Source: Actinopolymorpha rutila | Lineage (GTDB): Bacteria > Actinomycetota > Actinomycetes > Propionibacteriales > Actinopolymorphaceae | Direction of reading: 5' to 3' | NCBI RefSeq assembly: GCF_013407855.1 | Contig: NZ_JACBZH010000001.1 | Location: forward strand, 1,922,001-1,986,000 | Length of the DNA: 64,000 nt | Shown here: one piece after another, positions 1-64,000 of the stretch | How the letters are laid out: each line of letters begins with the position of its first letter | How positions within the stretch are numbered: the first letter of the stretch is position 1 | Translations under genes and position numbers: made by a program | Notes under the pieces: model-generated | Database searches by the model: none | Seen by the model: the letters and a program-made list of their open reading frames with translations, nothing else | What the model was told of the DNA's origin: nothing

Positions 1-1
1 G

Positions 2-628
2 AAGCTCGTCCCCACCATGAACACTCCCGACGCGGCGGACTTCACCAGCAGGTGGGCGAAGATGGTGCGGGACGCCGGGCCGTCAGGGTGGACGTCGTAC
101 ACGTGGTACCAGGCGTCCAGCGATCTCGGCGCCGGCAAGGCCGCGATGCTGTTCGACGCCGACACCGCGTCGTACTTCCAGAACACCGACACCCCGGCCG
201 CGGGCAAGCTGGCCTGGCATCCTGGCCCGAAGGGCAAGGACGGTTCGCTGGCCACCAACATGTGGATCTGGTCGCTGGCGATGAACTCCTCCTCGAAGAA
301 GAAGCCGGCCGCGTGGTGGTTCCTGCAGTGGGCCACCTCCAAGGAACACCTGTTGTGGGCGGCCACGAAGCAACAACACATTGACGCGGTACGCCAGTCG
401 GTGGCCGACGACCCGGCGTACAAGGATCGGCTGAAGGCGGTGCCGGGCTTCCTGGACACGTTCCAGGCGGTCATCGACCAGACGAAGATCCAGTTCACCC
501 CGCAGCGGAACTTCTTCGACGCCACCACCTCGTGGGCCGCCGCCCTGCAGGAGATCTACGGCGGAGCCGACGCGAAGGTGACTCTGGACAAGCTGGCCAA
601 GGATCTCGAACCCCGGGTCAACGGCTGA
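2..628 (+). CDS. ABC importer solute-binding protein, C-terminal part (5' end outside window)
   Basis: Carboxy-terminal 208 residues of an extracellular sugar-binding lipoprotein of the MalE/UgpB type. The frame is open to the left edge, so the signal peptide and lipobox cannot be seen. The visible part looks like the C-lobe of this family: FDADTASYF at about residues 50-58 of the fragment, then an aromatic-rich NMWIWSLAMNSS stretch, and a helical tail containing NFFDATTSWAAALQEIYGG. The stop overlaps the next start (TGATG), and two permeases follow, which supports the assignment. The ligand cannot be read from the sequence; the kinase, aldolase and dehydrogenase downstream suggest a polyol or ketose. 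Confidence 0.85.
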   Translation, partial: KLVPTMNTPDAADFTSRWAKMVRDAGPSGWTSYTWYQASSDLGAGKAAMLFDADTASYFQNTDTPAAGKLAWHPGPKGKDGSLATNMWIWSLAMNSSSKKKPAAWWFLQWATSKEHLLWAATKQQHIDAVRQSVADDPAYKDRLKAVPGFLDTFQAVIDQTKIQFTPQRNFFDATTSWAAALQEIYGGADAKVTLDKLAKDLEPRVNG

Positions 629-1620
629 TGGACACGACCGGGGCGGAGGCCGTCCCCACCGCGACGGTGACCCCGAGGTGGCGGCGCCGGCTGCGGCCCT
701 ACCTGCTCGCCACCCCTGCGGTTCTGTTGTGCGTGGGGATTCTGTATCCGTTCTTCGTCGGCGTCGCGTACACCGTGTACAACTTCTCCGACGCCAACCG
801 CGAACCCAGCTTCGTGGGACTGACCAACTTCGCCGACATCCTCGGCAGCGACACGTTGTGGCACTCGGCTCGGGTGACGGTGGCGTTCGCGGTTGCGGCA
901 ACGACCGTTGAGACGGTGCTCGGCGTGGGAGTGGCGCTGCTGCTGCACCGATCCAGCCTGCTGGGCCGGTTGCTGGAACGCCTGCTCATCGTGCCGCTGA
1001 TGGTGGCCCCGATCATCGCCGCCATCATGTGGAAGCTGATCCTGCTGCCGGAGGTGGGCTGGGTCCGGCCGATCCTGGCGGCGGTGGGGGTGCACGGCTA
1101 CCGCGGCACCGACGGCGCGGGGGCGGCGTTCTTCTGGTCGGTGGTCGTGGACGCCTGGCTGTACACGCCGTTCGTCGCGATCCTGGCGCTGGCCGGGCTG
1201 CGCTCGCTGCCGAACTCGCCGTTCGAGGCGGCGGCGGTGGACGGTGCCAACTGGTGGTTGACATTTCGCCGGCTCACCCTGCCGATGCTGTGGCCGTACG
1301 TCCTGGTCGCGGTCATCTTCCGCTTCATGGACTGCCTGAAGGTCTTCGACATCATCTACGGGCTCACCGCCGGCGGCCCCGGTGACGCGACCACGACGCT
1401 GCAGATCAACGCGTACCTGGAGGCGATCACCTACGCCCGCTACAGCCGGGGCATGACGTTCATGCTGATCCTGTGGGTGGTCGTGTACGCGATCTCGTTC
1501 GTCCTCGTGCGCTACCTCGGCCGGGTGCAGAACCGCGCGGCCGGGGTGTCGATCGGAACGCCGGCGGCCGCACCGGCAGGAGCGACGGCGAGCACCGCGA
1601 CCGGGGTGGAGGCAGGGTGA
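628..1620 (+). CDS. Sugar ABC transporter permease, MalF/UgpA type
   Basis: Inner-membrane permease of about 330 residues, the normal length for the family. A short basic N-terminus (RWRRRLR) precedes the first membrane helix (YLLATPAVLLCVGILYPFF, about 25-45), and six helices are visible. The cytoplasmic EAA loop that docks the ATPase is EAAAVDGANWWLTFRRLTLP at about residues 195-214. The ATG at 628 overlaps the upstream stop by one base; an upstream in-frame ATG at 532 would lie deep inside the binding-protein gene and was rejected. It should pair with the following permease to form the channel. Confidence 0.92.
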   Translation: MDTTGAEAVPTATVTPRWRRRLRPYLLATPAVLLCVGILYPFFVGVAYTVYNFSDANREPSFVGLTNFADILGSDTLWHSARVTVAFAVAATTVETVLGVGVALLLHRSSLLGRLLERLLIVPLMVAPIIAAIMWKLILLPEVGWVRPILAAVGVHGYRGTDGAGAAFFWSVVVDAWLYTPFVAILALAGLRSLPNSPFEAAAVDGANWWLTFRRLTLPMLWPYVLVAVIFRFMDCLKVFDIIYGLTAGGPGDATTTLQINAYLEAITYARYSRGMTFMLILWVVVYAISFVLVRYLGRVQNRAAGVSIGTPAAAPAGATASTATGVEAG

Positions 1621-1622
1621 CG

Positions 1623-2468
1623 ATGGCGACGTCGGGCAACTCCACCAGGACGGCCGGCGGGCTCCTCGCCGACGCCGCACTCCTGCTCTACTTCGCGTTC
1701 TCGCTCGCCCCGGTCGTCTTCATCGTGGCCCTGAGCCTGAAGTCGAACGCCGACCAGACGTCGACCTACCTGCGGTTCGCACCCACTTTCGCCAACTACC
1801 GCACGGTCCTCGGCATCGGTGCCGGGGACTCGCCGTACCTGCGGTTCTTCGTCGCCAGCCTGATCTGCGCGGTCGGTGCCGTGCTGGTCTCCCTGGTGAT
1901 CGGGATCCCGGCGGCGTACGCGGCGGCGCGCTACCGCTTCCGGGGCAGCGAGAGCCTGTTGTTCACCCTGCTGTCGTTCAGGTTCGCCCCGGAGCTGGTG
2001 GTGATCATCCCGCTGGGTGTGCTCTACCAGCAGCTCGGGCTGTACGACAGCTACGTCGGGATGATCTGGGTGCTGCAGTTGGTGACGATGCCACTCGTGG
2101 TGTGGATCCTGCGGTCGTTCTTCACCGACCTGCCGCCGGAGCTGGAACAGGCCGCGCTGCTGGACGGCTACTCCCGCCGGCAGGCGTTCGTACGGATCGT
2201 CCTGCCGCTGGTGCGCCCCGGTGTCGCGGCGGTCTGCCTGCTGGCGTTCATCTTCGCCTGGAACAACTTCATCTTCCCGTTCACGTTGACGTCCAGCCAC
2301 GCCCAGACAGTGACGGTGAGCTCGCTGGCCTTCCTCGGCGGGAACCAGGTGCGGTTCAACCTGGTCGCCGCCGGCGCGGTGATGGCAGTGCTTCCGCCGC
2401 TGGTGCTGGCGTTGTTCATCCAGCGCTATCTCGTGCGTGGCCTGTCGTTCGGTGCGGTGAAGAGCTGA
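1623..2468 (+). CDS. Sugar ABC transporter permease, MalG/UgpE type
   Basis: Second permease of the importer, about 281 residues, with six predicted membrane helices. Its EAA loop reads EQAALLDGYSRRQAFVRIVLP at about residues 176-196 and is followed by a long hydrophobic helix. GGAGG at 1608-1612 lies 10 bases before ATG 1623; a GTG at 1617, in frame and overlapping the upstream stop, is the alternative start and would add two residues. It should form the heterodimeric channel with the product at 628-1620. Confidence 0.92.
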   Translation: MATSGNSTRTAGGLLADAALLLYFAFSLAPVVFIVALSLKSNADQTSTYLRFAPTFANYRTVLGIGAGDSPYLRFFVASLICAVGAVLVSLVIGIPAAYAAARYRFRGSESLLFTLLSFRFAPELVVIIPLGVLYQQLGLYDSYVGMIWVLQLVTMPLVVWILRSFFTDLPPELEQAALLDGYSRRQAFVRIVLPLVRPGVAAVCLLAFIFAWNNFIFPFTLTSSHAQTVTVSSLAFLGGNQVRFNLVAAGAVMAVLPPLVLALFIQRYLVRGLSFGAVKS

Positions 2469-2484
2469 TGGGTGGGCAGGGCTG

Positions 2485-3618
2485 ATGGCGGGGCTGGCGC
2501 TCGCGGGGATCCGCAAGGACTACGGTCGGCTGCGCGCGCTCGACGAGGTGTCGCTGGAGGTCGCCGACGGGGAGTTCTGCTGCCTGCTCGGCCCGTCCGG
2601 TGCCGGGAAGACCACCACGCTGAAAGTCGTGGCCGGCCTGGAGGAGCCGACGGCGGGCACGGTCCGGATCGGCGGTGCCGACGTGACCGACGTGGAGCCG
2701 ACGCACCGCAACCTCGCGATGTGCTTCGAGAGTTATGCGCTCTACCCACAGCAGGACGTCTTCACCAACCTGGTCTCGCCGTTGCGCTCACCGCGTCACC
2801 GCCTGCCCGAGGCGGCTGCCCGGCGCCGGGTCGAGGAGGTCGCCGAACTGCTGGGCATCGACGCGCTGCTGGAGCGTTCGGTGACGCAGCTGTCGAACGG
2901 CCAGCGCCAGCGGGTCGCGCTCGGCCGGGTGCTGGTCCGGCCGGCCGCGGCGTACCTCCTGGACGAACCCCTGTCCCACCTGGACGCCAAGCTGCGCGCC
3001 ACCATGCGGGCGGAGCTGAAGGCGATCAGTCGCGAGCGCGGCACGACCACCCTGTACGTCACCCACGACTACGTGGAGGCGCTGTCGCTGGCCGAGCGCG
3101 TGGGCGTGCTCGACGCCGGCCGGATCCGCCAGGTGGGCACACCCCGTCAGGTGTGGGAGGAGCCGGCCGACATCGTGGTGGCCCGGTCGTTCGGGCGCCC
3201 GGCGATCAACGTCGTGTCCGGGGTGGTCGCCGACGTGTCCGGGCCGCGGTTCCTCGCCGACGACGGCGCGCTGGACCTGCCGCTGCCGGGGCGGCGGGTA
3301 CGACCGGGCACGCACGTACAGCTCGGGATCCGTCCCCGCGACCTGGCCCTGCACCGCGGCGCCGGTGACGTGCCCGCGTCGGCGGTGCGGGTCGAGGGCA
3401 CCGTCTACGTACTCGAACACCTCGGCCGGCAGGCGGAACTCACCGTCCGCGTGGGCTCGTGCCTGCTGGCACTGGTGGTTCCCCGCACCCAGGTGGCCGG
3501 GCTCGGGACCGACGACCGGGTGGTGGTGACGGTGAACCCACAGCGGGTGCACGTCTTCCTCGCCGACGACAGCGGCCGGCGGGTGGAGACGCCCCAGGTC
3601 ACCGAGGCGGCCGGATGA
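2485..3618 (+). CDS. ABC transporter ATP-binding protein, MalK/UgpC family (first of two)
   Basis: Cytoplasmic ATPase of 377 residues that powers the importer. Walker A is GPSGAGKT at 36-43, the signature is LSNGQ (Asn replacing the usual second Gly), Walker B is YLLDEPLSHLD at 157-167, and the switch His is in the VTHDY that follows. The C-terminal third is a TOBE/MOP-like regulatory domain (about 240-360). A second, clearly different ATPase follows with an ATGA overlap. Two distinct ATPases in one importer operon resemble the GlpS/GlpT arrangement of the rhizobial glycerol transporter GlpSTPQUV (established example). A heterodimer is inferred. Confidence 0.92.
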   Translation: MAGLALAGIRKDYGRLRALDEVSLEVADGEFCCLLGPSGAGKTTTLKVVAGLEEPTAGTVRIGGADVTDVEPTHRNLAMCFESYALYPQQDVFTNLVSPLRSPRHRLPEAAARRRVEEVAELLGIDALLERSVTQLSNGQRQRVALGRVLVRPAAAYLLDEPLSHLDAKLRATMRAELKAISRERGTTTLYVTHDYVEALSLAERVGVLDAGRIRQVGTPRQVWEEPADIVVARSFGRPAINVVSGVVADVSGPRFLADDGALDLPLPGRRVRPGTHVQLGIRPRDLALHRGAGDVPASAVRVEGTVYVLEHLGRQAELTVRVGSCLLALVVPRTQVAGLGTDDRVVVTVNPQRVHVFLADDSGRRVETPQVTEAAG

Positions 3619-4667
3619 GCGACCTGGTGCTGGACGGAGTACGCAAGGTCTTCACCACCCGGGGCCGCCCGCCGGTGGAGGCGGTGGCCCACTTCGACCT
3701 GGACGTACGCAGCGGCGAGCTCGTCGGCCTGCTCGGCCCGTCCGGATGCGGCAAGTCGACCACGCTGCGGATGATCGCCGGTCTGGAGGACGTCACCGGC
3801 GGCGACATCCGGGTGGGCGGCAGGTCCGTGCTCGGCCTGCGGCCGCAGCGGCGCAACATCGGGGTGGCGTTCGAGAACTACGCGCTCTATCCGCCGCTGT
3901 CGGTGGCCGACAACATCTCCTTCGGCCTGCGCGCGCGAGGCGGCCTGTCCGCGCGGGCGTGCCGGGAACGCGTGCAGGACCTCGCCGAGCGCATCGGGCT
4001 GCGCGACATCCTCGACGCGAGGCCGGTGAACCTCTCGTCCGGCCAGAAGCAGCGGGTCGCGCTGGCCCGCGCGATCGCCCGCGAGCCTGACGTCCTGCTG
4101 CTGGACGAGCCGCTGTCCCACCTGGACGCAGCGCAACGCGACCTGACCCGGCGCGAGCTGCGGCGGCTGCAACGCGACCTCGGCTACACCACCGTCCTGG
4201 TCACCCACGACCAGGAGGAGGCGCTCAGCCTCGCCGACCGGGTGGTGGTGATGGAGGGCGGCCGGGTCCGCCAGGTCGGTACGCCGGACGAGGTGTACGA
4301 CGACCCGGCCGACCTGTTCGTGGCGGAGTTCGTGGGGGAGCCGGCGATGAACCTCCTCACCGGGCCGGCCGGCCCGGACCGGATCGTGGGGGTGCGCCCC
4401 GAGGACGTGGCGGTGGTCGACTTCGAGGCCGGCGGCGGGGGCGGCGGCAAGCGCGGCGGCGAGGGCGACGTCGCGGGTGAGGTGGTCGTCGTGGAGGATT
4501 TCTGCGAGTACGGCCTGCTGACGGTCGAACTCGCCGCGACGCGGCAACGGCTCGTCGTCCAGACTGGACCGGGTCCGGCGCAGGTGCCCGGGCAGGCCGT
4601 GGGCCTGGCCTTCCAGCGGGACCGGACGTACATGTTCGACACGACCACAGGAGGCCGGGTCAGATGA
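3615..4667 (+). CDS. ABC transporter ATP-binding protein, MalK/UgpC family (second of two)
   Basis: ATPase of about 350 residues. Walker A is GPSGCGKST at about 41-49, the signature is LSSGQ, and Walker B is VLLLDEPLSHLD. A TOBE-like C-terminal domain is interrupted by a Gly/Lys-rich low-complexity stretch (GGGGGGKRGGEGD, bases about 4432-4470). The start ATG at 3615 overlaps the stop of the first ATPase (ATGA), so the two are translationally coupled. The two ATPases differ throughout, so they are not a recent duplication. The likely role is to form a heterodimeric motor with the preceding protein; this is inferred from gene order only. Confidence 0.92.
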   Translation: MSDLVLDGVRKVFTTRGRPPVEAVAHFDLDVRSGELVGLLGPSGCGKSTTLRMIAGLEDVTGGDIRVGGRSVLGLRPQRRNIGVAFENYALYPPLSVADNISFGLRARGGLSARACRERVQDLAERIGLRDILDARPVNLSSGQKQRVALARAIAREPDVLLLDEPLSHLDAAQRDLTRRELRRLQRDLGYTTVLVTHDQEEALSLADRVVVMEGGRVRQVGTPDEVYDDPADLFVAEFVGEPAMNLLTGPAGPDRIVGVRPEDVAVVDFEAGGGGGGKRGGEGDVAGEVVVVEDFCEYGLLTVELAATRQRLVVQTGPGPAQVPGQAVGLAFQRDRTYMFDTTTGGRVR

Positions 4668-5782
4668 GCAGAGCGCGGATCCTCGCCGCGGGAGACGAGT
4701 TCGTACGCACCGACCTGCTGACGCGGGCGCTGGACGCCGAGCTCGAGCGGGCCGGGCGGTCCCGCCACCGGGTGTCCGTGCGTACCCTCGACCTCGGCTG
4801 GCCGACGAAGCCGTGGGGCAAGGTCGGCGAGGTCGTCGAGGCGGCCGGCAACGAGGACACGATGATCGCCGCCCTCGACGGTGTGGACGCCGCGGTCACC
4901 CATCTCGCGCCGTTCACCCGCCGGGTCTTCGAGCACGCGCCCGACCTGCGCCTGGTCGTGGTCTCCCGCGGCGGCCCTGTCAACGTCAACTTGACAGCGG
5001 CCACCCGCGCCGGCGTGGTCGTCTGTTACGCACCCGGCCGTAACGCCAACGCGGCCGCGGAGTTCACCCTCGGCCTGATGCTGGCCACCTGCCGCAACAT
5101 CGCCGCCGGGCACGCCGAACTCGCCTCCCGCACCTGGCCGGGGCACTACTTCCGCTACGAGTCGGCCGGTTTCGAACTCCGGGACGCCACCGTGGGCCTG
5201 GTCGGCTACGGCGCGATCGGGCAACTCGTCGCGAGGTTGCTGGCCGCTTTCGGCGCGCGGGTGCTGGCGTACGACCCGATGGCCCCGGCGGAGGCGTTCG
5301 GCGCGGAGGTGGAACGCGTCGAGGAGCTGAACGACCTGCTCGCCGCCTCGCAGGTGGTGAGCCTGCACGCGCGGCAGACCGAGGAGAACCGCCACCTGAT
5401 CGGGGCGGCGGAGCTCGCCCGGATGCCGGCCGGCTCGGTCCTGGTCAACACCGCACGCGGCGGGCTCGTCGACTACGACGCCATGTGCGACGCCCTCGAC
5501 CGCGGTCACCTCGCGGCCGCCGGGATCGACGTCTTCCCGGCCGAGCCGCTGCCGGCCGACTCGCGGTTGTTCACCACGCCACGGCTGGTGATGGCCCCCC
5601 ACATCGCCGGGTGCAGCCGCGAGGTGGCCGAACGCGCGGCGGCGATCTGCGCCGGTGAGGTACGCCGCTGGCTGGACGGCGAACCACCCGCACACTGCGC
5701 CAACCCGGAGGTACTGTCCGGATCTGCGGGTTCAGGCAGGTCGGCACGGTCGGCCGGGTCGGCGCGGCCGAACCGGCGCTGA
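4664..5782 (+). CDS. D-isomer-specific 2-hydroxyacid dehydrogenase
   Basis: NAD(P)-dependent oxidoreductase of 372 residues, related to phosphoglycerate dehydrogenase and glyoxylate/hydroxypyruvate reductases. The Rossmann nucleotide-binding motif GYGAIG is at about residues 180-185, followed by an Asp-containing strand (VLAYD). The expected catalytic residues are visible: Arg in VNTARGGLVD, Glu in TEENRHLIG, and His in MAPHIAG near the C-terminus. The ATG overlaps the stop of the upstream ATPase. In this operon it could reduce or oxidise a hydroxyacid made from the imported substrate; the substrate is unknown. The last 20 residues are a low-complexity SGSAGSGRSAR tail. Confidence 0.88.
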   Translation: MSRARILAAGDEFVRTDLLTRALDAELERAGRSRHRVSVRTLDLGWPTKPWGKVGEVVEAAGNEDTMIAALDGVDAAVTHLAPFTRRVFEHAPDLRLVVVSRGGPVNVNLTAATRAGVVVCYAPGRNANAAAEFTLGLMLATCRNIAAGHAELASRTWPGHYFRYESAGFELRDATVGLVGYGAIGQLVARLLAAFGARVLAYDPMAPAEAFGAEVERVEELNDLLAASQVVSLHARQTEENRHLIGAAELARMPAGSVLVNTARGGLVDYDAMCDALDRGHLAAAGIDVFPAEPLPADSRLFTTPRLVMAPHIAGCSREVAERAAAICAGEVRRWLDGEPPAHCANPEVLSGSAGSGRSARSAGSARPNRR

Positions 5783-5794
5783 GGAGGCTGCTCG

Positions 5795-7291
5795 ATGAAC
5801 GCTGGCAGGGCGGTCGGGCCCACGTACGTCGGGGTGGACATCGGTACGTCGGTCATCAAGGCCGCGCTGTTCGACCAGAACGGCGAACAGCGGGCGCTGC
5901 GGTCCGCTCCGGCCCGGGTGGTCAACCCCCGCGAGGGCTGGTTCGAGCAGGACATGGACGAGGTCGTCGTCGCGGTCGGTGAGGTCGTACGAGCGCTGGT
6001 GGACGACGAAGGCGCGGGTGACCCGCCGGCCCTGCTCGCGCTGACCGGCCAGGGCGACGGCGTGTGGCTGCTCGACGGTGAGGGGCGCGCGGTCCGCCCG
6101 GCGGTGTCGTGGCTGGACGCCCGGGCGGCCGGTATGGCCGACAGCTGGCGCGCGGACGGGACCACCGAGGCGGTCTTCCGGCGGACCGGCGGGGCGATGT
6201 TCCCCGGCTGCCCGGCGCCGGTGCTGGCGTGGTTCGACCGGCACGAGCCGGAGGTGCTCGACCGGTCGGTCACCGCGGCGTACTGCAAGGACATGGTGAT
6301 GCAGCGGCTCACCGGCGTACGCGCCACCGACACCTCCGACGCCTCGCTGCCGTTTCTCGACCCGGTGACCCGCGACTACGCACCCGACGTCCTGGAACGG
6401 TGTGGTCTCGGGCACCGTGCCGACCTGCTCGCCCCCGTCGCCGAGCCGCTGCCGACCGGCACGCTGACCGCCGAGGGTGCCGCCCTGGTGGGGCTTCCCG
6501 CGGGTACGCCGGTGTCGGCCGGTCCGTTCGACCTGCCGGCGTGCGCGCTGGGTTCGGGCCTGGCTGCCACACCGGGGGACGGCCACCTGATCGTCGGTAC
6601 GACCCTCGCCTGCCAGGTCGCGGTCGCCGAGCTGCAGCCCGGTGGCGAGCCAGCCGGTCTGACGATCCCGCTGGGCCCGGACCGCTGGCTGCGGTCGATG
6701 CCGGCCATGGTGGGCACCGCCGCGCTGGACTGGACGCTGAAACTGGTCGGCCGTACGCACGACGACGTCGACCCGCTGCTGGCCACCGGCGAGCCGGGCG
6801 CACACGGCGTGCGGTGCCTGCCCTACTTCTCGCCGGCCGGTGAACGCGCGCCGTTCGTGGAGTCCGGCGCCCGGGCACGCCTGGACGGGCTCACCGTGCA
6901 GACCAGCACCGCCGACGTGGTGCGTGCGGTCTGCGAGGGCATCGCGTTCGCGGCGCGGCACTGCTTCGAGGCGACCGGCCTGGAAGGAGAGGTCGCGGTG
7001 TGCGGCGGCGGGATCCGCAGTCGGGAGTGGCTGCGGCTGTTCGCCGACGCCCTCGGCCGGCCGGTCCGGGTCTCGGCCTGCCCGGAGGTCGGTGCGTACG
7101 GCGCGGTGCTGGCCGGGATCGCCGCCACGGACCTGCCGGTGGACACCGCGGCCTGGGCACGTGACCGGGCCGCCGACACCACGGTGGTCAACCCCGGTGA
7201 GGGGCCCGCCAAGCGGTACGCGGAAGAGTACGAGCGTTACCGCGCGGCGGTGGACCGCGCGCGCACCGAGTGGAAGGAGCGTCAGGTATGA
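5795..7291 (+). CDS. FGGY-family carbohydrate kinase, erythritol-kinase-like
   Basis: Cytoplasmic sugar/polyol kinase of 498 residues. The N-terminal phosphate-binding motif DIGTSVIKA is at 15-23. The segments TGQGDGVWLLDGEG, SWLDARAAG and the YCKD...LTGVRATDTSDAS region resemble erythritol kinases (EryA) as I remember them more than xylulose or glycerol kinases. The C-terminal domain has CGGGIRSREWLRLFADALG, the usual adenosine-binding loop. An upstream GAGG lies at 5783-5786. With the aldolase and GlpD-like gene it gives a plausible route: phosphorylate a polyol, oxidise it, then cleave it. The exact substrate is inferred, not shown. Confidence 0.85.
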   Translation: MNAGRAVGPTYVGVDIGTSVIKAALFDQNGEQRALRSAPARVVNPREGWFEQDMDEVVVAVGEVVRALVDDEGAGDPPALLALTGQGDGVWLLDGEGRAVRPAVSWLDARAAGMADSWRADGTTEAVFRRTGGAMFPGCPAPVLAWFDRHEPEVLDRSVTAAYCKDMVMQRLTGVRATDTSDASLPFLDPVTRDYAPDVLERCGLGHRADLLAPVAEPLPTGTLTAEGAALVGLPAGTPVSAGPFDLPACALGSGLAATPGDGHLIVGTTLACQVAVAELQPGGEPAGLTIPLGPDRWLRSMPAMVGTAALDWTLKLVGRTHDDVDPLLATGEPGAHGVRCLPYFSPAGERAPFVESGARARLDGLTVQTSTADVVRAVCEGIAFAARHCFEATGLEGEVAVCGGGIRSREWLRLFADALGRPVRVSACPEVGAYGAVLAGIAATDLPVDTAAWARDRAADTTVVNPGEGPAKRYAEEYERYRAAVDRARTEWKERQV

Positions 7292-8022
7292 GGTTGGCGA
7301 ACGAACGCGCCGAGCTGGTCCGCTTCGCCCAGCGGCTCCGCCCGGAAGGACTCGTGGTGGGTACGTCGGGAAATCTGAGCGTGCGCGTCGGGGACCTGGT
7401 GGCCGCCACGCCGAGTGGCCTGGACTACGACGTGCTCACCCCCGAGCTCATCTGCGTCACCGACCTCGACGGCAGGCAGCTGGAGGGCGAGCTGGACCCG
7501 ACCAGCGAGATGCCGCTGCACCTGTCCGTCTACAACACCACCGACCACACCTCGGTCGTGCACACCCACGCCACCGCCGCCGCGGTCGCCTCCACGCTGG
7601 TGGACGAGCTCCCGGTGGTGCACTACCTCACGGCGTTGTTCGGCGGCCCGGTCCGGGTGGCGCCGTACGCGACGTACGGCACACCCGAGCTGGCCGCGTC
7701 GGTCACCGGGGCGCTGAAGGGGCGTTCGGGCTGCCTGATGTCCAACCACGGCACGGTCACCGTCGGCGACTCGCTGGCGAAGGCGTACCAGCTCAACCAG
7801 TACCTCGAGTGGCTGTGCGAGGTGTGGCTGCGCGCCGTCGGCGCCGGTGCCGCGCTCGGCGTCTCCCCGCGCGAGCTGCCGGCCGACGAGCTGGACCGGG
7901 TGATCGAGAAGTTCGGCAGCTACGGCCAGGTGCCGCCGCCGGGCGCGGACGCCCCGAATGCCGACGGAAACGACGGCGGAAACGACGGCGGAAGCGAGGG
8001 TTCGGGCGGGGCCGGGCGGTGA
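7288..8022 (+). CDS. Class II aldolase/adducin family protein, fuculose-phosphate-aldolase-like
   Basis: Zinc-dependent aldolase of 244 residues. The metal and catalytic residues fall almost exactly where they are in L-fuculose-1-phosphate aldolase: Glu74 (SEMPLHL), His92 and His94 (VVHTHAT), and His154 (MSNHGTV). The phosphate-binding start GTSGNLSVR is at 25-33. The ATG at 7288 overlaps the kinase stop (ATGA). A Gly/Asn/Asp tail (DGNDGGNDGGSEGSGG) is coded by short GGAAACGACGGC repeats at about 7967-7998. It probably cleaves the ketose phosphate made by its neighbours to dihydroxyacetone phosphate and an aldehyde (inferred). Confidence 0.88.
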   Translation: MRLANERAELVRFAQRLRPEGLVVGTSGNLSVRVGDLVAATPSGLDYDVLTPELICVTDLDGRQLEGELDPTSEMPLHLSVYNTTDHTSVVHTHATAAAVASTLVDELPVVHYLTALFGGPVRVAPYATYGTPELAASVTGALKGRSGCLMSNHGTVTVGDSLAKAYQLNQYLEWLCEVWLRAVGAGAALGVSPRELPADELDRVIEKFGSYGQVPPPGADAPNADGNDGGNDGGSEGSGGAGR

Positions 8023-9773
8023 AGGTGAACGCGAACGGCCACGACCGCACCGCGCTGTCGGCCGACCGCCGGCGCGGCGACCTGGCCGGTGCCGCCGGCC
8101 GCGACTTCGACGTGGTGGTGGTCGGCGGCGGCGTCACCGGCGCCGGTGTGGCGCTGGACGCGACGGCCCGGGGCCTGTCGGTGCTGCTGCTGGAGGCCGA
8201 CGACCTGGCCAGCGGTACGTCCTCCCGGTCGGGCAAGGTCTTCCACGGCGGGCTGCGCTACCTCGAGCAACTCAACTTCGCGCTGGTCCGCGAGGCGCTG
8301 CTGGAACGCGACCTCATGGTGGAGCGGCTGTGCCCGCACCTGGTCGAGTCCGAGCCGTTCCTCTTCCCGTTCACCAAACGCTGGCAGCGGCCCTACATCG
8401 GTGCCGGCGTGGCGATGTACGACCTGTTCCGGCTCACCGGCCCGCGCAGCGTCCCCGGCCACCGGCATCTGACCCGGCGGGCGGCACTGGCCGAGATGCC
8501 CGGCCTGCGACCGGACGACATCACCGGCGCGGTGCAGTACCACGACGTACGCGTGGACGACGCCCGGCACACGATGACGCTGGCGCGTACCGCCGCGGGT
8601 CTCGGCGCCACCGTCCTCACCCGGACCCGGGTCGTCGGCATGCTGCGCGACGGTCAGCGCGTGACCGGCGTACGCGTGCACGACCTCGAGGACGGCGGCC
8701 ACGTCGACGTACTCGCCGGCGTGGTGGTCAACGCGGCCGGGGTGTGGGCGGACGAGGTGCAGTCCCTGGGCGGGTCGCCGAGCATCGCGGTCCGCCCGGC
8801 GAAGGGCGTCCACCTCGTCGTCCCGGCCGACCGGATCGACTCGCGCACCGGTCTGATCGCGCGTACAAGCGACAGCGTCTTCATCATCCGCAAATGGTTC
8901 GACCACTGGCTGATGGGCACCACCGACACCCCGTGGGACCACGACCGCGGCCACCCGGTGGCCTCCCGCGAGGACGTCGACTACCTGCTCGGCCAGGCCA
9001 ACCGCTGGCTGAAGCACCCTCTCGGCGACGCCGACGTGGTGGGCGTGTACGCCGGGCTGCGTCCGCTGCTGGCCGGTGTGCCCGTACGCACCCGCGGCGG
9101 GTCGGACGGATCGGCCGACAGTGCGACGACCGCGGCGCTGCGCCGCGACCACACCGTCGTCGAACAGCCCGCCGGCCTGGTGACCGTGGTCGGCGGGAAG
9201 TACACGACGTACCGGCTGATGGCCCGCGACGCGGTGGACGCGACGGGACGTTCGCTGGGCCGGACGATCCCGGCGTCGAGCACCGACAAGCTGCCGCTGC
9301 TCGGCGCCACCGGCTACGTCGCGGTACGCCACCAGCGGGACCGGCTGGCCCGTGAGGCCGGGCTGGAACCCGAACAGGTCGAGCACCTGCTCGGCCGCTA
9401 CGGCGCGCTCACCCCGGAAGTGCTCGACCTGCTGGCCGACCGGCCCGAGCTCGCCCGGCCGCTGCCCGGCGCGTCGCACTACCTCGCCGCCGAGGTCGCC
9501 TACGCCGCCCGCAGCGAGGGCGCCCTGCACCTGATGGACGCGCTCGCCCGCCGGACCCGGGTCTTCATGGAGACCGCGGACCGCGGCGTGGCGGCCGCTC
9601 CCGAGGCGGCCAGGGTGATGGCGTCGGTCCTCGGCTGGGACGAGGAACGCCGTGCCGCCGAGGTCGCGGCGTACACCACGGCCGTGGAGGCCGAGCGGCA
9701 CGCCGCGACCATGCCGACGGACGACCAGGCGGTGCAGGCCTGGCAGACCGTCGCCGGCGCCGCGGCTCGGTAG
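8019..9773 (+). CDS. FAD-dependent glycerol-3-phosphate/polyol-phosphate dehydrogenase (GlpD/EryB-like)
   Basis: Flavoprotein of about 584 residues, the usual GlpD length. The dinucleotide-binding motif VVVVGGGVTGAG is at about 32-43 and is followed by SGTSSRSGKVFHGGLRYLE, typical of GlpD. The C-terminal helical domain (about 430-560) is present. The GTG at 8019 overlaps the aldolase stop (GTGA); a GTG at 8025 is the alternative. It would pass electrons to quinone at the membrane face. In erythritol operons the GlpD relative EryB oxidises erythritol phosphate (established). Here it is last in the operon, after a kinase and an aldolase, so a polyol phosphate is as likely as glycerol 3-phosphate. 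Confidence 0.88.
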   Translation: MKVNANGHDRTALSADRRRGDLAGAAGRDFDVVVVGGGVTGAGVALDATARGLSVLLLEADDLASGTSSRSGKVFHGGLRYLEQLNFALVREALLERDLMVERLCPHLVESEPFLFPFTKRWQRPYIGAGVAMYDLFRLTGPRSVPGHRHLTRRAALAEMPGLRPDDITGAVQYHDVRVDDARHTMTLARTAAGLGATVLTRTRVVGMLRDGQRVTGVRVHDLEDGGHVDVLAGVVVNAAGVWADEVQSLGGSPSIAVRPAKGVHLVVPADRIDSRTGLIARTSDSVFIIRKWFDHWLMGTTDTPWDHDRGHPVASREDVDYLLGQANRWLKHPLGDADVVGVYAGLRPLLAGVPVRTRGGSDGSADSATTAALRRDHTVVEQPAGLVTVVGGKYTTYRLMARDAVDATGRSLGRTIPASSTDKLPLLGATGYVAVRHQRDRLAREAGLEPEQVEHLLGRYGALTPEVLDLLADRPELARPLPGASHYLAAEVAYAARSEGALHLMDALARRTRVFMETADRGVAAAPEAARVMASVLGWDEERRAAEVAAYTTAVEAERHAATMPTDDQAVQAWQTVAGAAAR

Positions 9774-9802
9774 GTCCGACGCTGGTGGCAGCCGCCGGCC
9801 CC

Positions 9803-10558
9803 TCAGTGGCAATGGTGGTGGCTGCCGGCGTGTCCGGTGGCGCCCAGGTCGTCGTCGCGTCCAGCAGCGAGGCGTGACCACTGCGAGGTGGGCCGTCCGT
9901 CGAGCCGGAACTGGTCGCCGTCGGTCCGGAACCGCTGAGGCCAGCCGTGCGGCGAGTCCTCCCACTGCTCCTGCCGACCATGAACGGTCATGTCGAGCAG
10001 GCCGTACGACGGCGCCATCGGCTCGACGCCCCGGCCGGTGGTCCAGTAGGTCTCGAACACCCGGTTGCCCTGGCGCAGGTAGCAGGCCTTCATCCCGAAC
10101 GCGCGCCCGGCGACGAGTGCGTCGAGCGAGTCCCCCGGCACCGAGTACCAGGGCGCCGGCCAGCCCATGAAGTCGCGGTAACGCGACGACTCCTCGTACG
10201 GCCCTTGGCAGAAGACCGCGAACGTGACGTCGCGCGAGTGCAGGTAGGACAGCTCGAGCACCTGGCCGGTGAAGAACGTGCAGCCTTCGCACTGCTCGGC
10301 GGCCGGCCCGCCCGTGTGCCACATGTGGTACGACGCGAACAGTTGTGTCCTCCCCTCGAACACGTCGAGCAGGGGCACCGGGCCGCCGGCACCGACCAGA
10401 TGGGTGGACGGGTCGACCTCGACCATCGGCAGCCGCCGGCGCGCCGCGGCGATGGCGTCGCCCTCACGCGTGTGCGCCTTCTCGCGGATCCGGAGCTCGT
10501 CGAGCTGTTTCTGCCAGGTCGGGCGGTCGGTGAGCGGGGGCGCCGGTGGCGTGCTCAT
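9803..10558 (-). CDS. DUF899 thioredoxin-like protein
   Basis: Protein of 251 residues with the DUF899 thioredoxin-like fold pattern: a predicted strand before YHMWHTGG, a CxxC pair at Cys90/Cys93 (QCEGCTFFTG), then the family-typical RDVTFAVFCQGPYEESSRYRDFMGWPAPWYSV. The C-terminus is a His-rich GHAGSHHHCH tail, possibly metal-binding. The ribosome site GAGGAGG lies 6 bases before the ATG. It is divergently arranged with an HxlR regulator that shares a palindromic intergenic region, so it is probably the regulated target. Biochemical role unknown; a redox or detoxification function is a guess. Confidence 0.85.
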   Translation of the reverse strand: MSTPPAPPLTDRPTWQKQLDELRIREKAHTREGDAIAAARRRLPMVEVDPSTHLVGAGGPVPLLDVFEGRTQLFASYHMWHTGGPAAEQCEGCTFFTGQVLELSYLHSRDVTFAVFCQGPYEESSRYRDFMGWPAPWYSVPGDSLDALVAGRAFGMKACYLRQGNRVFETYWTTGRGVEPMAPSYGLLDMTVHGRQEQWEDSPHGWPQRFRTDGDQFRLDGRPTSQWSRLAAGRDDDLGATGHAGSHHHCH

Positions 10559-10578
10559 GGGTCCTCCTCATGTCGAAG

Positions 10579-10603
10579 CTATGAGGCTAATAGTGGCTGC
10601 TAT
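10579..10603. promoter_or_regulatory. Candidate HxlR operator between divergent genes
   Basis: Two linked imperfect dyads share the half-sites CTAT and ATAG: CTAT-N7-ATAG (10579-10593) and ATAG-N6-CTAT (10590-10603). They cover a TAGCCT-like -10 for the DUF899 gene on the minus strand (10584-10589) and a TATGGT-like -10 for the HxlR gene on the plus strand (10601-10606). A dimeric regulator here could repress both genes. Operator identity is inferred from position and symmetry. Confidence 0.45.
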
Positions 10604-10635
10604 GGTTTAGCAAGTACGAAAGAGAGGGGTGCTCG

Positions 10636-11361
10636 GTGCCGACTCAGCGGGGTTATCGGCAGGCATGCGGCGTCGCGCGCGGTCTCGACATCGTGGGGGA
10701 GCGTTGGGCGCTGCTCGTGGTTCGCGAGCTGCTGCTCGGACCGAAACGGTTCACCGACCTCCAGGCGGCGCTCCCGACCGCCAGCCCGAACGCACTGTCC
10801 GACCGGCTGCGCGAGCTGGCCAACGCAGGCGTCCTACGCCGACAGCAGCTGCCTCGGCCAGGTAATGCGTGGGTCTACGAGCTGACGGCGTGGGGTCGCG
10901 GCCTGGAACCGATCGTGATCGCGCTCGGCACCTGGGCGCTGGCCGCCCCGCCGACCACGGAACAGCTCTTCGTGAGCGCGGACAGCGCCATGCTGAGCAT
11001 CCGCACCTACTTCGAGCCGACGCCGGAGCAGCCCGAGGAGACGCTCAGGATCGAACTACGCGACCACGGCCCGGCCGGCGTGTTCGGTGTCCGCATCACG
11101 CCGGCCGGTGCCGAAGTCGCCCACAAGCCGCCCGAAGAGCCGGACGCCACCTTGAGCACCACGACGGATGCCCTCGTCGCCGCCTTCGGCAGCGACGACC
11201 TGGCCGGGCTCGCGGCGGCCGGCGCCGTCATCGTCGGTGATCTCGAGGTCGTACGCCGTCTCGTCACGGGCACGCGCCCCGGGTACGACGAAAGTCGTGC
11301 CGCCCCGACCTGGCCCACCCACCATCGTCTGGTCCCGCCCCGAAGATCTGGCCCCCGGTGA
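10636..11361 (+). CDS. HxlR-family transcriptional regulator with C-terminal SCP2-like domain
   Basis: DNA-binding regulator of 241 residues. The N-terminal 100 residues are a winged helix of the HxlR type, with the conserved early Cys (Cys11 in RQACGVARGLDIVGERW) and the motif ALPTASPNALSDRLRELANAGVL. The second half (about 125-220) resembles the sterol-carrier-like domain often attached to this subgroup. GTG 10636 is preceded by AGAGAGGGG with 6 bases between. It is divergent from the DUF899 gene and probably autoregulated through the palindromes between them. Cys11 makes thiol- or electrophile-sensing possible, but that is inference. Confidence 0.87.
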   Translation: MPTQRGYRQACGVARGLDIVGERWALLVVRELLLGPKRFTDLQAALPTASPNALSDRLRELANAGVLRRQQLPRPGNAWVYELTAWGRGLEPIVIALGTWALAAPPTTEQLFVSADSAMLSIRTYFEPTPEQPEETLRIELRDHGPAGVFGVRITPAGAEVAHKPPEEPDATLSTTTDALVAAFGSDDLAGLAAAGAVIVGDLEVVRRLVTGTRPGYDESRAAPTWPTHHRLVPPRRSGPR

Positions 11362-11372
11362 CGGCGGTCGCC

Positions 11373-11378
11373 TACCGT
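11373..11378 (+). promoter_or_regulatory. -10 box of a leaderless promoter for the sensor kinase
   Basis: TACCGT ends 6 bases before GTG 11385, so transcription should start at or next to the start codon. This favours GTG 11385 over the in-frame GTG at 11358, which overlaps the upstream stop. Confidence 0.5.
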
Positions 11379-11384
11379 TGCGGG

Positions 11385-12698
11385 GTGAGTGAACGCGCGA
11401 CCGCCGGCCCGGACTGTGGCCGGACGCTCCTTCCGGCCTGGTTGGTGCCGTGGATGGGGCGGTGGCTGCCGCCGGTGCGCCGGGACGTCCTCCTCGCGCT
11501 CGTGTTCGTGGTGGGCGACACCCTGCTCACGCTCTCGCATGGTTCGTGGTGGCCGCAGCGGCCGGGCACGGTGGCGTGGTTCCTGCTCGGCCTGCAGGTG
11601 CTCGTGGACGCTGGTCTGGTCCTGCGACGGAGGGCGCCGCTGGCCGTACTGGGCGCGGTGACCGCGTACACCGTCCTCGTCACCGTGCTCGTGTCCACCG
11701 GCTCCACCGGCGGGCAGCCCGGCCCGTGGACGGTCTGGGCCCCGATGGCGGCAGTGCTGGTCGCCTACCTGCCGGTGGCCTACCCCGCGGTGCGCCGCCC
11801 CGGCTGGGTGCTGGTCGGCCTGCTCACCCTCGTCTCCGCCCGGGTCTGGGAGCCCTCGGCCGCGGTCGTCACCATCGCCGTCCTGCGCACCACACTCGGC
11901 CCACTGCTCGCGCTGTACTTCGGCGCCCGGCACCGGCTGGTGTCCGTGCTGCGCGAACGCGCCGAGCGCGCCGAACGCGAGAAGTACCTCCTGGCCGCGC
12001 AGGCCCGCGCCGACGAACGTGCCCGGATCGCCGCGGAGATGCACGACGTGGTGACCCACCGGCTGTCGCTGATGGTGCTGTCCGCCGGCGCGCTGCGGGT
12101 CCGCGCCCGGGACGAGGAGACCCGGCGGTCGGCCGAGGAGCTGCGGGCGGCCGGCTGCCAGGCCCTGGACGAGTTACGGGACCTGGTGGGGATCCTGCGG
12201 ATGACCGAGGACGCAGAACGCCCGGCCGTCGGCGACCTCGCCACGCTGGTGGCCGAGTCGGAGTCGGTGGGCATCCGTACCGAACTCGCCCAGGTCGGCG
12301 ACCCGGGCCGGGCCTCGCCGGTGGTCGGGCGGACGGCGTACCGCGTCGTGCAGGAGGCGCTGACGAACGTCCGCAAGCACGCTCCCGGCGCCTCGGTCCG
12401 GGTGGAAGTGCGGTACGACACCGACCGGGTGCGGGTGCGCGTCGCCAACACGGCACCGGCCGGGCCGCCCGACCCCGCGCTGGCCGGTTCGGGTTCGGGG
12501 ACCGGCCTTGCCGGGCTGCGGCAGCGCATCGAGCTGGTCCGGGGAACGCTGACCGCGCGGCCCGGTGCCGACGGCGGGTTCGAGGTGGTGGCCGACCTGC
12601 CGGCGTACGTACCCACGGCCGAGCCAGGCGCCGAGCCGACAGGGAAGACCGGCTCCAAGCTGGGGACCACGCCGGAGACCACGGAGGCGCTGCGATGA
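11385..12698 (+). CDS. Two-component sensor histidine kinase, NarL/DesK type
   Basis: Membrane kinase of about 437 residues. Several hydrophobic segments fill roughly residues 25-180, with little extracellular sequence between them, so it probably senses the membrane or an intramembrane signal. The HisKA_3 dimerisation domain has the phospho-acceptor His220 in ARIAAEMHDVVTHRLSLM. The C-terminal HATPase has a GTGLAGLRQRIE glycine box. It ends overlapping the ATG of the response regulator, its obvious partner. An alternative GTG at 11358 would add nine residues and couple it to the HxlR gene; the -10 box argues against that. Signal unknown. Confidence 0.9.
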   Translation: MSERATAGPDCGRTLLPAWLVPWMGRWLPPVRRDVLLALVFVVGDTLLTLSHGSWWPQRPGTVAWFLLGLQVLVDAGLVLRRRAPLAVLGAVTAYTVLVTVLVSTGSTGGQPGPWTVWAPMAAVLVAYLPVAYPAVRRPGWVLVGLLTLVSARVWEPSAAVVTIAVLRTTLGPLLALYFGARHRLVSVLRERAERAEREKYLLAAQARADERARIAAEMHDVVTHRLSLMVLSAGALRVRARDEETRRSAEELRAAGCQALDELRDLVGILRMTEDAERPAVGDLATLVAESESVGIRTELAQVGDPGRASPVVGRTAYRVVQEALTNVRKHAPGASVRVEVRYDTDRVRVRVANTAPAGPPDPALAGSGSGTGLAGLRQRIELVRGTLTARPGADGGFEVVADLPAYVPTAEPGAEPTGKTGSKLGTTPETTEALR

Positions 12699-13360
12699 TC
12701 TCGGTCCTGCTGGTCGACGACGAGCCGATGGTGTGCGCCCACCTGCGGACGATCCTGGGCGCGGCCGACGACATCGAGGTGGTGGCCGAGGCACACGACG
12801 GCGCGGCCGCGGTGGAGGCGGTGATCCGGCACCGTCCGGACGTCGTACTCATGGACCTGCGGATGCCCGGCGTCGACGGGCTGGCCGCGATCGAACGCAT
12901 CAACACCTTCGCCGAGCGGCCCGCGGTGGTCGCGCTGACCACGTTCGACGCCGACCACTACGTGATGCGGGCGCTGCGCGCGGGCGCCTCGGGCTTCCTG
13001 GTGAAGTCCACGCCGCCGGAGGACCTGGTGGGCCTGGTCCGGGTCGCCGCGGACGGGCACACCGTCCTCTCACCGGACGCCGCCCGCCGCCTGGTCGGCG
13101 CGTCCGCCGGCGCGCACGCCGCCCGCGACCGGGCCAAGGACCTGATCTCCCGGCTGACCGAGCGCGAGGTCGAGGTGCTGACCTGCCTCGGTGAAGGTAT
13201 GTCCAACGCGGGCATCGGGCGCCGGCTGCACCTGTCGGAGGCGACCGTGAAGGGGTACGTCTCGCGGATGCTGGACAAGCTGGACTGCGAGAACCGCACC
13301 CAGGTCGGGCTGCTCGCGCACGAGGCCGGCCTCACCGGCAGGAGCTCGTCGAACAGCTGA
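12695..13360 (+). CDS. Two-component response regulator, NarL/LuxR type
   Basis: DNA-binding response regulator of 221 residues. The receiver domain carries the acidic pair Asp8-Asp9, the phospho-acceptor Asp54 (VVLMDLRMPG) and Lys104 (FLVKSTPPED). The LuxR helix-turn-helix lies at about 150-210 (LTEREVEVLTCLGEGMSNAGI...SEATVKGYV). The ATG overlaps the kinase stop, so the pair is co-expressed. Its targets are not evident; no transport or cell-wall gene sits in the same operon. Confidence 0.93.
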   Translation: MISVLLVDDEPMVCAHLRTILGAADDIEVVAEAHDGAAAVEAVIRHRPDVVLMDLRMPGVDGLAAIERINTFAERPAVVALTTFDADHYVMRALRAGASGFLVKSTPPEDLVGLVRVAADGHTVLSPDAARRLVGASAGAHAARDRAKDLISRLTEREVEVLTCLGEGMSNAGIGRRLHLSEATVKGYVSRMLDKLDCENRTQVGLLAHEAGLTGRSSSNS

Positions 13361-13473
13361 CCGCCCGTCCCGCCTCTCGTCCGGCGGCCGGTGCCGGGCA
13401 CGATCTCCCGTACGACCTCCTCACTCGGCATGCTGACCCGGGGAACGTCGGGGGAAGCCGAGGAGGCGGGCGG

Positions 13474-15165
13474 ATGGCCGGTGTCACCGGGGCCAGCGGT
13501 GCCAGTAGTGCCACTGGTGTCAGCGGTGCCAGTGGTGTCGTGGTCGGGGTCGACGTGGGCACCACCGGGGTCAAGGCGGTCGTCGCCGACGCCGGGGGAC
13601 GCGTGCTGGCCGAGGCCGGCGAGGAGTACCCCACCCGATACGTCCCGCCGCACGGCGCCGAACAGGACCCGGACGACTGGTGGTCGGCGACCGCGCGGTG
13701 TGTCGCCGGGGCCCTGCGGTCCGCCGCCGAGGCGACCGGGCTGGGCCCGGCGGACGTGGAGTGCGTCGGGGTGAGCAGCCAGGCGCCCAGCGTCGTCGTA
13801 CTCGACCGCTCCGGCGCGCCCGTCGGCCCGGCGCTGCTGTGGCTGGACCGGCGCGGTCAGGGCGAGTGCCGGGCCAGGGCGGAGGTCGCCGCGGACGTCG
13901 TGGCCGCCACCGGCAACCGGACGGACGCCTACTTCGCTGCGCCGAAGCTCGCCTGGCTGCTGGCCGAGCGGCCGGAGGTACGCCGCGCCGGTGCGGCGGT
14001 GGTGATGGCCAACGGGTACGTCGTACACCGGCTCACCGGCGTACCCACCTGCGACACCGGACACCAGGGCCTCACCCTGCTCGCCGACCTGGACACCGGC
14101 CGGTGGTCCGACGCGCTGGTCGACCTGTGGGGGATCCCGCGCGGATGGCTGCCCGAGGCGGTGCACCCGAGCACGGTGGTCGGCCGGGTCGGCGCGGAGG
14201 CGAGCCGGGTGACCGGGCTGCTCGCCGGTACGCCGGTGGTGGCCGGCGCGGTCGACGGCGCCGCCGCGGCGCTGGAGGCAGGCCTCGCCCGGCACGGCGA
14301 CGTGTGCGAGATGACCGGCCAGTCGACCGTGGTGAACGCCGCGGTCGAGGCGGGCCGGCTGCGCCGGGACGCGCTGGGGACGATGAGCGTGCTGCCGTAC
14401 CCGCTGCCGGGCCACCACCTCGTCTACGGGTCGATGGTGGCCACCGGGGGGATCCTGCGGTGGTTCCGGGACGAGTTCGGTGACCGGGAGGTGCGCGCGG
14501 CGGCGGGCTCGGCCGAGTCGGCCGGCTCGATGGGCGAGTCCGGCTCGGTGTTCGCGGCCCTGGACGCGCTGGCTGCCACGGCACCGGTGGGCAGCGGTGG
14601 GCTGGTGTTGTTGCCGTACTTCCTCGGTGAGCGGTCACCGGTGTGGAACGCCGACGCGCGCGGCGCGCTGGTGGGGTTGTCGATGGCCAGCCGGCGGGCC
14701 GAGGTGGTCCGGGCGATCTTCGAAGGTACGGCGTACGGCCTGGCACACAACCTGGACGAGCTGGCCCGGCTCGGCCTGCGCCCCGCGGTGCTGCGCAGCG
14801 TGGGCGGCGGATCGCGCGGTCGTACCTGGACCCAGATCAAGGCCGACGTCACGGGGCTTCCGGTCGAGGTGCCCCCGAACACCCGGGGCGCTCCGGTCGG
14901 GGTCGCGCTGGTCGCCGCCGCCGGGGTGGGCCTGGTCGCCGACCTGGCCCAGGCTGTCGCCGTGCGGTCGCGTCCGGTGGACGGCGACCCCCAGGAGGGC
15001 CGGCCCGCCCAGGAGGTACCGCCCGCCGACCGGGTGACGCGTTACTGTCCGGACCCCGCCCGGCACGAGGCGTACCAGCGCTACTACGCGGTCTACCGCG
15101 AGCTGTACCCCGCGCTGCGGCGCAGCTACGACCTGCTCGCGGAAGCCCGCGCCGCCGGCACGTAG
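13474..15165 (+). CDS. FGGY-family carbohydrate kinase, xylulokinase-like
   Basis: Sugar kinase of 563 residues, somewhat longer than the usual 480-500. The N-terminal phosphate-binding motif DVGTTGVK is at 27-34, followed by GVSSQAPSVVVLDRSG and LLWLDRRGQGE, typical of xylulose-kinase relatives; the adenosine-binding GGGSRGRTWTQIKADV lies near 445-460. The first 22 residues are a Gly/Ala/Ser repeat (GASGASSATGVSGASG) coded by near-repeats of GGTGCCAGT. GAGGAGG sits about 7 bases before the ATG. It stands alone, with no isomerase or transporter beside it, so its substrate is open. Confidence 0.85.
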   Translation: MAGVTGASGASSATGVSGASGVVVGVDVGTTGVKAVVADAGGRVLAEAGEEYPTRYVPPHGAEQDPDDWWSATARCVAGALRSAAEATGLGPADVECVGVSSQAPSVVVLDRSGAPVGPALLWLDRRGQGECRARAEVAADVVAATGNRTDAYFAAPKLAWLLAERPEVRRAGAAVVMANGYVVHRLTGVPTCDTGHQGLTLLADLDTGRWSDALVDLWGIPRGWLPEAVHPSTVVGRVGAEASRVTGLLAGTPVVAGAVDGAAAALEAGLARHGDVCEMTGQSTVVNAAVEAGRLRRDALGTMSVLPYPLPGHHLVYGSMVATGGILRWFRDEFGDREVRAAAGSAESAGSMGESGSVFAALDALAATAPVGSGGLVLLPYFLGERSPVWNADARGALVGLSMASRRAEVVRAIFEGTAYGLAHNLDELARLGLRPAVLRSVGGGSRGRTWTQIKADVTGLPVEVPPNTRGAPVGVALVAAAGVGLVADLAQAVAVRSRPVDGDPQEGRPAQEVPPADRVTRYCPDPARHEAYQRYYAVYRELYPALRRSYDLLAEARAAGT

Positions 15166-15242
15166 CCCTGATCCGCGGGTTCCCGCGGCCACAACTGGCC
15201 GGACACCCCGAGGGCCTGTGTGGCGGCGCGGCCCCGGTCGGG

Positions 15243-15248
15243 GACAAT
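15243..15248 (+). promoter_or_regulatory. -10 box of a leaderless promoter for the thioredoxin-TPR gene
   Basis: GACAAT lies 7 bases before ATG 15256, placing the transcription start at the initiation codon. This supports ATG 15256 as the start rather than any upstream in-frame codon. Confidence 0.5.
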
Positions 15249-15255
15249 CGGAGCC

Positions 15256-16257
15256 ATGACCGGAAACTTCTCCCGCTACGGCGCTGTCGACCTGTCCGGA
15301 CTCGCGAACCGGGCCAACCAGCCGGCCGGCGCACCGGGCGGCCGCCCCGGTCCGGCAGGCGCCGCGGGCGCTCCCGGCACGGCCGGGGCCGCGGGCGCTG
15401 CCGGAGCCCCGGGCGGCGCCGGCGGCGGATTCGTCATCGACGTCACCGAGGCCACGTTCCAGGCCGAGGTCGTCAACCGGTCCGCGAGCGTGCCGGTCGT
15501 GATCGACTTCTGGGCCACCTGGTGCCAGCCGTGCAAGCAGCTCAGCCCGGTGCTGGAGAAGCTGGCGGCGGAGTACGCCGGGAAGTTCGTCCTCGCCAAG
15601 ATCGACGTCGACGCCAACCCCCGGCTCGCCCAGGCAGCCGGCATCCAGAGCATCCCGCTGGTGGTGGCCGTGGTCGGCGGCCAGCTGGTGCCGCTGTTCC
15701 AGGGCGCGGTGCCCGAGTCGCAGGCACGCCAGTTCCTCGACGAACTGCTCCGGCTCGCGGCCGGGCAGGGCGTCACCGGCACCGCACAGCCTGCCGGAGG
15801 CGGCGAGGCGCCCTCATCGGAGGAGGCCCCCGAGGAGGACGCCGGCGACCCGAGGTTCGCCGAGGTCGACGAGGCCCTGGCCCGGGACGACCTCGACGGC
15901 GCGGCCGCGGCGTACGAGAAGATCCTGGCCCAGACGCCGGCCGACGAGGAGGCCAAGAGCGGGCTCGCCCAGGTCCAGCTCGTTCGCCGGGTGCGCACCC
16001 TCGACCCCACCGCCGTGCGGTCCGACGCGGCCGCCCGCCCCGACGACGCCCAGGCGCAGTGTCTCGCCGCCGACGTCGACGTGGCCGACGGTGACCCGCG
16101 CGCCGCGTTCGACCGGCTGATCGACGCCGTCCGGCGGTCCGCCGGAGCCGAGCGCGACACTCTGCGGGTGCACCTGCTGGAGCTGTTCGAGGTGGTCGGC
16201 GGCGACGACGAGCTCGTACGCACGGCTCGCCGGCAGCTCAGCGCCGCGCTCTTCTAG
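15256..16257 (+). CDS. Thioredoxin-domain tetratricopeptide protein (YbbN/CnoX-like)
   Basis: Protein of 333 residues: an N-terminal linker, a thioredoxin domain (about 60-170) with the redox pair Cys90-Cys93 (WATWCQPCKQ), and a C-terminal TPR-like region (about 195-330) as in E. coli YbbN/CnoX, a redox-regulated holdase that hands clients to chaperonins (established for E. coli). Residues 29-58 are ten uninterrupted Gly-X-Y triplets (GRP GPA GAA GAP GTA ...), a collagen-like linker not usual in YbbN. The CxxC here is complete. Upstream is an unrelated kinase; it appears monocistronic. Confidence 0.88.
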   Translation: MTGNFSRYGAVDLSGLANRANQPAGAPGGRPGPAGAAGAPGTAGAAGAAGAPGGAGGGFVIDVTEATFQAEVVNRSASVPVVIDFWATWCQPCKQLSPVLEKLAAEYAGKFVLAKIDVDANPRLAQAAGIQSIPLVVAVVGGQLVPLFQGAVPESQARQFLDELLRLAAGQGVTGTAQPAGGGEAPSSEEAPEEDAGDPRFAEVDEALARDDLDGAAAAYEKILAQTPADEEAKSGLAQVQLVRRVRTLDPTAVRSDAAARPDDAQAQCLAADVDVADGDPRAAFDRLIDAVRRSAGAERDTLRVHLLELFEVVGGDDELVRTARRQLSAALF

Positions 16258-16329
16258 GGGCCACAGCTCCTCGGCTCGACTCGTCCACAAGCAGGCGGCC
16301 GGGGGCGCCGACAAACGGCGGGGCTTCGT

Positions 16330-16335
16330 TACGCT
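16330..16335 (+). promoter_or_regulatory. Possible -10 box upstream of the membrane-protein/lipoprotein pair
   Basis: TACGCT in the 204-base gap after the thioredoxin-TPR gene. The start codon is about 125 bases further on, so this transcript would have a leader, unlike many others in the window. Confidence 0.3.
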
Positions 16336-16461
16336 AGCGGGCCTGGGGGCGCATCGAAGCCGTACGCCGGTCCGGTCAGCGGCTGGTCCGCGTGACCGGC
16401 GGGAGCGCCACTTCGAGATCCGCCCCCATGGGTGGTGCCAACGGTTCGCGGGGGTCGACGG

Positions 16462-17784
16462 GTGAGCATGCGCGTCTTTCGGGTGGTGACAGGTGTCCTT
16501 GCCGGACTCCTGGGACTTCTCGCTGCCGTCGCGGGCGGTGTCGCGGCGTTCGGTCTGATCGGCCCCGACGACGTGCTGACCGCCGGCACTCACCGCCTCA
16601 CCACCAAAGGCGTGGCCATCGCCACGACGCCGGACCTCATCGGCTACTACGACGCCCGGCTGGTGGTCACCGCCGAGCCGGCGCGGCGAGGGCAGCAGGT
16701 GTTCGTCGGCGTCGGGAACGACGTCGACGTCCGCAGCTACCTCGCGGGGTCGGCGGGTGCCCGGGTGGTGGATTTCGGCTTCCCGTCGACCATGCGCACC
16801 CGCCCGGTAGCCGGTTCCGCCGACCGCCGCGTACCCCCTGACCGGTTGGGCTGGTGGGTCGCCGAGGAGTCCGGGTCCGGTGCCCGCACGTTGTCGTGGC
16901 GTCTGGCCGACGGACCGTACGACGTCGTGGTGATGAACGCCGACGGCCGGCCCGGTGTGGACGTCCGCGTCACCGCCGGAGTGGAGTTCCCCGGCGCGTT
17001 CCGGTTCGCGGTCGTGGTGTTCGCCGTGGGGTTGGTCCTGCTCGCCGTGGCGGCGGTCGTGCTGGTGTGGGGCCGGCGGCCCCGCGCGCGAGGCCGTGAC
17101 CGTTACCGGGACCGTGACCGTAAGCGGGGCCGTGACCGTGAGCGGGCCAGGCCGCGCCGCCGGCGGCGGAGTGAGGACGACGACGAACTGCTCTGGGAGG
17201 GCCGGGGGGCCTGGGAGGAGAACGAGTACTGGGCCTCCGGGACGTCGGCCGAACGCTGGACCGAGGAACGGCCGGGCTGGCTCGACTCGCCCGCGACCCA
17301 GCCGGACGACGGCGCCGAGCCGCCTCCCGGTGAGGTGCCGGCCGGCGAGCCGGGACCGGACCGGGTGCGGACCGGCCAGGCTCCGGCCGGAGAACGCGGA
17401 GGCGAGGACCCCGGAGGTGAGGACCCCGGAGGCCGCGTACCGGCGGGACCGTCGCAGGGTCCGGCCGCCCCGCGCCGTACCCGACCCGGATGGGAGTCAT
17501 CCGGCAACGGCGGCGCGGCCGGCCCCGCCTCGCCCGCACTTCCCTGGCGGCCAGGCAGCACCCGCCGGCCCACCCCGCCGAACTCACCGAACTCTGCGGG
17601 CACCGCGAGCCGGCCGGACCGCCTGCACGACGGCCGGCCCGGCCGACCGGACACCGCGGGTCCGGATCCCCAGAACGAGAACAGCCGTGACATCAGGGAC
17701 ACCCGCCACTGGCGTGACACCGGTGACAGCCATGACAGCACCGACAGCCGCGACATCGGAGACGGCGATGACCAGCGCCCGTAG
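16462..17784 (+). CDS. Membrane protein with long charged, proline-rich cytoplasmic tail; function unknown
   Basis: About 440 residues. A first membrane helix at about 6-32, an extracytoplasmic domain of about 145 residues, and a second helix at about 181-204 (AVVVFAVGLVLLAVAAVVLVW). A cytoplasmic tail follows, starting with a repeated Arg/Asp block (RDRYRDRDRKRGRDRERARPRRRRR), then a Glu/Trp-rich and Pro/Gly-rich disordered region, ending in RDI/RDT/HDS repeats. I do not recognise a named family. GTG 16462 is preceded by a G-rich site at 16449-16454; ATG 16468 is the alternative. It overlaps the following lipoprotein gene by 17 bases, so the two probably act together at the membrane. Confidence 0.7.
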   Translation: MSMRVFRVVTGVLAGLLGLLAAVAGGVAAFGLIGPDDVLTAGTHRLTTKGVAIATTPDLIGYYDARLVVTAEPARRGQQVFVGVGNDVDVRSYLAGSAGARVVDFGFPSTMRTRPVAGSADRRVPPDRLGWWVAEESGSGARTLSWRLADGPYDVVVMNADGRPGVDVRVTAGVEFPGAFRFAVVVFAVGLVLLAVAAVVLVWGRRPRARGRDRYRDRDRKRGRDRERARPRRRRRSEDDDELLWEGRGAWEENEYWASGTSAERWTEERPGWLDSPATQPDDGAEPPPGEVPAGEPGPDRVRTGQAPAGERGGEDPGGEDPGGRVPAGPSQGPAAPRRTRPGWESSGNGGAAGPASPALPWRPGSTRRPTPPNSPNSAGTASRPDRLHDGRPGRPDTAGPDPQNENSRDIRDTRHWRDTGDSHDSTDSRDIGDGDDQRP

Positions 17785-18835
17785 TGGCCGGCCGCGCCGG
17801 CGGCGCCGGACGGTGCTCGCGCTCGCGGCACTGGTGACCGTGGTCGCCGCCACCGCGTCCGGCTGCGTGACGATGCCGAAGCAGAAGACCGGAGCCGCAC
17901 CCGCGTGGGCCCCGATCAGCGCGGAGGACACCGTGGCGGTCGTACGCCAGTACGACCGGCTCCAGTCGAAGGCCGTCCGCACCCGCGACGCCGACCTGCT
18001 CAGGTCGGTGGAGTCCGGGCCGCTGCTGCGGGCCGGTCAGGGCGCTATGCGGGTCGCTCTCGGGCTCGACCCCGAAGGCAGGTCGGCGCTCATGTCGCCC
18101 AAGAGGTCCGGGACGTTGGCCCACCTGCCGAGGTTCTCCGGCTATCCGGTGTGGTTCCTCGCCGTCTCCGCCACCGAGCAACCTCCGGGGCAGGCGACCG
18201 GTCAGGGGTCGGGCAAGGGAACCGGCAAGGGTGACCGGAAGGTGGTCGACCTGATGACCCGGCCGAGGGCCGGGTCGACGTGGAAGGCCGCACAGTCGGT
18301 GGTCCTGGACGAGGGCGCGCGGCTGCCCGCCCTCGCCGAGCGCGGAGGTGCGCCGGTGGCGCTTCCCGCGGCAGACGCCGGCACCCTGATCCGGCCGGCG
18401 GACAAGACGGCGAGCGCCTACGCCCTGCTGCTGACCGGTGGGCCGAAGTCGCCGCAGGCCTGGGCGTTCGCTCCCCATCCGCAGACCGACCGGGCACAGC
18501 AGTCGGCCGCGCAGAAGGTCAGGTCCACGGCGTTCGTCTACCGCCACAGGTACGAGGTGACGTCGGTCCGCGCGCTGGCCACCGCCGACGGCGGCGCGCT
18601 GGTGCTGTTCACCCTGAACGAGATCGAGAACTTCCAGGCAAAGGGGTCGGCCCCCCTGGAGTTCGACAGGACTGACCCGGTGGCCGCCTACACCGGGTAC
18701 CGGACCGGGCAGACCCTCGTCCGGGCGACGTGGGTGTGGCAGGTCGTCGCGCGCGTCCCCGCCAAGGGCAAGGGCGACGGGAAGGTGCATCTGCTCGGTG
18801 TCGACCGCGGACTGGCATCGGTGCAGGCGAAGTAG
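17768..18835 (+). CDS. Putative lipoprotein, function unknown
   Basis: 355 residues. A type II signal peptide is clear: basic start (RSGRPRRRRR), hydrophobic core (TVLALAALVTVVAAT) and lipobox ASGC with the lipidated Cys33. The mature part begins with VTMPKQKTGAAPAWAPISAEDTVAVVRQYD and has no motif I can name; a Gly/Lys-rich loop (GQATGQGSGKGTGKGDRK) sits mid-protein. The ATG lies inside the end of the upstream membrane-protein gene, a 17-base overlap that indicates coupling. It should sit on the outer face of the membrane, possibly with that neighbour. No enzyme signature is seen. Confidence 0.75.
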   Translation: MTSARSGRPRRRRRTVLALAALVTVVAATASGCVTMPKQKTGAAPAWAPISAEDTVAVVRQYDRLQSKAVRTRDADLLRSVESGPLLRAGQGAMRVALGLDPEGRSALMSPKRSGTLAHLPRFSGYPVWFLAVSATEQPPGQATGQGSGKGTGKGDRKVVDLMTRPRAGSTWKAAQSVVLDEGARLPALAERGGAPVALPAADAGTLIRPADKTASAYALLLTGGPKSPQAWAFAPHPQTDRAQQSAAQKVRSTAFVYRHRYEVTSVRALATADGGALVLFTLNEIENFQAKGSAPLEFDRTDPVAAYTGYRTGQTLVRATWVWQVVARVPAKGKGDGKVHLLGVDRGLASVQAK

Positions 18836-18847
18836 CCCGCGGTTTCC

Positions 18848-19786
18848 TCAGACCAGGGGTTCGGGGGAGCCGGGGGTGGCGCCGCGTTCGAGGTAGAGCA
18901 CCGCGCCCTCCGGCGCACCCAGCACGGCCGCCAGCCGGCGGTAAGCCCCGGGCAGACACCGCTCGCGCACCTGGTCGAGGGTGCAGAACTCCACCTGCCT
19001 GATCTCGTGCGGCGCCAGCTTGAACGTCGAGAGCAGCGAATCCGGCTCGTGCACCCCGCCGTCGAAGAGCAGCTCCACCGCGTCGTCCCACCCCCGCCAC
19101 GGCGGCAGCCAGTCGACGCTGAGGAGCTTCCCGATCGGCAGCTCGATGCCGAGTTCCTCCCACGTCTCCCGGGCGGCACCCTCGCGTGGGGACTCGAACG
19201 GCTCGACCACGCCGCCGGGCAGCTCCCAGTCCGGCTTGTACGTCACCTGGGCGAGCAGGACCCGCTGCTGTGGGTCGCGGATCACCACGTGCGCGATCAG
19301 CCGGGTTCGCGGCAAGCTGGAGTTGACGAGGCCGATGAACCCTTCCTGGGTCTCGGGTTCTGGGTCGCCGGTCAGCCGGGCCAGCACCACGACGTCGTGG
19401 CGTTCGCCCTCCGCCGTGCGGTGCGCGCGCAGCAGCCCCTCCCGGCGCAGGCCGGCCCGGGCGGCGATCCGCAGCGACGCGCGGTCGTGTGCCGGGACCT
19501 CGGCCTGGACCCGGTGCAGGCCGAGGGTCCGCAGGGCGTGGACGGTGGCCAGCCGGACCGCCCGGGTGGCGTACCCCTGCCGTCGGTGAGTCTCCTCGAT
19601 GCCCCAGGTGAGTTCGCCCACCCCGCCGCCGAGGTCCTCGATCTCGACGTGGCCGACCTGCCGGTCCTGGGTGAGGACGACGAAGTGGTACGGATCGCCC
19701 GCCGTGGCGGACCGCAGGGTCACCAGGCCGTCGGTGAGCGAGCCGGCGGGCTCGTCGGGGTCGGGCGTGGGTGCTGAGGAGGTCAC
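18848..19786 (-). CDS. GNAT acetyltransferase-Nudix hydrolase fusion
   Basis: 312 residues in two parts. Residues about 20-140 form a GNAT N-acetyltransferase of the RimJ/RimL kind, with the acetyl-CoA loop RRQGYA at 68-73. Residues about 160-305 form a Nudix hydrolase with a complete Nudix box at 192-214 (G-x5-E-x7-RE-x2-EE-x-G-I, reading GGVVEPFE...RETWEELGI). GTG 19786 is chosen because a TAGCCT -10 box ends 7 bases before it. The frame stays open far upstream but with no conserved content. It converges with the lipoprotein gene, leaving only 12 bases. Substrates unknown; one activity could clean up a metabolite acted on by the other. Confidence 0.85.
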   Translation of the reverse strand: MTSSAPTPDPDEPAGSLTDGLVTLRSATAGDPYHFVVLTQDRQVGHVEIEDLGGGVGELTWGIEETHRRQGYATRAVRLATVHALRTLGLHRVQAEVPAHDRASLRIAARAGLRREGLLRAHRTAEGERHDVVVLARLTGDPEPETQEGFIGLVNSSLPRTRLIAHVVIRDPQQRVLLAQVTYKPDWELPGGVVEPFESPREGAARETWEELGIELPIGKLLSVDWLPPWRGWDDAVELLFDGGVHEPDSLLSTFKLAPHEIRQVEFCTLDQVRERCLPGAYRRLAAVLGAPEGAVLYLERGATPGSPEPLV

Positions 19787-19793
19787 TCTGGGC

Positions 19794-19799
19794 AGGCTA
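19794..19799 (-). promoter_or_regulatory. -10 box of a leaderless promoter for the GNAT-Nudix gene
   Basis: TAGCCT on the minus strand, separated by 7 bases from GTG 19786. It decides the start of this gene. Confidence 0.5.
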
Positions 19800-19842
19800 C
19801 CGCGCGCTCGCCTTGTCGCTCGTCGCCAGCGCGCTGCCGTAG

Positions 19843-19874
19843 TCGGCCAGGTCCCGGGTCGGCCAGGTCCCGGG
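19843..19874. repeat. 16-bp direct repeat, two copies
   Basis: TCGGCCAGGTCCCGGG occurs twice head to tail (19843-19858 and 19859-19874), just upstream of the GNAT-Nudix promoter. It may be an activator site or simple slippage. Confidence 0.6.
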
Positions 19875-20011
19875 TGGGCCAGGCATGGCGTTCGCCGTGC
19901 GACCGGTGCAAGGCGCGGTTGACAGTAACGCGCAGAAAACCCTTCGACGCGGTCCGGATGCTGTGGAAGCCTTGTCGGGCAACACCAAGGGTGGCCACGA
20001 GCCGGCCGACG

Positions 20012-20210
20012 CACACCTACTAAGCTTGGGTCGCAAGACCGGGCCGCGGGTGTGGCGACGACCACATCTAGGCCGCTCGGGAATGCCCCGCCGGACCCCG
20101 GCGTTGGAGCACATGTGAGTCGAGAGGTGCATTCGGCAAGAGAGTGCACCCAGTCGAAGCATCGGGGAAACCTCTGCGCCACATTGCCCTGTCACCATCG
20201 AGGTGGTGAC
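20012..20210 (+). ncRNA. Candidate structured RNA leader (hairpin-rich intergenic region)
   Basis: Within the 565-base gene-free stretch 19787-20351 a run of perfect short hairpins is visible: CACACC/GGTGTG (20012-20017 with 20049-20054) enclosing GGTC-GCAA-GACC (20029-20040), TGTGG/CCACA (20051-20066), CGCCGG/CCGGCG (20089-20103), GGTGCA/TGCACC (about 20125-20149) and GTCACCA/TGGTGAC (20191-20210). CACGAC/GTCGTG (20282-20295) and AAGCA/TGCTT (20323-20335) lie further on, before a small reading frame. A TAAGCT -10 candidate is at 20021-20026. No known riboswitch or tRNA could be matched by eye. Direction is taken from the small frame that follows. Confidence 0.35.
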
Positions 20211-20351
20211 CAGGTGAGCGTGCGCTGAGCAACGTCGGTGGTCGCCATCGGGGGAGTCAACGAGGACGCCTGCGAGCCCGACACGACTGGTCGTGGGGGG
20301 ACACCTCATCTCGGCCAACCGCAAGCAAACTGCTTTGGAGACAAGAACAAG

Positions 20352-20540
20352 ATGTGGCCTGCCATTGGTAATTACGCCGATGACTACAACGAGCAGCTCG
20401 CTCGGCGGACCCGGGTTTCGGCCTCGGTCGCTGCGCCGAAGAACCGCTGGGTAGTCCGGTCGCTTCGCGGCACCGGCGTTCGGCTCGGTCGGCTTGCCGA
20501 CCGGCTCGACGCGCCGCGTCCCGGCGCCGAGATCTGCTGA
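20352..20540 (+). CDS. Possible 62-residue small basic protein of unknown function
   Basis: ATG 20352 is preceded by GGAG (20337-20340, 11 bases away). The product starts MWPAIGNYADDYNEQLARRTR and continues as a basic, amphipathic, Arg/Leu-rich chain. It recalls the many short Arg-rich hypothetical proteins of actinomycetes but has no domain I can name. The surrounding DNA has more A/T than its neighbours. A perfect terminator lies 115 bases downstream, consistent with a real transcription unit. An earlier in-frame start at 20238 would add a poor-quality N-terminus. The assignment is uncertain. Confidence 0.4.
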   Translation: MWPAIGNYADDYNEQLARRTRVSASVAAPKNRWVVRSLRGTGVRLGRLADRLDAPRPGAEIC

Positions 20541-20654
20541 CCGGCAAGCGCCCCTCCGGCTCAGCGTCGGCGACAGCATCGAAGCCCGCCGGAGCTGAAC
20601 TGAGCGTCCTGTAGTCCCAAGACCTACGTCGCGCGGATCCCGCGGCACAACGAA

Positions 20655-20692
20655 AACCGGCCCCCGGCGGCAACTTCCGCCGGGGGCCGGTT
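20655..20692. terminator. Bidirectional intrinsic terminator
   Basis: A perfect 16-bp inverted repeat (AACCGGCCCCCGGCGG and its complement) around the loop CAACTT. A-rich sequence on the left and T residues on the right let it work on both strands. It lies between the 62-residue frame (+) and the end of glgB (-). Confidence 0.85.
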
Positions 20693-20731
20693 CGCGTGCT
20701 GTCCGGGGCTTGTTCGTCCCGCGTCAGGCGT

Positions 20732-23173
20732 TCACCAACTGTTCGCCGGACGTTCCTCCGACGGCTGCACTGCCTCCGGGTCGAACCGAAGCCACAGTGT
20801 GCCCAGCGGCGGCAGGGTCAGCGTCGCCGACGCGGGCTGTCCGTGCCAGGTGACCGGGAGTGCCTCCACCGCACCGAGGTTGCCGACGCCGGATCCGGTG
20901 TAGCTGTGCGCGTCGGTGTTGACGATCTCCCGCCACCTGCCGGCGGCCGGCAGACCGAGGCGGTAGTTGTGGTGGGGTACGCCGGCGAAGTTGGCGACGC
21001 AGGCCAGCACACTGCCCTTCGGGCCGTACCGCAGGAAGCTGAACACGTTGTTGCCCGCGTCGTTGGCGTCGATCCAGGCGAACGCCTCGGGCAGGTGGTC
21101 GGTGGCCCACAGCTCCGGCGCGTCGGCGTACACCGCGTTCAGGTCGCGGACCAGCGACCGCACCCCCTTGTGCTCGGGGAAGTCCAGCAGCCACCAGTCC
21201 AGCTCACGTGACTCCGCCCATTCCTGCGGCTGCGCGAGCTCCCCGCCCATGAACAGCAGCTGCTTGCCCGGGTGCGCCCACATAAACGCCAGGTAGGCCC
21301 GCAGGTTTGCCAGCTGCTGCCAGCGGTCGCCCGGCATCTTGGTGAGCAGGGAGCCCTTGCCGTGCACCACCTCGTCGTGCGAGAGCGGCAGGACGAAGTT
21401 CTCCGAGTGGGAGTAGACGAGGGAGAACGTCATCTGGTGGTGGTGGAAGGAGCGGTAGATCGGCTCGCGGGAGAGGTAGTCCAGCGAGTCGTGCATCCAG
21501 CCCATGTTCCACTTGAAGCCGAAGCCCAGGCCGCCGAGGTGGACCGGGCGGGTGACCCCGGGCCACGACGTCGACTCCTCCGCGATCGTGGTGATCCCCG
21601 GAACCCGGCGGTAGCAGGCCGAGTTGACCTCCTGCAGGAAGCTCACCGCCTCGAGGTTCTCCCGGCCGCCGTACTCGTTGGGAGTCCACTGGCCCTCGGC
21701 GCGGGAGTAGTCGAGATAGAGCATCGAGGCGACCGCGTCCACGCGCAGGCCGTCGACGTGGAACTCCTCCAGCCAGTACAGCGCGTTCGCCACCAGGAAG
21801 TTGCGGACCTCCCGCCGGCCGAAGTCGAAGATCAGCGTTCCCCAGTCGGGGTGCTCGCCCCGGCGGGGGTCGGCGTGCTCGTAGAGCGGGGTGCCGTCGA
21901 AGCGGGCCAGCGCCCAGTCGTCCTTCGGGAAGTGCGCCGGAACCCAGTCCAGGATGACGCCGATGCCGGCCTGGTGCAGCGCGTCGACCAGGGCGCGGAA
22001 GCCGTCGGGGTCGCCGAGCCGGGCGGTCGGCGCGAAGTACGAGGAGACCTGGTAGCCCCACGACCCGCCGAAGGGGTGCTCCATCACCGGCAGCAGCTCG
22101 ACGTGGGTGAAGCCCATCTCCACGACGTAGGCGACCAGCTCGTCGGCCAGCTCGTGGTAGCTGCGGCCACGCCGCCACGACCCCAGGTGCACCTCGTAGG
22201 TGCTCATCGGCGCGGCGTACTGCTCGGTGGCCGCCCGCCGGGCCAGCCACTCCTCGTCACCCCAGGTGTACTGCGAGGTGTGCACCACCGAGGCGTTCGC
22301 CGGCGGCACCTCGGTACGGAAGGCCATCGGGTCGGACTTCTGCCGGCGCACGCCGTCGCGGCCGAGGATCTCGTAACGGTAGATGGTGCCGTCGCCGACG
22401 TCGGGGACGAACAGCTCCCACACGCCGCTGCTGCCGAGCGAGCGCATCGGGTGCGGCCGGCCGTCCCAGCCGTTGAAGTCGCCGACGACGCGCACGCCGC
22501 GGGCGTTGGGCGCCCACACCGCGAACGACGTGCCGGTGACCGTCCCGCTCGGGGTCTCGTAGCTGCGCACGTGCGCGCCGAGCACCTGCCAGAGGTTCTC
22601 GTGCCGGCCCTCGCCGATGAGGTGGAGGTCGACCTCGCCCAACGTGGGCAGGAAGCGGTACGGGTCGTCGGCGGGAACCGTCACCCCGTGTGGATAACCG
22701 ACCTCCAGCCGGTAGTCGGTCACCTCCGAGCCGGGCAGGGTGCCCACCCACACGCCGTTGTGCTCGTGCTCCAGCTCGATCCGCTGGTCACCGACGCGGG
22801 CGACCACCTGCTCGGCCATCGGGCGCAGCACGCGCAGGGTCACCTCGCCCTGGTGCACGTGCGGCCCGAGGATCGTGTGCGGTGCGTGGTGGTCGCCGTC
22901 GACCAGCCGGTCGATCTCGGCCGGGTCGACCTTCGGGCGGCCGCCGCCGTTCGGCGTGTCCCGGCCGAGCGTCCTGCCGGTGCTCGGCTGACCGGTGCTC
23001 GGCTGGCTCGGCTGACCGGAACTCGGCTGGCTCGGCCGACCGGCGCTCGGCTGAGCCGCGCCGGTCTGCTGGGTCTGTTCCGCGTCTCCGGACCGGTGGC
23101 GGGTGCTCACGCCCTTCGACCGCTTCGGCGCGGAACCGTTCGACGGTTCGGGAGTGGTGCGGTGGTCGGACAT
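20732..23173 (-). CDS. glgB: 1,4-alpha-glucan branching enzyme
   Basis: Forms alpha-1,6 branches in glycogen-like glucan; last enzyme of the GlgE pathway. 813 residues, with CBM48 modules in the first half and a GH13 barrel with nucleophile Asp479 ([17 protein letters not shown]) and acid/base Glu532 ([11 protein letters not shown]). The N-terminal 75 residues are extra and disordered, with Ser/Gln/Pro/Gly repeats ([19 protein letters not shown]) written in near-identical 12-15 bp DNA repeats at about 22980-23060. It is last in a minus-strand run after glgE, treS and the maltokinase gene. 87 bases separate it from the upstream maltokinase stop, so it may be in the same transcript. Confidence 0.95.
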
Positions 23174-23260
23174 CCGGGGACACCTTCTTCGTCTGGCTTC
23201 GTGGTGGGTGTTCCGCTCGCGTGCGGGTCGTACCCGGGACCTGCGCCTCGAACCGGCCGG

Positions 23261-24673
23261 TCAGCCGGCGAGACGCTGGATCGCGGTCAGCGGAATCCCC
23301 ACCCAGTCGGGGCGGCTCCGCGTCTCGTAGACGACCTCGTACACCGCCTTGTCGGTTTCGTACGCACGCAACAGCACGGCCTGTTCCCGCGGGTTGGTGC
23401 CGGCAACCTCGCCGTACCCCTCGCAGAACGCGGACCGGTTGCGCTCGGCCCACTCCGCCGCGCGGTAGGTCAGCTGGTGCTCGGAGGGCCGGCTGTGGTC
23501 GGCGAGCAGGTGCTGCGCGGCGTAGTCGAACGAGCGCAACATGCCGGCGACGTCGCGGACGGCGGAGTCCAGCAGGTTGCGTTCCTCCCACGGCCGGTTG
23601 GGCTCGCCCTCGAAGTCGATGACCCGCCAGCCGGCTACGGTCCGCATCACCTGGCCGAGGTGCAGGTCGCCGTGGACCTGCTGGACGGACACCGGCGCCT
23701 CGGTGCGGGCCAGGTCGTCGTAGGCGCCGCGCAGCCGGTCGGCGTACTCGGCCAGTGCGGGCACGATCTCCACCGCGTCGTCCAGCCGGGCCCGCATCGC
23801 CGCCGCCAGGTACGCCAGCTCCTCCCGGCCCCACTCGCCGGTGGGGAGGTAGCGGGCCAGGTCGGCGTGGACCTGCGCGACGGTGGCGCCCAGTCTGTGC
23901 GACTCGCCGGCGAAGTCGCCGCCCACCTCGTCGGCGTGCAGGTCGGCCTCGGCGTAGAGGTCGCGCACGCTGGCGATGGCGAGCTCCCAGCCGTCGGTGG
24001 CAGTACGGAAGAACGCACTGAACATGCCCAGGTCGCCGCGGCCTGTCTTGCCGTCGGCGTCGGGCCACTCCGCGTCCAGCCACCCGAACAGCCGGGCGAC
24101 GTTGTCGCAGTTGTTGCGGGCGAACGCCTCGTGCACCTCGATGTCGGCGTTGCGGCCGTGGTGCACGCGGCGGAAGAGCTTGAGGAGGACGTCCTCGCCG
24201 TACACCAGCGACGTGTTGCTCTGCTCACCGGTCAGCACCAGCGAGGGTTCGTCGGCGGACACCTCGAGCTCGCCGATGCGGTGGAACGCGAGGTCGGTAC
24301 GCGCCACCTCGCCCAGCAGCCCACCCAGGAGCAGCGACATAGCCGCCTTGTCGTGCGGCGCGTCATACACCCAGACCGGGTCGGGCGACAGCTCGTCCTC
24401 GGTCCACTCCGACACCGCCGCGTGGCCGAGGTGGTCGGCGGGCTCGGGGTAGTAGCTGAGCGGGACCTGGTAGACGTCGGGAGCGGCACTGTCGGCGTCG
24501 GCGTACCGCACGGACACCAGCACCACCCGAACCGCGGGCCAGGCGCCGCGCTCGGACAGCCAACTCAGCGGGTGGACGGACTCGACCGTGAACTCTCTGC
24601 CCTTGCCCGCGAACCACCGCTGCCGTTCCAGGAAGTCGTGCAGGCCGGTGGTCTGAGTGGCTTTCACCATCAT
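23261..24673 (-). CDS. mak: Maltokinase (maltose 1-phosphate forming)
   Basis: Phosphorylates maltose from trehalose synthase to maltose 1-phosphate, the donor used by GlgE. 470 residues, the size of stand-alone Pep2/Mak proteins. The kinase-like C-lobe has HGDLHLGQ beginning at His334 (catalytic loop) and the metal-binding IDFEGEPNRP after it. The N-terminal cap begins with ATQTTGLHDFLERQRWFAGKGREF, typical of maltokinases. Start: two consecutive ATGs (24673 and 24670) after AAAGG. In some bacteria this domain is fused to TreS; here it is separate and lies 103 bases downstream of treS. Confidence 0.93.
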   Translation of the reverse strand: MMVKATQTTGLHDFLERQRWFAGKGREFTVESVHPLSWLSERGAWPAVRVVLVSVRYADADSAAPDVYQVPLSYYPEPADHLGHAAVSEWTEDELSPDPVWVYDAPHDKAAMSLLLGGLLGEVARTDLAFHRIGELEVSADEPSLVLTGEQSNTSLVYGEDVLLKLFRRVHHGRNADIEVHEAFARNNCDNVARLFGWLDAEWPDADGKTGRGDLGMFSAFFRTATDGWELAIASVRDLYAEADLHADEVGGDFAGESHRLGATVAQVHADLARYLPTGEWGREELAYLAAAMRARLDDAVEIVPALAEYADRLRGAYDDLARTEAPVSVQQVHGDLHLGQVMRTVAGWRVIDFEGEPNRPWEERNLLDSAVRDVAGMLRSFDYAAQHLLADHSRPSEHQLTYRAAEWAERNRSAFCEGYGEVAGTNPREQAVLLRAYETDKAVYEVVYETRSRPDWVGIPLTAIQRLAG

Positions 24674-24776
24674 CGCCTTTCGTTCGCTATGTGGCCGGGC
24701 TCGCGTGGAACGCACACCCCCGCGAGCCCGTGCCGCGCTGACCGCACTGACGGACCGGCTTTCCCGGACGACTGGT

Positions 24777-26476
<1,700 letters not shown>

Positions 26477-26480
<4 letters not shown>

Positions 26481-28618
26481 GCAGCACCCCGATGAAGCGT
26501 GAGGATGTGGGCAGGGTGGTAGGCCGGGTCGAGCCGGACGTAGTTGTGTTGGCCCCATCGCCAACTGTCCCCGGTGAACTCGTCCTGGACGACGAACGAG
26601 TCGTGCCACTCCAGGCCGAGCGAGGGCATGTCGAGGGTGATCACGGACTCGTGCGGTGCGTACGGGTCGATGTTGATCACCACGATCACCGTGTCGTCGC
26701 GCCCGTCGGGGAGGACGTCCCGCTTGGAGAAGACCAGCAGGTTGGGCTCGGGCACGTGGTGCAGCGCGAGGTTGCGCAGCCGCTGCAGGGCAGGGTGGCG
26801 GCGGCGGATCTCGTTCAGTTGCCGGAGGTACGGCGCGATCGACTCACCCGCGCGCGCCGCACCCGGCTCGTACGCCGCCCAGTCACGGGGGCGGAACTGG
26901 TACTTCTCGGAGTTGAGGTACTCCTCGCTGCCTGGGCGCAGGGCGACGTGCTCGCCCAGCTCGAACCCGGAGTAGACGCCCCAGGTCGGCGAGCCGGTGG
27001 CGGCCAGCGCCGCGCGGATCCGGAACGCCGGCAGCCCGCCGGTCTGGAGGAAGGCGGTGAGGATGTCCTGGGTGTTGACGAAGAAGTTCGGCCGCAGGAA
27101 GTCCGACGACTCGTGGCTGAGCTCGGTGAAGTAGGACTCCAGCTCCGGCTTGGTGTTGCGCCAGGTGAAGTAGGTGTACGACTGGTGGAACCCGACCTTG
27201 GCCAGGGTCTGCAGCATCGGCGGCCGGGTGAACGCCTCGGACAGGAAGAGCACGTCGGGGTCGGTACGCCGGACCTCGGCGAGCAGCCACTCCCAGAACC
27301 GCACCGGCTTGGTGTGCGGGTTGTCCACCCGGAAGATCCGGACGCCGTGGCTCATCCAGTGCCGGACGACGCGGAGCACCTCGGCGTAGATCCCGGCCGG
27401 GTCGTTGTCGAAGTTGATCGGGTAGATGTCCTGGTACTTCTTCGGCGGGTTCTCGGCGTAGGCGATCGTCCCGTCGGACAGCGTGGTGAACCACTCCGGG
27501 TGTTCCTTCACCCAGGGGTGGTCCGGCGCCGCCTGCAGGGCGAGGTCGAGGGCGATCTCCAGGCCCAGCTCGTTGGCCCGGGCCACGAACTCGTCGAAGT
27601 CCTCCAGCGTGCCGAGGTCGGGGTGCACGGCGTCGTGCCCGCCCTCGTCGCTGCCGATCGCCCACGGGGAGCCGGGGTCGCCGGGTGCGGGGTCGAGGGT
27701 GTTGTTCGGGCCCTTGCGGTTGACCCTCCCGATCGGGTGGATCGGGGGGAGGTAGACCACGTCGAAGCCGAGGTCGGCGATCGCGGGCAGCCGGTCGGCG
27801 GCGGCCTTGAAGGTGCCCGACACCCAGCGGCCCTGGTGCTCGTCGTAGTAGGCGCCCTCGGACCGGGGGAAGAACTCGTACCAGCTGCCGTAGAGCGCGC
27901 GTTCGCGCTCCACCCGCAGCGGGAACTCCTCCGAGGTCGTCACCATGTCGCGCAGCGGGTGGGCGGCGAGGATCTCCTCGACGTCCGGCGCGGTCGCGGC
28001 GTAGAGGCGGGCCTGGGCCGGGCGTGACTCGTCGCGCAGCGCCCGAACCGCCGCCAGGAGCAGCTCACGGCCCTGGGCCTGCTCCTCGGGGAGGTTGGCG
28101 GCGGCGCGCTCGAGGACGATCGCGCCCTCGGCCAGCATCAGCTCGACGTCGACGCCGGCGGCGATCTTGACCTCGGCGGCGTGCCGCCAGGTCTGCACCG
28201 GGTGGCTCCACGCCTCCACGGCGTACGTCCAGTCGCCCTCGGCGTCCGGCCGGATCTGCGCCGACCATCGGTCGGTGCCCGGCTCGTCGCAGCGCATCGG
28301 CACCCAGCCGAGCGTGCGGCCGTCGGGTCCGCGGGTCACGACGTTGGCCCCGAGGGCGTCGTGGCCCTCGCGGAACACCGTCGCCTCGACCGTGAGCGGC
28401 TCGCCGGCGACGGCCTTGGCGGGTAGCCGCCCACCGGCGCGTACGTCGGGAGAGACGTTGATGATCGGGATCCGGCCGACGACCGTGTCGAAGACCGCGG
28501 GACTGGCCGTGGGACTGGTCGGGGTGCCGGAGCCGCCGCCGTCGGTGGCCGCGGTCACCTGACTCGCGGTCGCGGCGGTCTCGGTCGTGGTCCTGGGCTG
28601 CTCGTTCTTGGCAGGCAT
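26477..28618 (-). CDS. glgE: Alpha-1,4-glucan:maltose-1-phosphate maltosyltransferase
   Basis: Extends alpha-1,4-glucan with maltosyl units from maltose 1-phosphate. 713 residues in a GH13_3 architecture. Nucleophile Asp432 lies in [18 protein letters not shown] and acid/base Glu461 in [11 protein letters not shown]. The N-terminal 45 residues (Thr/Ala/Ser-rich) are a disordered extension before [24 protein letters not shown], where homologues begin. ATG 28618 is the first sensible start. It is the promoter-proximal gene of glgE-treS-mak-glgB and is divergent from glgP across a palindrome-containing gap. The same gene set occurs around pep1/glgE of Streptomyces (established). Confidence 0.95.
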
Positions 28619-28800
28619 CGGATTCCGAGTGGGGAGTCGGCGGGTTTTCTGTCGGCGCGCAGGCACAGCGGTGAACCTACCTACCCCAGTATCAGGGTTT
28701 GTGGCCGGGCGTCCACCTCGTCGATCTTCCGGGCGGTCCGGCCCGCTCCTGGGGGCATGCGATCCGGGGGTGCTCATAACGGAGTGGTTCCCCCTGGAAC

Positions 28801-28833
28801 GTTGCAAAACCTTGCTCTTCCTGCAACAGGAAG
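28801..28833. promoter_or_regulatory. Nested palindromes in the glgE-glgP divergent region
   Basis: GTTGCA (28801-28806) is mirrored by TGCAAC (28822-28827), and CTTCCTG-CAA-CAGGAAG is a perfect dyad at 28817-28833. TTGCAA-containing dyads are common LacI-family sites. The element lies 50-80 bases before glgP and about 185 bases before glgE, so it could coordinate the two arms. Confidence 0.5.
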
Positions 28834-28867
28834 GCATGCCAACGGCGTGTCGGACCCTTCTCTGGGT

Positions 28868-28873
28868 TAGCCT
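28868..28873 (+). promoter_or_regulatory. -10 box of a leaderless promoter for glgP
   Basis: TAGCCT (within TTAGCCT) ends 8 bases before GTG 28882, which supports that codon as the start of glgP. Confidence 0.5.
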
Positions 28874-28881
28874 CTGCCCTC

Positions 28882-31485
28882 GTGCGTGCCATCCGTCGAT
28901 TCACTGTCCGACCGGTCCTGCCCGAGCCGCTCGCGCCGCTCGGCGACCTTGCCATGAACCTCCGCTGGTCCTGGCACCCGCCGACCCAGGACCTGTTCGC
29001 CGCCGTCGACCCCAGGCTGTGGGCGTCGACCGGGCACGACCCGATGCGGCTCCTCAGCGAGGTCGCCTCCGACCGGCTCGCCGAGCTCGGCTCGGACGAG
29101 ACGTTCCTGTCCGACCTGCGCTCGGTCGCCGCCGACCTGGACGCCTACGTGCACCAGGACCGGTGGTACCAGTCGCTGGGGTCGGACGTACCCCGCCAGA
29201 TCGCCTACTTCTCGCCGGAGTTCGGGCTGACCGCCGTCCTCCCGCAGTACTCCGGTGGCCTCGGCATCCTCGCCGGCGACCACCTCAAGGCGGCCAGCGA
29301 TCTCGGCGCCCCGCTGATCGGCGTGGGCCTGCTCTACCGCGCCGGCTACTTCAAGCAGTCACTGTCGGGCGATGGCTGGCAGCAGGAGCGCTACCCGATC
29401 GTCGACCCCCAGGCGATGCCGCTCAGCCTGCTGCGCGAGGCCGACGGCACCGCCGCCCGGATCCACGTGGGCCTGCCGGGCGGCCGCCGCCTGGTCGCCC
29501 AGGTCTGGGTCGCGCACGTCGGCCGGGTGCCGCTGCTGCTGCTCGACTCGGGGATCGAGGACAACGAGCCCGCCGAGCGCGACGTCACCGACCGCCTCTA
29601 CGGCGGCGGCACCGAGCACCGGCTGCTGCAGGAGATGCTGCTCGGCGTGGGCGGCGTGCGCGCGCTGCGCGCCTACTGCCGGATCACCGGCGCCGCCGCC
29701 CCCGAGGTCTTCCACACCAACGAGGGCCATGCCGGCTTCCTCGGGCTGGAACGCATCCGGGAGTACGTCGAGGACCGCGGGCTGGACTTCGACGCCGCGC
29801 TGGAGGTCACCCGCGCCGGCACTGTGTTCACCACCCACACTCCCGTTCCGGCCGGTATCGACCGGTTCGCCCGGGATCTGGTGGAGCAGCACTTCGGCAG
29901 CGACAACGAGGCCGCCGGCGTCCCGGTCGACCGCATCCTGGCGCTCGGCGCCGAGGACTACGAGGGCGGTGACCCCGGGCTGTTCAACATGGCCGTGATG
30001 GGCTTCCGCCTCGGCCAGCGCGCCAACGGCGTGAGCGCCCTGCACGGCGTGGTGAGCCGCGGGATGTTCGCCGGCCTGTGGCCGGGCTTCGACGAGACCG
30101 AGGTACCGATCGCGTCGATCACCAACGGCGTGCACGCGGGGACCTGGGTGGCCCGGGAGATGGCCGAGCTGGTGTCCCGCCCCGAGGTGGACGCCACCGC
30201 CCGCGACGGCGCGGAGGACTGGGCCGGCGTCGACCAGGTTCCGGAGTCGGCGATCTGGAAGACCAAGGCCGCCATGCGGGCGCGGCTGGTCGACTACGCC
30301 CGCACCCGGCTGCGGGAGTCCTGGCTGGCCCGCGGCGCCTCCGAGGCCGAGCTGGGCTGGGTGGACGACGCGCTCGACCCGGACGTGCTCACCATCGGGT
30401 TCGCCCGCCGGGTGCCGTCGTACAAGCGGCTCACCCTCATGCTGTCGGACCGGGAACGCCTCAAGCGGATGCTGCTCGACCCGGAGCGGCCGATCCAGCT
30501 GGTCATCGCGGGCAAGTCGCACCCGGCCGACGACGGCGGCAAGCGGCTGATCCAGGAGATCGTCTGGTTCGCCGACGACCCCGAGGTCCGGCACCGGATC
30601 GTGTTCCTGCCCGACTACGACATGGGCCTGGCATACCCGCTGGTCACCGGCTGCGACGTGTGGCTCAACAACCCGCTGCGGCCGTACGAAGCGTGCGGCA
30701 CGTCCGGCATGAAGGCGGCCCTCAACGGCGGGCTCAACGTCTCCATCCGCGACGGCTGGTGGGACGAGTGGTACGACGGCCAGAACGGCTGGGCGATCCC
30801 GTCCGCCGACGGGGTGAACGACCCCGACCGGCGCGACGACCTCGAGGCACACGCGCTCTACGACCTGCTCGAGCACCAGGTGGCGGCGCGGTTCTACGAC
30901 CGCGACGAGCACGGGCTGCCGCGCCGGTGGCTGGAGATGGTCCGGCACACGCTGAAGTCGCTCGGGCCGAAGGTGCTGGCCACCCGGATGTTCGACGACT
31001 ACGTGACCAAGCTCTACGCCCCGGCGGCGCTGAGCTCGCGGGCGATGAACTCCTCGTTCGAGGGCGCCCGGCAGCTCGCCGCGTGGAAGCGGCGGGTCCG
31101 GGAGGGCTGGGGCGGCGTGCACGTCGACCACGTGGAGTCGGTCGGCACCGGCGAGGGCGCCGAGGTCGGCGGTTCCGCGCAGTTGCGGGTGTTCGTCAGC
31201 CTGGGCGGGCTCTCGCCCGACGACGTGGACATCCAGGTCCTGCACGGACGGGTCGACGAGGCCGACCGGTTGCAGAGCCCGAGCGCCGTGTCGCTGGAGC
31301 GGGCCGAGGACTACGAGGCGGGCCGCTACCGCTATGAGGGACAGGTGCGGTTCGACCGGACCGGCCCGGTGGGCTACACCGTGCGGATCCTGCCGAAGCA
31401 CCCCGACCTCAGCTCCCCGGCCGAGCTCGGCCTGGTTGCCTGGCCGCCGGCGGCGTCGCCGATGGTCAACGGCGACCTGCGCTGA
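28882..31485 (+). CDS. glgP: Alpha-glucan (glycogen/maltodextrin) phosphorylase
   Basis: Releases glucose 1-phosphate from alpha-1,4-glucan. 867 residues, of the short TIGR02094-type GlgP common in actinomycetes. Family motifs: AYFSPEFGLTAVLPQYSGGLGILAGDH near 110-135, VFHTNEGHAGFL, FVSITNGVH-like ASITNGVHAGTW, and the pyridoxal-phosphate region EACGTSGMKAALNGG with Lys611 as the expected Schiff-base lysine. The C-terminal 100 residues form the extra domain of this subfamily. GTG 28882 follows a leaderless -10 box. It is divergent from glgE, so synthesis and breakdown arms share one control region. Confidence 0.94.
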   Translation: MRAIRRFTVRPVLPEPLAPLGDLAMNLRWSWHPPTQDLFAAVDPRLWASTGHDPMRLLSEVASDRLAELGSDETFLSDLRSVAADLDAYVHQDRWYQSLGSDVPRQIAYFSPEFGLTAVLPQYSGGLGILAGDHLKAASDLGAPLIGVGLLYRAGYFKQSLSGDGWQQERYPIVDPQAMPLSLLREADGTAARIHVGLPGGRRLVAQVWVAHVGRVPLLLLDSGIEDNEPAERDVTDRLYGGGTEHRLLQEMLLGVGGVRALRAYCRITGAAAPEVFHTNEGHAGFLGLERIREYVEDRGLDFDAALEVTRAGTVFTTHTPVPAGIDRFARDLVEQHFGSDNEAAGVPVDRILALGAEDYEGGDPGLFNMAVMGFRLGQRANGVSALHGVVSRGMFAGLWPGFDETEVPIASITNGVHAGTWVAREMAELVSRPEVDATARDGAEDWAGVDQVPESAIWKTKAAMRARLVDYARTRLRESWLARGASEAELGWVDDALDPDVLTIGFARRVPSYKRLTLMLSDRERLKRMLLDPERPIQLVIAGKSHPADDGGKRLIQEIVWFADDPEVRHRIVFLPDYDMGLAYPLVTGCDVWLNNPLRPYEACGTSGMKAALNGGLNVSIRDGWWDEWYDGQNGWAIPSADGVNDPDRRDDLEAHALYDLLEHQVAARFYDRDEHGLPRRWLEMVRHTLKSLGPKVLATRMFDDYVTKLYAPAALSSRAMNSSFEGARQLAAWKRRVREGWGGVHVDHVESVGTGEGAEVGGSAQLRVFVSLGGLSPDDVDIQVLHGRVDEADRLQSPSAVSLERAEDYEAGRYRYEGQVRFDRTGPVGYTVRILPKHPDLSSPAELGLVAWPPAASPMVNGDLR

Positions 31486-31544
31486 CCTCGGGCCGGTTCC
31501 GACCCGGACCGAAGGCGACCGGCGCGACTGATCGACCGGCACGA

Positions 31545-32939
31545 ATGGGGGGAGCGGTGCCGACCTGGCTCGACGACGCGGTGCTGTGGCACGTGTATCC
31601 GTTGGGCTTCGTCGGTGCCGCCACCTCCTCCGGTGACGGTGCGGACCGGCCGGTTAAGGCGGACCAGCGGGTTCGGCGGGTCCAGCACCGGCTGAGCCGG
31701 CTGGAGGCGTGGCTGGACTACGCCGCCGACCTCGGCTGTTCCGGTCTGCTGCTCGGCCCGGTCTTCGCCTCCGGCACGCACGGCTACGACACCGAGGACC
31801 ACTTCCGGATCGACCCCCGGCTGGGTGACGAGGCCGACTTCGACCGGTTGGTGGCCGCCGCCCGGGCGCGTGGGTTGCGGGTCGTCCTGGACGGGGTTTT
31901 CAACCACGTCGGCCGGTCGTTCCCGGTGTTCGCCGAGGCGCTGCGCTCGGGCCCGGACTCACCGGCCGGCCGGTGGTTCCGGCGTACGGGCGACGGGCCG
32001 GACGACTACGCGACCTTCGAGGGCCACCACCAGTTGGTCGCCCTCGACCACGCCGAGCCCGCGGTCGCCGACCACGTGACCCGGGTGCTGACGTACTGGC
32101 TGGACCGGGGGATCTCCGGCTGGCGGCTGGACGCGGCCTATGCCGTGCCACCTGAGTTCTGGCGTACGGTGCTCGCGCCCGCCCGCGCCGCCCATCCGGA
32201 CGCGTGGTTCCTGGCCGAGGTGATCCACGGCGACTACGCGGAGTTCGCCCGGGAGAGCACGGTCGACTCGGTCACGCAGTACGAACTGTGGAAGGCGATC
32301 TGGAGCAGCCTGAACGACCGCAACCTGTTCGAGCTGGAGTGGGCGCTGCGCCGGCACGGTGAGTTCGTGGCCGCTGAGCTGCCGCAGACCTTCACCGGCA
32401 ACCACGACGTCACCCGGCTCGCCACCCGGCTGGACGACCAGCGGCACCTCGGGCACGCGCTGGCCGTGCTGATGTGCGTGGCGGGGGTGCCCAGCATCTA
32501 CGCCGGTGACGAGCAGGCGTTCCGCGGCAGTAAGGAGGAGCGCGAGGGCGGCGACGACGCGATCCGGCCGGCGTTCCCGGCAACTCCGGCGGACCTCGCG
32601 CCGTCGGGATGGCCGTTGTACCGCCTGCACCAGCGGCTGCTCGCGTTCCGCCGCCGCAACCCGTGGTTGACGCACGCCCGGGCCACCACCGAGCACGTCG
32701 TCAACCGCGGGTTGGCGCTACGGTCGAGCCCGGCCGAAGGTGCCTCGGGCCCGGAAACCCTGCTCCTGTTAAATCTTGACGACGAGTCGTACGACTTCCC
32801 GATCGACGCCACCGGTTTCCACCGCGCCGAGACCGGCCAGGGCACGGATTCCGATCCAGACGCTGCGGCCGGCCGGGGCGAGGACACGCCGGTCACGACG
32901 GTCCCCGCCCACGGCTGGTCGATCCTGCTCAGCCGTTGA
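31545..32939 (+). CDS. Alpha-amylase family (GH13) protein
   Basis: Cytoplasmic GH13 enzyme of 464 residues with no signal peptide. The catalytic set is complete: Asp196 (GWRLDAAYAV), Glu225 (FLAEVIHGD), Asp288 (FTGNHDVTRL). The barrel opens with AVLWHVYPLGFVGA and the second conserved region is DGVFNHVGRSFPVF. The C-terminal beta domain is short. Start uncertain: ATG 31545 lacks a good ribosome site; GTG 31557 (PTWLDDAVLW) is the other candidate. It lies 59 bases after glgP in the same direction and probably trims maltodextrins. It converges with valS, leaving 3 bases. Confidence 0.88.
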   Translation: MGGAVPTWLDDAVLWHVYPLGFVGAATSSGDGADRPVKADQRVRRVQHRLSRLEAWLDYAADLGCSGLLLGPVFASGTHGYDTEDHFRIDPRLGDEADFDRLVAAARARGLRVVLDGVFNHVGRSFPVFAEALRSGPDSPAGRWFRRTGDGPDDYATFEGHHQLVALDHAEPAVADHVTRVLTYWLDRGISGWRLDAAYAVPPEFWRTVLAPARAAHPDAWFLAEVIHGDYAEFARESTVDSVTQYELWKAIWSSLNDRNLFELEWALRRHGEFVAAELPQTFTGNHDVTRLATRLDDQRHLGHALAVLMCVAGVPSIYAGDEQAFRGSKEEREGGDDAIRPAFPATPADLAPSGWPLYRLHQRLLAFRRRNPWLTHARATTEHVVNRGLALRSSPAEGASGPETLLLLNLDDESYDFPIDATGFHRAETGQGTDSDPDAAAGRGEDTPVTTVPAHGWSILLSR

Positions 32940-32942
32940 CGT

Positions 32943-35570
32943 TCAGCCGCCGACCTCCACCGACAACCCGTCCGCGGCGGGGTCGGGACGCAGGTCGAGG
33001 GTGCGGATCCGGCCGGCGGCGGCGAGGTCGTCGCGGGCCGACGCCAGCAGGTCGAGGTCGGCGGCCGGGCCGCGCATCTCCACCCGTTCGAGCTCCGTTC
33101 GCATGGACAGTTTGCGGGCCGACTTCTCCCCACGCACCGCCGACAGTGCCGAACCCACCAGGGTCAGCAGCCGCGCGTCCGCACCGCCTTCCGGGAGTTC
33201 CTCGGCGCGCGGCCAGGGCTGCCGGTGGATCGATCCGTCCCGCCACCACGACCACACCTCCTCGGTGACGAACGGCATGATCGGCGCGAACAGCCGCAGC
33301 TGCACCGACAGGGCCAGTGCCAAGGCCGCCTTGACGGACGGGTCGCCGCGGTAGGCACGGTCCTTCACCAGCTCCAGGTAGTCGTCGCAGAACGTCCAGA
33401 AGAACCGCTCGGTGACCTCCAGGGCGGTGGTGTAGTCGTACGCCTCGAACGCTCTGGTGGCCCGCTCGACCACCCCGGCGAGCGCGGCCAGCATCGCCTG
33501 GTCGAGCGGCTGCGTCACCGCACCCGTGCCGTCGCCGGTGCCGGTCGCGCCCAGCCCGAGCACGAACTTGCTGGCGTTAAGGATCTTGATCGCCAGCCGC
33601 CGGCCGACCTTCATCTGGGTCTCGTCGAACGGTGAGTCCAGCCCCGGCCGGGCCATCGCCGCGCGCCAGCGCACCGCGTCCGCGCCGAAGGTGTCGATGA
33701 TCTGCTCGGGCACCACCGCGTTCCCCTTGGACTTGCTCATCTTCTTGCGGTCGGGGTCGACGATGAAGCCGGAGATCAGCGCGTGCGTCCACGGCACGGT
33801 CTGGTGCTCGTGGTGGGCGCGCACCATTCGGGAGAACAGCCAGGTGCGGATGATGTCGTGCGCGTGCGTGCACAGGTCCATCGGGAAGACCCGGGCGAAC
33901 AGTTCCGGGTCACGCTCCCAGCCGCCCGCGATCTGCGGGGACAGCGACGAGGTGGCCCAGGTGTCCATCACGTCCGGGTCGCCGGCGAAGCCGTTCGGCC
34001 GGCCGCGCCGCGACTCGTCGTACCCCCGTGGCGGCTGCGCGGACGGGTCGACCGGGAGCTCGGCCTCGCTCGGCAGCAACGGGTGGTCGAAGTCCGGCTC
34101 GCCGTCGCCGTCGAGGAGATACCACACCGGGAACGGCACGCCGAAGAACCGCTGCCGGGAGATCAGCCAGTCGCCGTTCAGGCCGCCGACCCAGTTGTCG
34201 TACCGGTGCCGCATGTGGGTGGGCACCCAGGTGATCCGCGCGCCGTCCTCCAGCAGCTCGGCCCGCAGGTCGTCGTCGCGGCCGCCGTTGCGGATGTACC
34301 ACTGCCGGGTGGAGACGATCTCCAGCGGCTTGTCGCCCTTCTCGTAGAAGTTCGTCATCCGCATGGTGGGCGCGGGCTCGCCGTCGAGGTCGCCGGACTC
34401 GCGCAGCAGGGCCACCATCGCCTGGCGGGCGCTGTGGGTGGTCTTCCCGGCGAGTTCGGTGTACACGGAGGCGGCGGGCTCGTGCGTCAGCCATTCCGGC
34501 GTCTCCCGCAGCAGCCGGCCGTCGCGGCCGATGACCGTACGCACCGGCAGCCGCAGCTCGCGCCACCACTGAACGTCGGTCAGGTCGCCGAACGTGCAGC
34601 ACATCGCGATGCCCGAACCCTTGTCCGGCTCGGCGGCCTGGTGTGCCAGCACCGGGATCTCCACCCCTAACACCGGTGAGGTGACCGTGGTGCCGAACAG
34701 CGGGGCGTACCGCTCGTCGTCGGGGTGTGCGACCAGGGCGACGACGGCCGGCAGGAGCTCGGGCCGGGTGGTCTCGACGTACACCGGTCCGTTCGGGCCG
34801 TGGAACGCGATCCGGTGATAGTGGCCGGCGTACTCCCGGGACTCGAGCTCGGCCTGCGCGACCGCGGTCTGGAACGTCACGTCCCACAGCGTCGGCGCCT
34901 CCTGGAGGTACGCTTCGCCGCGGGCGAAGTTACGCAGGAACGCCCGCTGGGAGGCGGTCCGGGCCACCGGCCCGATGGTGGTGTAGGACTGCTCCCAGTC
35001 CACTGACAAGCCGAGCTTGCGCCACAGGTTGGCGAACGCCTCCTCGTCCTGTTCGACGAGCCGCTCGCACAGCTCCACGAAGTTCGGCCGGCTCACCGGC
35101 ACCTGGCGCTTCGGGTCCGGCTTGGCCGGCGGTGTGAAGCCGGGGTCGTAGGGGAGTGAGGGGTCGCAGCGGACGCCGAAGTAGTTCTGCACCCGGCGCT
35201 CGGTGGGCAGGCCGTTGTCGTCCCACCCCATCGGGTAGAAGACCTCCTTGCCGCGCATCCGCTGGAAGCGGGCGATGAGGTCGGTGTGGGTGTAGGAGAA
35301 CACGTGCCCGACGTGCAGGCTGCCGGACACGGTGGGCGGGGGAGTGTCGATCGCGTAGATCGCCGAACGCTCGGCGGAGCGGTCGAAACGGTAGGTGCCC
35401 TGCTCGCGCCAGCGCAGCGCCCAGCGCTGGTGCAGGCCGTCCAGGGTCGGCTTGTCCGGGATGGCGGAGGTGGATCCGGTCGCGTCGGCCGGTTTGGTGG
35501 CGTCGGCCGGGGTGGTCGCGTCGGGCGCGGTGGTGGCGCGGGTGGATGTGGTCGTCGCGTGGGTTGTCAC
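32943..35570 (-). CDS. valS: Valyl-tRNA synthetase, [11 protein letters not shown] type (first of two)
   Basis: Charges tRNA-Val. 875 residues, class Ia. The signature HVGH is at 86-89 within [21 protein letters not shown], and KMSKS is at 610-614 ([13 protein letters not shown]). The wording around both motifs ([32 protein letters not shown]) differs from the usual bacterial ValRS and from the second copy at 38741-41437, and recalls the archaeal/eukaryotic-like branch. The first 35 residues are a Thr/Ala/Asp repeat ([20 protein letters not shown]). GTG 35570 has AAGGTGAG upstream. A leader reading frame and hairpin precede it. Confidence 0.93.
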
Positions 35571-35679
35571 GATGGCTCACCTTGGGGTCGCGGCGCCGCT
35601 CATGAGGATGGTGGCGTACGCCGGATGCGAGTGCGGTCGGCGAAGGCGCGCCGCGAGGGATGCGCGAGAAAGAGAACTG

Positions 35680-35769
35680 CTACGCGCCCTGGCGGCGCAC
35701 GGCTACTCGCGCCAGGGCGTCGTGGACGCGGCAGCGGGCGCGGGGGAGGAACGAGCCGTTCGTAGCCAT
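35680..35769 (-). CDS. Putative valS leader peptide (29 residues, leaderless)
   Basis: A 29-codon frame on the valS strand: MATNGSFLPR-ARCRVHDALA-RVAVRRQGA, ending TAG. A near-perfect -10 box TATCAT ends 8 bases before its ATG, so the transcript should start at this codon. Val codons are 15 (GTC), 22 (GTA) and 24 (GTG); the last two sit in the loop of a 10-bp hairpin formed by codons 17-20 and 26-29. The stop is 109 bases before the valS start. Role as a Val-tRNA sensor is inferred from position, codons and the hairpin. Confidence 0.55.
   Translation of the reverse strand: MATNGSFLPRARCRVHDALARVAVRRQGA
35685..35719 (-). promoter_or_regulatory. Attenuator-like hairpin in the valS leader
   Basis: Perfect 10-bp stem (CGCCCTGGCG with CGCCAGGGCG) around a 15-base loop; on the valS strand it is followed within a few bases by TTCTCTTTCTC. 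It lies wholly inside the 29-codon leader frame, with Val codons GTA and GTG in the loop. Confidence 0.55.
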
Positions 35770-35777
35770 CGCCGCCG

Positions 35778-35783
35778 ATGATA
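35778..35783 (-). promoter_or_regulatory. -10 box of the valS leader transcript
   Basis: TATCAT on the minus strand, 8 bases before the leader ATG at 35769. No convincing -35 TTGACA is present. The rest of the 352-base gap 35571-35922 holds this leader and, toward the + strand gene, nothing else recognisable. Confidence 0.55.
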
Positions 35784-35922
35784 CGCGACCGATGCTCGGT
35801 CCCGCCGTGACATTCGTACTACCAGGCGTAGGACATGTCCCACCCTGTTCGTAGACTGGCCGGCGGACCGGCCCGGGAAGTGGCCGGCGGATAACGGCGA
35901 TCGACCAGACGGAGGAGCAGCG

Positions 35923-36282
35923 GTGATCGGCCCCCTGGCGGTCGTGGTGATGGTCGTGGCACTGGCGTACGCCGTGCTGGCTCTGGTGAGCGCGGTGCTC
36001 AACCGCCTGCCGGGCACCCTGCAGGTCGGCGGCGCCGCGCTGGTCGAGATCCTCGCCCTGGTCCAACTGGTGGCCGCGGTCGTCCAGCTCGTCAGAGGTG
36101 AGCGGCCGGCGGAGTTCGGGACGTTCCTCGCCTACCTCGTGGTGTCGGTGCTGGTGATGCCCGTCGCCGTGCTGTGGGCGGCCTCCGAACGCAACCGCTG
36201 GAGCAGCGTCGTGCTCGGCGTGGGCGCCCTGGTGGTCGTCGTGCTCGTCCTGCGGATGCAGCAGGTGTGGGCCGGTGCCTGA
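35923..36282 (+). CDS. Small four-helix membrane protein, function unknown
   Basis: 119 residues, almost all hydrophobic, with four predicted membrane helices (about 4-26, 36-58, 66-86, 96-114) and short charged loops (VRGERPAEF, ASERNRWSS). No family recognised. GTG 35923 follows GGAGGAG with about 6 bases between. The stop lies 8 bases inside the next gene, another small membrane protein, so the two are probably made together. Confidence 0.75.
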   Translation: MIGPLAVVVMVVALAYAVLALVSAVLNRLPGTLQVGGAALVEILALVQLVAAVVQLVRGERPAEFGTFLAYLVVSVLVMPVAVLWAASERNRWSSVVLGVGALVVVVLVLRMQQVWAGA

Positions 36283-36700
36283 CGAGCGGCCGGTGCCGGC
36301 GAGCACCCGGTCCGGCCCGGGCCGGGTGCTGGTCGCGGTGTACGCGGTGTTCGCCGTGGCCGCGACGTCGCGGGCCACGGTGCAGATGCTCACGAAGTTC
36401 GCCGAGGCCCCGCTGGCGTACGTCCTGTCGGCGTTCTCGGCGGTGGTCTACGTCGTGGCCACCGTGGCGCTCGCCCGTGGCGGCCCGACCGCTCGCAAGG
36501 TGGCCTGGTGCGCGTGCGGCGTCGAACTCGCCGGGGTGCTGACGATCGGGTTCTTCAGCCTGTTCGACCCGGTGGCCTTCCCGGACGCCACGGTGTGGTC
36601 GGTGTTCGGGCGGGGGTATCTGTTCGTGCCGCTGGTGCTGCCGATCCTCGGGTTGCTCTGGCTCCGGCACACCGGCCGTGCCGCGGCCGAACCTGACTGA
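36275..36700 (+). CDS. Small membrane protein, function unknown
   Basis: 141 residues with four likely membrane helices after a short polar N-terminus (PDERPVPASTRSGPGR). Its start GTG 36275 overlaps the end of the preceding membrane protein by 8 bases. No named family recognised. The pair lies between valS and the GNAT/Clp-N genes and may form a small membrane complex. It converges with the GNAT gene; the 46 bases between show no strong terminator. Confidence 0.75.
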   Translation: MPDERPVPASTRSGPGRVLVAVYAVFAVAATSRATVQMLTKFAEAPLAYVLSAFSAVVYVVATVALARGGPTARKVAWCACGVELAGVLTIGFFSLFDPVAFPDATVWSVFGRGYLFVPLVLPILGLLWLRHTGRAAAEPD

Positions 36701-36746
36701 TCCCTGCCGGATCCCGGCCTGATCTCGTCTGCTCCCGCTTGCGGCC

Positions 36747-37379
36747 TCAGATCTTCCGGACCATGGTGTCGGCGTTCTCGTCGCCGCCCACGACCTCGAA
36801 CCCCTCGGCCGCGTAGAGCGCGGCCGCGTGGTTGGCGCGTTCGACGCTCAGGCTGAGCCGTGGCACCCCGGCCGCCCGCGCCTGGTCGACGACCGCCCGG
36901 ATCAGCGCCCGGCCCAGCCCGCGTCCGCGCCAGTCCGGCGCCACCGCGATGCTCACCTCGGGCACGTCCTCGGCGACGAAGCCGTACCCGGGTTTGTCGG
37001 CGGGAAAGTAGCGCCACCACGCCGCGCCGACCGGCCGGCCCGCCGGGTCGTCGCTCTCGGATTCTTTCCCGGATTCGGCCCTGGCGACTGCGACCACGCC
37101 CTGCTCACCAGGCGCCGGCCAGCCCTCGACGTACTTCCGCAGCGCCGGGTCCGCCCAGAACTGCTCGAGAGTGAACGCCGGCCGGTCCGGTGACCAGTTG
37201 AACGCTTCGAGGGTCATCTCGGCGATGAAAGCAGCGTCGTCGGCGGTGGCGGCACGCAGCGCGTAGGCGGGACGGCCGGCGCCGGTTTCGGGGGAGTTCG
37301 CGGGGTGCACCCGGGCAGTGTGCCCGGGTTCGACGCCCATCGCCAGCCGAATTTCCGTACGGTCGAACCGCCGGCTCAT
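36747..37379 (-). CDS. GNAT-family N-acetyltransferase
   Basis: 210 residues. One GNAT domain fills about 38-210: acetyl-CoA loop RGRGLG at 151-156 after VSIAVAPDW, then the C-terminal [24 protein letters not shown] 37379 overlaps the stop of the Clp-N/zinc-finger gene (ATGA), so the two are translationally coupled and probably work together. A start further upstream would lie inside that gene. The substrate could be a small molecule or a protein N-terminus or lysine; modification of something handled by its partner is only a suggestion. Confidence 0.88.
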
Positions 37380-38605
37380 CGGCCGCTGCCGCTCCGCTCG
37401 TCGGCGATCTGCCCGCACAACTCGACGCAGCCCGCGCAGATCGCGGTGTCCGGCCCGGCGACCAGCTGCTCTACCTCGGCGCCCGGCTTGCCGCAGAACC
37501 CGCAGGTGGCCACCTCCCGATCGCTGTCACTGGCGACCAGTGCGAGCCGGTCGGCCGTCTCGGGAGAGTCCGGCTCCTCGCCGGCCAGCAGCCGCGCCGC
37601 GTCGTCGACACACTCGCGGCAGACGAAGACGCCCGGTCCGGCGATCAGCCGGTCGGTCCGCAGCCCGTCGCGGCCACAGAACGAGCAGCGCAGCCCGGCC
37701 CGGCCCAGTCGCCGGCGTACGTCGTCGTAGCGGCCGAAGTCCGCCTCGGCCAGGATCTGCGCCGCGACGCCCTTGCCCTCCCGCAGCAGGGCCAGCAGCA
37801 GGTGCTCGCCGCGGGCGAGGTCGGCGCGGTCGTGTCTGGCCTCGCGCAGCGCCAGCTCCACGACCTTCGCTGCCCGCGGCGTCATCGGGACCAGCTCCGC
37901 GTCCGTGGATTCGGCGCCGCGGCCGATGATGCGTTCGACACCCGCCCGGGCGGTTTCGAGGTCGACGCCGGCGGCGTCGAGCAGCCGGCCGGCGTTGCCC
38001 TGGTTGGCCCGGATCAGGCCCAGCAGCAGGGATTCGGTGCCGATGTAGTTGTGCCCGAACCCGACCGCCTCATCCCGCGCGAGGTCGAGGACGTGCCGGG
38101 TGTCGGCGAACAACTGGTCGTACCCGGGTACGCCGGGCGGACCGGACTGTTCAGCGCCGCCCGACTGCTCGGGGCGATTCCGGCGTTCGGTACGGCGGGC
38201 CTGCCGTTGCTCGGCCCGCTCCCGGCGGGCCTCTGCCTGGGCCTTGCGCCGCTCGGCGCGCTCGGCACGCTGCCGGTCGCGTTCGGCCCCGTCCCGGTCG
38301 CGTTCGGCCCGGTCGCGGTCGCCCTCGGCGCGGGTCCGGTCGCGTTCGGCGCGGTCCCGGTCGCGGTCGGCACGCTCGGCGGACCTGCGCCCCGCCGCGG
38401 GATCGCCCGCGTCGACCACCTGGTGGACCCGTTGGTGGCTGAGGTCGAGTGCGTCGGCGATCTCCCGCATGGAGCCGCCGCCGGCGTGGAGTACCCGGAT
38501 CGCGTAGTGGTAGTCGGCCTGGGCGATCTCCGCGTCGTGCTGGAGGGAGACGAGCCGCTCCCGGGCGGTACGCGCCTTGGCGAGGAGTTCTTCGTCCAAT
38601 GTCAT
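37376..38605 (-). CDS. HTH / coiled-coil / Clp-N / double ClpX-type zinc-finger protein
   Basis: 409 residues with an unusual order of domains. About 36-66: a helix-turn-helix ([23 protein letters not shown]). About 72-142: an Arg/Asp/Glu coiled coil (repeats of DRDRAERDR). About 161-300: a Clp N-terminal substrate-adaptor domain as in ClpC/ClpA ([17 protein letters not shown]...[20 protein letters not shown]). Then two ClpX-type zinc fingers: Cys307/310/329/332 and Cys368/371/390/393. There is no AAA+ ATPase domain, so it cannot unfold proteins itself. It could recruit substrates to Clp proteases and bind DNA. Divergent from the second valS; a perfect palindrome lies about 40-58 bases upstream. 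Confidence 0.85.
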
Positions 38606-38644
38606 TCGTCCACTGTGCTAGACAGCTGCTCCACCGTCAACCGT

Positions 38645-38663
38645 GATAGACACTCTGTCTATC
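38645..38663. promoter_or_regulatory. Perfect palindromic operator between the Clp-N gene and valS
   Basis: GATAGACA-CTC-TGTCTATC, an 8-bp perfect inverted repeat with a 3-base spacer. A partial half-site TAGACAG recurs at 38619-38625, closer to the Clp-N gene. The HTH protein encoded next door is the natural candidate to bind it (inferred). It is 77 bases before the valS start. Confidence 0.6.
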
Positions 38664-38727
38664 GGGCTGGACGCCATGCCGGCGCGACGCGCCGTTCCCG
38701 CGTGATCGGAGGCTGGGAGCCGGTCCC

Positions 38728-38733
38728 TAAACT
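38728..38733 (+). promoter_or_regulatory. -10 box of a leaderless promoter for the second valS
   Basis: TAAACT ends 7 bases before ATG 38741, placing the transcript start at the initiation codon and fixing the start of this gene. Confidence 0.55.
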
Positions 38734-38740
38734 TCACCGC

Positions 38741-41437
38741 ATGAGTGCGCCGCAGCGGCCCGAGTCCGCGCCCGAGCTTCCGCAGACGTTCGTTCCGGCC
38801 GAGGTGGAAGGCACGCTCTACGAGCGGTGGGTCGAGCGCGGCTACTTCACTCCGAGCGGCAAGCCCGACGCCACGCCGTACTCAATCGTCATCCCGCCGC
38901 CGAACGTCACCGGCTCCCTGCACGTGGGGCACGCGCTCGACCACACGATCCAGGACGTCCTGGTCCGCCGGCGCCGCATGCAGGGCTTCGACGCGCTGTG
39001 GCTGCCGGGCATGGACCACGCCGGCATCGCGACCCAGAACGTCGTCGAACGCGAGCTCGCCAAGGAAGGTCTGTCCCGCCACGACCTCGGCCGGGAGGCG
39101 TTCGTGGAGCGGGTGTGGCGCTGGAAGGCCGAGTCCGGGGGCAAGATCCTCGGCCAGATGCGCCGGCTCGGCGACTCCGTCGACTGGACCCGCGAGCGGT
39201 TCACCATGGACGAGGGGCTGTCGCGGGCCGTCGGCACGATGTTCAAGCAGCTGTACGAGGACGGGCTGATCTACCGCGCCGAGCGGATCATCAACTGGTG
39301 CCCGCGCTGTCTCACCGCGCTCTCCGACATCGAGGTGGAGCACTCTGACGACGACGGCGAGCTGGTCTCCATCCGCTACGGCGAAGGTGACAACGCTCTC
39401 GTGGTCGCCACCACCCGCGCGGAGACGATGCTCGGCGACACCGCCGTGGCGGTGCACCCCGACGACGAGCGCTACACCCACCTCGTCGGCACCGAGGTCG
39501 AGCTGCCGTTGACCGGCCGCCGGATCCCGGTGGTCGCCGACGAGCACGTCGACCCGGCGTTCGGCACCGGCGCGGTGAAGGTCACCCCCGCGCACGACCC
39601 CAACGACTTCGAGATCGGCCGCCGGCACGACCTGCCCAGCCTGGTGGTCATGGACGAGCACGGCGTGATCACCGCGCACGGGCCGTTCCAGGGGCTGGAC
39701 CGGTTCGAGGCGCGGCCCGCCGTGGTCGCGGCGCTGCGGGCCGACGGACGGATCGAACGCGAGGTCCGGCCGTACCGTCACGCCGTCGGCCACTGCCAGC
39801 GCTGCGACACGGTCGTCGAGCCGCGGGTTTCCCTGCAGTGGTTCGTGAAGGTGGAGCCGCTGGCCAGCGCCGCCAGCGAGGCCGTGCGGTCCGGGCGGAT
39901 CACGATCCACCCGCCCGAGCTCGCCAAGCGCTACTTCTCCTGGGTCGACAACATGCACGACTGGTGCATCTCACGGCAGCTGTGGTGGGGCCACCGCATC
40001 CCGGTCCACTACGGGCCGAACGGCGAGGTGGTGTGCGTCGGGCCGGACGAGCAGCCGCCGAGCGGCCCGGGCTGGACGCAGGACGAGGACGTTCTGGACA
40101 CGTGGTTCTCGTCCGGGCTGTGGCCGATCTCCACCCTCGGCTGGCCCGCGCAGACACCCGACCTCGCGCGCTACTACCCGACCAGCGTGCTCGTCACCGG
40201 CTACGACATCCTGTTCTTCTGGGTCGTGCGGATGGCGATGTTCGGGCTGTACGCCATGAAGGACCGCGGCCCCGCCGACAGCGTGCCGTTCCGCGAGATC
40301 GTCCTGCACGGCATGGTCCGCGACGCACACGGCAAGAAGATGTCGAAGTCGTTCGGCAACGTCGTCGACCCGCTGGACTGGATCGACCGATACGGCGCCG
40401 ACGCCACCCGCTTCACCCTCGCCCGCGGCGCCAACCCCGGCTCCGACGTGCCCATCACCGAGGAGTGGGCACAGGGCTCGCGCAACTTCGCCACCAAGCT
40501 GTGGAACGCCTCCCGCTTCGCGCTGATGAACGGCGCGTCCGCCGCGCTGCCGGTGCCGCCGGCGGAGCGGTTGTCCAGCGCCGACCGGTGGATCCTGTCC
40601 CGCCTGCACACTGTGATCGCCGAGGTCGACGCGTCCTACGACGGCTACGAGTTCGCCAAGGCGTGTGAGACGATCCAGGCGTTCGCGTGGGGTGAGTTCT
40701 GCGACTGGTACGTCGAGCTCGCCAAGACGTCGTTGACAGCGGGTGGCGACGCGGCGCAGGCCACCCGGGCGGTGCTCGGGCACGTCCTGGACCGGCTGCT
40801 GCGGTTGCTGCACCCGGTGATGCCGTTCGTCACCGAGGAGCTGTGGCTCGCGCTGACGCAAGGCGGCATTGACGGCGTGGACGGCATAGACGGCGTTGAC
40901 GTCGAGGCTGCGGCCGGGGCCGAGCGGTCGCTGGTCGTCGCCGCGTGGCCGGCCCCTGAGCAGGCGTACGCCGACCCGGCCGCGGAGGCCGAGATCGCTG
41001 CCCTGCAACGGCTGGTGACCGAGGTCCGGCGGTTCCGTTCCGACCAGGGCCTGCGTCCCGGGCAGCGGGTGCCGGCCCGGCTGGTCGGCATCGAGGCCGG
41101 CGTCCTCGCCGCGCACGAGCCCGCGATCCGCACCCTGCTGCGGCTGGAGGAGGCGGGCCCCGACTTCACCGCGTCGGCGTCCCTTCCGGTCGGCGACGTC
41201 CGCGTGGAGCTCGACACCGCCGGCACGATCGACGTGGCGGCCGAGCGGCGGCGGCTGGAGAAGGACCTCGGCAACGCCCGCAAGGACCGTGACCAGGCGC
41301 AGCGCAAGCTCGGCAACGCGGAGTTCCTCGCCAAGGCACCGCAACCGGTGGTTGACAAGGTGAACCGCCAGTACGCCACGGCCGAGGCCGACATCGCCCG
41401 GCTGGAGGCGCAGCTCGCCGCCCTGCCCGCCGGCTGA
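38741..41437 (+). CDS. valS: Valyl-tRNA synthetase, bacterial type (second of two)
   Basis: 898 residues. HVGH is at 61-64 in [22 protein letters not shown] and KMSKS at 533-537 in [17 protein letters not shown]; the [20 protein letters not shown] segment and the C-terminal coiled-coil arm ([21 protein letters not shown], about 825-890) are those of ordinary bacterial ValRS. Its place before folC and ndk matches Streptomyces, so it is probably the ancestral copy. A 13-residue repeat insert ([13 protein letters not shown]) before the anticodon-binding end is coded by 12-bp repeats at about 40864-40905. The ATG is leaderless. Confidence 0.95.
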
Positions 41438-41442
41438 CGCCG

Positions 41443-42585
41443 GTGCGCTCGATCGAGGAAACCCTGCGGTCGCTCACGGACGCCCTGCCGGCGATGGTGG
41501 ACGACCTGGCGAGGCTGGTGTGCCAGGAGTCGCCGTCGGCGGACCTGGCCGCGGTGGCCGCCAGCGCGGACGTGGTCGCCGAGCTCGGGGAACGCCTGAC
41601 CGGGCAGGCGCCGGAACGCATCGTCGCGGACGGGCGTACCCACCTGCGGTGGCGCTTCGGCGGCGGGCCGGGTGGGCCGCGGGTGTTGCTGCTCGGGCAC
41701 CACGACACGGTGTGGCCGGTGGGCTCACTGGCCGAACACCCCTGGCGGGTACGCGACGGGCTGGCGTACGGCCCCGGCTGTTTCGACATGAAGGCCGGGC
41801 TGGTGCAGCTGTTCCACGCGTTGTCGGTCCTGCCCAACCGTGACGGAGTGACCGTCCTGGTGACCGGTGACGAGGAGATCGGCGCACCGAGTTCGCGAAG
41901 CCTGATCCAGGAGGAGGCCCGCGTCAGTGCCGCGGCGTTCGTCCTCGAGGCCAGCGCTGGGGGAGGCGCGCTGAAGACCGCGCGCCGAGGCGTGTCCCAC
42001 TACGAGCTGCGGGTGCGCGGCCGGGCGGCGCACGCCGGGCTCGAACCCTGGAACGGCTCCAACGCCGGTGTCGCGCTGGCCCACCTGGTGGTGGCGCTCG
42101 CGGAGCTGGACGAGGGGCCGCACGGCCCGACCGTGACCCCGACCGTGCTGGCTGCCGGAACCACGAACAACACCGTGCCGGCCGCCGCGTCGGTCCACGT
42201 CGACGTACGGGTGGCCTCGGCGGCCGACCGGGACCGGATCGACGCCGCGATCCGTGGCCTCGACCCGTCGGTCGCCGGCACCGCCGTGGAGGTGCTGGCC
42301 GGCTGGGCGCATCCTCCGCTGGAACCGTCGGCCTCGGCGGAGCTGTTCGCACTTGCCCAGCTGGCGGCCGGAGAGCTCGGGCTCGAACCCCTGACCGGCG
42401 CGAGCGTCGGCGGCGCCTCCGACGGCAACATCGCCGCGGGTGTGGGCACCCCGACGCTGGACGGGCTGGGCGCGGTCGGCGCGAACGCCCACGCGCCAGG
42501 TGAGTACGTCGAGGTCGCGCAGCTGCCCCGCCGCGCGGCGCTGCTGGCCCGCCTGGTGGAGCTCGTCCGCCAGCAGCATCGGTGA
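41443..42585 (+). CDS. M20-family metallopeptidase, glutamate carboxypeptidase-like
   Basis: 380 residues, a two-zinc carboxypeptidase of the CPG2/ArgE/DapE group. Metal and catalytic residues are visible: His86-x-Asp88 (GHHDTVWPVG), Asp115 (GCFDMKAGL), the Glu144-Glu145 pair (TGDEEIG), and a dimerisation-domain His in GRAAHAGLEPWNGSNA. The C-terminal His is in ANAHAPGEYVEV. GTG 41443 is 6 bases after the valS stop. A folate or gamma-glutamyl substrate is tempting because folC follows further on, but there is no direct support. Confidence 0.9.
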   Translation: MRSIEETLRSLTDALPAMVDDLARLVCQESPSADLAAVAASADVVAELGERLTGQAPERIVADGRTHLRWRFGGGPGGPRVLLLGHHDTVWPVGSLAEHPWRVRDGLAYGPGCFDMKAGLVQLFHALSVLPNRDGVTVLVTGDEEIGAPSSRSLIQEEARVSAAAFVLEASAGGGALKTARRGVSHYELRVRGRAAHAGLEPWNGSNAGVALAHLVVALAELDEGPHGPTVTPTVLAAGTTNNTVPAAASVHVDVRVASAADRDRIDAAIRGLDPSVAGTAVEVLAGWAHPPLEPSASAELFALAQLAAGELGLEPLTGASVGGASDGNIAAGVGTPTLDGLGAVGANAHAPGEYVEVAQLPRRAALLARLVELVRQQHR

Positions 42586-42616
42586 CCCGGCACGATTTCG
42601 GCGTGGTTGATGGTTG

Positions 42617-43555
42617 TCAGTGGGATTCGACGATCCTTCCCGCCGCGCGGCGCACCGTGGTCGACAGCTCCGGTGGTGCGACGACCACGGCGTCGCCGGC
42701 CAGGGCCAGCACGGCTGCGCATGCCTCGTCGACGTTCTCGAGGTCCGCATGGACCAGGGACCAGCCGTCGATGTCAGCCTTCACGGGTGCTGTCGGCCGA
42801 AACCGCCGGACGGCGTGGTCTCGCACCCGCACCACGATCGGGTAGGACGGCAAGGTCGCCCGGAACCGTCGCTGCGTCTGAGCCCAGTGCTGCGTGAGGT
42901 CGAAGTCGCTTGGCCTGGTGAATGCTTCGTCGGTCAGGGTCGCCGAGGTGATTCTGCTCAGCCGGTAGGTGCGCACCGGATCGTTTCGAGGCCTGTTCGG
43001 CTTGGCTGCGACGAGGTACCACGTCCGGTTCTTGGCGACCAGCCCGAGTGACTCGACCCTGAACGGCTCCGTCCGATCCCGGTAGGTGATCGCGATCCGC
43101 CGCTCCTCCCAGATCGCCTGCCGGCACAGGTCCAGCCAGCGCGGCGCCTCCCGGCGGTCGTCCCAGCCGGCGTGGTCGACCAGGAGCCGTTGGCGAGCGA
43201 ACTCGGCCTCGCGTCGTGTCCCCTCGGGTAGTGCCGCGATGAGCTTGGCCGAGGCCTGGTCGCTGGAGGCGTCCAAGCCCAGGTCGGCGAGCACGTGCGC
43301 GGTCGAGCCGACGAACACCGACATCACCTCGGCCGGCGTGAGTCCGGTGAGCCGGGTGCGGTAGTCGGGGAGCAGTGCCCAGCCGCCTCCGCGACCGCGC
43401 ACCGAGTAGACGGGCACACCGGCAAGGCTCAGGGCATCAAGATCGCGCTGGACAGTTCGTGGCGAGACCTCCAGGTGCTGCGCGAGCTGACCCACGGTCG
43501 ACTGACCGTGGGTCTGCAGACGCAGGAGAAGCCGGAGCAGTCGTTCGGCACGCAT
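42617..43555 (-). CDS. YafY-type regulator with HTH and WYL domain
   Basis: 312 residues. The N-terminal winged helix (about 1-60) includes GQLAQHLEVSPRTVQRDLDAL, and a C-terminal WYL ligand-binding region (about 140-225) holds ITYRDRTEPFRVESLGLVAKNRTWYLVA. Such proteins are ligand-responsive transcription factors. A GATAGT -10 box ends 6 bases before ATG 43555. It is divergent from the ABC-2 exporter operon with only 62 bases between starts, so control of that exporter is likely. Confidence 0.88.
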   Translation of the reverse strand: MRAERLLRLLLRLQTHGQSTVGQLAQHLEVSPRTVQRDLDALSLAGVPVYSVRGRGGGWALLPDYRTRLTGLTPAEVMSVFVGSTAHVLADLGLDASSDQASAKLIAALPEGTRREAEFARQRLLVDHAGWDDRREAPRWLDLCRQAIWEERRIAITYRDRTEPFRVESLGLVAKNRTWYLVAAKPNRPRNDPVRTYRLSRITSATLTDEAFTRPSDFDLTQHWAQTQRRFRATLPSYPIVVRVRDHAVRRFRPTAPVKADIDGWSLVHADLENVDEACAAVLALAGDAVVVAPPELSTTVRRAAGRIVESH

Positions 43556-43561
43556 GGTTCG

Positions 43562-43567
43562 ACTATC
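43562..43567 (-). promoter_or_regulatory. -10 box for the WYL regulator gene
   Basis: GATAGT on the minus strand, 6 bases before ATG 43555. Back to back with the exporter promoter at 43605-43610. Confidence 0.45.
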
Positions 43568-43604
43568 CCAGGCAAATAGGCCATCCGGTGACGCCATTCC
43601 TCCC

Positions 43605-43610
43605 TACGGT
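43605..43610 (+). promoter_or_regulatory. -10 box of a leaderless promoter for the ABC-2 exporter
   Basis: TACGGT ends 7 bases before GTG 43618 and fixes that codon as the start of the ATPase gene. Confidence 0.5.
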
Positions 43611-43617
43611 CGTCCGC

Positions 43618-44628
43618 GTGAATTCTCGCTCGGTGAGAGGGCTTCTTGTGGATGCGGTTGTCGTGGAGAACCTGGGCATGACGTACCGGGCTCCGATTCG
43701 TGAGTCCGGCTGGAAGGCGACCGTTGGCTCGGTGTTCCGGCGTCGGCATCGGGAGGTGCCCGCGGTCCAGGACGTGTCGTTCACTCTCGGCCCCGGGGAG
43801 GTTGTCGGCTTCATCGGCCCCAACGGCGCCGGCAAGACGACGACGATGAAGATCCTGTCCGGTCTGCTGCACGCCACGTCCGGGCAGGTTCGGGTGCTGG
43901 GTCACTACCCGTGGCAGCGGCGCGCGGACTTCCTCCGCCGGATCGCGTTCATCCGTGGCAGCCAGCCGGTGGGCGGCTCACAGGAGCTGACGGTGCTGGA
44001 CACCCTGCGGTACCAGCGACTGCTCTACGAGGTTCCCGCGGCGGAGTACGCGCACAACCTCGAGGAACTCACCGACCTGCTCGAGCTCGAGGATCTGCTG
44101 CACCGTCAGCTTCGGGCGTTGAGCCTGGGTGAGCGGATGCGCGCCGGCCTGGCGTTGTCGCTGCTGTACCGGCCGGAGGTGATGTTCCTCGACGAGCCCA
44201 CGCTTGGCCTGGACGTCACGGGCGCGACCGCGATTCGTCGGTTCGTCGCCGAGTACGCCCGCCAGACTGGCGCGACCGTGCTGCTGACCAGTCACTACAT
44301 GGCCGATGTCGCCTCGCTCTGCCCGCGGCTGGTGCTGATCGACGAGGGGAAGCTGCGCTACGACGGGAAGCTCGACGAGCTGGCGGCCAGGCTCTCGCCG
44401 TACAAGCTCATCCGCCTGACCGCGCCGAACGTCGATCCGGAACGTCTGCGGGCGGCGGGTGAACTCGTCGAGTCGTCGAACGGGACCTGCGTCCTGCGGG
44501 TGCCGCGCGAGGAGGTCGCCCGGACCACCGCCCGGCTGCTCACCGAGCTGGACGTCGCCGATCTTGCCGTCGAAGAGGCGCCCCTCGAGGTCGTCATCGA
44601 CAGGGCGTACCGGGAAGGGGTTCGATGA
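43618..44628 (+). CDS. ABC-2 exporter ATP-binding protein
   Basis: 336-residue ATPase. Walker A is GPNGAGKTT at about 67-75, the signature is LSLGERMR, Walker B is VMFLDEPTLGLD, and the switch His is in LLTSHYMADV. An insert WKATVGSVFRRRHREVPA before the first strand is typical of ATPases paired with DUF990-type (PF06182) permeases, a group that includes a viologen exporter. The C-terminal 90 residues form an accessory domain. GTG 43618 follows a leaderless -10 box. It is the first gene of a three-gene coupled operon. The exported compound is unknown. Confidence 0.9.
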   Translation: MNSRSVRGLLVDAVVVENLGMTYRAPIRESGWKATVGSVFRRRHREVPAVQDVSFTLGPGEVVGFIGPNGAGKTTTMKILSGLLHATSGQVRVLGHYPWQRRADFLRRIAFIRGSQPVGGSQELTVLDTLRYQRLLYEVPAAEYAHNLEELTDLLELEDLLHRQLRALSLGERMRAGLALSLLYRPEVMFLDEPTLGLDVTGATAIRRFVAEYARQTGATVLLTSHYMADVASLCPRLVLIDEGKLRYDGKLDELAARLSPYKLIRLTAPNVDPERLRAAGELVESSNGTCVLRVPREEVARTTARLLTELDVADLAVEEAPLEVVIDRAYREGVR

Positions 44629-45449
44629 GCGCGCCCACCCTGCGCCCGCCTGCCGGAAGCGGGCCCGACCTGCGTCCCACACGGCTGCTGCGCCTGATCG
44701 CCTGGCGGGTCCGCGTGGAGGTGCTCGAATGGTCCGGCACCTGGTGGTTCCTCCTCACCCTCGTCGTCCAGGCGGTGCTCGGTCCGCTCATCGGGATGTT
44801 CGTCTGGTCGGCGGTGTATCCACACGATCCCTACGTCGCGACCTACTACGTGGCGCTGATCCTGGTCACCGTGATGACGGAGTCGTTCGAGCAGTTCACC
44901 TTCTCCGAGAAGCTCTACGACGGAACGATCAGCCACGACCTGTTGAGGCCGCAACCCGTGGTGGTCAACGTCATCGGCACGAACATCGCCATCCGTGCCT
45001 GGCTGACGGTGATGGGAGTTCCCCTTGTCCTGCTGACCGGGTTCGCCTTCGGCGTCGCCCTGACCTGGACCTCGATCCTCGAAGCCGTTCCGGTCTTCGT
45101 CCTCGGCGCCGCGCTCAGCTTCTCGTGGACCTTCCTGCTGTCCCTCACCGCCTTCTGGACCGAACGGGTCCATTCGATCGTGGGCTTCGGGTGGACCCTG
45201 AACTCTCTGCTCGGCGGCACCGTCGCACCACTGGCCTTCCTCCCCGAGCCCTGGCGCGGAATCGGTGAGGTCCTGCCGTTCTACGGCATGCTCGGCCTGC
45301 CTGCCGACGTCGCCTCGGGACGGGTGCACGGCCTGGCCCCACTGCTCACCGGACTCGGCTATCAGGCCGTGTGGATCGTGGTGATCATCACCGCCGTCGT
45401 TGTGCTGTGGCGTGCCGGAATCCGTCGATACACGGTGGTGGGCGCATGA
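44625..45449 (+). CDS. ABC-2 exporter permease (first)
   Basis: 274 residues with six membrane helices. It begins with a polar stretch and an amphipathic segment (LLRLIAWRVRVEVLEWSG), as in DUF990 permeases, and includes EQFTFSEKLYDGTISHDLLRPQPV, characteristic of the group. The ATG overlaps the ATPase stop (ATGA), and it is itself overlapped by the second permease. It should form the channel with that neighbour. Confidence 0.88.
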   Translation: MSAPTLRPPAGSGPDLRPTRLLRLIAWRVRVEVLEWSGTWWFLLTLVVQAVLGPLIGMFVWSAVYPHDPYVATYYVALILVTVMTESFEQFTFSEKLYDGTISHDLLRPQPVVVNVIGTNIAIRAWLTVMGVPLVLLTGFAFGVALTWTSILEAVPVFVLGAALSFSWTFLLSLTAFWTERVHSIVGFGWTLNSLLGGTVAPLAFLPEPWRGIGEVLPFYGMLGLPADVASGRVHGLAPLLTGLGYQAVWIVVIITAVVVLWRAGIRRYTVVGA

Positions 45450-46231
45450 AATTACTCAGCCTGTTCGGCGCCGGATTCGCCATGTCGATGCAGCGCACTG
45501 TCACCTTCCGCATCAACCTGCTGTTCGACATCGTCGTGTCGATCATCGGCCTCGGCTCCACGCTCGCCACGGTGTTCATCGTGTTCGCCCGAACCGACTC
45601 ACTGGCCGGCTGGTCGGAAGCGCAGGCGTACGTACTGATCGGCACCTACCAACTGCTCAGCAGCCTCAAGAGCGCCTTCATCGACCCCAATCTCTCCTGG
45701 TTCCCCGAGAACGGCATCCGCCAGGGCAAGCTCGACACCTACCTGCTTCAGCCGGCGCCGACCCTCTTCCTGGCCAGCCTCGCCAGGTCGACCCCTCTGG
45801 CGCTGCTCCAGTTCGTGCTCGGACTCGGCGTCCTAGCACTCGGACTCGACAGGCACGGTCAGCTACCTGGTCACGTCGCGATCGCGGCCTGGCTGATCAC
45901 CCTTGCGGCCGGACTGGCGGTGACCTGGGCGATGGGAGTCCTGCTGGCATGCCTGGCCTTCTGGGCGCCACGCCTGCAGCTCGACGTCTTCTACAGCTCA
46001 GCCTGGCAGCTCGCCCGCTTTCCCACCGACATCTACCGTCGCCCCCTACGGCTGGTCCTCACCTACCTGTTCCCGCTCACGTTGATCGCCACCATCCCGA
46101 CCACCACACTCCTGTCCGGGCCACGCCTACCAGTCCTCGCCGCAACCGTTGCCGGAGCCGCACTCGCGTGCGCACTCGCCGTCGGATGCTGGCGGCTCGG
46201 CCTGCGCCGCTACACAGGAGCTACATCGTGA
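45446..46231 (+). CDS. ABC-2 exporter permease (second)
   Basis: 261 residues, six membrane helices. It includes PNLSWFPENGIRQGKLDTYLLQPAP, the counterpart of the conserved loop in the first permease, and ends TLLSGPRLPVLAATVAGAALACALAVGCWRLGLRRYTGATS. The ATG overlaps the preceding stop (ATGA). With the ATPase and first permease it makes a complete heterodimeric exporter of the DUF990 type. Confidence 0.88.
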   Translation: MKLLSLFGAGFAMSMQRTVTFRINLLFDIVVSIIGLGSTLATVFIVFARTDSLAGWSEAQAYVLIGTYQLLSSLKSAFIDPNLSWFPENGIRQGKLDTYLLQPAPTLFLASLARSTPLALLQFVLGLGVLALGLDRHGQLPGHVAIAAWLITLAAGLAVTWAMGVLLACLAFWAPRLQLDVFYSSAWQLARFPTDIYRRPLRLVLTYLFPLTLIATIPTTTLLSGPRLPVLAATVAGAALACALAVGCWRLGLRRYTGATS

Positions 46232-46402
46232 CGGTCGAACGATCTCGATACCGCGGTCGTCGACCGGAAGCGCGTTCCCGGGTGAGCCGAGGAGCCCGTC
46301 GCTCGACGCCGCCCCGGATGTCGACCTGGGACCCCTTGCGGCGGCCCGGCGCCCGTGCGCGAAACAATGCCCGGGTGACTACACGAGCAGGAGTTGGTCG
46401 CC

Positions 46403-47818
46403 ATGGCGCGCGGTGACGCCGGCCGGGCCGGCAGGGCCGCCAGGGCGGGTGGGGCTGCCAGTGCCGACAGAGCCGCTCAGGAGGCCTACGCCGAGGTGGA
46501 GCGGGCGCTGCTGCGCCGGCTGCCCGAGCACAAGTCGGTCGAAGGCCCCACCCTCGAGCGGATCCGGCTGCTGTGCGAGCTGCTGGGTGAGCCGCAGCAC
46601 GCCGCGCCGGTGATCCACCTGACCGGCACCAACGGCAAGACCTCCACCGCCCGGATGGTGGACTCGCTGCTGGCGGCGTTCGGTGTGCGAGCCGGTCGGC
46701 TGACCAGCCCGCACCTGGCCGAGATCCGGGAGCGGATCAGCCTGGCCGGCGAGCCGGTGTCCCCGGAGCGATTCGTGCAGGCCTACCACGAGGTGATGCC
46801 GTTCGTGGACCTCGCCGACCCGCGGCTGGACCGGCCGCTGTCGTTCTTCGAGATCGTCACCGCCATCGGGTTCGCCGTCTTCGCCGACGCCCCGGTGGAC
46901 GCGGCGGTGCTGGAGGTCGGGCTCGGCGGGCGGTTCGACGCCACCAACGTTGCCGACGGCCGGGTCGCGGTGGTGACCCCGGTGGCCGTCGACCACGCGC
47001 ACTACCTCGGCGACACGCCCGCGGAGATCGCCGGGGAGAAGGCCGGCATCATCAAGCCGGGTGCGGTCGCGGTGATCGCCCAGCAGGAGGTCGAGGTCGC
47101 GGAGGTGCTGATGCGCCGGGCCGCGGAGGTCGGCGCGACGTTGGCGCGGGAGGGCCTGGAGTTCGGTGTCGCCAACCGCGACCTCGCGGTCGGCGGGCAG
47201 CAACTCACGCTGCAGGGCCTGCACGGGACGTACGACGAGATCTTCCTGCCGCTGCACGGCGTCCACCAGGCACACAACGCCTCGGTGGCGCTGGCGGCGG
47301 TCGAGGCGTTCCTTGCCGGCGGGGTCACCGAGGGTGAGGGGCTGGACGCCGACCTGGTACGCGAGGGCTTCGCCAACGTCAGCTCGCCCGGGCGGCTGGA
47401 GGTCGTCCGCCGCAGCCCGACGGTGGTGCTGGACGCGGCGCACAACCCGCACGGTGCGACCGCGACCGCGGCGGCGGTCAGCGAGTCGTTCTCGTTCGAG
47501 CCGCTGGTCGGCGTGGTCGGGGTGATGGCGGACAAGGACGTCGAGGGTGTGCTCGAGGCGTTCGAGCCGGTGCTCAGCCGGATCGTGTGCACCCAGAACT
47601 CCACCGCGCGCGCCATGCCGGCCGCCGAACTCGCCGAGGTCGCGATGGACATCTTCGGCGAGGAACGCGTCGACCTCGCCCCGCGACTGGACGAGGCGCT
47701 GGACCTCGGTATGCGCCTGGCGGAGGAGCAGGCCAGCGCGCTCGGCTCGGGCGGCGTCCTGGTCACCGGCTCGGTCATCACCGCCGGCGAGGCCCGGGTC
47801 CTGCTCGGAGGACGGTGA
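46403..47818 (+). CDS. folC: Folylpolyglutamate synthase / dihydrofolate synthase
   Basis: Adds glutamate to dihydropteroate and folates. 471 residues. The Mur-ligase-like ATP loop VIHLTGTNGKTSTARM is at about 72-87, followed by SPHLAEIRERISLAGEP and the EVGLGGRFDATN motif, both signatures of FolC; the C-terminal VLDAAHNPHGA is present. GCAGGAG (46387-46393) lies 9 bases before ATG 46403. The first 30 residues are an Ala/Gly/Arg extension. It sits with DUF4233 and ndk, the normal actinobacterial order. Confidence 0.94.
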   Translation: MARGDAGRAGRAARAGGAASADRAAQEAYAEVERALLRRLPEHKSVEGPTLERIRLLCELLGEPQHAAPVIHLTGTNGKTSTARMVDSLLAAFGVRAGRLTSPHLAEIRERISLAGEPVSPERFVQAYHEVMPFVDLADPRLDRPLSFFEIVTAIGFAVFADAPVDAAVLEVGLGGRFDATNVADGRVAVVTPVAVDHAHYLGDTPAEIAGEKAGIIKPGAVAVIAQQEVEVAEVLMRRAAEVGATLAREGLEFGVANRDLAVGGQQLTLQGLHGTYDEIFLPLHGVHQAHNASVALAAVEAFLAGGVTEGEGLDADLVREGFANVSSPGRLEVVRRSPTVVLDAAHNPHGATATAAAVSESFSFEPLVGVVGVMADKDVEGVLEAFEPVLSRIVCTQNSTARAMPAAELAEVAMDIFGEERVDLAPRLDEALDLGMRLAEEQASALGSGGVLVTGSVITAGEARVLLGGR

Positions 47819-47822
47819 CGGC

Positions 47823-48155
47823 GTGCGATCGGTACTCGCGGCGATCCTCGTCTTCGAGGCGATCATCGTCGGCCTGGCCATCCCGGTGGCGGTCTCGATC
47901 GAGGATGTCAGCGGCGGCCGGGCCGGTGCGGTCGGCGGCGGGATCGCGGTCGCCTGCCTGGTCACGGCGGGCCTGCTGCGCTATCCCGCCGGGCGGGTGA
48001 TCGGGTCGGTGCTGCAGGTGGTGGCGATCGCGCTGGGAGTCGTCGTACCGCTGATGTTCTTCCTCGGCGCGATCTTCGCCGTGTTGTGGTTCGTCTGCCT
48101 CGTGCTCGACCGGCGCGTCGTCGCGCTCCGGGCCGAGCGGGACGGCACCGAGTGA
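47823..48155 (+). CDS. DUF4233 membrane protein
   Basis: 110 residues, four membrane helices: [23 protein letters not shown], the [17 protein letters not shown] region, [22 protein letters not shown] and [18 protein letters not shown]. The family is known mainly as a small membrane protein beside folC in actinomycetes; function unknown. GTG 47823 is 4 bases after the folC stop, with GGAGGACGG just before it. Confidence 0.88.
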
Positions 48156-48160
48156 CCGGT

Positions 48161-48166
48161 TACGCT
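48161..48166 (+). promoter_or_regulatory. Possible -10 box for ndk
   Basis: TACGCT just after the DUF4233 stop. A transcript starting about 48173 would include the 9-bp repeats before ndk as a leader. Confidence 0.35.
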
Positions 48167-48172
48167 GCGCAT

Positions 48173-48217
48173 CCTGTCCGTCGTGTCAGTCCTGTCAGCC
48201 CTGTCAGATCTGTCCGT
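48173..48217. repeat. Degenerate 9-bp tandem repeat in the ndk leader
   Basis: Five consecutive 9-base units of the type CCTGTC(A/C)GN: cctgtccgt, cgtgtcagt, cctgtcagc, cctgtcaga, tctgtccgt. It lies between DUF4233 and ndk and ends 53 bases before the ndk start. Confidence 0.6.
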
Positions 48218-48270
48218 CCTGCCGGGCCGGCGTCCCCCTGCGCCGGCCCCTCTCACCGCGAGGAGTACGC

Positions 48271-48681
48271 GTGTCCGAGCGCACCCTGGTCCTGATCAAG
48301 CCCGACGCCGTACGCCGTGGCCTGGTCGGCGAGATCCTGAGCCGCTACGAACGCAAGGGGCTCGCCCCGGTCACGCTCGAACTCCGCACCATCGACGGGG
48401 CGATGGCCGACGCCCACTACGCCGAGCACGTGGAGAAGGCCTTCTACCCGCCGCTGCGCGACTTCGTGACGAGTGGCCCGCTGGTCGCGGCCGTGCTGGA
48501 GGGTGACCAGGCGGTCGAGGTCGTCCGGCTGCTCAACGGCGCGACCGACGCGCGCAAGGCGGCCGCCGGAACCGTCCGCGGCGACCTCGCGCTGTCCAAC
48601 CGGGAGAACCTCGTGCACGGCTCGGACTCCCCGGAGTCGGCGGCCCGCGAGATCGCCCTCTGGTTCCCGAAGCTCGGCTGA
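48271..48681 (+). CDS. ndk: Nucleoside diphosphate kinase
   Basis: Transfers the gamma phosphate of ATP to other nucleoside diphosphates through a phosphohistidine. 136 residues, the standard bacterial length. The active-site His116 is in [12 protein letters not shown]; the N-terminal [21 protein letters not shown] and [21 protein letters not shown] are family-typical. GTG 48271 follows GCGAGGAG. It follows folC and DUF4233, as in other actinomycetes, but mreB does not follow here. Confidence 0.96.
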
Positions 48682-48686
48682 CGGCA

Positions 48687-48720
48687 GGTCCGGGGGCGGA
48701 CCGCGCCGGCGCGTGCGGTC
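48687..48720. terminator. Hairpins between ndk and the convergent mntH
   Basis: GGTCCG-GGGG-CGGACC (48687-48702) directly after the ndk stop, overlapping a second stem GACCGC/GCGGTC (48699-48720). GC-rich with no T-run; plausible for terminating both convergent genes. Confidence 0.5.
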
Positions 48721-50077
48721 AGCCGGCCCCGGTGACGGTGAGCGCCACCAGCCCGAGGTTCAGCGCGGTCACCACGGTGGCGACGACCCCCGCGGCCGCC
48801 GTGGTGACCGGGTGGTTGGTGGCCTCGCCCATCAGGCTCCGCCGGGCCGTGAGGAGCACCAGCGGCACCACCGCGAACGGCACCCCGAACGACAGCACCA
48901 CCTGCGACAGCACCAGCGCCCGGGTGGGGTCGACACCGCCCCCGAGCAGCAGCAGGGCCGGCACCAGCGTCACCAGCCGCCGCACCAGCAGCGGGATCCG
49001 CCGGCGCAGCAGCCCGGCCATGATCATCGCGCCCGCGTAGCAGCCGACCGAGGTGGAGGCCAGCCCGGAGGCGAGCAGCCCCACCGCGAAGATCACCGCC
49101 AGCCCGCCGCCGAGCTGGTCCGCGATCGCGACGTACGCACCTTCCAGCCGGTCCGTGCCCGGAATCCCTCGCAGTGCCGTGGCGGCGGCCAGCAGCAGGC
49201 CGAGGTTGACGGTGCCGGCCAGCACCATCGCCACCAGCACGTCGACCCGGGTGACGGCGAGATAGCGCCGGACCACCCGGCCCGCTCGGCGGCGCACCCG
49301 AGCAGCAGTGGCGTCCGTTCCGGCAGAGCGCCGTCCCGCGGAGGCCCAGGCGGCCAGCCGTCGCGCGGTCGGCCCGTCGGCGGCCAGGCCGGAGTGCAGG
49401 TAGACCGCGTGTGGCATCAGCGTCGCGCCGAGCATCGCGGTCGCGAGAAGCACGCTGTCCAGACCGGCGAACCCCGGGACCAGCCCGGCGGCGACCTTGC
49501 CGGGCGCCGGGGGAGCCACCACCAGGCCGGCGAGGAAACCGACCGTCACGACCAGCAGGAACGAGCCGATGACGCGTTCGAACGGACGCCGGCCGAGCCG
49601 GTCGTGCACGGCCAGCACCGCCATCGACACCGTGCCGGTGACCAGCCCGCCGACCAGCAGCGGCAGGTCGAACAGCAACGCCAGCGCGATCGCCCCGCCC
49701 ACCACCTCGGCGAGGTCGGTGGCGATCGCGACCAACTCGGCCTGCAGCCAGTACGCCAGCCGGGCCGGCCGGGACAGCTCGTCCGCGACCAGCGCCGGTA
49801 GTGAACGCCCGGTGACCAGCCCCACCTTGGCGGAGAGGTACTGCACCAGACCGGCCATCAGGTTGGCGGCGACGATCACCCAGACCAGCAGGTAGCCGTA
49901 CTTCGCGCCGGCGGTGACGTTGGTGGCGACGTTGCCGGGGTCGACGTAGGCGACCGCAGCGACCATCGCCGGACCGAGCAGGGCCGCCCCCGAGCGCATC
50001 CGTACGCCCGGCCACGGCCCACCGGCCCGGCTGCTCGTGCCTTCCGTGCCCCCCGTACCCCCGATCGTGGTCGTCAT
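48719..50077 (-). CDS. mntH: Nramp-family divalent metal (Mn/Fe) transporter
   Basis: Proton-coupled import of Mn2+ or Fe2+. 452 residues with about 11 membrane helices. The metal-binding DPGN motif is at 46-49 (VAAVAYVDPGNVATN), and helix 6 carries MPHAVYLHSGL, with the Met and His expected at the metal site. An Ala/Arg-rich cytoplasmic loop (RRLAAWASAGRRSAGTDATAARVRRRAG) is longer than usual. ATG 50077 is 25 bases downstream of gltX on the same strand. No MntR site is visible by eye. Confidence 0.92.
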   Translation of the reverse strand: MTTTIGGTGGTEGTSSRAGGPWPGVRMRSGAALLGPAMVAAVAYVDPGNVATNVTAGAKYGYLLVWVIVAANLMAGLVQYLSAKVGLVTGRSLPALVADELSRPARLAYWLQAELVAIATDLAEVVGGAIALALLFDLPLLVGGLVTGTVSMAVLAVHDRLGRRPFERVIGSFLLVVTVGFLAGLVVAPPAPGKVAAGLVPGFAGLDSVLLATAMLGATLMPHAVYLHSGLAADGPTARRLAAWASAGRRSAGTDATAARVRRRAGRVVRRYLAVTRVDVLVAMVLAGTVNLGLLLAAATALRGIPGTDRLEGAYVAIADQLGGGLAVIFAVGLLASGLASTSVGCYAGAMIMAGLLRRRIPLLVRRLVTLVPALLLLGGGVDPTRALVLSQVVLSFGVPFAVVPLVLLTARRSLMGEATNHPVTTAAAGVVATVVTALNLGLVALTVTGAG

Positions 50078-50102
50078 CGGGGCGCCGTGGTCCGCCTCGG
50101 CC

Positions 50103-51758
50103 CTACGCCTGGTCGCCGGTCAGCGCGCGCACCCGCCGCAGCACCTCCGGCGCCCCCAGCGCCCGGGCGACCGAGAACAGGTCGGGGCTGCGGGTGGAGC
50201 CGGTGAGCGCCACCCGGATCACCTGTGAGGCCTCGCGGATGGAGCCGGGGAACGCGTCCGGGTCGCGCTTGTACTCCTTGGCGTTCTTGGCGAAGCCGTG
50301 CCGGGCGGCGAGGTCGCGGATCTGGCCGAACCACTCCTGCGCGTCGTCCAGCTCCTGATACCCGTCGGCGAACTCACCGGCCAGCGTCCGGACGATGGCC
50401 GGGTCCAGCCCGCCCAGCCGCTCGTCGCCCGGGTCGGAGACCAGGGCAAACAGCGCCGGGAAGAAGAAGCCGTAGACCGGCCGGAAGTCCGACCACCGGC
50501 GCAGGTCCTTGCGGGGGTTGTCCACCCCTTCGCGTTCGACGGCCAGTGCGCGCAGCGCGAGGTCGCGGTCCTGCGCCACGACGTCCACCAGCTCGGGGTC
50601 GTACGCCTTCGCCCACGCGGAGAGCTGGTCGAGGATCTCCTCCCCGGACAGGGTGGCGATGTGGTCGGCGCTGATGTCGGACAGCTTCACCACGTCGACC
50701 AGAGGACCCGCCACGCCGCAGTCGGCCAGCCGGATCGGTGCCGCCAGCGCCTCCGCCATCGGCAGGTCGGCGAGCCGGCCGTTGGCCAGGCCGCGCAGGT
50801 AGTACTGCGTGGCCGGCGCGGGGTAGCCCGCCTCCAGGAAGAAGTCGACCGACGCCTCGGGGTCCTTGCGCTTGGACAGCTTGCGCTTGCTGCCGCCGTC
50901 CTGCTTGTTCAGCGGCGCGATGTGGGCGTACTCCGGCACCTCGAAGCCCAGCGCCTCGAACAGCTGCAGGTGCAGCGGCACCGACGAGATCCACTCGTCG
51001 GCGCGGATCACCAGGTTGACCCGCATCAGGTGGTCGTCCACGGCGTGCGCGAAGTGGTACGTCGGCAGCCGCGGCTCCTGCGCGGAGGTCTTCAGGATCA
51101 CCACGTCGTTGCGGTTGGACTCGTGGGAGAGCTCGCCCCGGATGGCGTCGGTGAACCTGGTCCGGGCGCCGGGACGTGCCGGGGCGCGGAAGCGGACGAC
51201 GTACGGCGCGCCCTCGGCGAGCTTGGCCCGCACGGCGTCGGGCTCGGCGTCCCGCCAGATCGCCCAGCGACCGTAGTAGCCGGTCGGCAGCTTCGTCTTC
51301 TGCTGCGTGGCGGTGATCTGCGCCAGCTCTTCCTTGGTGGCGAAGCAGAGGTACGCCTTGTCCTGGCGCAGCAGCTCGCGCACGTAGCTGAGGTAGATGT
51401 GCGAACGCCGGGACTGGCGGTACGGGCCGTAGTCGCCGGGCAGGTCCTCGGCCTCGTCCGGCTTCACCGCGAAGTAGGCGAAGGCCCGGTCGAACTGCTC
51501 CAGCGCGCCCGGCATCTCACGTGCCTGGTCGGTGTCCTCGATCCGGAAGACGTAGCGGCCGCCGGACTCGTCGGCGACGGACCGGTCGATGATCGCGACG
51601 TAGAGAAGACCCAGGTGGGCCGACCCGGTGGGCGACGGACCGACCCGCGTCACCTTCGCGCCCTCGGGCAGCTGCCGGGGCGGGTACTGCTGTTCCCAGT
51701 ACGCCGGCTCGGGCAGGTCCGCGGGGAAGAGGGCGTCGATTTCGGCGCGGTCGAGCAT
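50103..51758 (-). CDS. gltX: Glutamyl-tRNA synthetase, clostridial-type
   Basis: 551 residues, class Ic. The HIGH-like motif lies in VGPSPTGSAHLG (39-50), and the KMSKS counterpart KLSKRK starts at about 293. Compared with the usual actinobacterial GltX of about 490 residues it is longer, starts with an extra YWEQQYPPRQLPEGAKVTR block, and carries an RNDVVILKTSAQEPRLPTYHFAHAVDDHL stretch, as in clostridial enzymes. ATG 51758 follows CGGAG. A TAGGGT -10 box lies about 50 bases upstream. It could be an additional GluRS; the normal gltX is not in this window. Confidence 0.9.
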   Translation of the reverse strand: MLDRAEIDALFPADLPEPAYWEQQYPPRQLPEGAKVTRVGPSPTGSAHLGLLYVAIIDRSVADESGGRYVFRIEDTDQAREMPGALEQFDRAFAYFAVKPDEAEDLPGDYGPYRQSRRSHIYLSYVRELLRQDKAYLCFATKEELAQITATQQKTKLPTGYYGRWAIWRDAEPDAVRAKLAEGAPYVVRFRAPARPGARTRFTDAIRGELSHESNRNDVVILKTSAQEPRLPTYHFAHAVDDHLMRVNLVIRADEWISSVPLHLQLFEALGFEVPEYAHIAPLNKQDGGSKRKLSKRKDPEASVDFFLEAGYPAPATQYYLRGLANGRLADLPMAEALAAPIRLADCGVAGPLVDVVKLSDISADHIATLSGEEILDQLSAWAKAYDPELVDVVAQDRDLALRALAVEREGVDNPRKDLRRWSDFRPVYGFFFPALFALVSDPGDERLGGLDPAIVRTLAGEFADGYQELDDAQEWFGQIRDLAARHGFAKNAKEYKRDPDAFPGSIREASQVIRVALTGSTRSPDLFSVARALGAPEVLRRVRALTGDQA

Positions 51759-51807
51759 CGCTGGTGATCTCCGTTGGCGACGACGTTGGGGTGGGATCGT
51801 TGCGTCG

Positions 51808-51813
51808 ACCCTA
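51808..51813 (-). promoter_or_regulatory. -10 box for gltX
   Basis: TAGGGT on the minus strand, about 50 bases before the gltX ATG, giving a short leader with a ribosome site rather than a leaderless transcript. Confidence 0.4.
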
Positions 51814-51853
51814 TGCGAGCACTGCCACCGGGCGACGACCGGTAGGCCGGTGA

Positions 51854-52834
51854 TCACCCGGGGGGCGGGTCACCGTGACGTGCGGCCAGCCGGGCGCCGT
51901 GGTCGCGCACAGCGGCCCGCAACGTCGCGGGCGCCAGGACGTCGACGTCGCAGTCCAGCCCGGCGACGAACGACACCAGCGGGCCCAGCTCGTTGGCGGC
52001 CACCCGCAGGATCGTCGACGGCGCCTTGTCCTCGCCCGGCTCGCCGTCGGGTTCCAGCACGCCGACGCTGGGCGGGAACCGCCGGCGGGCCTCCGCCAGG
52101 TCGAACGGAACCCGGAGCCGGGCCTGGATCGACCACGGTGCGAGGTTGGTCCCTTCAGACACCATGGCGACCGCGTCCGGAGGGTCGGTGTGCTCGTACC
52201 GCCGGCCGGTCAGCACCGGGTCCCGCACCCGGTCGACCCGGAACGTACGCCAGTCGGCGCGGTCCCGGTCGCGGGCCACGAGGTACCACCGGCGGCCGGT
52301 GTGCACGATGCGGTACGGCTCGACCGACCGCTCGCTGGCCCGTCCCTGGTGGTCGAGGTAGCCGAACCGCACTCCCTCCGTACGCCGGCACCCGGTGGCC
52401 AGGAGGACCAGGACGTCGGCGTCCACCCGGGGGAGTTCCGGCCCGGGCAGCTGCACGGTGCTCGCCCGGACGGCGCTGACGCGTTCCCGCAGCCTGACCG
52501 GCAGCACCTGGTCGAGTTTCGCGAGTGCGGCGACCGCGGCGTCGGCCACGCCGGACACGGCGGTGGTCGCGGCGACGCCGAGCCCGACCGCGATGGCCAC
52601 CGCCTCGTCGTCGTCCAGCAGGAGCGGAGGCAGCCGGCCGGCGGCGCCGAGGCGGTACCCGCCATGCGTACCCAGGTCGGCTCGTACGGGGTAGTCGAGG
52701 GAGCGCAGCCGGGTGACGTCGCGACGGACCGTACGCGGAGTCACGCCGAGGCGTTCGGACAGCTCCTCGCCAGGCCAGTGCGGGCGGGCCTGCAGGAGGG
52801 AGAGCAGCCGGAGAAGGCGCGCGGCGGTATCCAT
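51854..52834 (-). CDS. YafY-type regulator with HTH and WYL domain
   Basis: About 326 residues. The winged helix (LSERLGVTPRTVRRDVTRLRSLDYPVRA) is at about 25-55, and the WYL domain includes RFGYLDHQGRASERSVEPYRIVHTGRRWYLVARD at about 160-195. Four in-frame ATG codons (52861, 52852, 52843, 52834) occur at 9-base intervals in a tandem repeat; the last is chosen because GGAGG lies 11 bases before it, but any could serve. It ends about 95 bases upstream of gltX and is oriented the same way. Divergent from the DUF2461-like gene. Confidence 0.85.
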   Translation of the reverse strand: MDTAARLLRLLSLLQARPHWPGEELSERLGVTPRTVRRDVTRLRSLDYPVRADLGTHGGYRLGAAGRLPPLLLDDDEAVAIAVGLGVAATTAVSGVADAAVAALAKLDQVLPVRLRERVSAVRASTVQLPGPELPRVDADVLVLLATGCRRTEGVRFGYLDHQGRASERSVEPYRIVHTGRRWYLVARDRDRADWRTFRVDRVRDPVLTGRRYEHTDPPDAVAMVSEGTNLAPWSIQARLRVPFDLAEARRRFPPSVGVLEPDGEPGEDKAPSTILRVAANELGPLVSFVAGLDCDVDVLAPATLRAAVRDHGARLAARHGDPPPG

Positions 52835-52861
52835 GACGTCCATGACCTCCATGACCTCCAT
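52834..52861 (-). repeat. 9-bp tandem repeat carrying repeated start codons and ribosome sites
   Basis: ATGGAGGTC ATGGAGGTC ATGGACGTC ATG on the minus strand. Each unit has an in-frame ATG, and two carry GGAGG. Copy number changes would alter the number of starts without shifting the frame. Confidence 0.75.
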
Positions 52862-52999
52862 GACCCGGCGATTCTTCCGCGCGCGCTCGCCGGGGGCCAG
52901 ACCTCGGCGACGGATCGGCGGCCACCACCGGTTGTCGGTGGGCGGTGGCATGCTCCGCACACCCTCATCCGCGATCCCGCATCCGCCCGGGAGGCCCCC

Positions 53000-53692
53000 G
53001 TGGGACGACCTTCGAACCAACCCGCGAACCACACCGACGAACGTCGCTGCACCGGCTGGCCTGAGGAGGCGTTCGACGTGCTGCTGCGGCTGGACGGCGA
53101 CCCGACTCTGGCCGAGCGCGAACGACATCGGCGCGACCGTGAGCGGCTGGTCCGCAAGCCGATGATCGAGTTGCTGGGGGAGGTCGCCGATGCCGACGAG
53201 GCCTACGACGACTTCCACGTGTGGGGCTTCGCCAAGATGCTGTGGCCGTGGCAGCGGCAGTGCGGCATGGTCCGGGTCGCACCCAACGTCGAGCTGGGGC
53301 TGTGGTTCGATCTCGACGGCCTGGCCGTTCAGTGTTCGTGGTGGTACGCACCGGGGGAGCAGATCGAGCGCTACCGGGCCTCGGTCGCCGGGGACGCCGG
53401 TGCGGAGCTGGCGGAGATCGTCGACGGACTGGCCGCGGACGGGTACGACATCGCCGGTGACCTGCTCAAGCGGGTGCCCCGCGGCTACGCGCCGGACCAT
53501 CCCCGGGCGGAGCTGCTGCGCCACCGGACGTTGACCGCCGCCCGTCCGGTCGGTGGCGAGGCATGGCTGCAGACGCCGGAGGTGGTCGACCGGGTGCTCG
53601 CGGAGTTCGCCGCGCTGCGTCCGCTGACCTCGTGGTTCGCCGAGAATGCCGGACCGGAACTGTCCGCCACCGGGGCTAGCGTTCGGCCATGA
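53000..53692 (+). CDS. DUF2461-like protein
   Basis: 230 residues. The order of conserved segments matches the DUF2461/TIGR02453 family: TGWPEEAFDVLLRLDGDPTLAERERHRRDRERLVRKPM near the N-terminus, a central NVELGLWFDLDG strand pair, YAPGEQIERYRASVAG, LLKRVPRGYAPDHPRAELLRHRTLTA, and a C-terminal ELRPLTSWF-like LRPLTSWFAENAG. Biochemical role unknown. GTG 53000 has GGGAGG 5 bases upstream. Its stop overlaps the DinB-ankyrin start, although that gene also has its own promoter. The family call rests on memory of motif order. Confidence 0.65.
   Translation: MGRPSNQPANHTDERRCTGWPEEAFDVLLRLDGDPTLAERERHRRDRERLVRKPMIELLGEVADADEAYDDFHVWGFAKMLWPWQRQCGMVRVAPNVELGLWFDLDGLAVQCSWWYAPGEQIERYRASVAGDAGAELAEIVDGLAADGYDIAGDLLKRVPRGYAPDHPRAELLRHRTLTAARPVGGEAWLQTPEVVDRVLAEFAALRPLTSWFAENAGPELSATGASVRP
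53677..53682 (+). promoter_or_regulatory. -10 box of a leaderless promoter for the DinB-ankyrin gene
   Basis: TAGCGT inside the end of the preceding gene, 6 bases before ATG 53689. The DinB gene may thus be transcribed on its own as well as by read-through. Confidence 0.4.
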
Positions 53693-54648
53693 CCAGCCCG
53701 ACGAACCCCCCGACCGGCTCCTGCGCCGACCCCGCGACGAGCAGTTCGATGAGGGCACACCTGCTCGACCTCTCCGACTTCGCCTGGCAGCGACTCCACC
53801 GCCGGCTCGGTGGCCTCGCCGACGAGGAATACCTCTGGGAGCCGGTGCCCGATGCCTGGACGGTGAGACCGACCGGAGACGGCGCGTACGCCGCCGACGG
53901 GTCGGCCATGCCCACGCAGCCGGCGCCGTTCACCACGCTGGCCTGGCGGATCGCCCACGTGACCGACGTTCTCGGCGCCGAGCGGACCGCCACCTGGCTC
54001 GGGCTGCCGGTCGGGCCGGACGAGGAGCCTGACCGGCCGCAAGGCACCGCCGACGCGGGTGTCGCCGCCCTCGAACGCGCGCACGCGATCTGGCGCCGAC
54101 GGCTCGCCGCGGTGACCGGCGAGGCGCTGTCCCGGCCGATGGGCCAGATCGCGGGCCCCTTCGCCGACTCCGATGGTGCGGCGTTCGCGCTGCACATCCT
54201 GGACGAGCTGATCCACCACGGTGCTGAGATCGGGGTCGTCCGCGACCTGTACCAACACCAGCGCCCGCACGACCCGTTCGCCGACGCGTGCCTGCGCGGC
54301 GACCAAGCCGAGGCGGAGCGGCTGCGCGCCCAGGATCCGGGCGTGGTCGAACGCCTCGGCGCGGACGACCCCGGCATCGTGTCCCGGGCCGCCTCGCGCC
54401 AACGCTGGGACGCCGTGCGCCTCCTCGTCGACCTCGGGTTCGGCGTGGACGCGCCCGAGAGTTCGTCCGCGCCGTCCCCGCTCCACTACGCGGCCGGAGC
54501 CGGCGCGCTCGACGTGGTGCGGCTCCTCGTCGAGCACGGCGCCGACCTGGACCGTGCCGACCCGACCTTCGCGGCTACCCCGCTCGGCTGGGCCGAGCAC
54601 TTCGGGCAGGCGGAGTCGGCGGCCTACCTCACGGCTGCGCGTCGGTGA
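53689..54648 (+). CDS. DinB-like domain fused to ankyrin repeats
   Basis: 319 residues. Residues about 20-190 form a four-helix DinB/YfiT-like domain (MRAHLLDLSDFAWQRLHRRLGG, the His in TLAWRIAHVTDVLG, and ALHILDELIHHGAEIGVVRDLY), whose three His form a metal site in relatives. Residues about 198-319 carry ankyrin-type repeats (PSPLHYAAGAGALDVVRLLVEHGADLDRADP; ATPLGWAEHFGQAESAAYL). The pairing suggests a metal-dependent enzyme with a protein-binding arm; substrate unknown. ATG 53689 overlaps the upstream stop. Its last 20 bases overlap the convergent sulfatase gene. Confidence 0.88.
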   Translation: MTSPTNPPTGSCADPATSSSMRAHLLDLSDFAWQRLHRRLGGLADEEYLWEPVPDAWTVRPTGDGAYAADGSAMPTQPAPFTTLAWRIAHVTDVLGAERTATWLGLPVGPDEEPDRPQGTADAGVAALERAHAIWRRRLAAVTGEALSRPMGQIAGPFADSDGAAFALHILDELIHHGAEIGVVRDLYQHQRPHDPFADACLRGDQAEAERLRAQDPGVVERLGADDPGIVSRAASRQRWDAVRLLVDLGFGVDAPESSSAPSPLHYAAGAGALDVVRLLVEHGADLDRADPTFAATPLGWAEHFGQAESAAYLTAARR

Positions 54649-56128
54649 CCCCGTGCGCCCTCGGACCGGCCCCGGACCCGGGCCGCTGGTGCCCGAACCG
54701 CACCGGCGTCCACCGGCCGGAGTGTGCGGCGGGGTCGACCCGGCGTTGCGGCCCGGCGGCCGCCTCGGGTGCGGGCACGATCTCGGGTGCGGCCTCACCG
54801 GCCGCCACCATCCGGGCGGTCAGCCGTTCCCGCAGTTGGTCCGCGACCTGCCGGTGGGACGTGAGTCCGGCCAGGTTGCGGAGTTCGTACGGGTCGTTGG
54901 CCAGGTCGTACAACGCCGTCTCGACATACCGCGTGCCCGCGGATTCGTTCCAGGGGTGGGCGTCCGGGTCGACGACGTAGTACTTCCACCGGGGCGTGCG
55001 GATCGCGCGGCCCACCTCCGACTCGCTCACCTGGACGAACACCTCCTCCTGCCACTCGGCGCCGGGATCGCGGACCAGCGGCAGGAACGACCGGCCCTGC
55101 ATCTGCTTCGGCACGTCCACGCCGGCGGCGTCGAGCAGGGTCGGCGGCAGGTCGATCGTGCTCACCGGCCTGTTCAGCGCGCCACCGGCGTCGAAGCCCG
55201 GGCCGCGCAGGGCGAGCGGCACCCGGATCGAGGCGTCGTGGCAGGAGCGCTTGTACTCCCCGTTGCGGGTCTTGAAGTGGCTGCCGTGGTCGGAGGTGAA
55301 CGCGAGGACCGTGTCGTCGAGCAGGTCCAGGCTGCGCAGCGCGTCGACCAGCCGCCCGAGTCCCTCGTCGACCCGGCGGATCTGCCCGCAGTAACCACCG
55401 AGGTGCTGGTGTGCCGTGCCGCCCTGTGCCGACAGTGTGGCAAGGTCCGGCGGGAGCCAGCGGCCCTGGTAGCGCTCGGCGTAGCCCTCGGGTGCCGGAT
55501 AGGTGTCCACCTCGTTCTGGTGGTGGGGCTCGATCAGCGACACGAAGAGAAAGAACGGCTGCCGGGTCCCGGACCCGTCCGGGCCGGTCTGGTCGGCGAC
55601 GAACCGGATCGCCGCGTCGAACACCGCGTCCGACCGGTAGCCCGGCAACATCACCGGCTCGCCGTCGTCGTCGAACATCACCGTGCGGTAGGCGTCGGAG
55701 ACGAACTCCAGCACGTTCGCCCCGAGCCAGCTCTGGTAGCCGCCGCGCTTGCCCGGCGGCACCGGCTCCTCGTCGGCGAGGTGCCACTTGCCGATGTATC
55801 CCGTGGAGTAGCCCGCGTCCGCGAAGCAGCTGGCCAGCGTGGGCACGTCGGCGGGGAGGGTACGGCCGTTGCGGAACACGCCGGTGGTGGTGGGGTATGC
55901 GCCGGTCTGGATCGCCGCCCGTGCCGGTGCGCACACCGGTTGCGGCGTACACGCCTGGACCACGTGTGTCCCGGTGCGCGCCATCGCGTCGAAGTTCGGG
56001 GTGAGGTCCAGCGGGTTGCCGTGCACCCCGGTGGTGTCCCAGCGCTGCTGGTCGGTGAAGACGACCACCACGTTGGGCCTGGCGGCAGACGTGCTGTGGG
56101 GGCTGGCGTCGGGGCTGGCGTCGGGCAT
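54629..56128 (-). CDS. Sulfatase (type I, formylglycine-dependent)
   Basis: 499 residues of the alkaline-phosphatase superfamily. The modification site is Cys66-Ala-Pro-Ala-Arg70 (the C-x-P-x-R signature), to be converted to formylglycine. Metal ligands are in VVVFTDQQRWD (Asp26, Gln27) and FTSDHGSHFKTRNG. No signal peptide is present; the N-terminus is PDASPDASPHSTSAARPN, so it is probably cytoplasmic. No sulfatase-maturing enzyme is next to it in the window. ATG 56128 follows GAAGG. It may hydrolyse a sulfate ester or, as some relatives do, a phosphonate or phosphate ester. Confidence 0.9.
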   Translation of the reverse strand: MPDASPDASPHSTSAARPNVVVVFTDQQRWDTTGVHGNPLDLTPNFDAMARTGTHVVQACTPQPVCAPARAAIQTGAYPTTTGVFRNGRTLPADVPTLASCFADAGYSTGYIGKWHLADEEPVPPGKRGGYQSWLGANVLEFVSDAYRTVMFDDDGEPVMLPGYRSDAVFDAAIRFVADQTGPDGSGTRQPFFLFVSLIEPHHQNEVDTYPAPEGYAERYQGRWLPPDLATLSAQGGTAHQHLGGYCGQIRRVDEGLGRLVDALRSLDLLDDTVLAFTSDHGSHFKTRNGEYKRSCHDASIRVPLALRGPGFDAGGALNRPVSTIDLPPTLLDAAGVDVPKQMQGRSFLPLVRDPGAEWQEEVFVQVSESEVGRAIRTPRWKYYVVDPDAHPWNESAGTRYVETALYDLANDPYELRNLAGLTSHRQVADQLRERLTARMVAAGEAAPEIVPAPEAAAGPQRRVDPAAHSGRWTPVRFGHQRPGSGAGPRAHGVTDAQP

Positions 56129-56306
56129 GGTGGGACCTTCCTGTCGGTGAACGGAACCGGCAGGTCTGAACTATCACCACCGTCGGGGCAAGAGGAATCC
56201 ACTGCACACGAACGTGAACAGCGCGAGCACGGCGGGGGCAGGTCGCACCCGCGGCAGGGGATCCGTGCGGAGGCGCGCAGCTCGGACGTCCGTCGGACGC
56301 CGGGGA

Positions 56307-56407
56307 GGTCAGGACGTCGGGTAGGTCAGGACGCCGGGTAGGTCAGGACGCCGGGTAGGTCAGGACGCCGGGTAGGTCAGGACGCGGGGTAGGTCAGGCG
56401 TCGGGGA
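56307..56407. repeat. 17-bp tandem repeat (five clear copies plus one degenerate)
   Basis: Unit GGTCAGGACGCCGGGTA. Copies at 56307-56323 (one change), 56324-56340, 56341-56357, 56358-56374 and 56375-56391 (one change), then a degenerate copy from 56392 that contains the stop codon of the small minus-strand gene. The rest of the 265-base gap between that gene and the sulfatase gene holds no recognisable feature. Confidence 0.92.
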
Positions 56408-56594
56408 GGACCGTGCGGCTGACGTTGACGGGGACGCTCAGCGTCAGGGGCTCGCCGCCGTCGGCCAGCGGGGGCTCGCCGACCACCACCTCGGCGTCGT
56501 CGGCCGCGCCGAGCGCGCGGGCACGAGACGCCCAGTCTTCGATGTCGGCGAGAGTGAGTCCCGATCCGGTCGGGAGACACAAGAACGCGGCCAT
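56394..56594 (-). CDS. Small protein of unknown function (66 residues)
   Basis: Starts MAAFLCLPTGSGLTLADIEDWASRAR and ends PLTLSVPVNVSRTVLPDA. ATG 56594 is preceded by GGGAGG 9 bases away; an ATG at 56603 lies directly on that site and is less likely. The predicted fold is mixed alpha/beta with an acidic middle (AADDAEVVVGEPPLADGGEP). No family recognised. Its stop codon lies in the sixth unit of the 17-bp tandem repeat, so repeat slippage could change its C-terminus. Confidence 0.6.
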   Translation of the reverse strand: MAAFLCLPTGSGLTLADIEDWASRARALGAADDAEVVVGEPPLADGGEPLTLSVPVNVSRTVLPDA

Positions 56595-56666
56595 GCCGCA
56601 CATCCTCCCATCAGACCCTGGCACCTCCTACCCGGACCAGGCGTGGCGGGCCTGGAGGACGTCGAG

Positions 56667-57488
56667 CTACCCGCCCCGGCGGCCGCGCCGGGCATCCCGC
56701 CGGGCCTGGCGGGCATCGCGCAGTGCGTCCCGGCGTTCGGCCCGGGCACCGGCGAGCGCGGACCTGCGCTGGGCCCGGGCCTCGCCGAGCGCCGCGCCAC
56801 GCTGGGCCCGGGCGTCGGCGAGGGCCTCGCGTCTGCCCTCCCGGGCGGCGCGGAACCTGTCGTAGGGCCGGGAGCTCGCCACCCGCAGACCTCCGAGCAG
56901 GGAGAACGCGCGAACCCGCAGCGTCGGCGCGTCGTCGCCGGCCACCTCGTCGACGTCGATCCGGCGGCCACCGAGCAGGCTGAACCCCTCGGTCACCACC
57001 GAGACCCCGGGCGGGACGGTGAGGCTGACGCCCCCGATGAGCGACACCGAGGTCAGGGTGACCTCCGGCGCGTCCAGCTGGGCCTCCCGCAGGTCGAGGT
57101 CGACACCGCCGATCAGCGTCACCGACACCAGGTGGTCGCGCATCCGCCAGCGGCCACCCCGGCGCAGCCCGCCCAGAGGCGTCACGTGCCAGTCGGTGCG
57201 ACCGCGACCCGCGGAGGGGCGTACGGCGGCCTCGGCGGCCTCCTCGGCGCCGACCGGCAGATCGCGGAGGAGGGGTTCGAGTTCGCCGCGGGTGCGTGCG
57301 GTGTAGGAGCGTTCCAGCCGGTCGCTGAACTCCTCCAACGTCAGCCGGCCCTCGCCGCACGCGGAGTTCAGCCGGGTGACGACCGCCTCCCGCTCGGCGT
57401 CGGAGGCCAGGATGTCGGCGCCGCCTGCTGCCGAGTGGGCGGGTCCCGGCTGCTCGGACGGGTGGGGTTCGGGTTGCTGGTCGTTCAT
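56667..57488 (-). CDS. DUF1707 protein with LiaF-like beta domain and Arg/Ala repeat tail
   Basis: 273 residues. A DUF1707 domain at about 25-80 (ILASDAEREAVVTRLNSACGEGRLTLEEFSDRL), then a beta-rich segment (about 105-205) with repeated SLIGGVDLDL, SLIGGVSLTVP and SLLGGRRIDVDE, as in the LiaF/DUF2154 C-terminal domain. A tail of about 60 residues made of 11-residue Arg/Ala repeats (ADARAQRGAAL, GEARAQRRSAL, AGARAERRDAL) follows. LiaF-like proteins take part in cell-envelope stress signalling in Firmicutes (established); here the role is unknown. No membrane helix is seen. Confidence 0.82.
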   Translation of the reverse strand: MNDQQPEPHPSEQPGPAHSAAGGADILASDAEREAVVTRLNSACGEGRLTLEEFSDRLERSYTARTRGELEPLLRDLPVGAEEAAEAAVRPSAGRGRTDWHVTPLGGLRRGGRWRMRDHLVSVTLIGGVDLDLREAQLDAPEVTLTSVSLIGGVSLTVPPGVSVVTEGFSLLGGRRIDVDEVAGDDAPTLRVRAFSLLGGLRVASSRPYDRFRAAREGRREALADARAQRGAALGEARAQRRSALAGARAERRDALRDARQARRDARRGRRGG

Positions 57489-57576
57489 GGCCGCCTTCCC
57501 CGTGCTGTGTCGGGTGGTGGGCCCATCCGTGCGAAGGACCGGGGTGCGTGTCCCGGTCCCGCCCACCGCGCGGACA

Positions 57577-58851
57577 TTATCCCGCCGCACCGACAGGATC
57601 CCGGCGTACCAACAGAATCCCGGCCTGCTCGGCCCGCGCTCCACACCATGCACACCGCGGCCGGGTGAGCAGGCGGTAGGAGAGCGCGGCGACGCCGAGG
57701 CCCCCACCCCACAGGAGGTACGCGGACATGGCCACCCCCATGAACCAGAGCGGAAACCCGTCGGTCTGCGCCGCACCGGCCGGCTGGGAGAGGAGCTGGA
57801 CCAGGCCGGTTCCGAAGTACGCCGTCATCCCGACCGAGACGGCCAGTCCCGGGCCGAGGACCAGCCACCGCGGCACCCGGCGACCGGCGAGGCCGAGCAC
57901 CCAGCGCGGCCAGACCCGTCCGAAGCGGTGGACCTGCGCCAGCGGCAGCAGAGTGCCGGCGAGCGCGAGGGCCACCACGAACGCGAGGCCCGCCACCCTG
58001 CCCGCGGCAGTGGTCGCGGGGGCCGCCACGTGGCTGAACCCGACCATGGCCTGGGCGCCGAACCGGATCACGCACCCGAGAACCGCCGCGTAACCGGCCG
58101 CGAACGCCCACGACGGCGCCCGCACCCCGCTTTCGGTCCCGGACGTCCCGGCGGTCCCGGTGGGCCCGGACGACCCAGCTGGATCGCCGCGCGCCGGCCG
58201 GCCACAGCCCGGACAGCCGTCCCGCAGCCGCCGACCGGCGGCCAGCGCGGTCGCACCCACCAGCACCGCGCCCGCCATGCAGCCGGCCCGGCTGAGCAGC
58301 GCACCCGCGCCGAACGGTACGACTTTGCCCACGAACAGCAGCCCCACCACGTCGAGCAGGAGGAGGCAGGCGGCGGAGGTGATCGCCGCGCTCACGGCCC
58401 AGGCGACCGCCACAACGGCCCAGCCCGCGACCGCTCGAGCTCCGGTGACCCTCGGCCCGGTCGGTCGGTCGTGCCCGGAGACCACACCGAGTGGGCCGAC
58501 GAGCAGGCGGACGGCCAGTGCCACCGCGGCCGCCGCCGCGCACAGAACCACCACCCCCCAGCCGGAGAAGGCGAGCAGATCGGGGCCGATCGGCGGGAAC
58601 CACGGCCGGTGACCGAGTGCCCAGTACGTCCGAAGTGCGCCGTACGCGAGGGCCCATCCGATCACGACCTCTGGCAACCACGCCGACCAGTGGACACCGG
58701 GGCGGGGCGAGCGGGAGGCGGCTTCCGGTCTCCGCCCGAGGTCGGGATCCCGTCGCGGGTGGCCGTCCAAGTCGTCCAGGCCGTCCAGGGCATCCAGCTT
58801 GTCGAAGCCGTCCGCGTCGCGGCGGATTCGCATACCGTCAGGAGTTCGCAT
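57577..58851 (-). CDS. Polytopic membrane protein with Cys pairs, function unknown
   Basis: 424 residues, about eight membrane helices between residues 55 and 400. A cytoplasmic loop holds CPGCGRPARG, and the C-terminus has CAWCGARAEQAG, two CxxC pairs that could bind zinc. The N-terminal 50 residues contain DKLDALDGLDDLDG, coded by short GTCCA/GTCGA repeats at about 58768-58812. No family recognised. It lies 88 bases upstream of the DUF1707 gene on the same strand and may be co-transcribed with it. Confidence 0.7.
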   Translation of the reverse strand: MRTPDGMRIRRDADGFDKLDALDGLDDLDGHPRRDPDLGRRPEAASRSPRPGVHWSAWLPEVVIGWALAYGALRTYWALGHRPWFPPIGPDLLAFSGWGVVVLCAAAAAVALAVRLLVGPLGVVSGHDRPTGPRVTGARAVAGWAVVAVAWAVSAAITSAACLLLLDVVGLLFVGKVVPFGAGALLSRAGCMAGAVLVGATALAAGRRLRDGCPGCGRPARGDPAGSSGPTGTAGTSGTESGVRAPSWAFAAGYAAVLGCVIRFGAQAMVGFSHVAAPATTAAGRVAGLAFVVALALAGTLLPLAQVHRFGRVWPRWVLGLAGRRVPRWLVLGPGLAVSVGMTAYFGTGLVQLLSQPAGAAQTDGFPLWFMGVAMSAYLLWGGGLGVAALSYRLLTRPRCAWCGARAEQAGILLVRRDPVGAAG

Positions 58852-59056
58852 GTCTTCACGCTGGCCGGGGCGGCCCCGGTCCAGCCTCCCTCCCGCGGGG
58901 GAACGGCGTCACCCGCCCGGCCGACCTCGCGGCGGGCGGCCCCCGCCGGGCACCTCGAACCCGCGCGGCGGACCTGCGGCCCGGCCCGGCACCCGCCCGG
59001 CGGTTACCCTGGATGCTTTGGCCGACGAGACCCCGATCGAAGGTGTGCTGACAACC

Positions 59057-61033
59057 ATGGCCGTGGAGTCGCTGTTCCCCCGGCTGGAGCCCCTGCTACC
59101 GGCGGTGCAGAAGCCGATCCAGTACGTCGGCGGTGAGCTGAACTCGACCGTCAAGGACTGGGACTCCACCGAGGTCCGATGGGCGCTGATGTACCCCGAC
59201 GCCTACGAGGTGGGCCTGCCCAACCAGGGCGTGCAGATCCTCTACGAGGTGCTCAACGAGCGTGACTGGATCCTGGCCGAGCGCACATATTCCGTGTGGC
59301 CGGACATGGAGAAGGTGCTGCGGGACAATGCCATCCCGCAGTTCACCGTCGACGGGCACCGCCCGGTCGGGGCGTTCGACGTCCTCGGTGTGTCGTTCGC
59401 CACCGAGCTGGGCTACACCAACCTGCTCACCGCGCTCGACCTGGCCGGCATCCCGCTGGAGGCCCGCGAGCGCACCGACGAGCACCCGATCGTGCTGGCC
59501 GGCGGCCACTCCGCGTTCAACCCCGAGCCGATCGCCGACTTCCTCGACGCCGCCGTCCTCGGTGACGGGGAGGAGGTCGTCCTCGCGATCAGCGAGGTGA
59601 TCCGGGAGTGGAAGGCCGAGGGCAGCCCGGGCGGGCGGGACGAGCTGCTGTTCCGGCTGGCCGTCTCCGGCGGGGTCTACGTACCCAAGTTCTACGACGT
59701 CGACTACCTCCCCGACGGCCGGATCAAGCGCGTTGCCCCCAATCGCAGCGGCGTTCCGTGGCAGGTCGTCAAGCACACGCTGATGGACCTCGACAAGTGG
59801 CCCTACCCCAAGCAGCCGCTGGTCCCGCTGGCGGAGACCGTGCACGAACGCTTCTCGGTGGAGATCTTCCGCGGCTGCACCCGCGGCTGCCGGTTCTGCC
59901 AGGCGGGGATGATCACCCGGCCGGTACGTGAGCGCAACATCTCCACCATCGGCGAGATGGTGCAGAAGGGCGTGGAGGCGTCCGGCTTCGAGGAGGTCGG
60001 CCTGCTGTCGCTGTCCAGCGCCGACCACTCCGAGATCGGTGACGTGGCGAAGGGTCTCGCCGACAGGTACGACGGGAGCAACGTCTCCTTGTCACTGCCG
60101 TCGACGCGGGTCGACGCGTTCAATGTCACCTTGGCGAACGAGCTTTCCCGCAACGGCCGCAGGTCCGGGTTGACGTTCGCGCCCGAGGGCGGCAGCGAGC
60201 GGATGCGCAAGGTCATCAACAAGATGGTCAGCGAGGACGACCTCATCCGCACAGTCGCCACCGCCTACGCCAACGGCTGGCGGCAGGTGAAGCTCTACTT
60301 CATGTGCGGGCTGCCGACCGAGACCGACGAGGACGTACTCGCCATCGCCGACCTGGCGCAGCGGGTGATCGCCACCGGTCGCGAGGTGTCCGGTCGCAAC
60401 GACATCCGGTGCACGGTGTCCATCGGCGGGTTCGTGCCCAAGCCGCACACGCCGTTCCAGTGGGCCGCCCAGGAGTCCTGGGAGAACGTCGACGCCCGGC
60501 TGTCCAAGCTGCGGGCCGCGATCCGGAGCGACCGGAAGTACGGCAAGGCGATCGGGCTGCGCTACCACGACGGACAGCCCTCGGTGGTCGAGGGACTGCT
60601 GTCCCGCGGTGACCGCCGCGTCGGCCGGGTGATCCGGGCGGTGTGGGCCGACGGCGGCCGGTTCGACGGCTGGAGCGAGCACTTCTCCTACGACCGGTGG
60701 GTGAAGGCGTGCGAGGAGGCGCTGGCCGGCGAGCCGGTCGACCTCGACTGGTACACCACCCGCGAACGCGGCGAGGCCGAGGTGCTCCCGTGGGACCACC
60801 TCGACGCCGGCCTGGACCGGGAGTGGCTGTGGGAGGACTGGCAGGACTCGCTGGACGAGGTGGAGGTCGAGGACTGCCGCTGGACGCCGTGCTTCGACTG
60901 CGGTGTCTGCCCGCAGATGGGTACGGAGATCCAGGTCGGCCCGACCGGGCAGAAGATGCTGCCCATCGTGGGTGTCTCGCAGGCCAGGCAGGCCGACCTC
61001 CTCGCCCCGGCCGGCAGCCGCGACTCCGGCTGA
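59057..61033 (+). CDS. B12-binding-domain radical SAM protein, TIGR03960 family
   Basis: 658 residues. An N-terminal cobalamin-binding-like domain (about 30-200) precedes a radical SAM domain with the iron-sulfur Cys274-x3-Cys278-x2-Cys281 (RGCTRGCRFCQAGM). A C-terminal Cys motif (CRWTPCFDCGVCPQMG) comes near residues 610-626. Homologues start with VESLFPRLE, matching ATG 59057. A TACCCT box at 59005-59010 gives a leader of about 40 bases. It stands upstream of DUF2344 and rne, the conserved order; a role in RNA or ribosome maturation has been proposed for such pairs but is not established. Confidence 0.92.
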   Translation: MAVESLFPRLEPLLPAVQKPIQYVGGELNSTVKDWDSTEVRWALMYPDAYEVGLPNQGVQILYEVLNERDWILAERTYSVWPDMEKVLRDNAIPQFTVDGHRPVGAFDVLGVSFATELGYTNLLTALDLAGIPLEARERTDEHPIVLAGGHSAFNPEPIADFLDAAVLGDGEEVVLAISEVIREWKAEGSPGGRDELLFRLAVSGGVYVPKFYDVDYLPDGRIKRVAPNRSGVPWQVVKHTLMDLDKWPYPKQPLVPLAETVHERFSVEIFRGCTRGCRFCQAGMITRPVRERNISTIGEMVQKGVEASGFEEVGLLSLSSADHSEIGDVAKGLADRYDGSNVSLSLPSTRVDAFNVTLANELSRNGRRSGLTFAPEGGSERMRKVINKMVSEDDLIRTVATAYANGWRQVKLYFMCGLPTETDEDVLAIADLAQRVIATGREVSGRNDIRCTVSIGGFVPKPHTPFQWAAQESWENVDARLSKLRAAIRSDRKYGKAIGLRYHDGQPSVVEGLLSRGDRRVGRVIRAVWADGGRFDGWSEHFSYDRWVKACEEALAGEPVDLDWYTTRERGEAEVLPWDHLDAGLDREWLWEDWQDSLDEVEVEDCRWTPCFDCGVCPQMGTEIQVGPTGQKMLPIVGVSQARQADLLAPAGSRDSG

Positions 61034-61085
61034 CCGACCGGCCGGTCGGCTGAGCCAGGCTGACCGGCCGCCACGGGCTGACCGA

Positions 61086-61091
61086 TAGGGT
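61086..61091 (+). promoter_or_regulatory. -10 box for the DUF2344 gene
   Basis: TAGGGT ends 10 bases before ATG 61102, so the transcript would have a leader of only a few bases. Confidence 0.45.
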
Positions 61092-61101
61092 CTGCGGCGA
61101 G

Positions 61102-61896
61102 ATGAGCCGGACACCGAAGCCACCCGACCGAAACACCCCGCCGACCGTGCAGCGGTTGCGCTTCCGGTACGCCAAGCGGGGGCGGCTGCGGTTCACCAGC
61201 CACCGCGACTTCCAGCGAGCGCTGGAACGTGCCGTCCGCCGGGCGGGCGTACCCATCGCATACTCCGCCGGCTTCAGTCCGCATCCGAAGATCTCCTACG
61301 CGGGCGCCGCGCCGACCGGGGCCGCCAGTGAGGCGGAGTACGCCGAACTCGGTGTCGCTGTGCGTTGCGACCCGCAGGCGCTGCGTACCGGTCTGGATGC
61401 CGCGCTGCCCGACGGGCTGGACGTACTGGAGGTCGTGGAGGCAGGCCCGGGCGCGCTGGCGGACCGCCTGCAGGCGTCGTTCTGGGAGATCGCCTGCCCG
61501 CTGGAGGCGGCCGACGACCTGGCCGCGGCGGTCGAGGCGTTCCTCGCCCGCGACGTGGTGGAGGTGGAACGCCTCACCAAGAACGGACTTCGCGTATTCG
61601 ACATTCGGGACGCCGTCCGGCGACTCGACCTGGCTCGGCCGGAACCGGCCGGGGGCGCACCGTCCGGCGGAGCGACCGACCTCTCGATTCCTTGTGCGAT
61701 ACTGCAGGTGGTCGTGCGGCACGGAACGCCCGCTGTGCGACCCGACGACGTCCTCGCTGGGCTCCGCCTGGCGTCAGGGCTCGAGCTTCCGCCACCACAT
61801 CGCATGACCCGGCGGAGCCAGGGCCCGTGGGACGAGGAGTCCGGCACCGTGGGCGACCCGCTGGCCCCCGACCGCGACGCTTCCGTCACCTCGTGA
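61102..61896 (+). CDS. DUF2344 protein, TIGR03936 family
   Basis: 264 residues. Begins with VQRLRFRYAKRGRLRFTSHRDFQRALERAVRRAGVPIAYSAGFSPHPKISYAGA, the family signature, which in some bacteria is the C-terminal part of the neighbouring radical SAM protein. Here it is a separate gene 68 bases downstream. The last 60 residues are variable. It likely works with the radical SAM protein (inferred from gene fusions in other species). Confidence 0.9.
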   Translation: MSRTPKPPDRNTPPTVQRLRFRYAKRGRLRFTSHRDFQRALERAVRRAGVPIAYSAGFSPHPKISYAGAAPTGAASEAEYAELGVAVRCDPQALRTGLDAALPDGLDVLEVVEAGPGALADRLQASFWEIACPLEAADDLAAAVEAFLARDVVEVERLTKNGLRVFDIRDAVRRLDLARPEPAGGAPSGGATDLSIPCAILQVVVRHGTPAVRPDDVLAGLRLASGLELPPPHRMTRRSQGPWDEESGTVGDPLAPDRDASVTS

Positions 61897-62097
61897 GTGA
61901 CAGGAGCCGTTGACGCGGTTGGGACGCCGACCCGGGAGCGGCGCCGTGGCGAAGGCGCCGTCGCGGTTCCGATGCGAAGCCACGGCTCGCGGTCGGGACT
62001 GACAAGCGACTTACGTCGGAGCCGCCTGCGGGTGGCCCCGGCGACCGACACGGGCCTCCGCGCGGCTCACCAGCCCGGGGGCTGACAGGAGACAGAC

Positions 62098-63999
62098 TTG
62101 CTCGAAAACGAGCCCGGCGCCGAAACGGGCGCCACACCCGAATACTCCGATCGACCCGCTGCCGACACCGGTGGCTCGCCGCCGCAGGCAGACGGCCCGC
62201 CGCAGGAGCCGGAGGCGTCGAGCACCACGCCGCGGCGCACCACCCGTAAGCGCGCGAGCCGGGCGAAGAAGGCCGCCGCGCCGGCCGAGGCCACCGCGGA
62301 CGCTGAGTCCCCGTCGGGTTCGGCCGAAGGTACGGCTGACGGCGCGCCCGACAGCGCGGCTGACGGTGCGGCCGAGGAGCAGAAGCCGGCGCCGCGCAAG
62401 CGAGCCGCCGCCAAGCGCACCCGGGCCAAGAAGGCCGCGGCGCCGAAGAACATCCAGCCGGAGAACGCCCCGCCGGAGGACGTAGCGACGTCCGCCCCGG
62501 CCGAGGCGGCGCCGGCCGCGAGCGGCGAGCCGGCGAAGGTCCAGTCCGCGGCCGAGCAGCAGGCCCCGTCCGAGCGGGCAGCACAGGTGTCGGCCGGCTC
62601 GACCGAGCCCGCCGAACCCGCCGAACCCGCCGGTCCCCCCGAGCGCGACCGGCCTGCCGAGTCCACCGGATCCACCGGACAGCCGCAGGGCGGCCCCGAG
62701 GCTCCGGCCGCAGTGGCCTTCCAGCCGCCGACCGTGCTGTTCCAGCCGCCGGCGATCGAGACTCCGTCGACGGCTCCCGCCGAGAAGACCCCCGCTGGGG
62801 AGCCGGCCGAGTCCGGTGAGCAGAAGCCGTCGCGGCGCCGGCGTACCCGCGGCGGAGCGGCCGCGGAGGCTGCCGAGACCAACCAGACCGCCGAGACCGC
62901 CAGGACCGATCAGGCGGACACCGACAAGCAGGGCCAGCCGGACCAGGCCGCCGAGGCGGACAGCGCCGGGGCCGACGGCGCCGGCAGGTCCACCCGGGGT
63001 CGGCGCGGCCGCAGGGCCGAACCCGTCACCGACGAGGCTGACAGCGACGACTCCGACGACGGCGAGGAGTCCGAGGGCGGCCGCCGTCGCCGCCGCCGTC
63101 GCGGCGGACGCCGTAGGAACAAGAACGGCACCGACGACGACTCCACCGCGGACTCCACCTCCGACGAGGCCGCTCAGGCCGGCGCCGACGGAGCGGCGGA
63201 GTCTCCGGGCGCGGAGTCGGAGGACTCCGAGGACGACTCCGACGAGGACGGTGCTGGTTCGCGTCGCCGCCGTCGCCGGCGCCGCCGGCGCGGTGAGTCC
63301 ACCGACGCCTCGCCGGACGACCCCGAGCACACCGTCGTCAAGGTGCGCGAACCCCGCAAGGGTGACGACGAGCCGAGCGCCCTGGAGGGGTCGACCCGGC
63401 TGGAGGCCAAGAAGCAGCGCCGTCGCGAGGGCCGCGAAGCCGGCCGTCGCCGGCCGCCGATCCTCACCGAGTCGGAGTTCCTGGCCCGCCGCGAGGCCGT
63501 CAAGCGGACGATGGTGATCCGTCAGCAGCGTGACCGGACCCAGATCGCGGTGCTCGAGGACGACGTACTCGTCGAGCACTACGTCACCCGCGAGTCGCAG
63601 TCGTCGATGATCGGCAACGTCTACCTCGGGCGGGTTCAGAACGTCCTGCCCAGCATGGAGGCGGCCTTCATCGACATCGGCCGCGGCCGCAACGCGGTGC
63701 TCTACGCGGGCGAGGTCGACTGGAACGGCCTGGGCCACGAGAACCAGCCCCGCCGGATCGAGCTCGCGCTCAAGTCCGGGCAGAGCGTGCTGGTCCAGGT
63801 GACCAAGGACCCGATCGGCCACAAGGGCGCCCGGCTGACCAGCCAGGTGAGCCTGCCCGGCCGCTACCTGGTCTACGTACCCCACGGCTCGATGAACGGC
63901 ATCAGCCGCAAGCTTCCCGACACCGAGCGCAGCCGGCTCAAGGCACTGCTGAAGGACATCGTTCCCGACGAGGCCGGTGTGGTCGTACGCACCGCCGCC
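62098..63999 (+). CDS. rne: Ribonuclease E/G, N-terminal part (3' end outside window)
   Basis: Endoribonuclease that starts mRNA decay and processes rRNA. The window holds 634 codons, open at the right edge. TTG 62098 is the start: GGAG lies 6 bases upstream. The first 460 residues are a disordered extension: Ala/Pro/Glu-rich, then acidic clusters alternating with Arg runs (GRRRRRRRRGGRRR; SRRRRRRRRRRRGE). The catalytic part then begins (RRPPILTESEFLARREAVKRTMVIRQQRDRTQIAVLED), with the S1 domain from about 502 (SMIGNVYLGRVQNVLPSMEAAFIDIG). The DNase I-like metal site and zinc link are beyond the window. The 201-base leader 61897-62097 shows no clear gene. Confidence 0.93.
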   Translation, partial: MLENEPGAETGATPEYSDRPAADTGGSPPQADGPPQEPEASSTTPRRTTRKRASRAKKAAAPAEATADAESPSGSAEGTADGAPDSAADGAAEEQKPAPRKRAAAKRTRAKKAAAPKNIQPENAPPEDVATSAPAEAAPAASGEPAKVQSAAEQQAPSERAAQVSAGSTEPAEPAEPAGPPERDRPAESTGSTGQPQGGPEAPAAVAFQPPTVLFQPPAIETPSTAPAEKTPAGEPAESGEQKPSRRRRTRGGAAAEAAETNQTAETARTDQADTDKQGQPDQAAEADSAGADGAGRSTRGRRGRRAEPVTDEADSDDSDDGEESEGGRRRRRRRGGRRRNKNGTDDDSTADSTSDEAAQAGADGAAESPGAESEDSEDDSDEDGAGSRRRRRRRRRRGESTDASPDDPEHTVVKVREPRKGDDEPSALEGSTRLEAKKQRRREGREAGRRRPPILTESEFLARREAVKRTMVIRQQRDRTQIAVLEDDVLVEHYVTRESQSSMIGNVYLGRVQNVLPSMEAAFIDIGRGRNAVLYAGEVDWNGLGHENQPRRIELALKSGQSVLVQVTKDPIGHKGARLTSQVSLPGRYLVYVPHGSMNGISRKLPDTERSRLKALLKDIVPDEAGVVVRTAA

Positions 64000-64000
64000 G

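Follow-up and report, generated by a model that had tools for sequence, protein, structure and literature searches.

In Gram-positive bacteria, T-box elements regulate synthetase genes by tRNA charging. In translational attenuation of the erm type, a ribosome stalled in a leader exposes a downstream start site. Going by the title of a 2020 study by Canestrari et al., cysteine-responsive leaderless short ORFs of mycobacteria, which carry cognate codons, reportedly attenuate operon expression. Actinobacterial synthetase operons were surveyed by Seliverstov et al. 2005, whose main text reports trpS, leuS and ileS (PMC1262725), and the main text of a reannotation of S. lividans gives leaders for leuS, trpS, alaS and thrS (PMC8079986); valS is unnamed in the main text of both. 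A term search found valS absent from PMC4895711 and PMC4681348, and none of the matches listed in literature searches dealt with a leader of valS or with GUA codons in this gene.

Here we analyse the leader of an alternative valS in the window, the 64,000-nucleotide stretch of Actinopolymorpha rutila DNA presented above. The actinobacterial leader-peptide attenuators (ilvB, leuS, trpS, alaS, thrS) resemble this leader in being short, often leaderless ORFs upstream of the gene, with cognate control codons. It differs from them in having one conserved Val codon at positions 20-22, whereas theirs form a run near the start, and in that no terminator was found at the valS leader. Compared with a T-box, the signal at valS would be a translated codon, and there is no Rfam match. 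The mycobacterial cysteine-responsive short ORFs are poly-cysteine, whereas the valS leader combines a single rare codon with start-site complementarity. The erm type is like the proposed valS leader in that a stalled leader ribosome would expose the downstream start site; however, the erm stall is brought about by a drug and the nascent peptide, whereas the stall proposed here would follow from charged-tRNA shortage, with the start region of the leader itself as the putative masking partner. The valS leader would be a new version of leader-peptide control.

The leader frame upstream of alternative valS

The leader locus of the window consists of the following features.

32943..35570, minus strand: valS of the alternative type (NF000540 alt_ValS; profile match 1454.7 bits, cut-off 900)
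35568-35570, minus strand: GTG start of valS, 109 nt downstream of the leader stop
35580..35583, minus strand: weak Shine-Dalgarno-like AAGG of valS, read from the sequence
35680..35769, minus strand: leader-peptide frame MATNGSFLPRARCRVHDALARVAVRRQGA, 29 codons plus TAG, leaderless-type
35704..35706, minus strand: GTA, leader codon 22, a rare candidate control codon found at codon 20-22 in 8/8 leaders
35767-35769, minus strand: leader ATG, opening the 29-codon leaderless-type frame
35778..35783, minus strand: -10-like box TATCAT (TANNNT), 8 bases 5' of the leader ATG, read from the sequence

The original prediction had described, on the valS strand, a TATCAT box, eight bases, an ATG and a 29-codon frame, all of which are present as claimed. 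Its Val codons 22 (GTA) and 24 (GTG) were confirmed, the third Val codon of the leader being codon 15 (GTC), and so was the start of valS 109 bases past the leader, with the stop at 35680 and the GTG at 35568-35570. Read from the letters, the geometry of the leader start is that of a leaderless start, from which we infer the transcript start. A sigma-70 scan of the window leader gave 0 pairs of -35/-10 hexamers (0 expected), so the promoter call relies on the -10 box by itself. Searching NCBIfam with the leader peptide gave no match at E<=10. Rfam returned no match for the whole window at the gathering threshold and none for positions 35400-35900 at E<=1; a T-box was therefore not detected, in line with the earlier suggestion that this device is not used here.

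Alternative valS is present in all 57 genomes searched, the own genome included. Within the window's family the leader frame recurs in 8/8 members, a small set in which four leaders are near-identical; it is 24-29 codons long and its stop lies 74-112 nt upstream of valS. All eight members have a TANNNT box 8 nt upstream of the ATG, and all eight leaders carry GTA at codon 20-22. In one of them (L040) a GTG stands immediately 5' of the ATG. All eight leaders share two identical sequences, GCGAGTA (R-V) and, ahead of the valS start, TGAGCCAT. A run of cognate codons is absent from the leader: a single Val codon is conserved, and Val15 and Val24 are variable, the former position being V/T/A/A across four close species and the latter replaced by Met in one of four. 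A strict pattern derived from the C-terminal half of the window peptide matched only the window itself among 34 upstream regions, indicating that the sequence of the leader peptide is not itself the conserved thing. Alignment of the relatives, which the original prediction had proposed as a check, thus upheld the frame (8/8) and GTA22 (8/8), and failed to uphold Val15, Val24 and the stem.

Two further observations concern the sequence on either side of the valS start. Past the leader stop, a stretch of ~60 nt (window 35606-35668, minus strand) is nearly identical across four congeners; since the preceding spacer differs in length, this block seems to be conserved on its own. The first ~35 codons of valS (window 35460-35570, minus strand) form a Thr/Ala/Asp-rich near-repeat, the length of which varies between congeners.

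Stem, terminator scan and candidate clamp

Four paired elements are considered in the leader RNA.

35685..35719, minus strand: 10-bp inverted repeat, CGCCCTGGCG (35710-35719) with CGCCAGGGCG (35685-35694)
35694..35713, minus strand: short hairpin GGCGC/GCGCC around GTA codon 22, with GAGTA in the loop
35764..35771, minus strand: candidate clamp 5' strand CGATGGCT, which includes the leader start codon
35570..35577, minus strand: candidate clamp 3' strand, AGCCATC with the G that opens the valS GTG, complementary to 35764-35771

It had been proposed that a perfect 10-bp stem formed by codons 17-20 and 26-29, followed by a U-rich stretch, serves as the switch. The stem is indeed present in the window, but its perfect form is not found in the relatives: three close congeners have a G.A mismatch, and the 3' arm is missing from four more distant family leaders. 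With the perfect form limited to the window, the stem is not supported as a switch. Neither the minimum-energy fold predicted for the window leader nor the consensus fold of the 8 leaders contains it. The fold of the window leader is modestly stabler than shuffles (z -1.89; 6/200 shuffles as stable). A terminator scan of the window leader, blind to Rho-dependent ends and to terminators without a T tract, gave 0 terminator-like sites (~0 expected), which speaks against the U-rich stretch as a terminator and leaves intrinsic transcription termination unsupported as the output. With 0 such sites and a stem that is not conserved, no intrinsic terminator with a competing antiterminator was found.

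These results bear on classical ribosome-mediated attenuation, in which a stalled ribosome would keep codons 17-29 from forming a terminator hairpin and polymerase would continue into valS. The leaderless-type leader peptide and its conserved Val codon fit such a device, and attenuators of this kind are predicted or described for actinobacterial ilv, leuS and trpS (PMC1262725, PMC8079986). Against it stand a 10-bp stem that is perfect only in the window and drops out of the 8-leader consensus, and a scan that found no terminator-like site, where Rho-dependent or T-tract-less ends would escape. We consider attenuation of transcription unlikely at this locus.

The short GGCGC/GCGCC hairpin keeps 3/5 pairs in 8/8 leaders, and the remaining two pairs in 6/8. 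A different pairing would join the two ends of the leader, the first bases of which, CGAUGGCU, are complementary to AGCCAUC(G) just before and into the valS start. This clamp was predicted in 7/8 leader folds, with probabilities mostly of 0.6-1.0; the fold predicted for L039 instead joins the 5' end to the opening codons of valS. Ranked against other segments of the same leader, the clamp complementarity came first in 6/8 leaders and second in 2/8. Among 1000 shuffles it was matched 4-14 times in seven leaders and 76 times in one, where it is weak. A covariation analysis found one both-sided change, and 243/500 shuffles scored as high; because the clamp pairs barely vary, covariation neither supports nor rejects the clamp. 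As modelled here, pairing of the leader start with the valS start appears to be a better candidate for the switch than the 10-bp stem, with covariation adding no support.

GTA codons near the start of valS

Class-wide, 184/296 genomes carry alternative valS at E<=1e-120, and 77 further loci (17 plus 60 hand-picked for family spread) were drawn from these 184. A TANNNT box precedes the valS start by 5-8 nt in 108/119 loci outside the window's family; 11/119 were left out as having no leaderless-type start by this pattern, and several of the 11 still have GTA before the motif. By its sequence, valS itself mostly looks leaderless outside the family. Of the 108 leaderless-type loci, which include three genomes counted twice, 74 have an in-frame GTA between codons 19 and 30. 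Counted over the 105 distinct genomes, it is present there in 71, or in 71/85 of those with any Val codon in the interval; the other 34/105 have no GTA at codons 19-30, and 14 of these have another Val codon there. The pattern is at its strongest within the window's order, where the codon was found at 19-30 in 44/49 genomes. Outside the order it was found in 27/56 genomes (27/38 of those with any Val codon at 19-30) and not in 29/56; by family, 10/21 have the codon and 11/21 do not, each of these 11 being represented by 1-3 genes.

As a fraction of Val codons, GTA accounted for 0/77 at codons 2-18, 74/137 at 19-30, 3/70 at 31-45, 6/444 at 46-100 and 9/2276 beyond codon 100. The corresponding counts outside the order were 0/42, 30/55, 3/40, 6/268 and 6/311. 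GTA is rare in valS, making up 2/1917 Val codons past codon 40 in 30 full genes. It was the most enriched codon at 19-30 (143-fold), the next being AAA (18-fold, on 7 counts), and in that interval of alternative valS it occurred 77 times in frame and 9 times out of frame.

Retrieval from named genomes, which took best matches only and may share species with the first set, detected GTA in 48 of the 57 loci whose start is leaderless-type; the full set numbered 80 loci, of which 23 were left out for having no such start by pattern. Nocardioides, Kribbella, Nonomuraea, Streptosporangium, Actinomadura, Blastococcus and Geodermatophilus were among the genera with GTA, and the codon was present in 24/28 named genomes assigned outside the order by name. 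A separate codon choice was seen in Kribbella-like valS (L017-L037), where Val7 is GTT in 14/14 genes, although GTT makes up ~2% of Val codons in the 30 full valS genes.

Other genes served as controls. Among 116 other leaderless-type ORFs of the same loci, chosen by composition and start pattern and not by annotation, 3 had GTA at 19-30, and across all position bins the share of GTA among Val codons stayed at 0-3%. Leaderless-type argS (18/30 loci) and serS (20/30 loci) had GTA at 0/25 and 1/37 Val codons at 19-30, respectively, and neither gene showed a clear preference for a rare cognate codon. Of 30 loci each, 5 leuS, 1 alaS, 2 thrS and 0 ileS looked leaderless by pattern. Leader peptides with a run of Leu were found behind TANNNT in 10/30 leuS loci; CTT occurs in nine of the ten, and is the last Leu codon in seven. 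The own-genome leuS (L187) has the leader MRTALLLIEPR, with Leu codons CTG CTC CTT, 190 nt before the match. CTT in leuS leaders is possibly the Leu counterpart of GTA, and the preference for it agrees with PMC11857589, which names GUA and CUU as control codons in the ilv leader (ilvL) of Corynebacterium glutamicum. Second alaS- and thrS-family matches with partial profile cover were also noted in the own genome (G000:C1:2497479-2499680 and G000:C1:2307649-2308833).

The window holds a second ValRS gene.

38741-41434, plus strand: canonical valS, ~3 kb from alternative valS

This gene has a leaderless-type start (TAAACT, 7 nt, ATG) with no early GTA, its Val18 being GTT. Canonical and alternative ValRS are related but divergent, at 33% identity. 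In the canonical set, GTA was present at 19-30 in 22/30 genes (347-fold enrichment) and formed 6/25 Val codons at 31-45; it was also common there out of frame (16, against 23 in frame). Canonical valS of further families (20 loci, one left out for having no motif) had GTA at 19-30 in 8/19, or in 10/19 if codons 18-34 were allowed.

Mapped onto a FastTree phylogeny of 127 alternative ValRS proteins, GTA presence shows at least 16 changes and the label of its alignment site at least 38, where GTA was counted within 42 codons before the motif and a second GTA was given a different label. Despite these repeated changes of alignment site, the codon number clusters near 20-26; selection therefore falls chiefly on the codon and on how far it lies from the start. 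Around the in-gene GTA, synonymous conservation showed no consistent rise: over codons 16-30 it was 0.93, 0.80 and 0.87 against 0.82 in Kribbella-like genes and 0.65, 1.00 and 0.44 against 0.81 in Nocardioides-like genes, and it was somewhat higher in Streptomyces-type canonical genes (0.80-0.95 over codons 1-30 against 0.76). Taken across genomes, the sequences point to a wider arrangement: whichever ORF comes first on the valS transcript, in other families valS itself, would carry GUA ~20-26 codons from its start.

Proposed sensing of Val-tRNA

The own genome has one tRNA-Val gene each of GAC, UAC and CAC, with 41/47 tRNA matches typed and the remaining 6/47 long and class II-sized. From slowing through queueing to the switch and its sign, we infer the following working. 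The codon GUA would be read by tRNA-Val(UAC), and when charged tRNA-Val(UAC) is short, ribosomes would slow there. Each ribosome occupies about 10 codons. Ribosomes would then queue back to the start codon, the stalled one with its P-site at codon 21 and the two behind it at codons 11 and 1. In the family leaders, ribosomes parked in this way would keep CGAUGGCU off AGCCAUC(G) and valS would be translated, giving induction on shortage; with Val-tRNA plentiful, ribosomes would clear the leader, the clamp would close and valS would be shut. Where GUA lies inside valS, the queue would cover the mRNA 5' end and could either protect the mRNA or throttle initiation. On its face, a stall within valS itself would lower, not raise, ValRS output.

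We favour, with some reserve, the reading that the leader is a real leaderless peptide which senses Val-tRNA through GUA22 and controls the alternative valS, and that it represents a split-off form of the wider actinobacterial arrangement. The frame, the conservation of the codon, its position, its specificity to valS and the clamp complementarity are the parts of this reading that sequence comparison bears out. A broader proposal is quite possible but tentative: a single synonymous codon, GUA near codon 20-26 of a leaderless valS mRNA, would be a valS-specific sensor widespread in actinobacteria, its queue reaching the start codon and tying the output of the synthetase to its product with no dedicated RNA structure, and the window's genus would have moved GUA to a leader with a clamp.

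Alternatively, GUA could be a brake, making valS translation track charged tRNA-Val(UAC) and so avoiding an excess of ValRS on shortage of valine or of this tRNA (positive coupling). In most GUA-bearing genomes examined the codon does lie inside valS itself, synonymous conservation does not rise consistently round it, and its distance from the start would fit queueing onto the start codon. A brake, however, implies positive feedback, unlike the usual synthetase controls, and it leaves unexplained both the move of the codon to a separate leader and the conserved pre-valS sequence in the window's family; we judge it improbable. On a further reading, the leader frame would have arisen by chance, and GTA in valS would reflect biased codon use or composition close to gene starts. 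The weakly conserved peptide sequence, the small number of leaders and the absence of the GTA codon from roughly half of the families that lie outside the order might suggest this. We judge it very improbable, since GTA is missing at codons 2-18 yet forms more than half of Val codons at 19-30, is specific to valS against argS, serS and the 116 other leaderless-type ORFs, and recurs in both types of valS, at sites that differ. Its position and gene specificity speak strongly against a chance reading of the codon.

The one-codon element proposed within valS may be of a new kind. The pattern of GTA shows strong, position-dependent selection on one synonymous codon. If GUA is indeed a sensor of Val-tRNA, a regulatory element would need just one codon at one distance. 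This would explain how an essential synthetase gene is tuned without a T-box or a leader in many actinobacteria.
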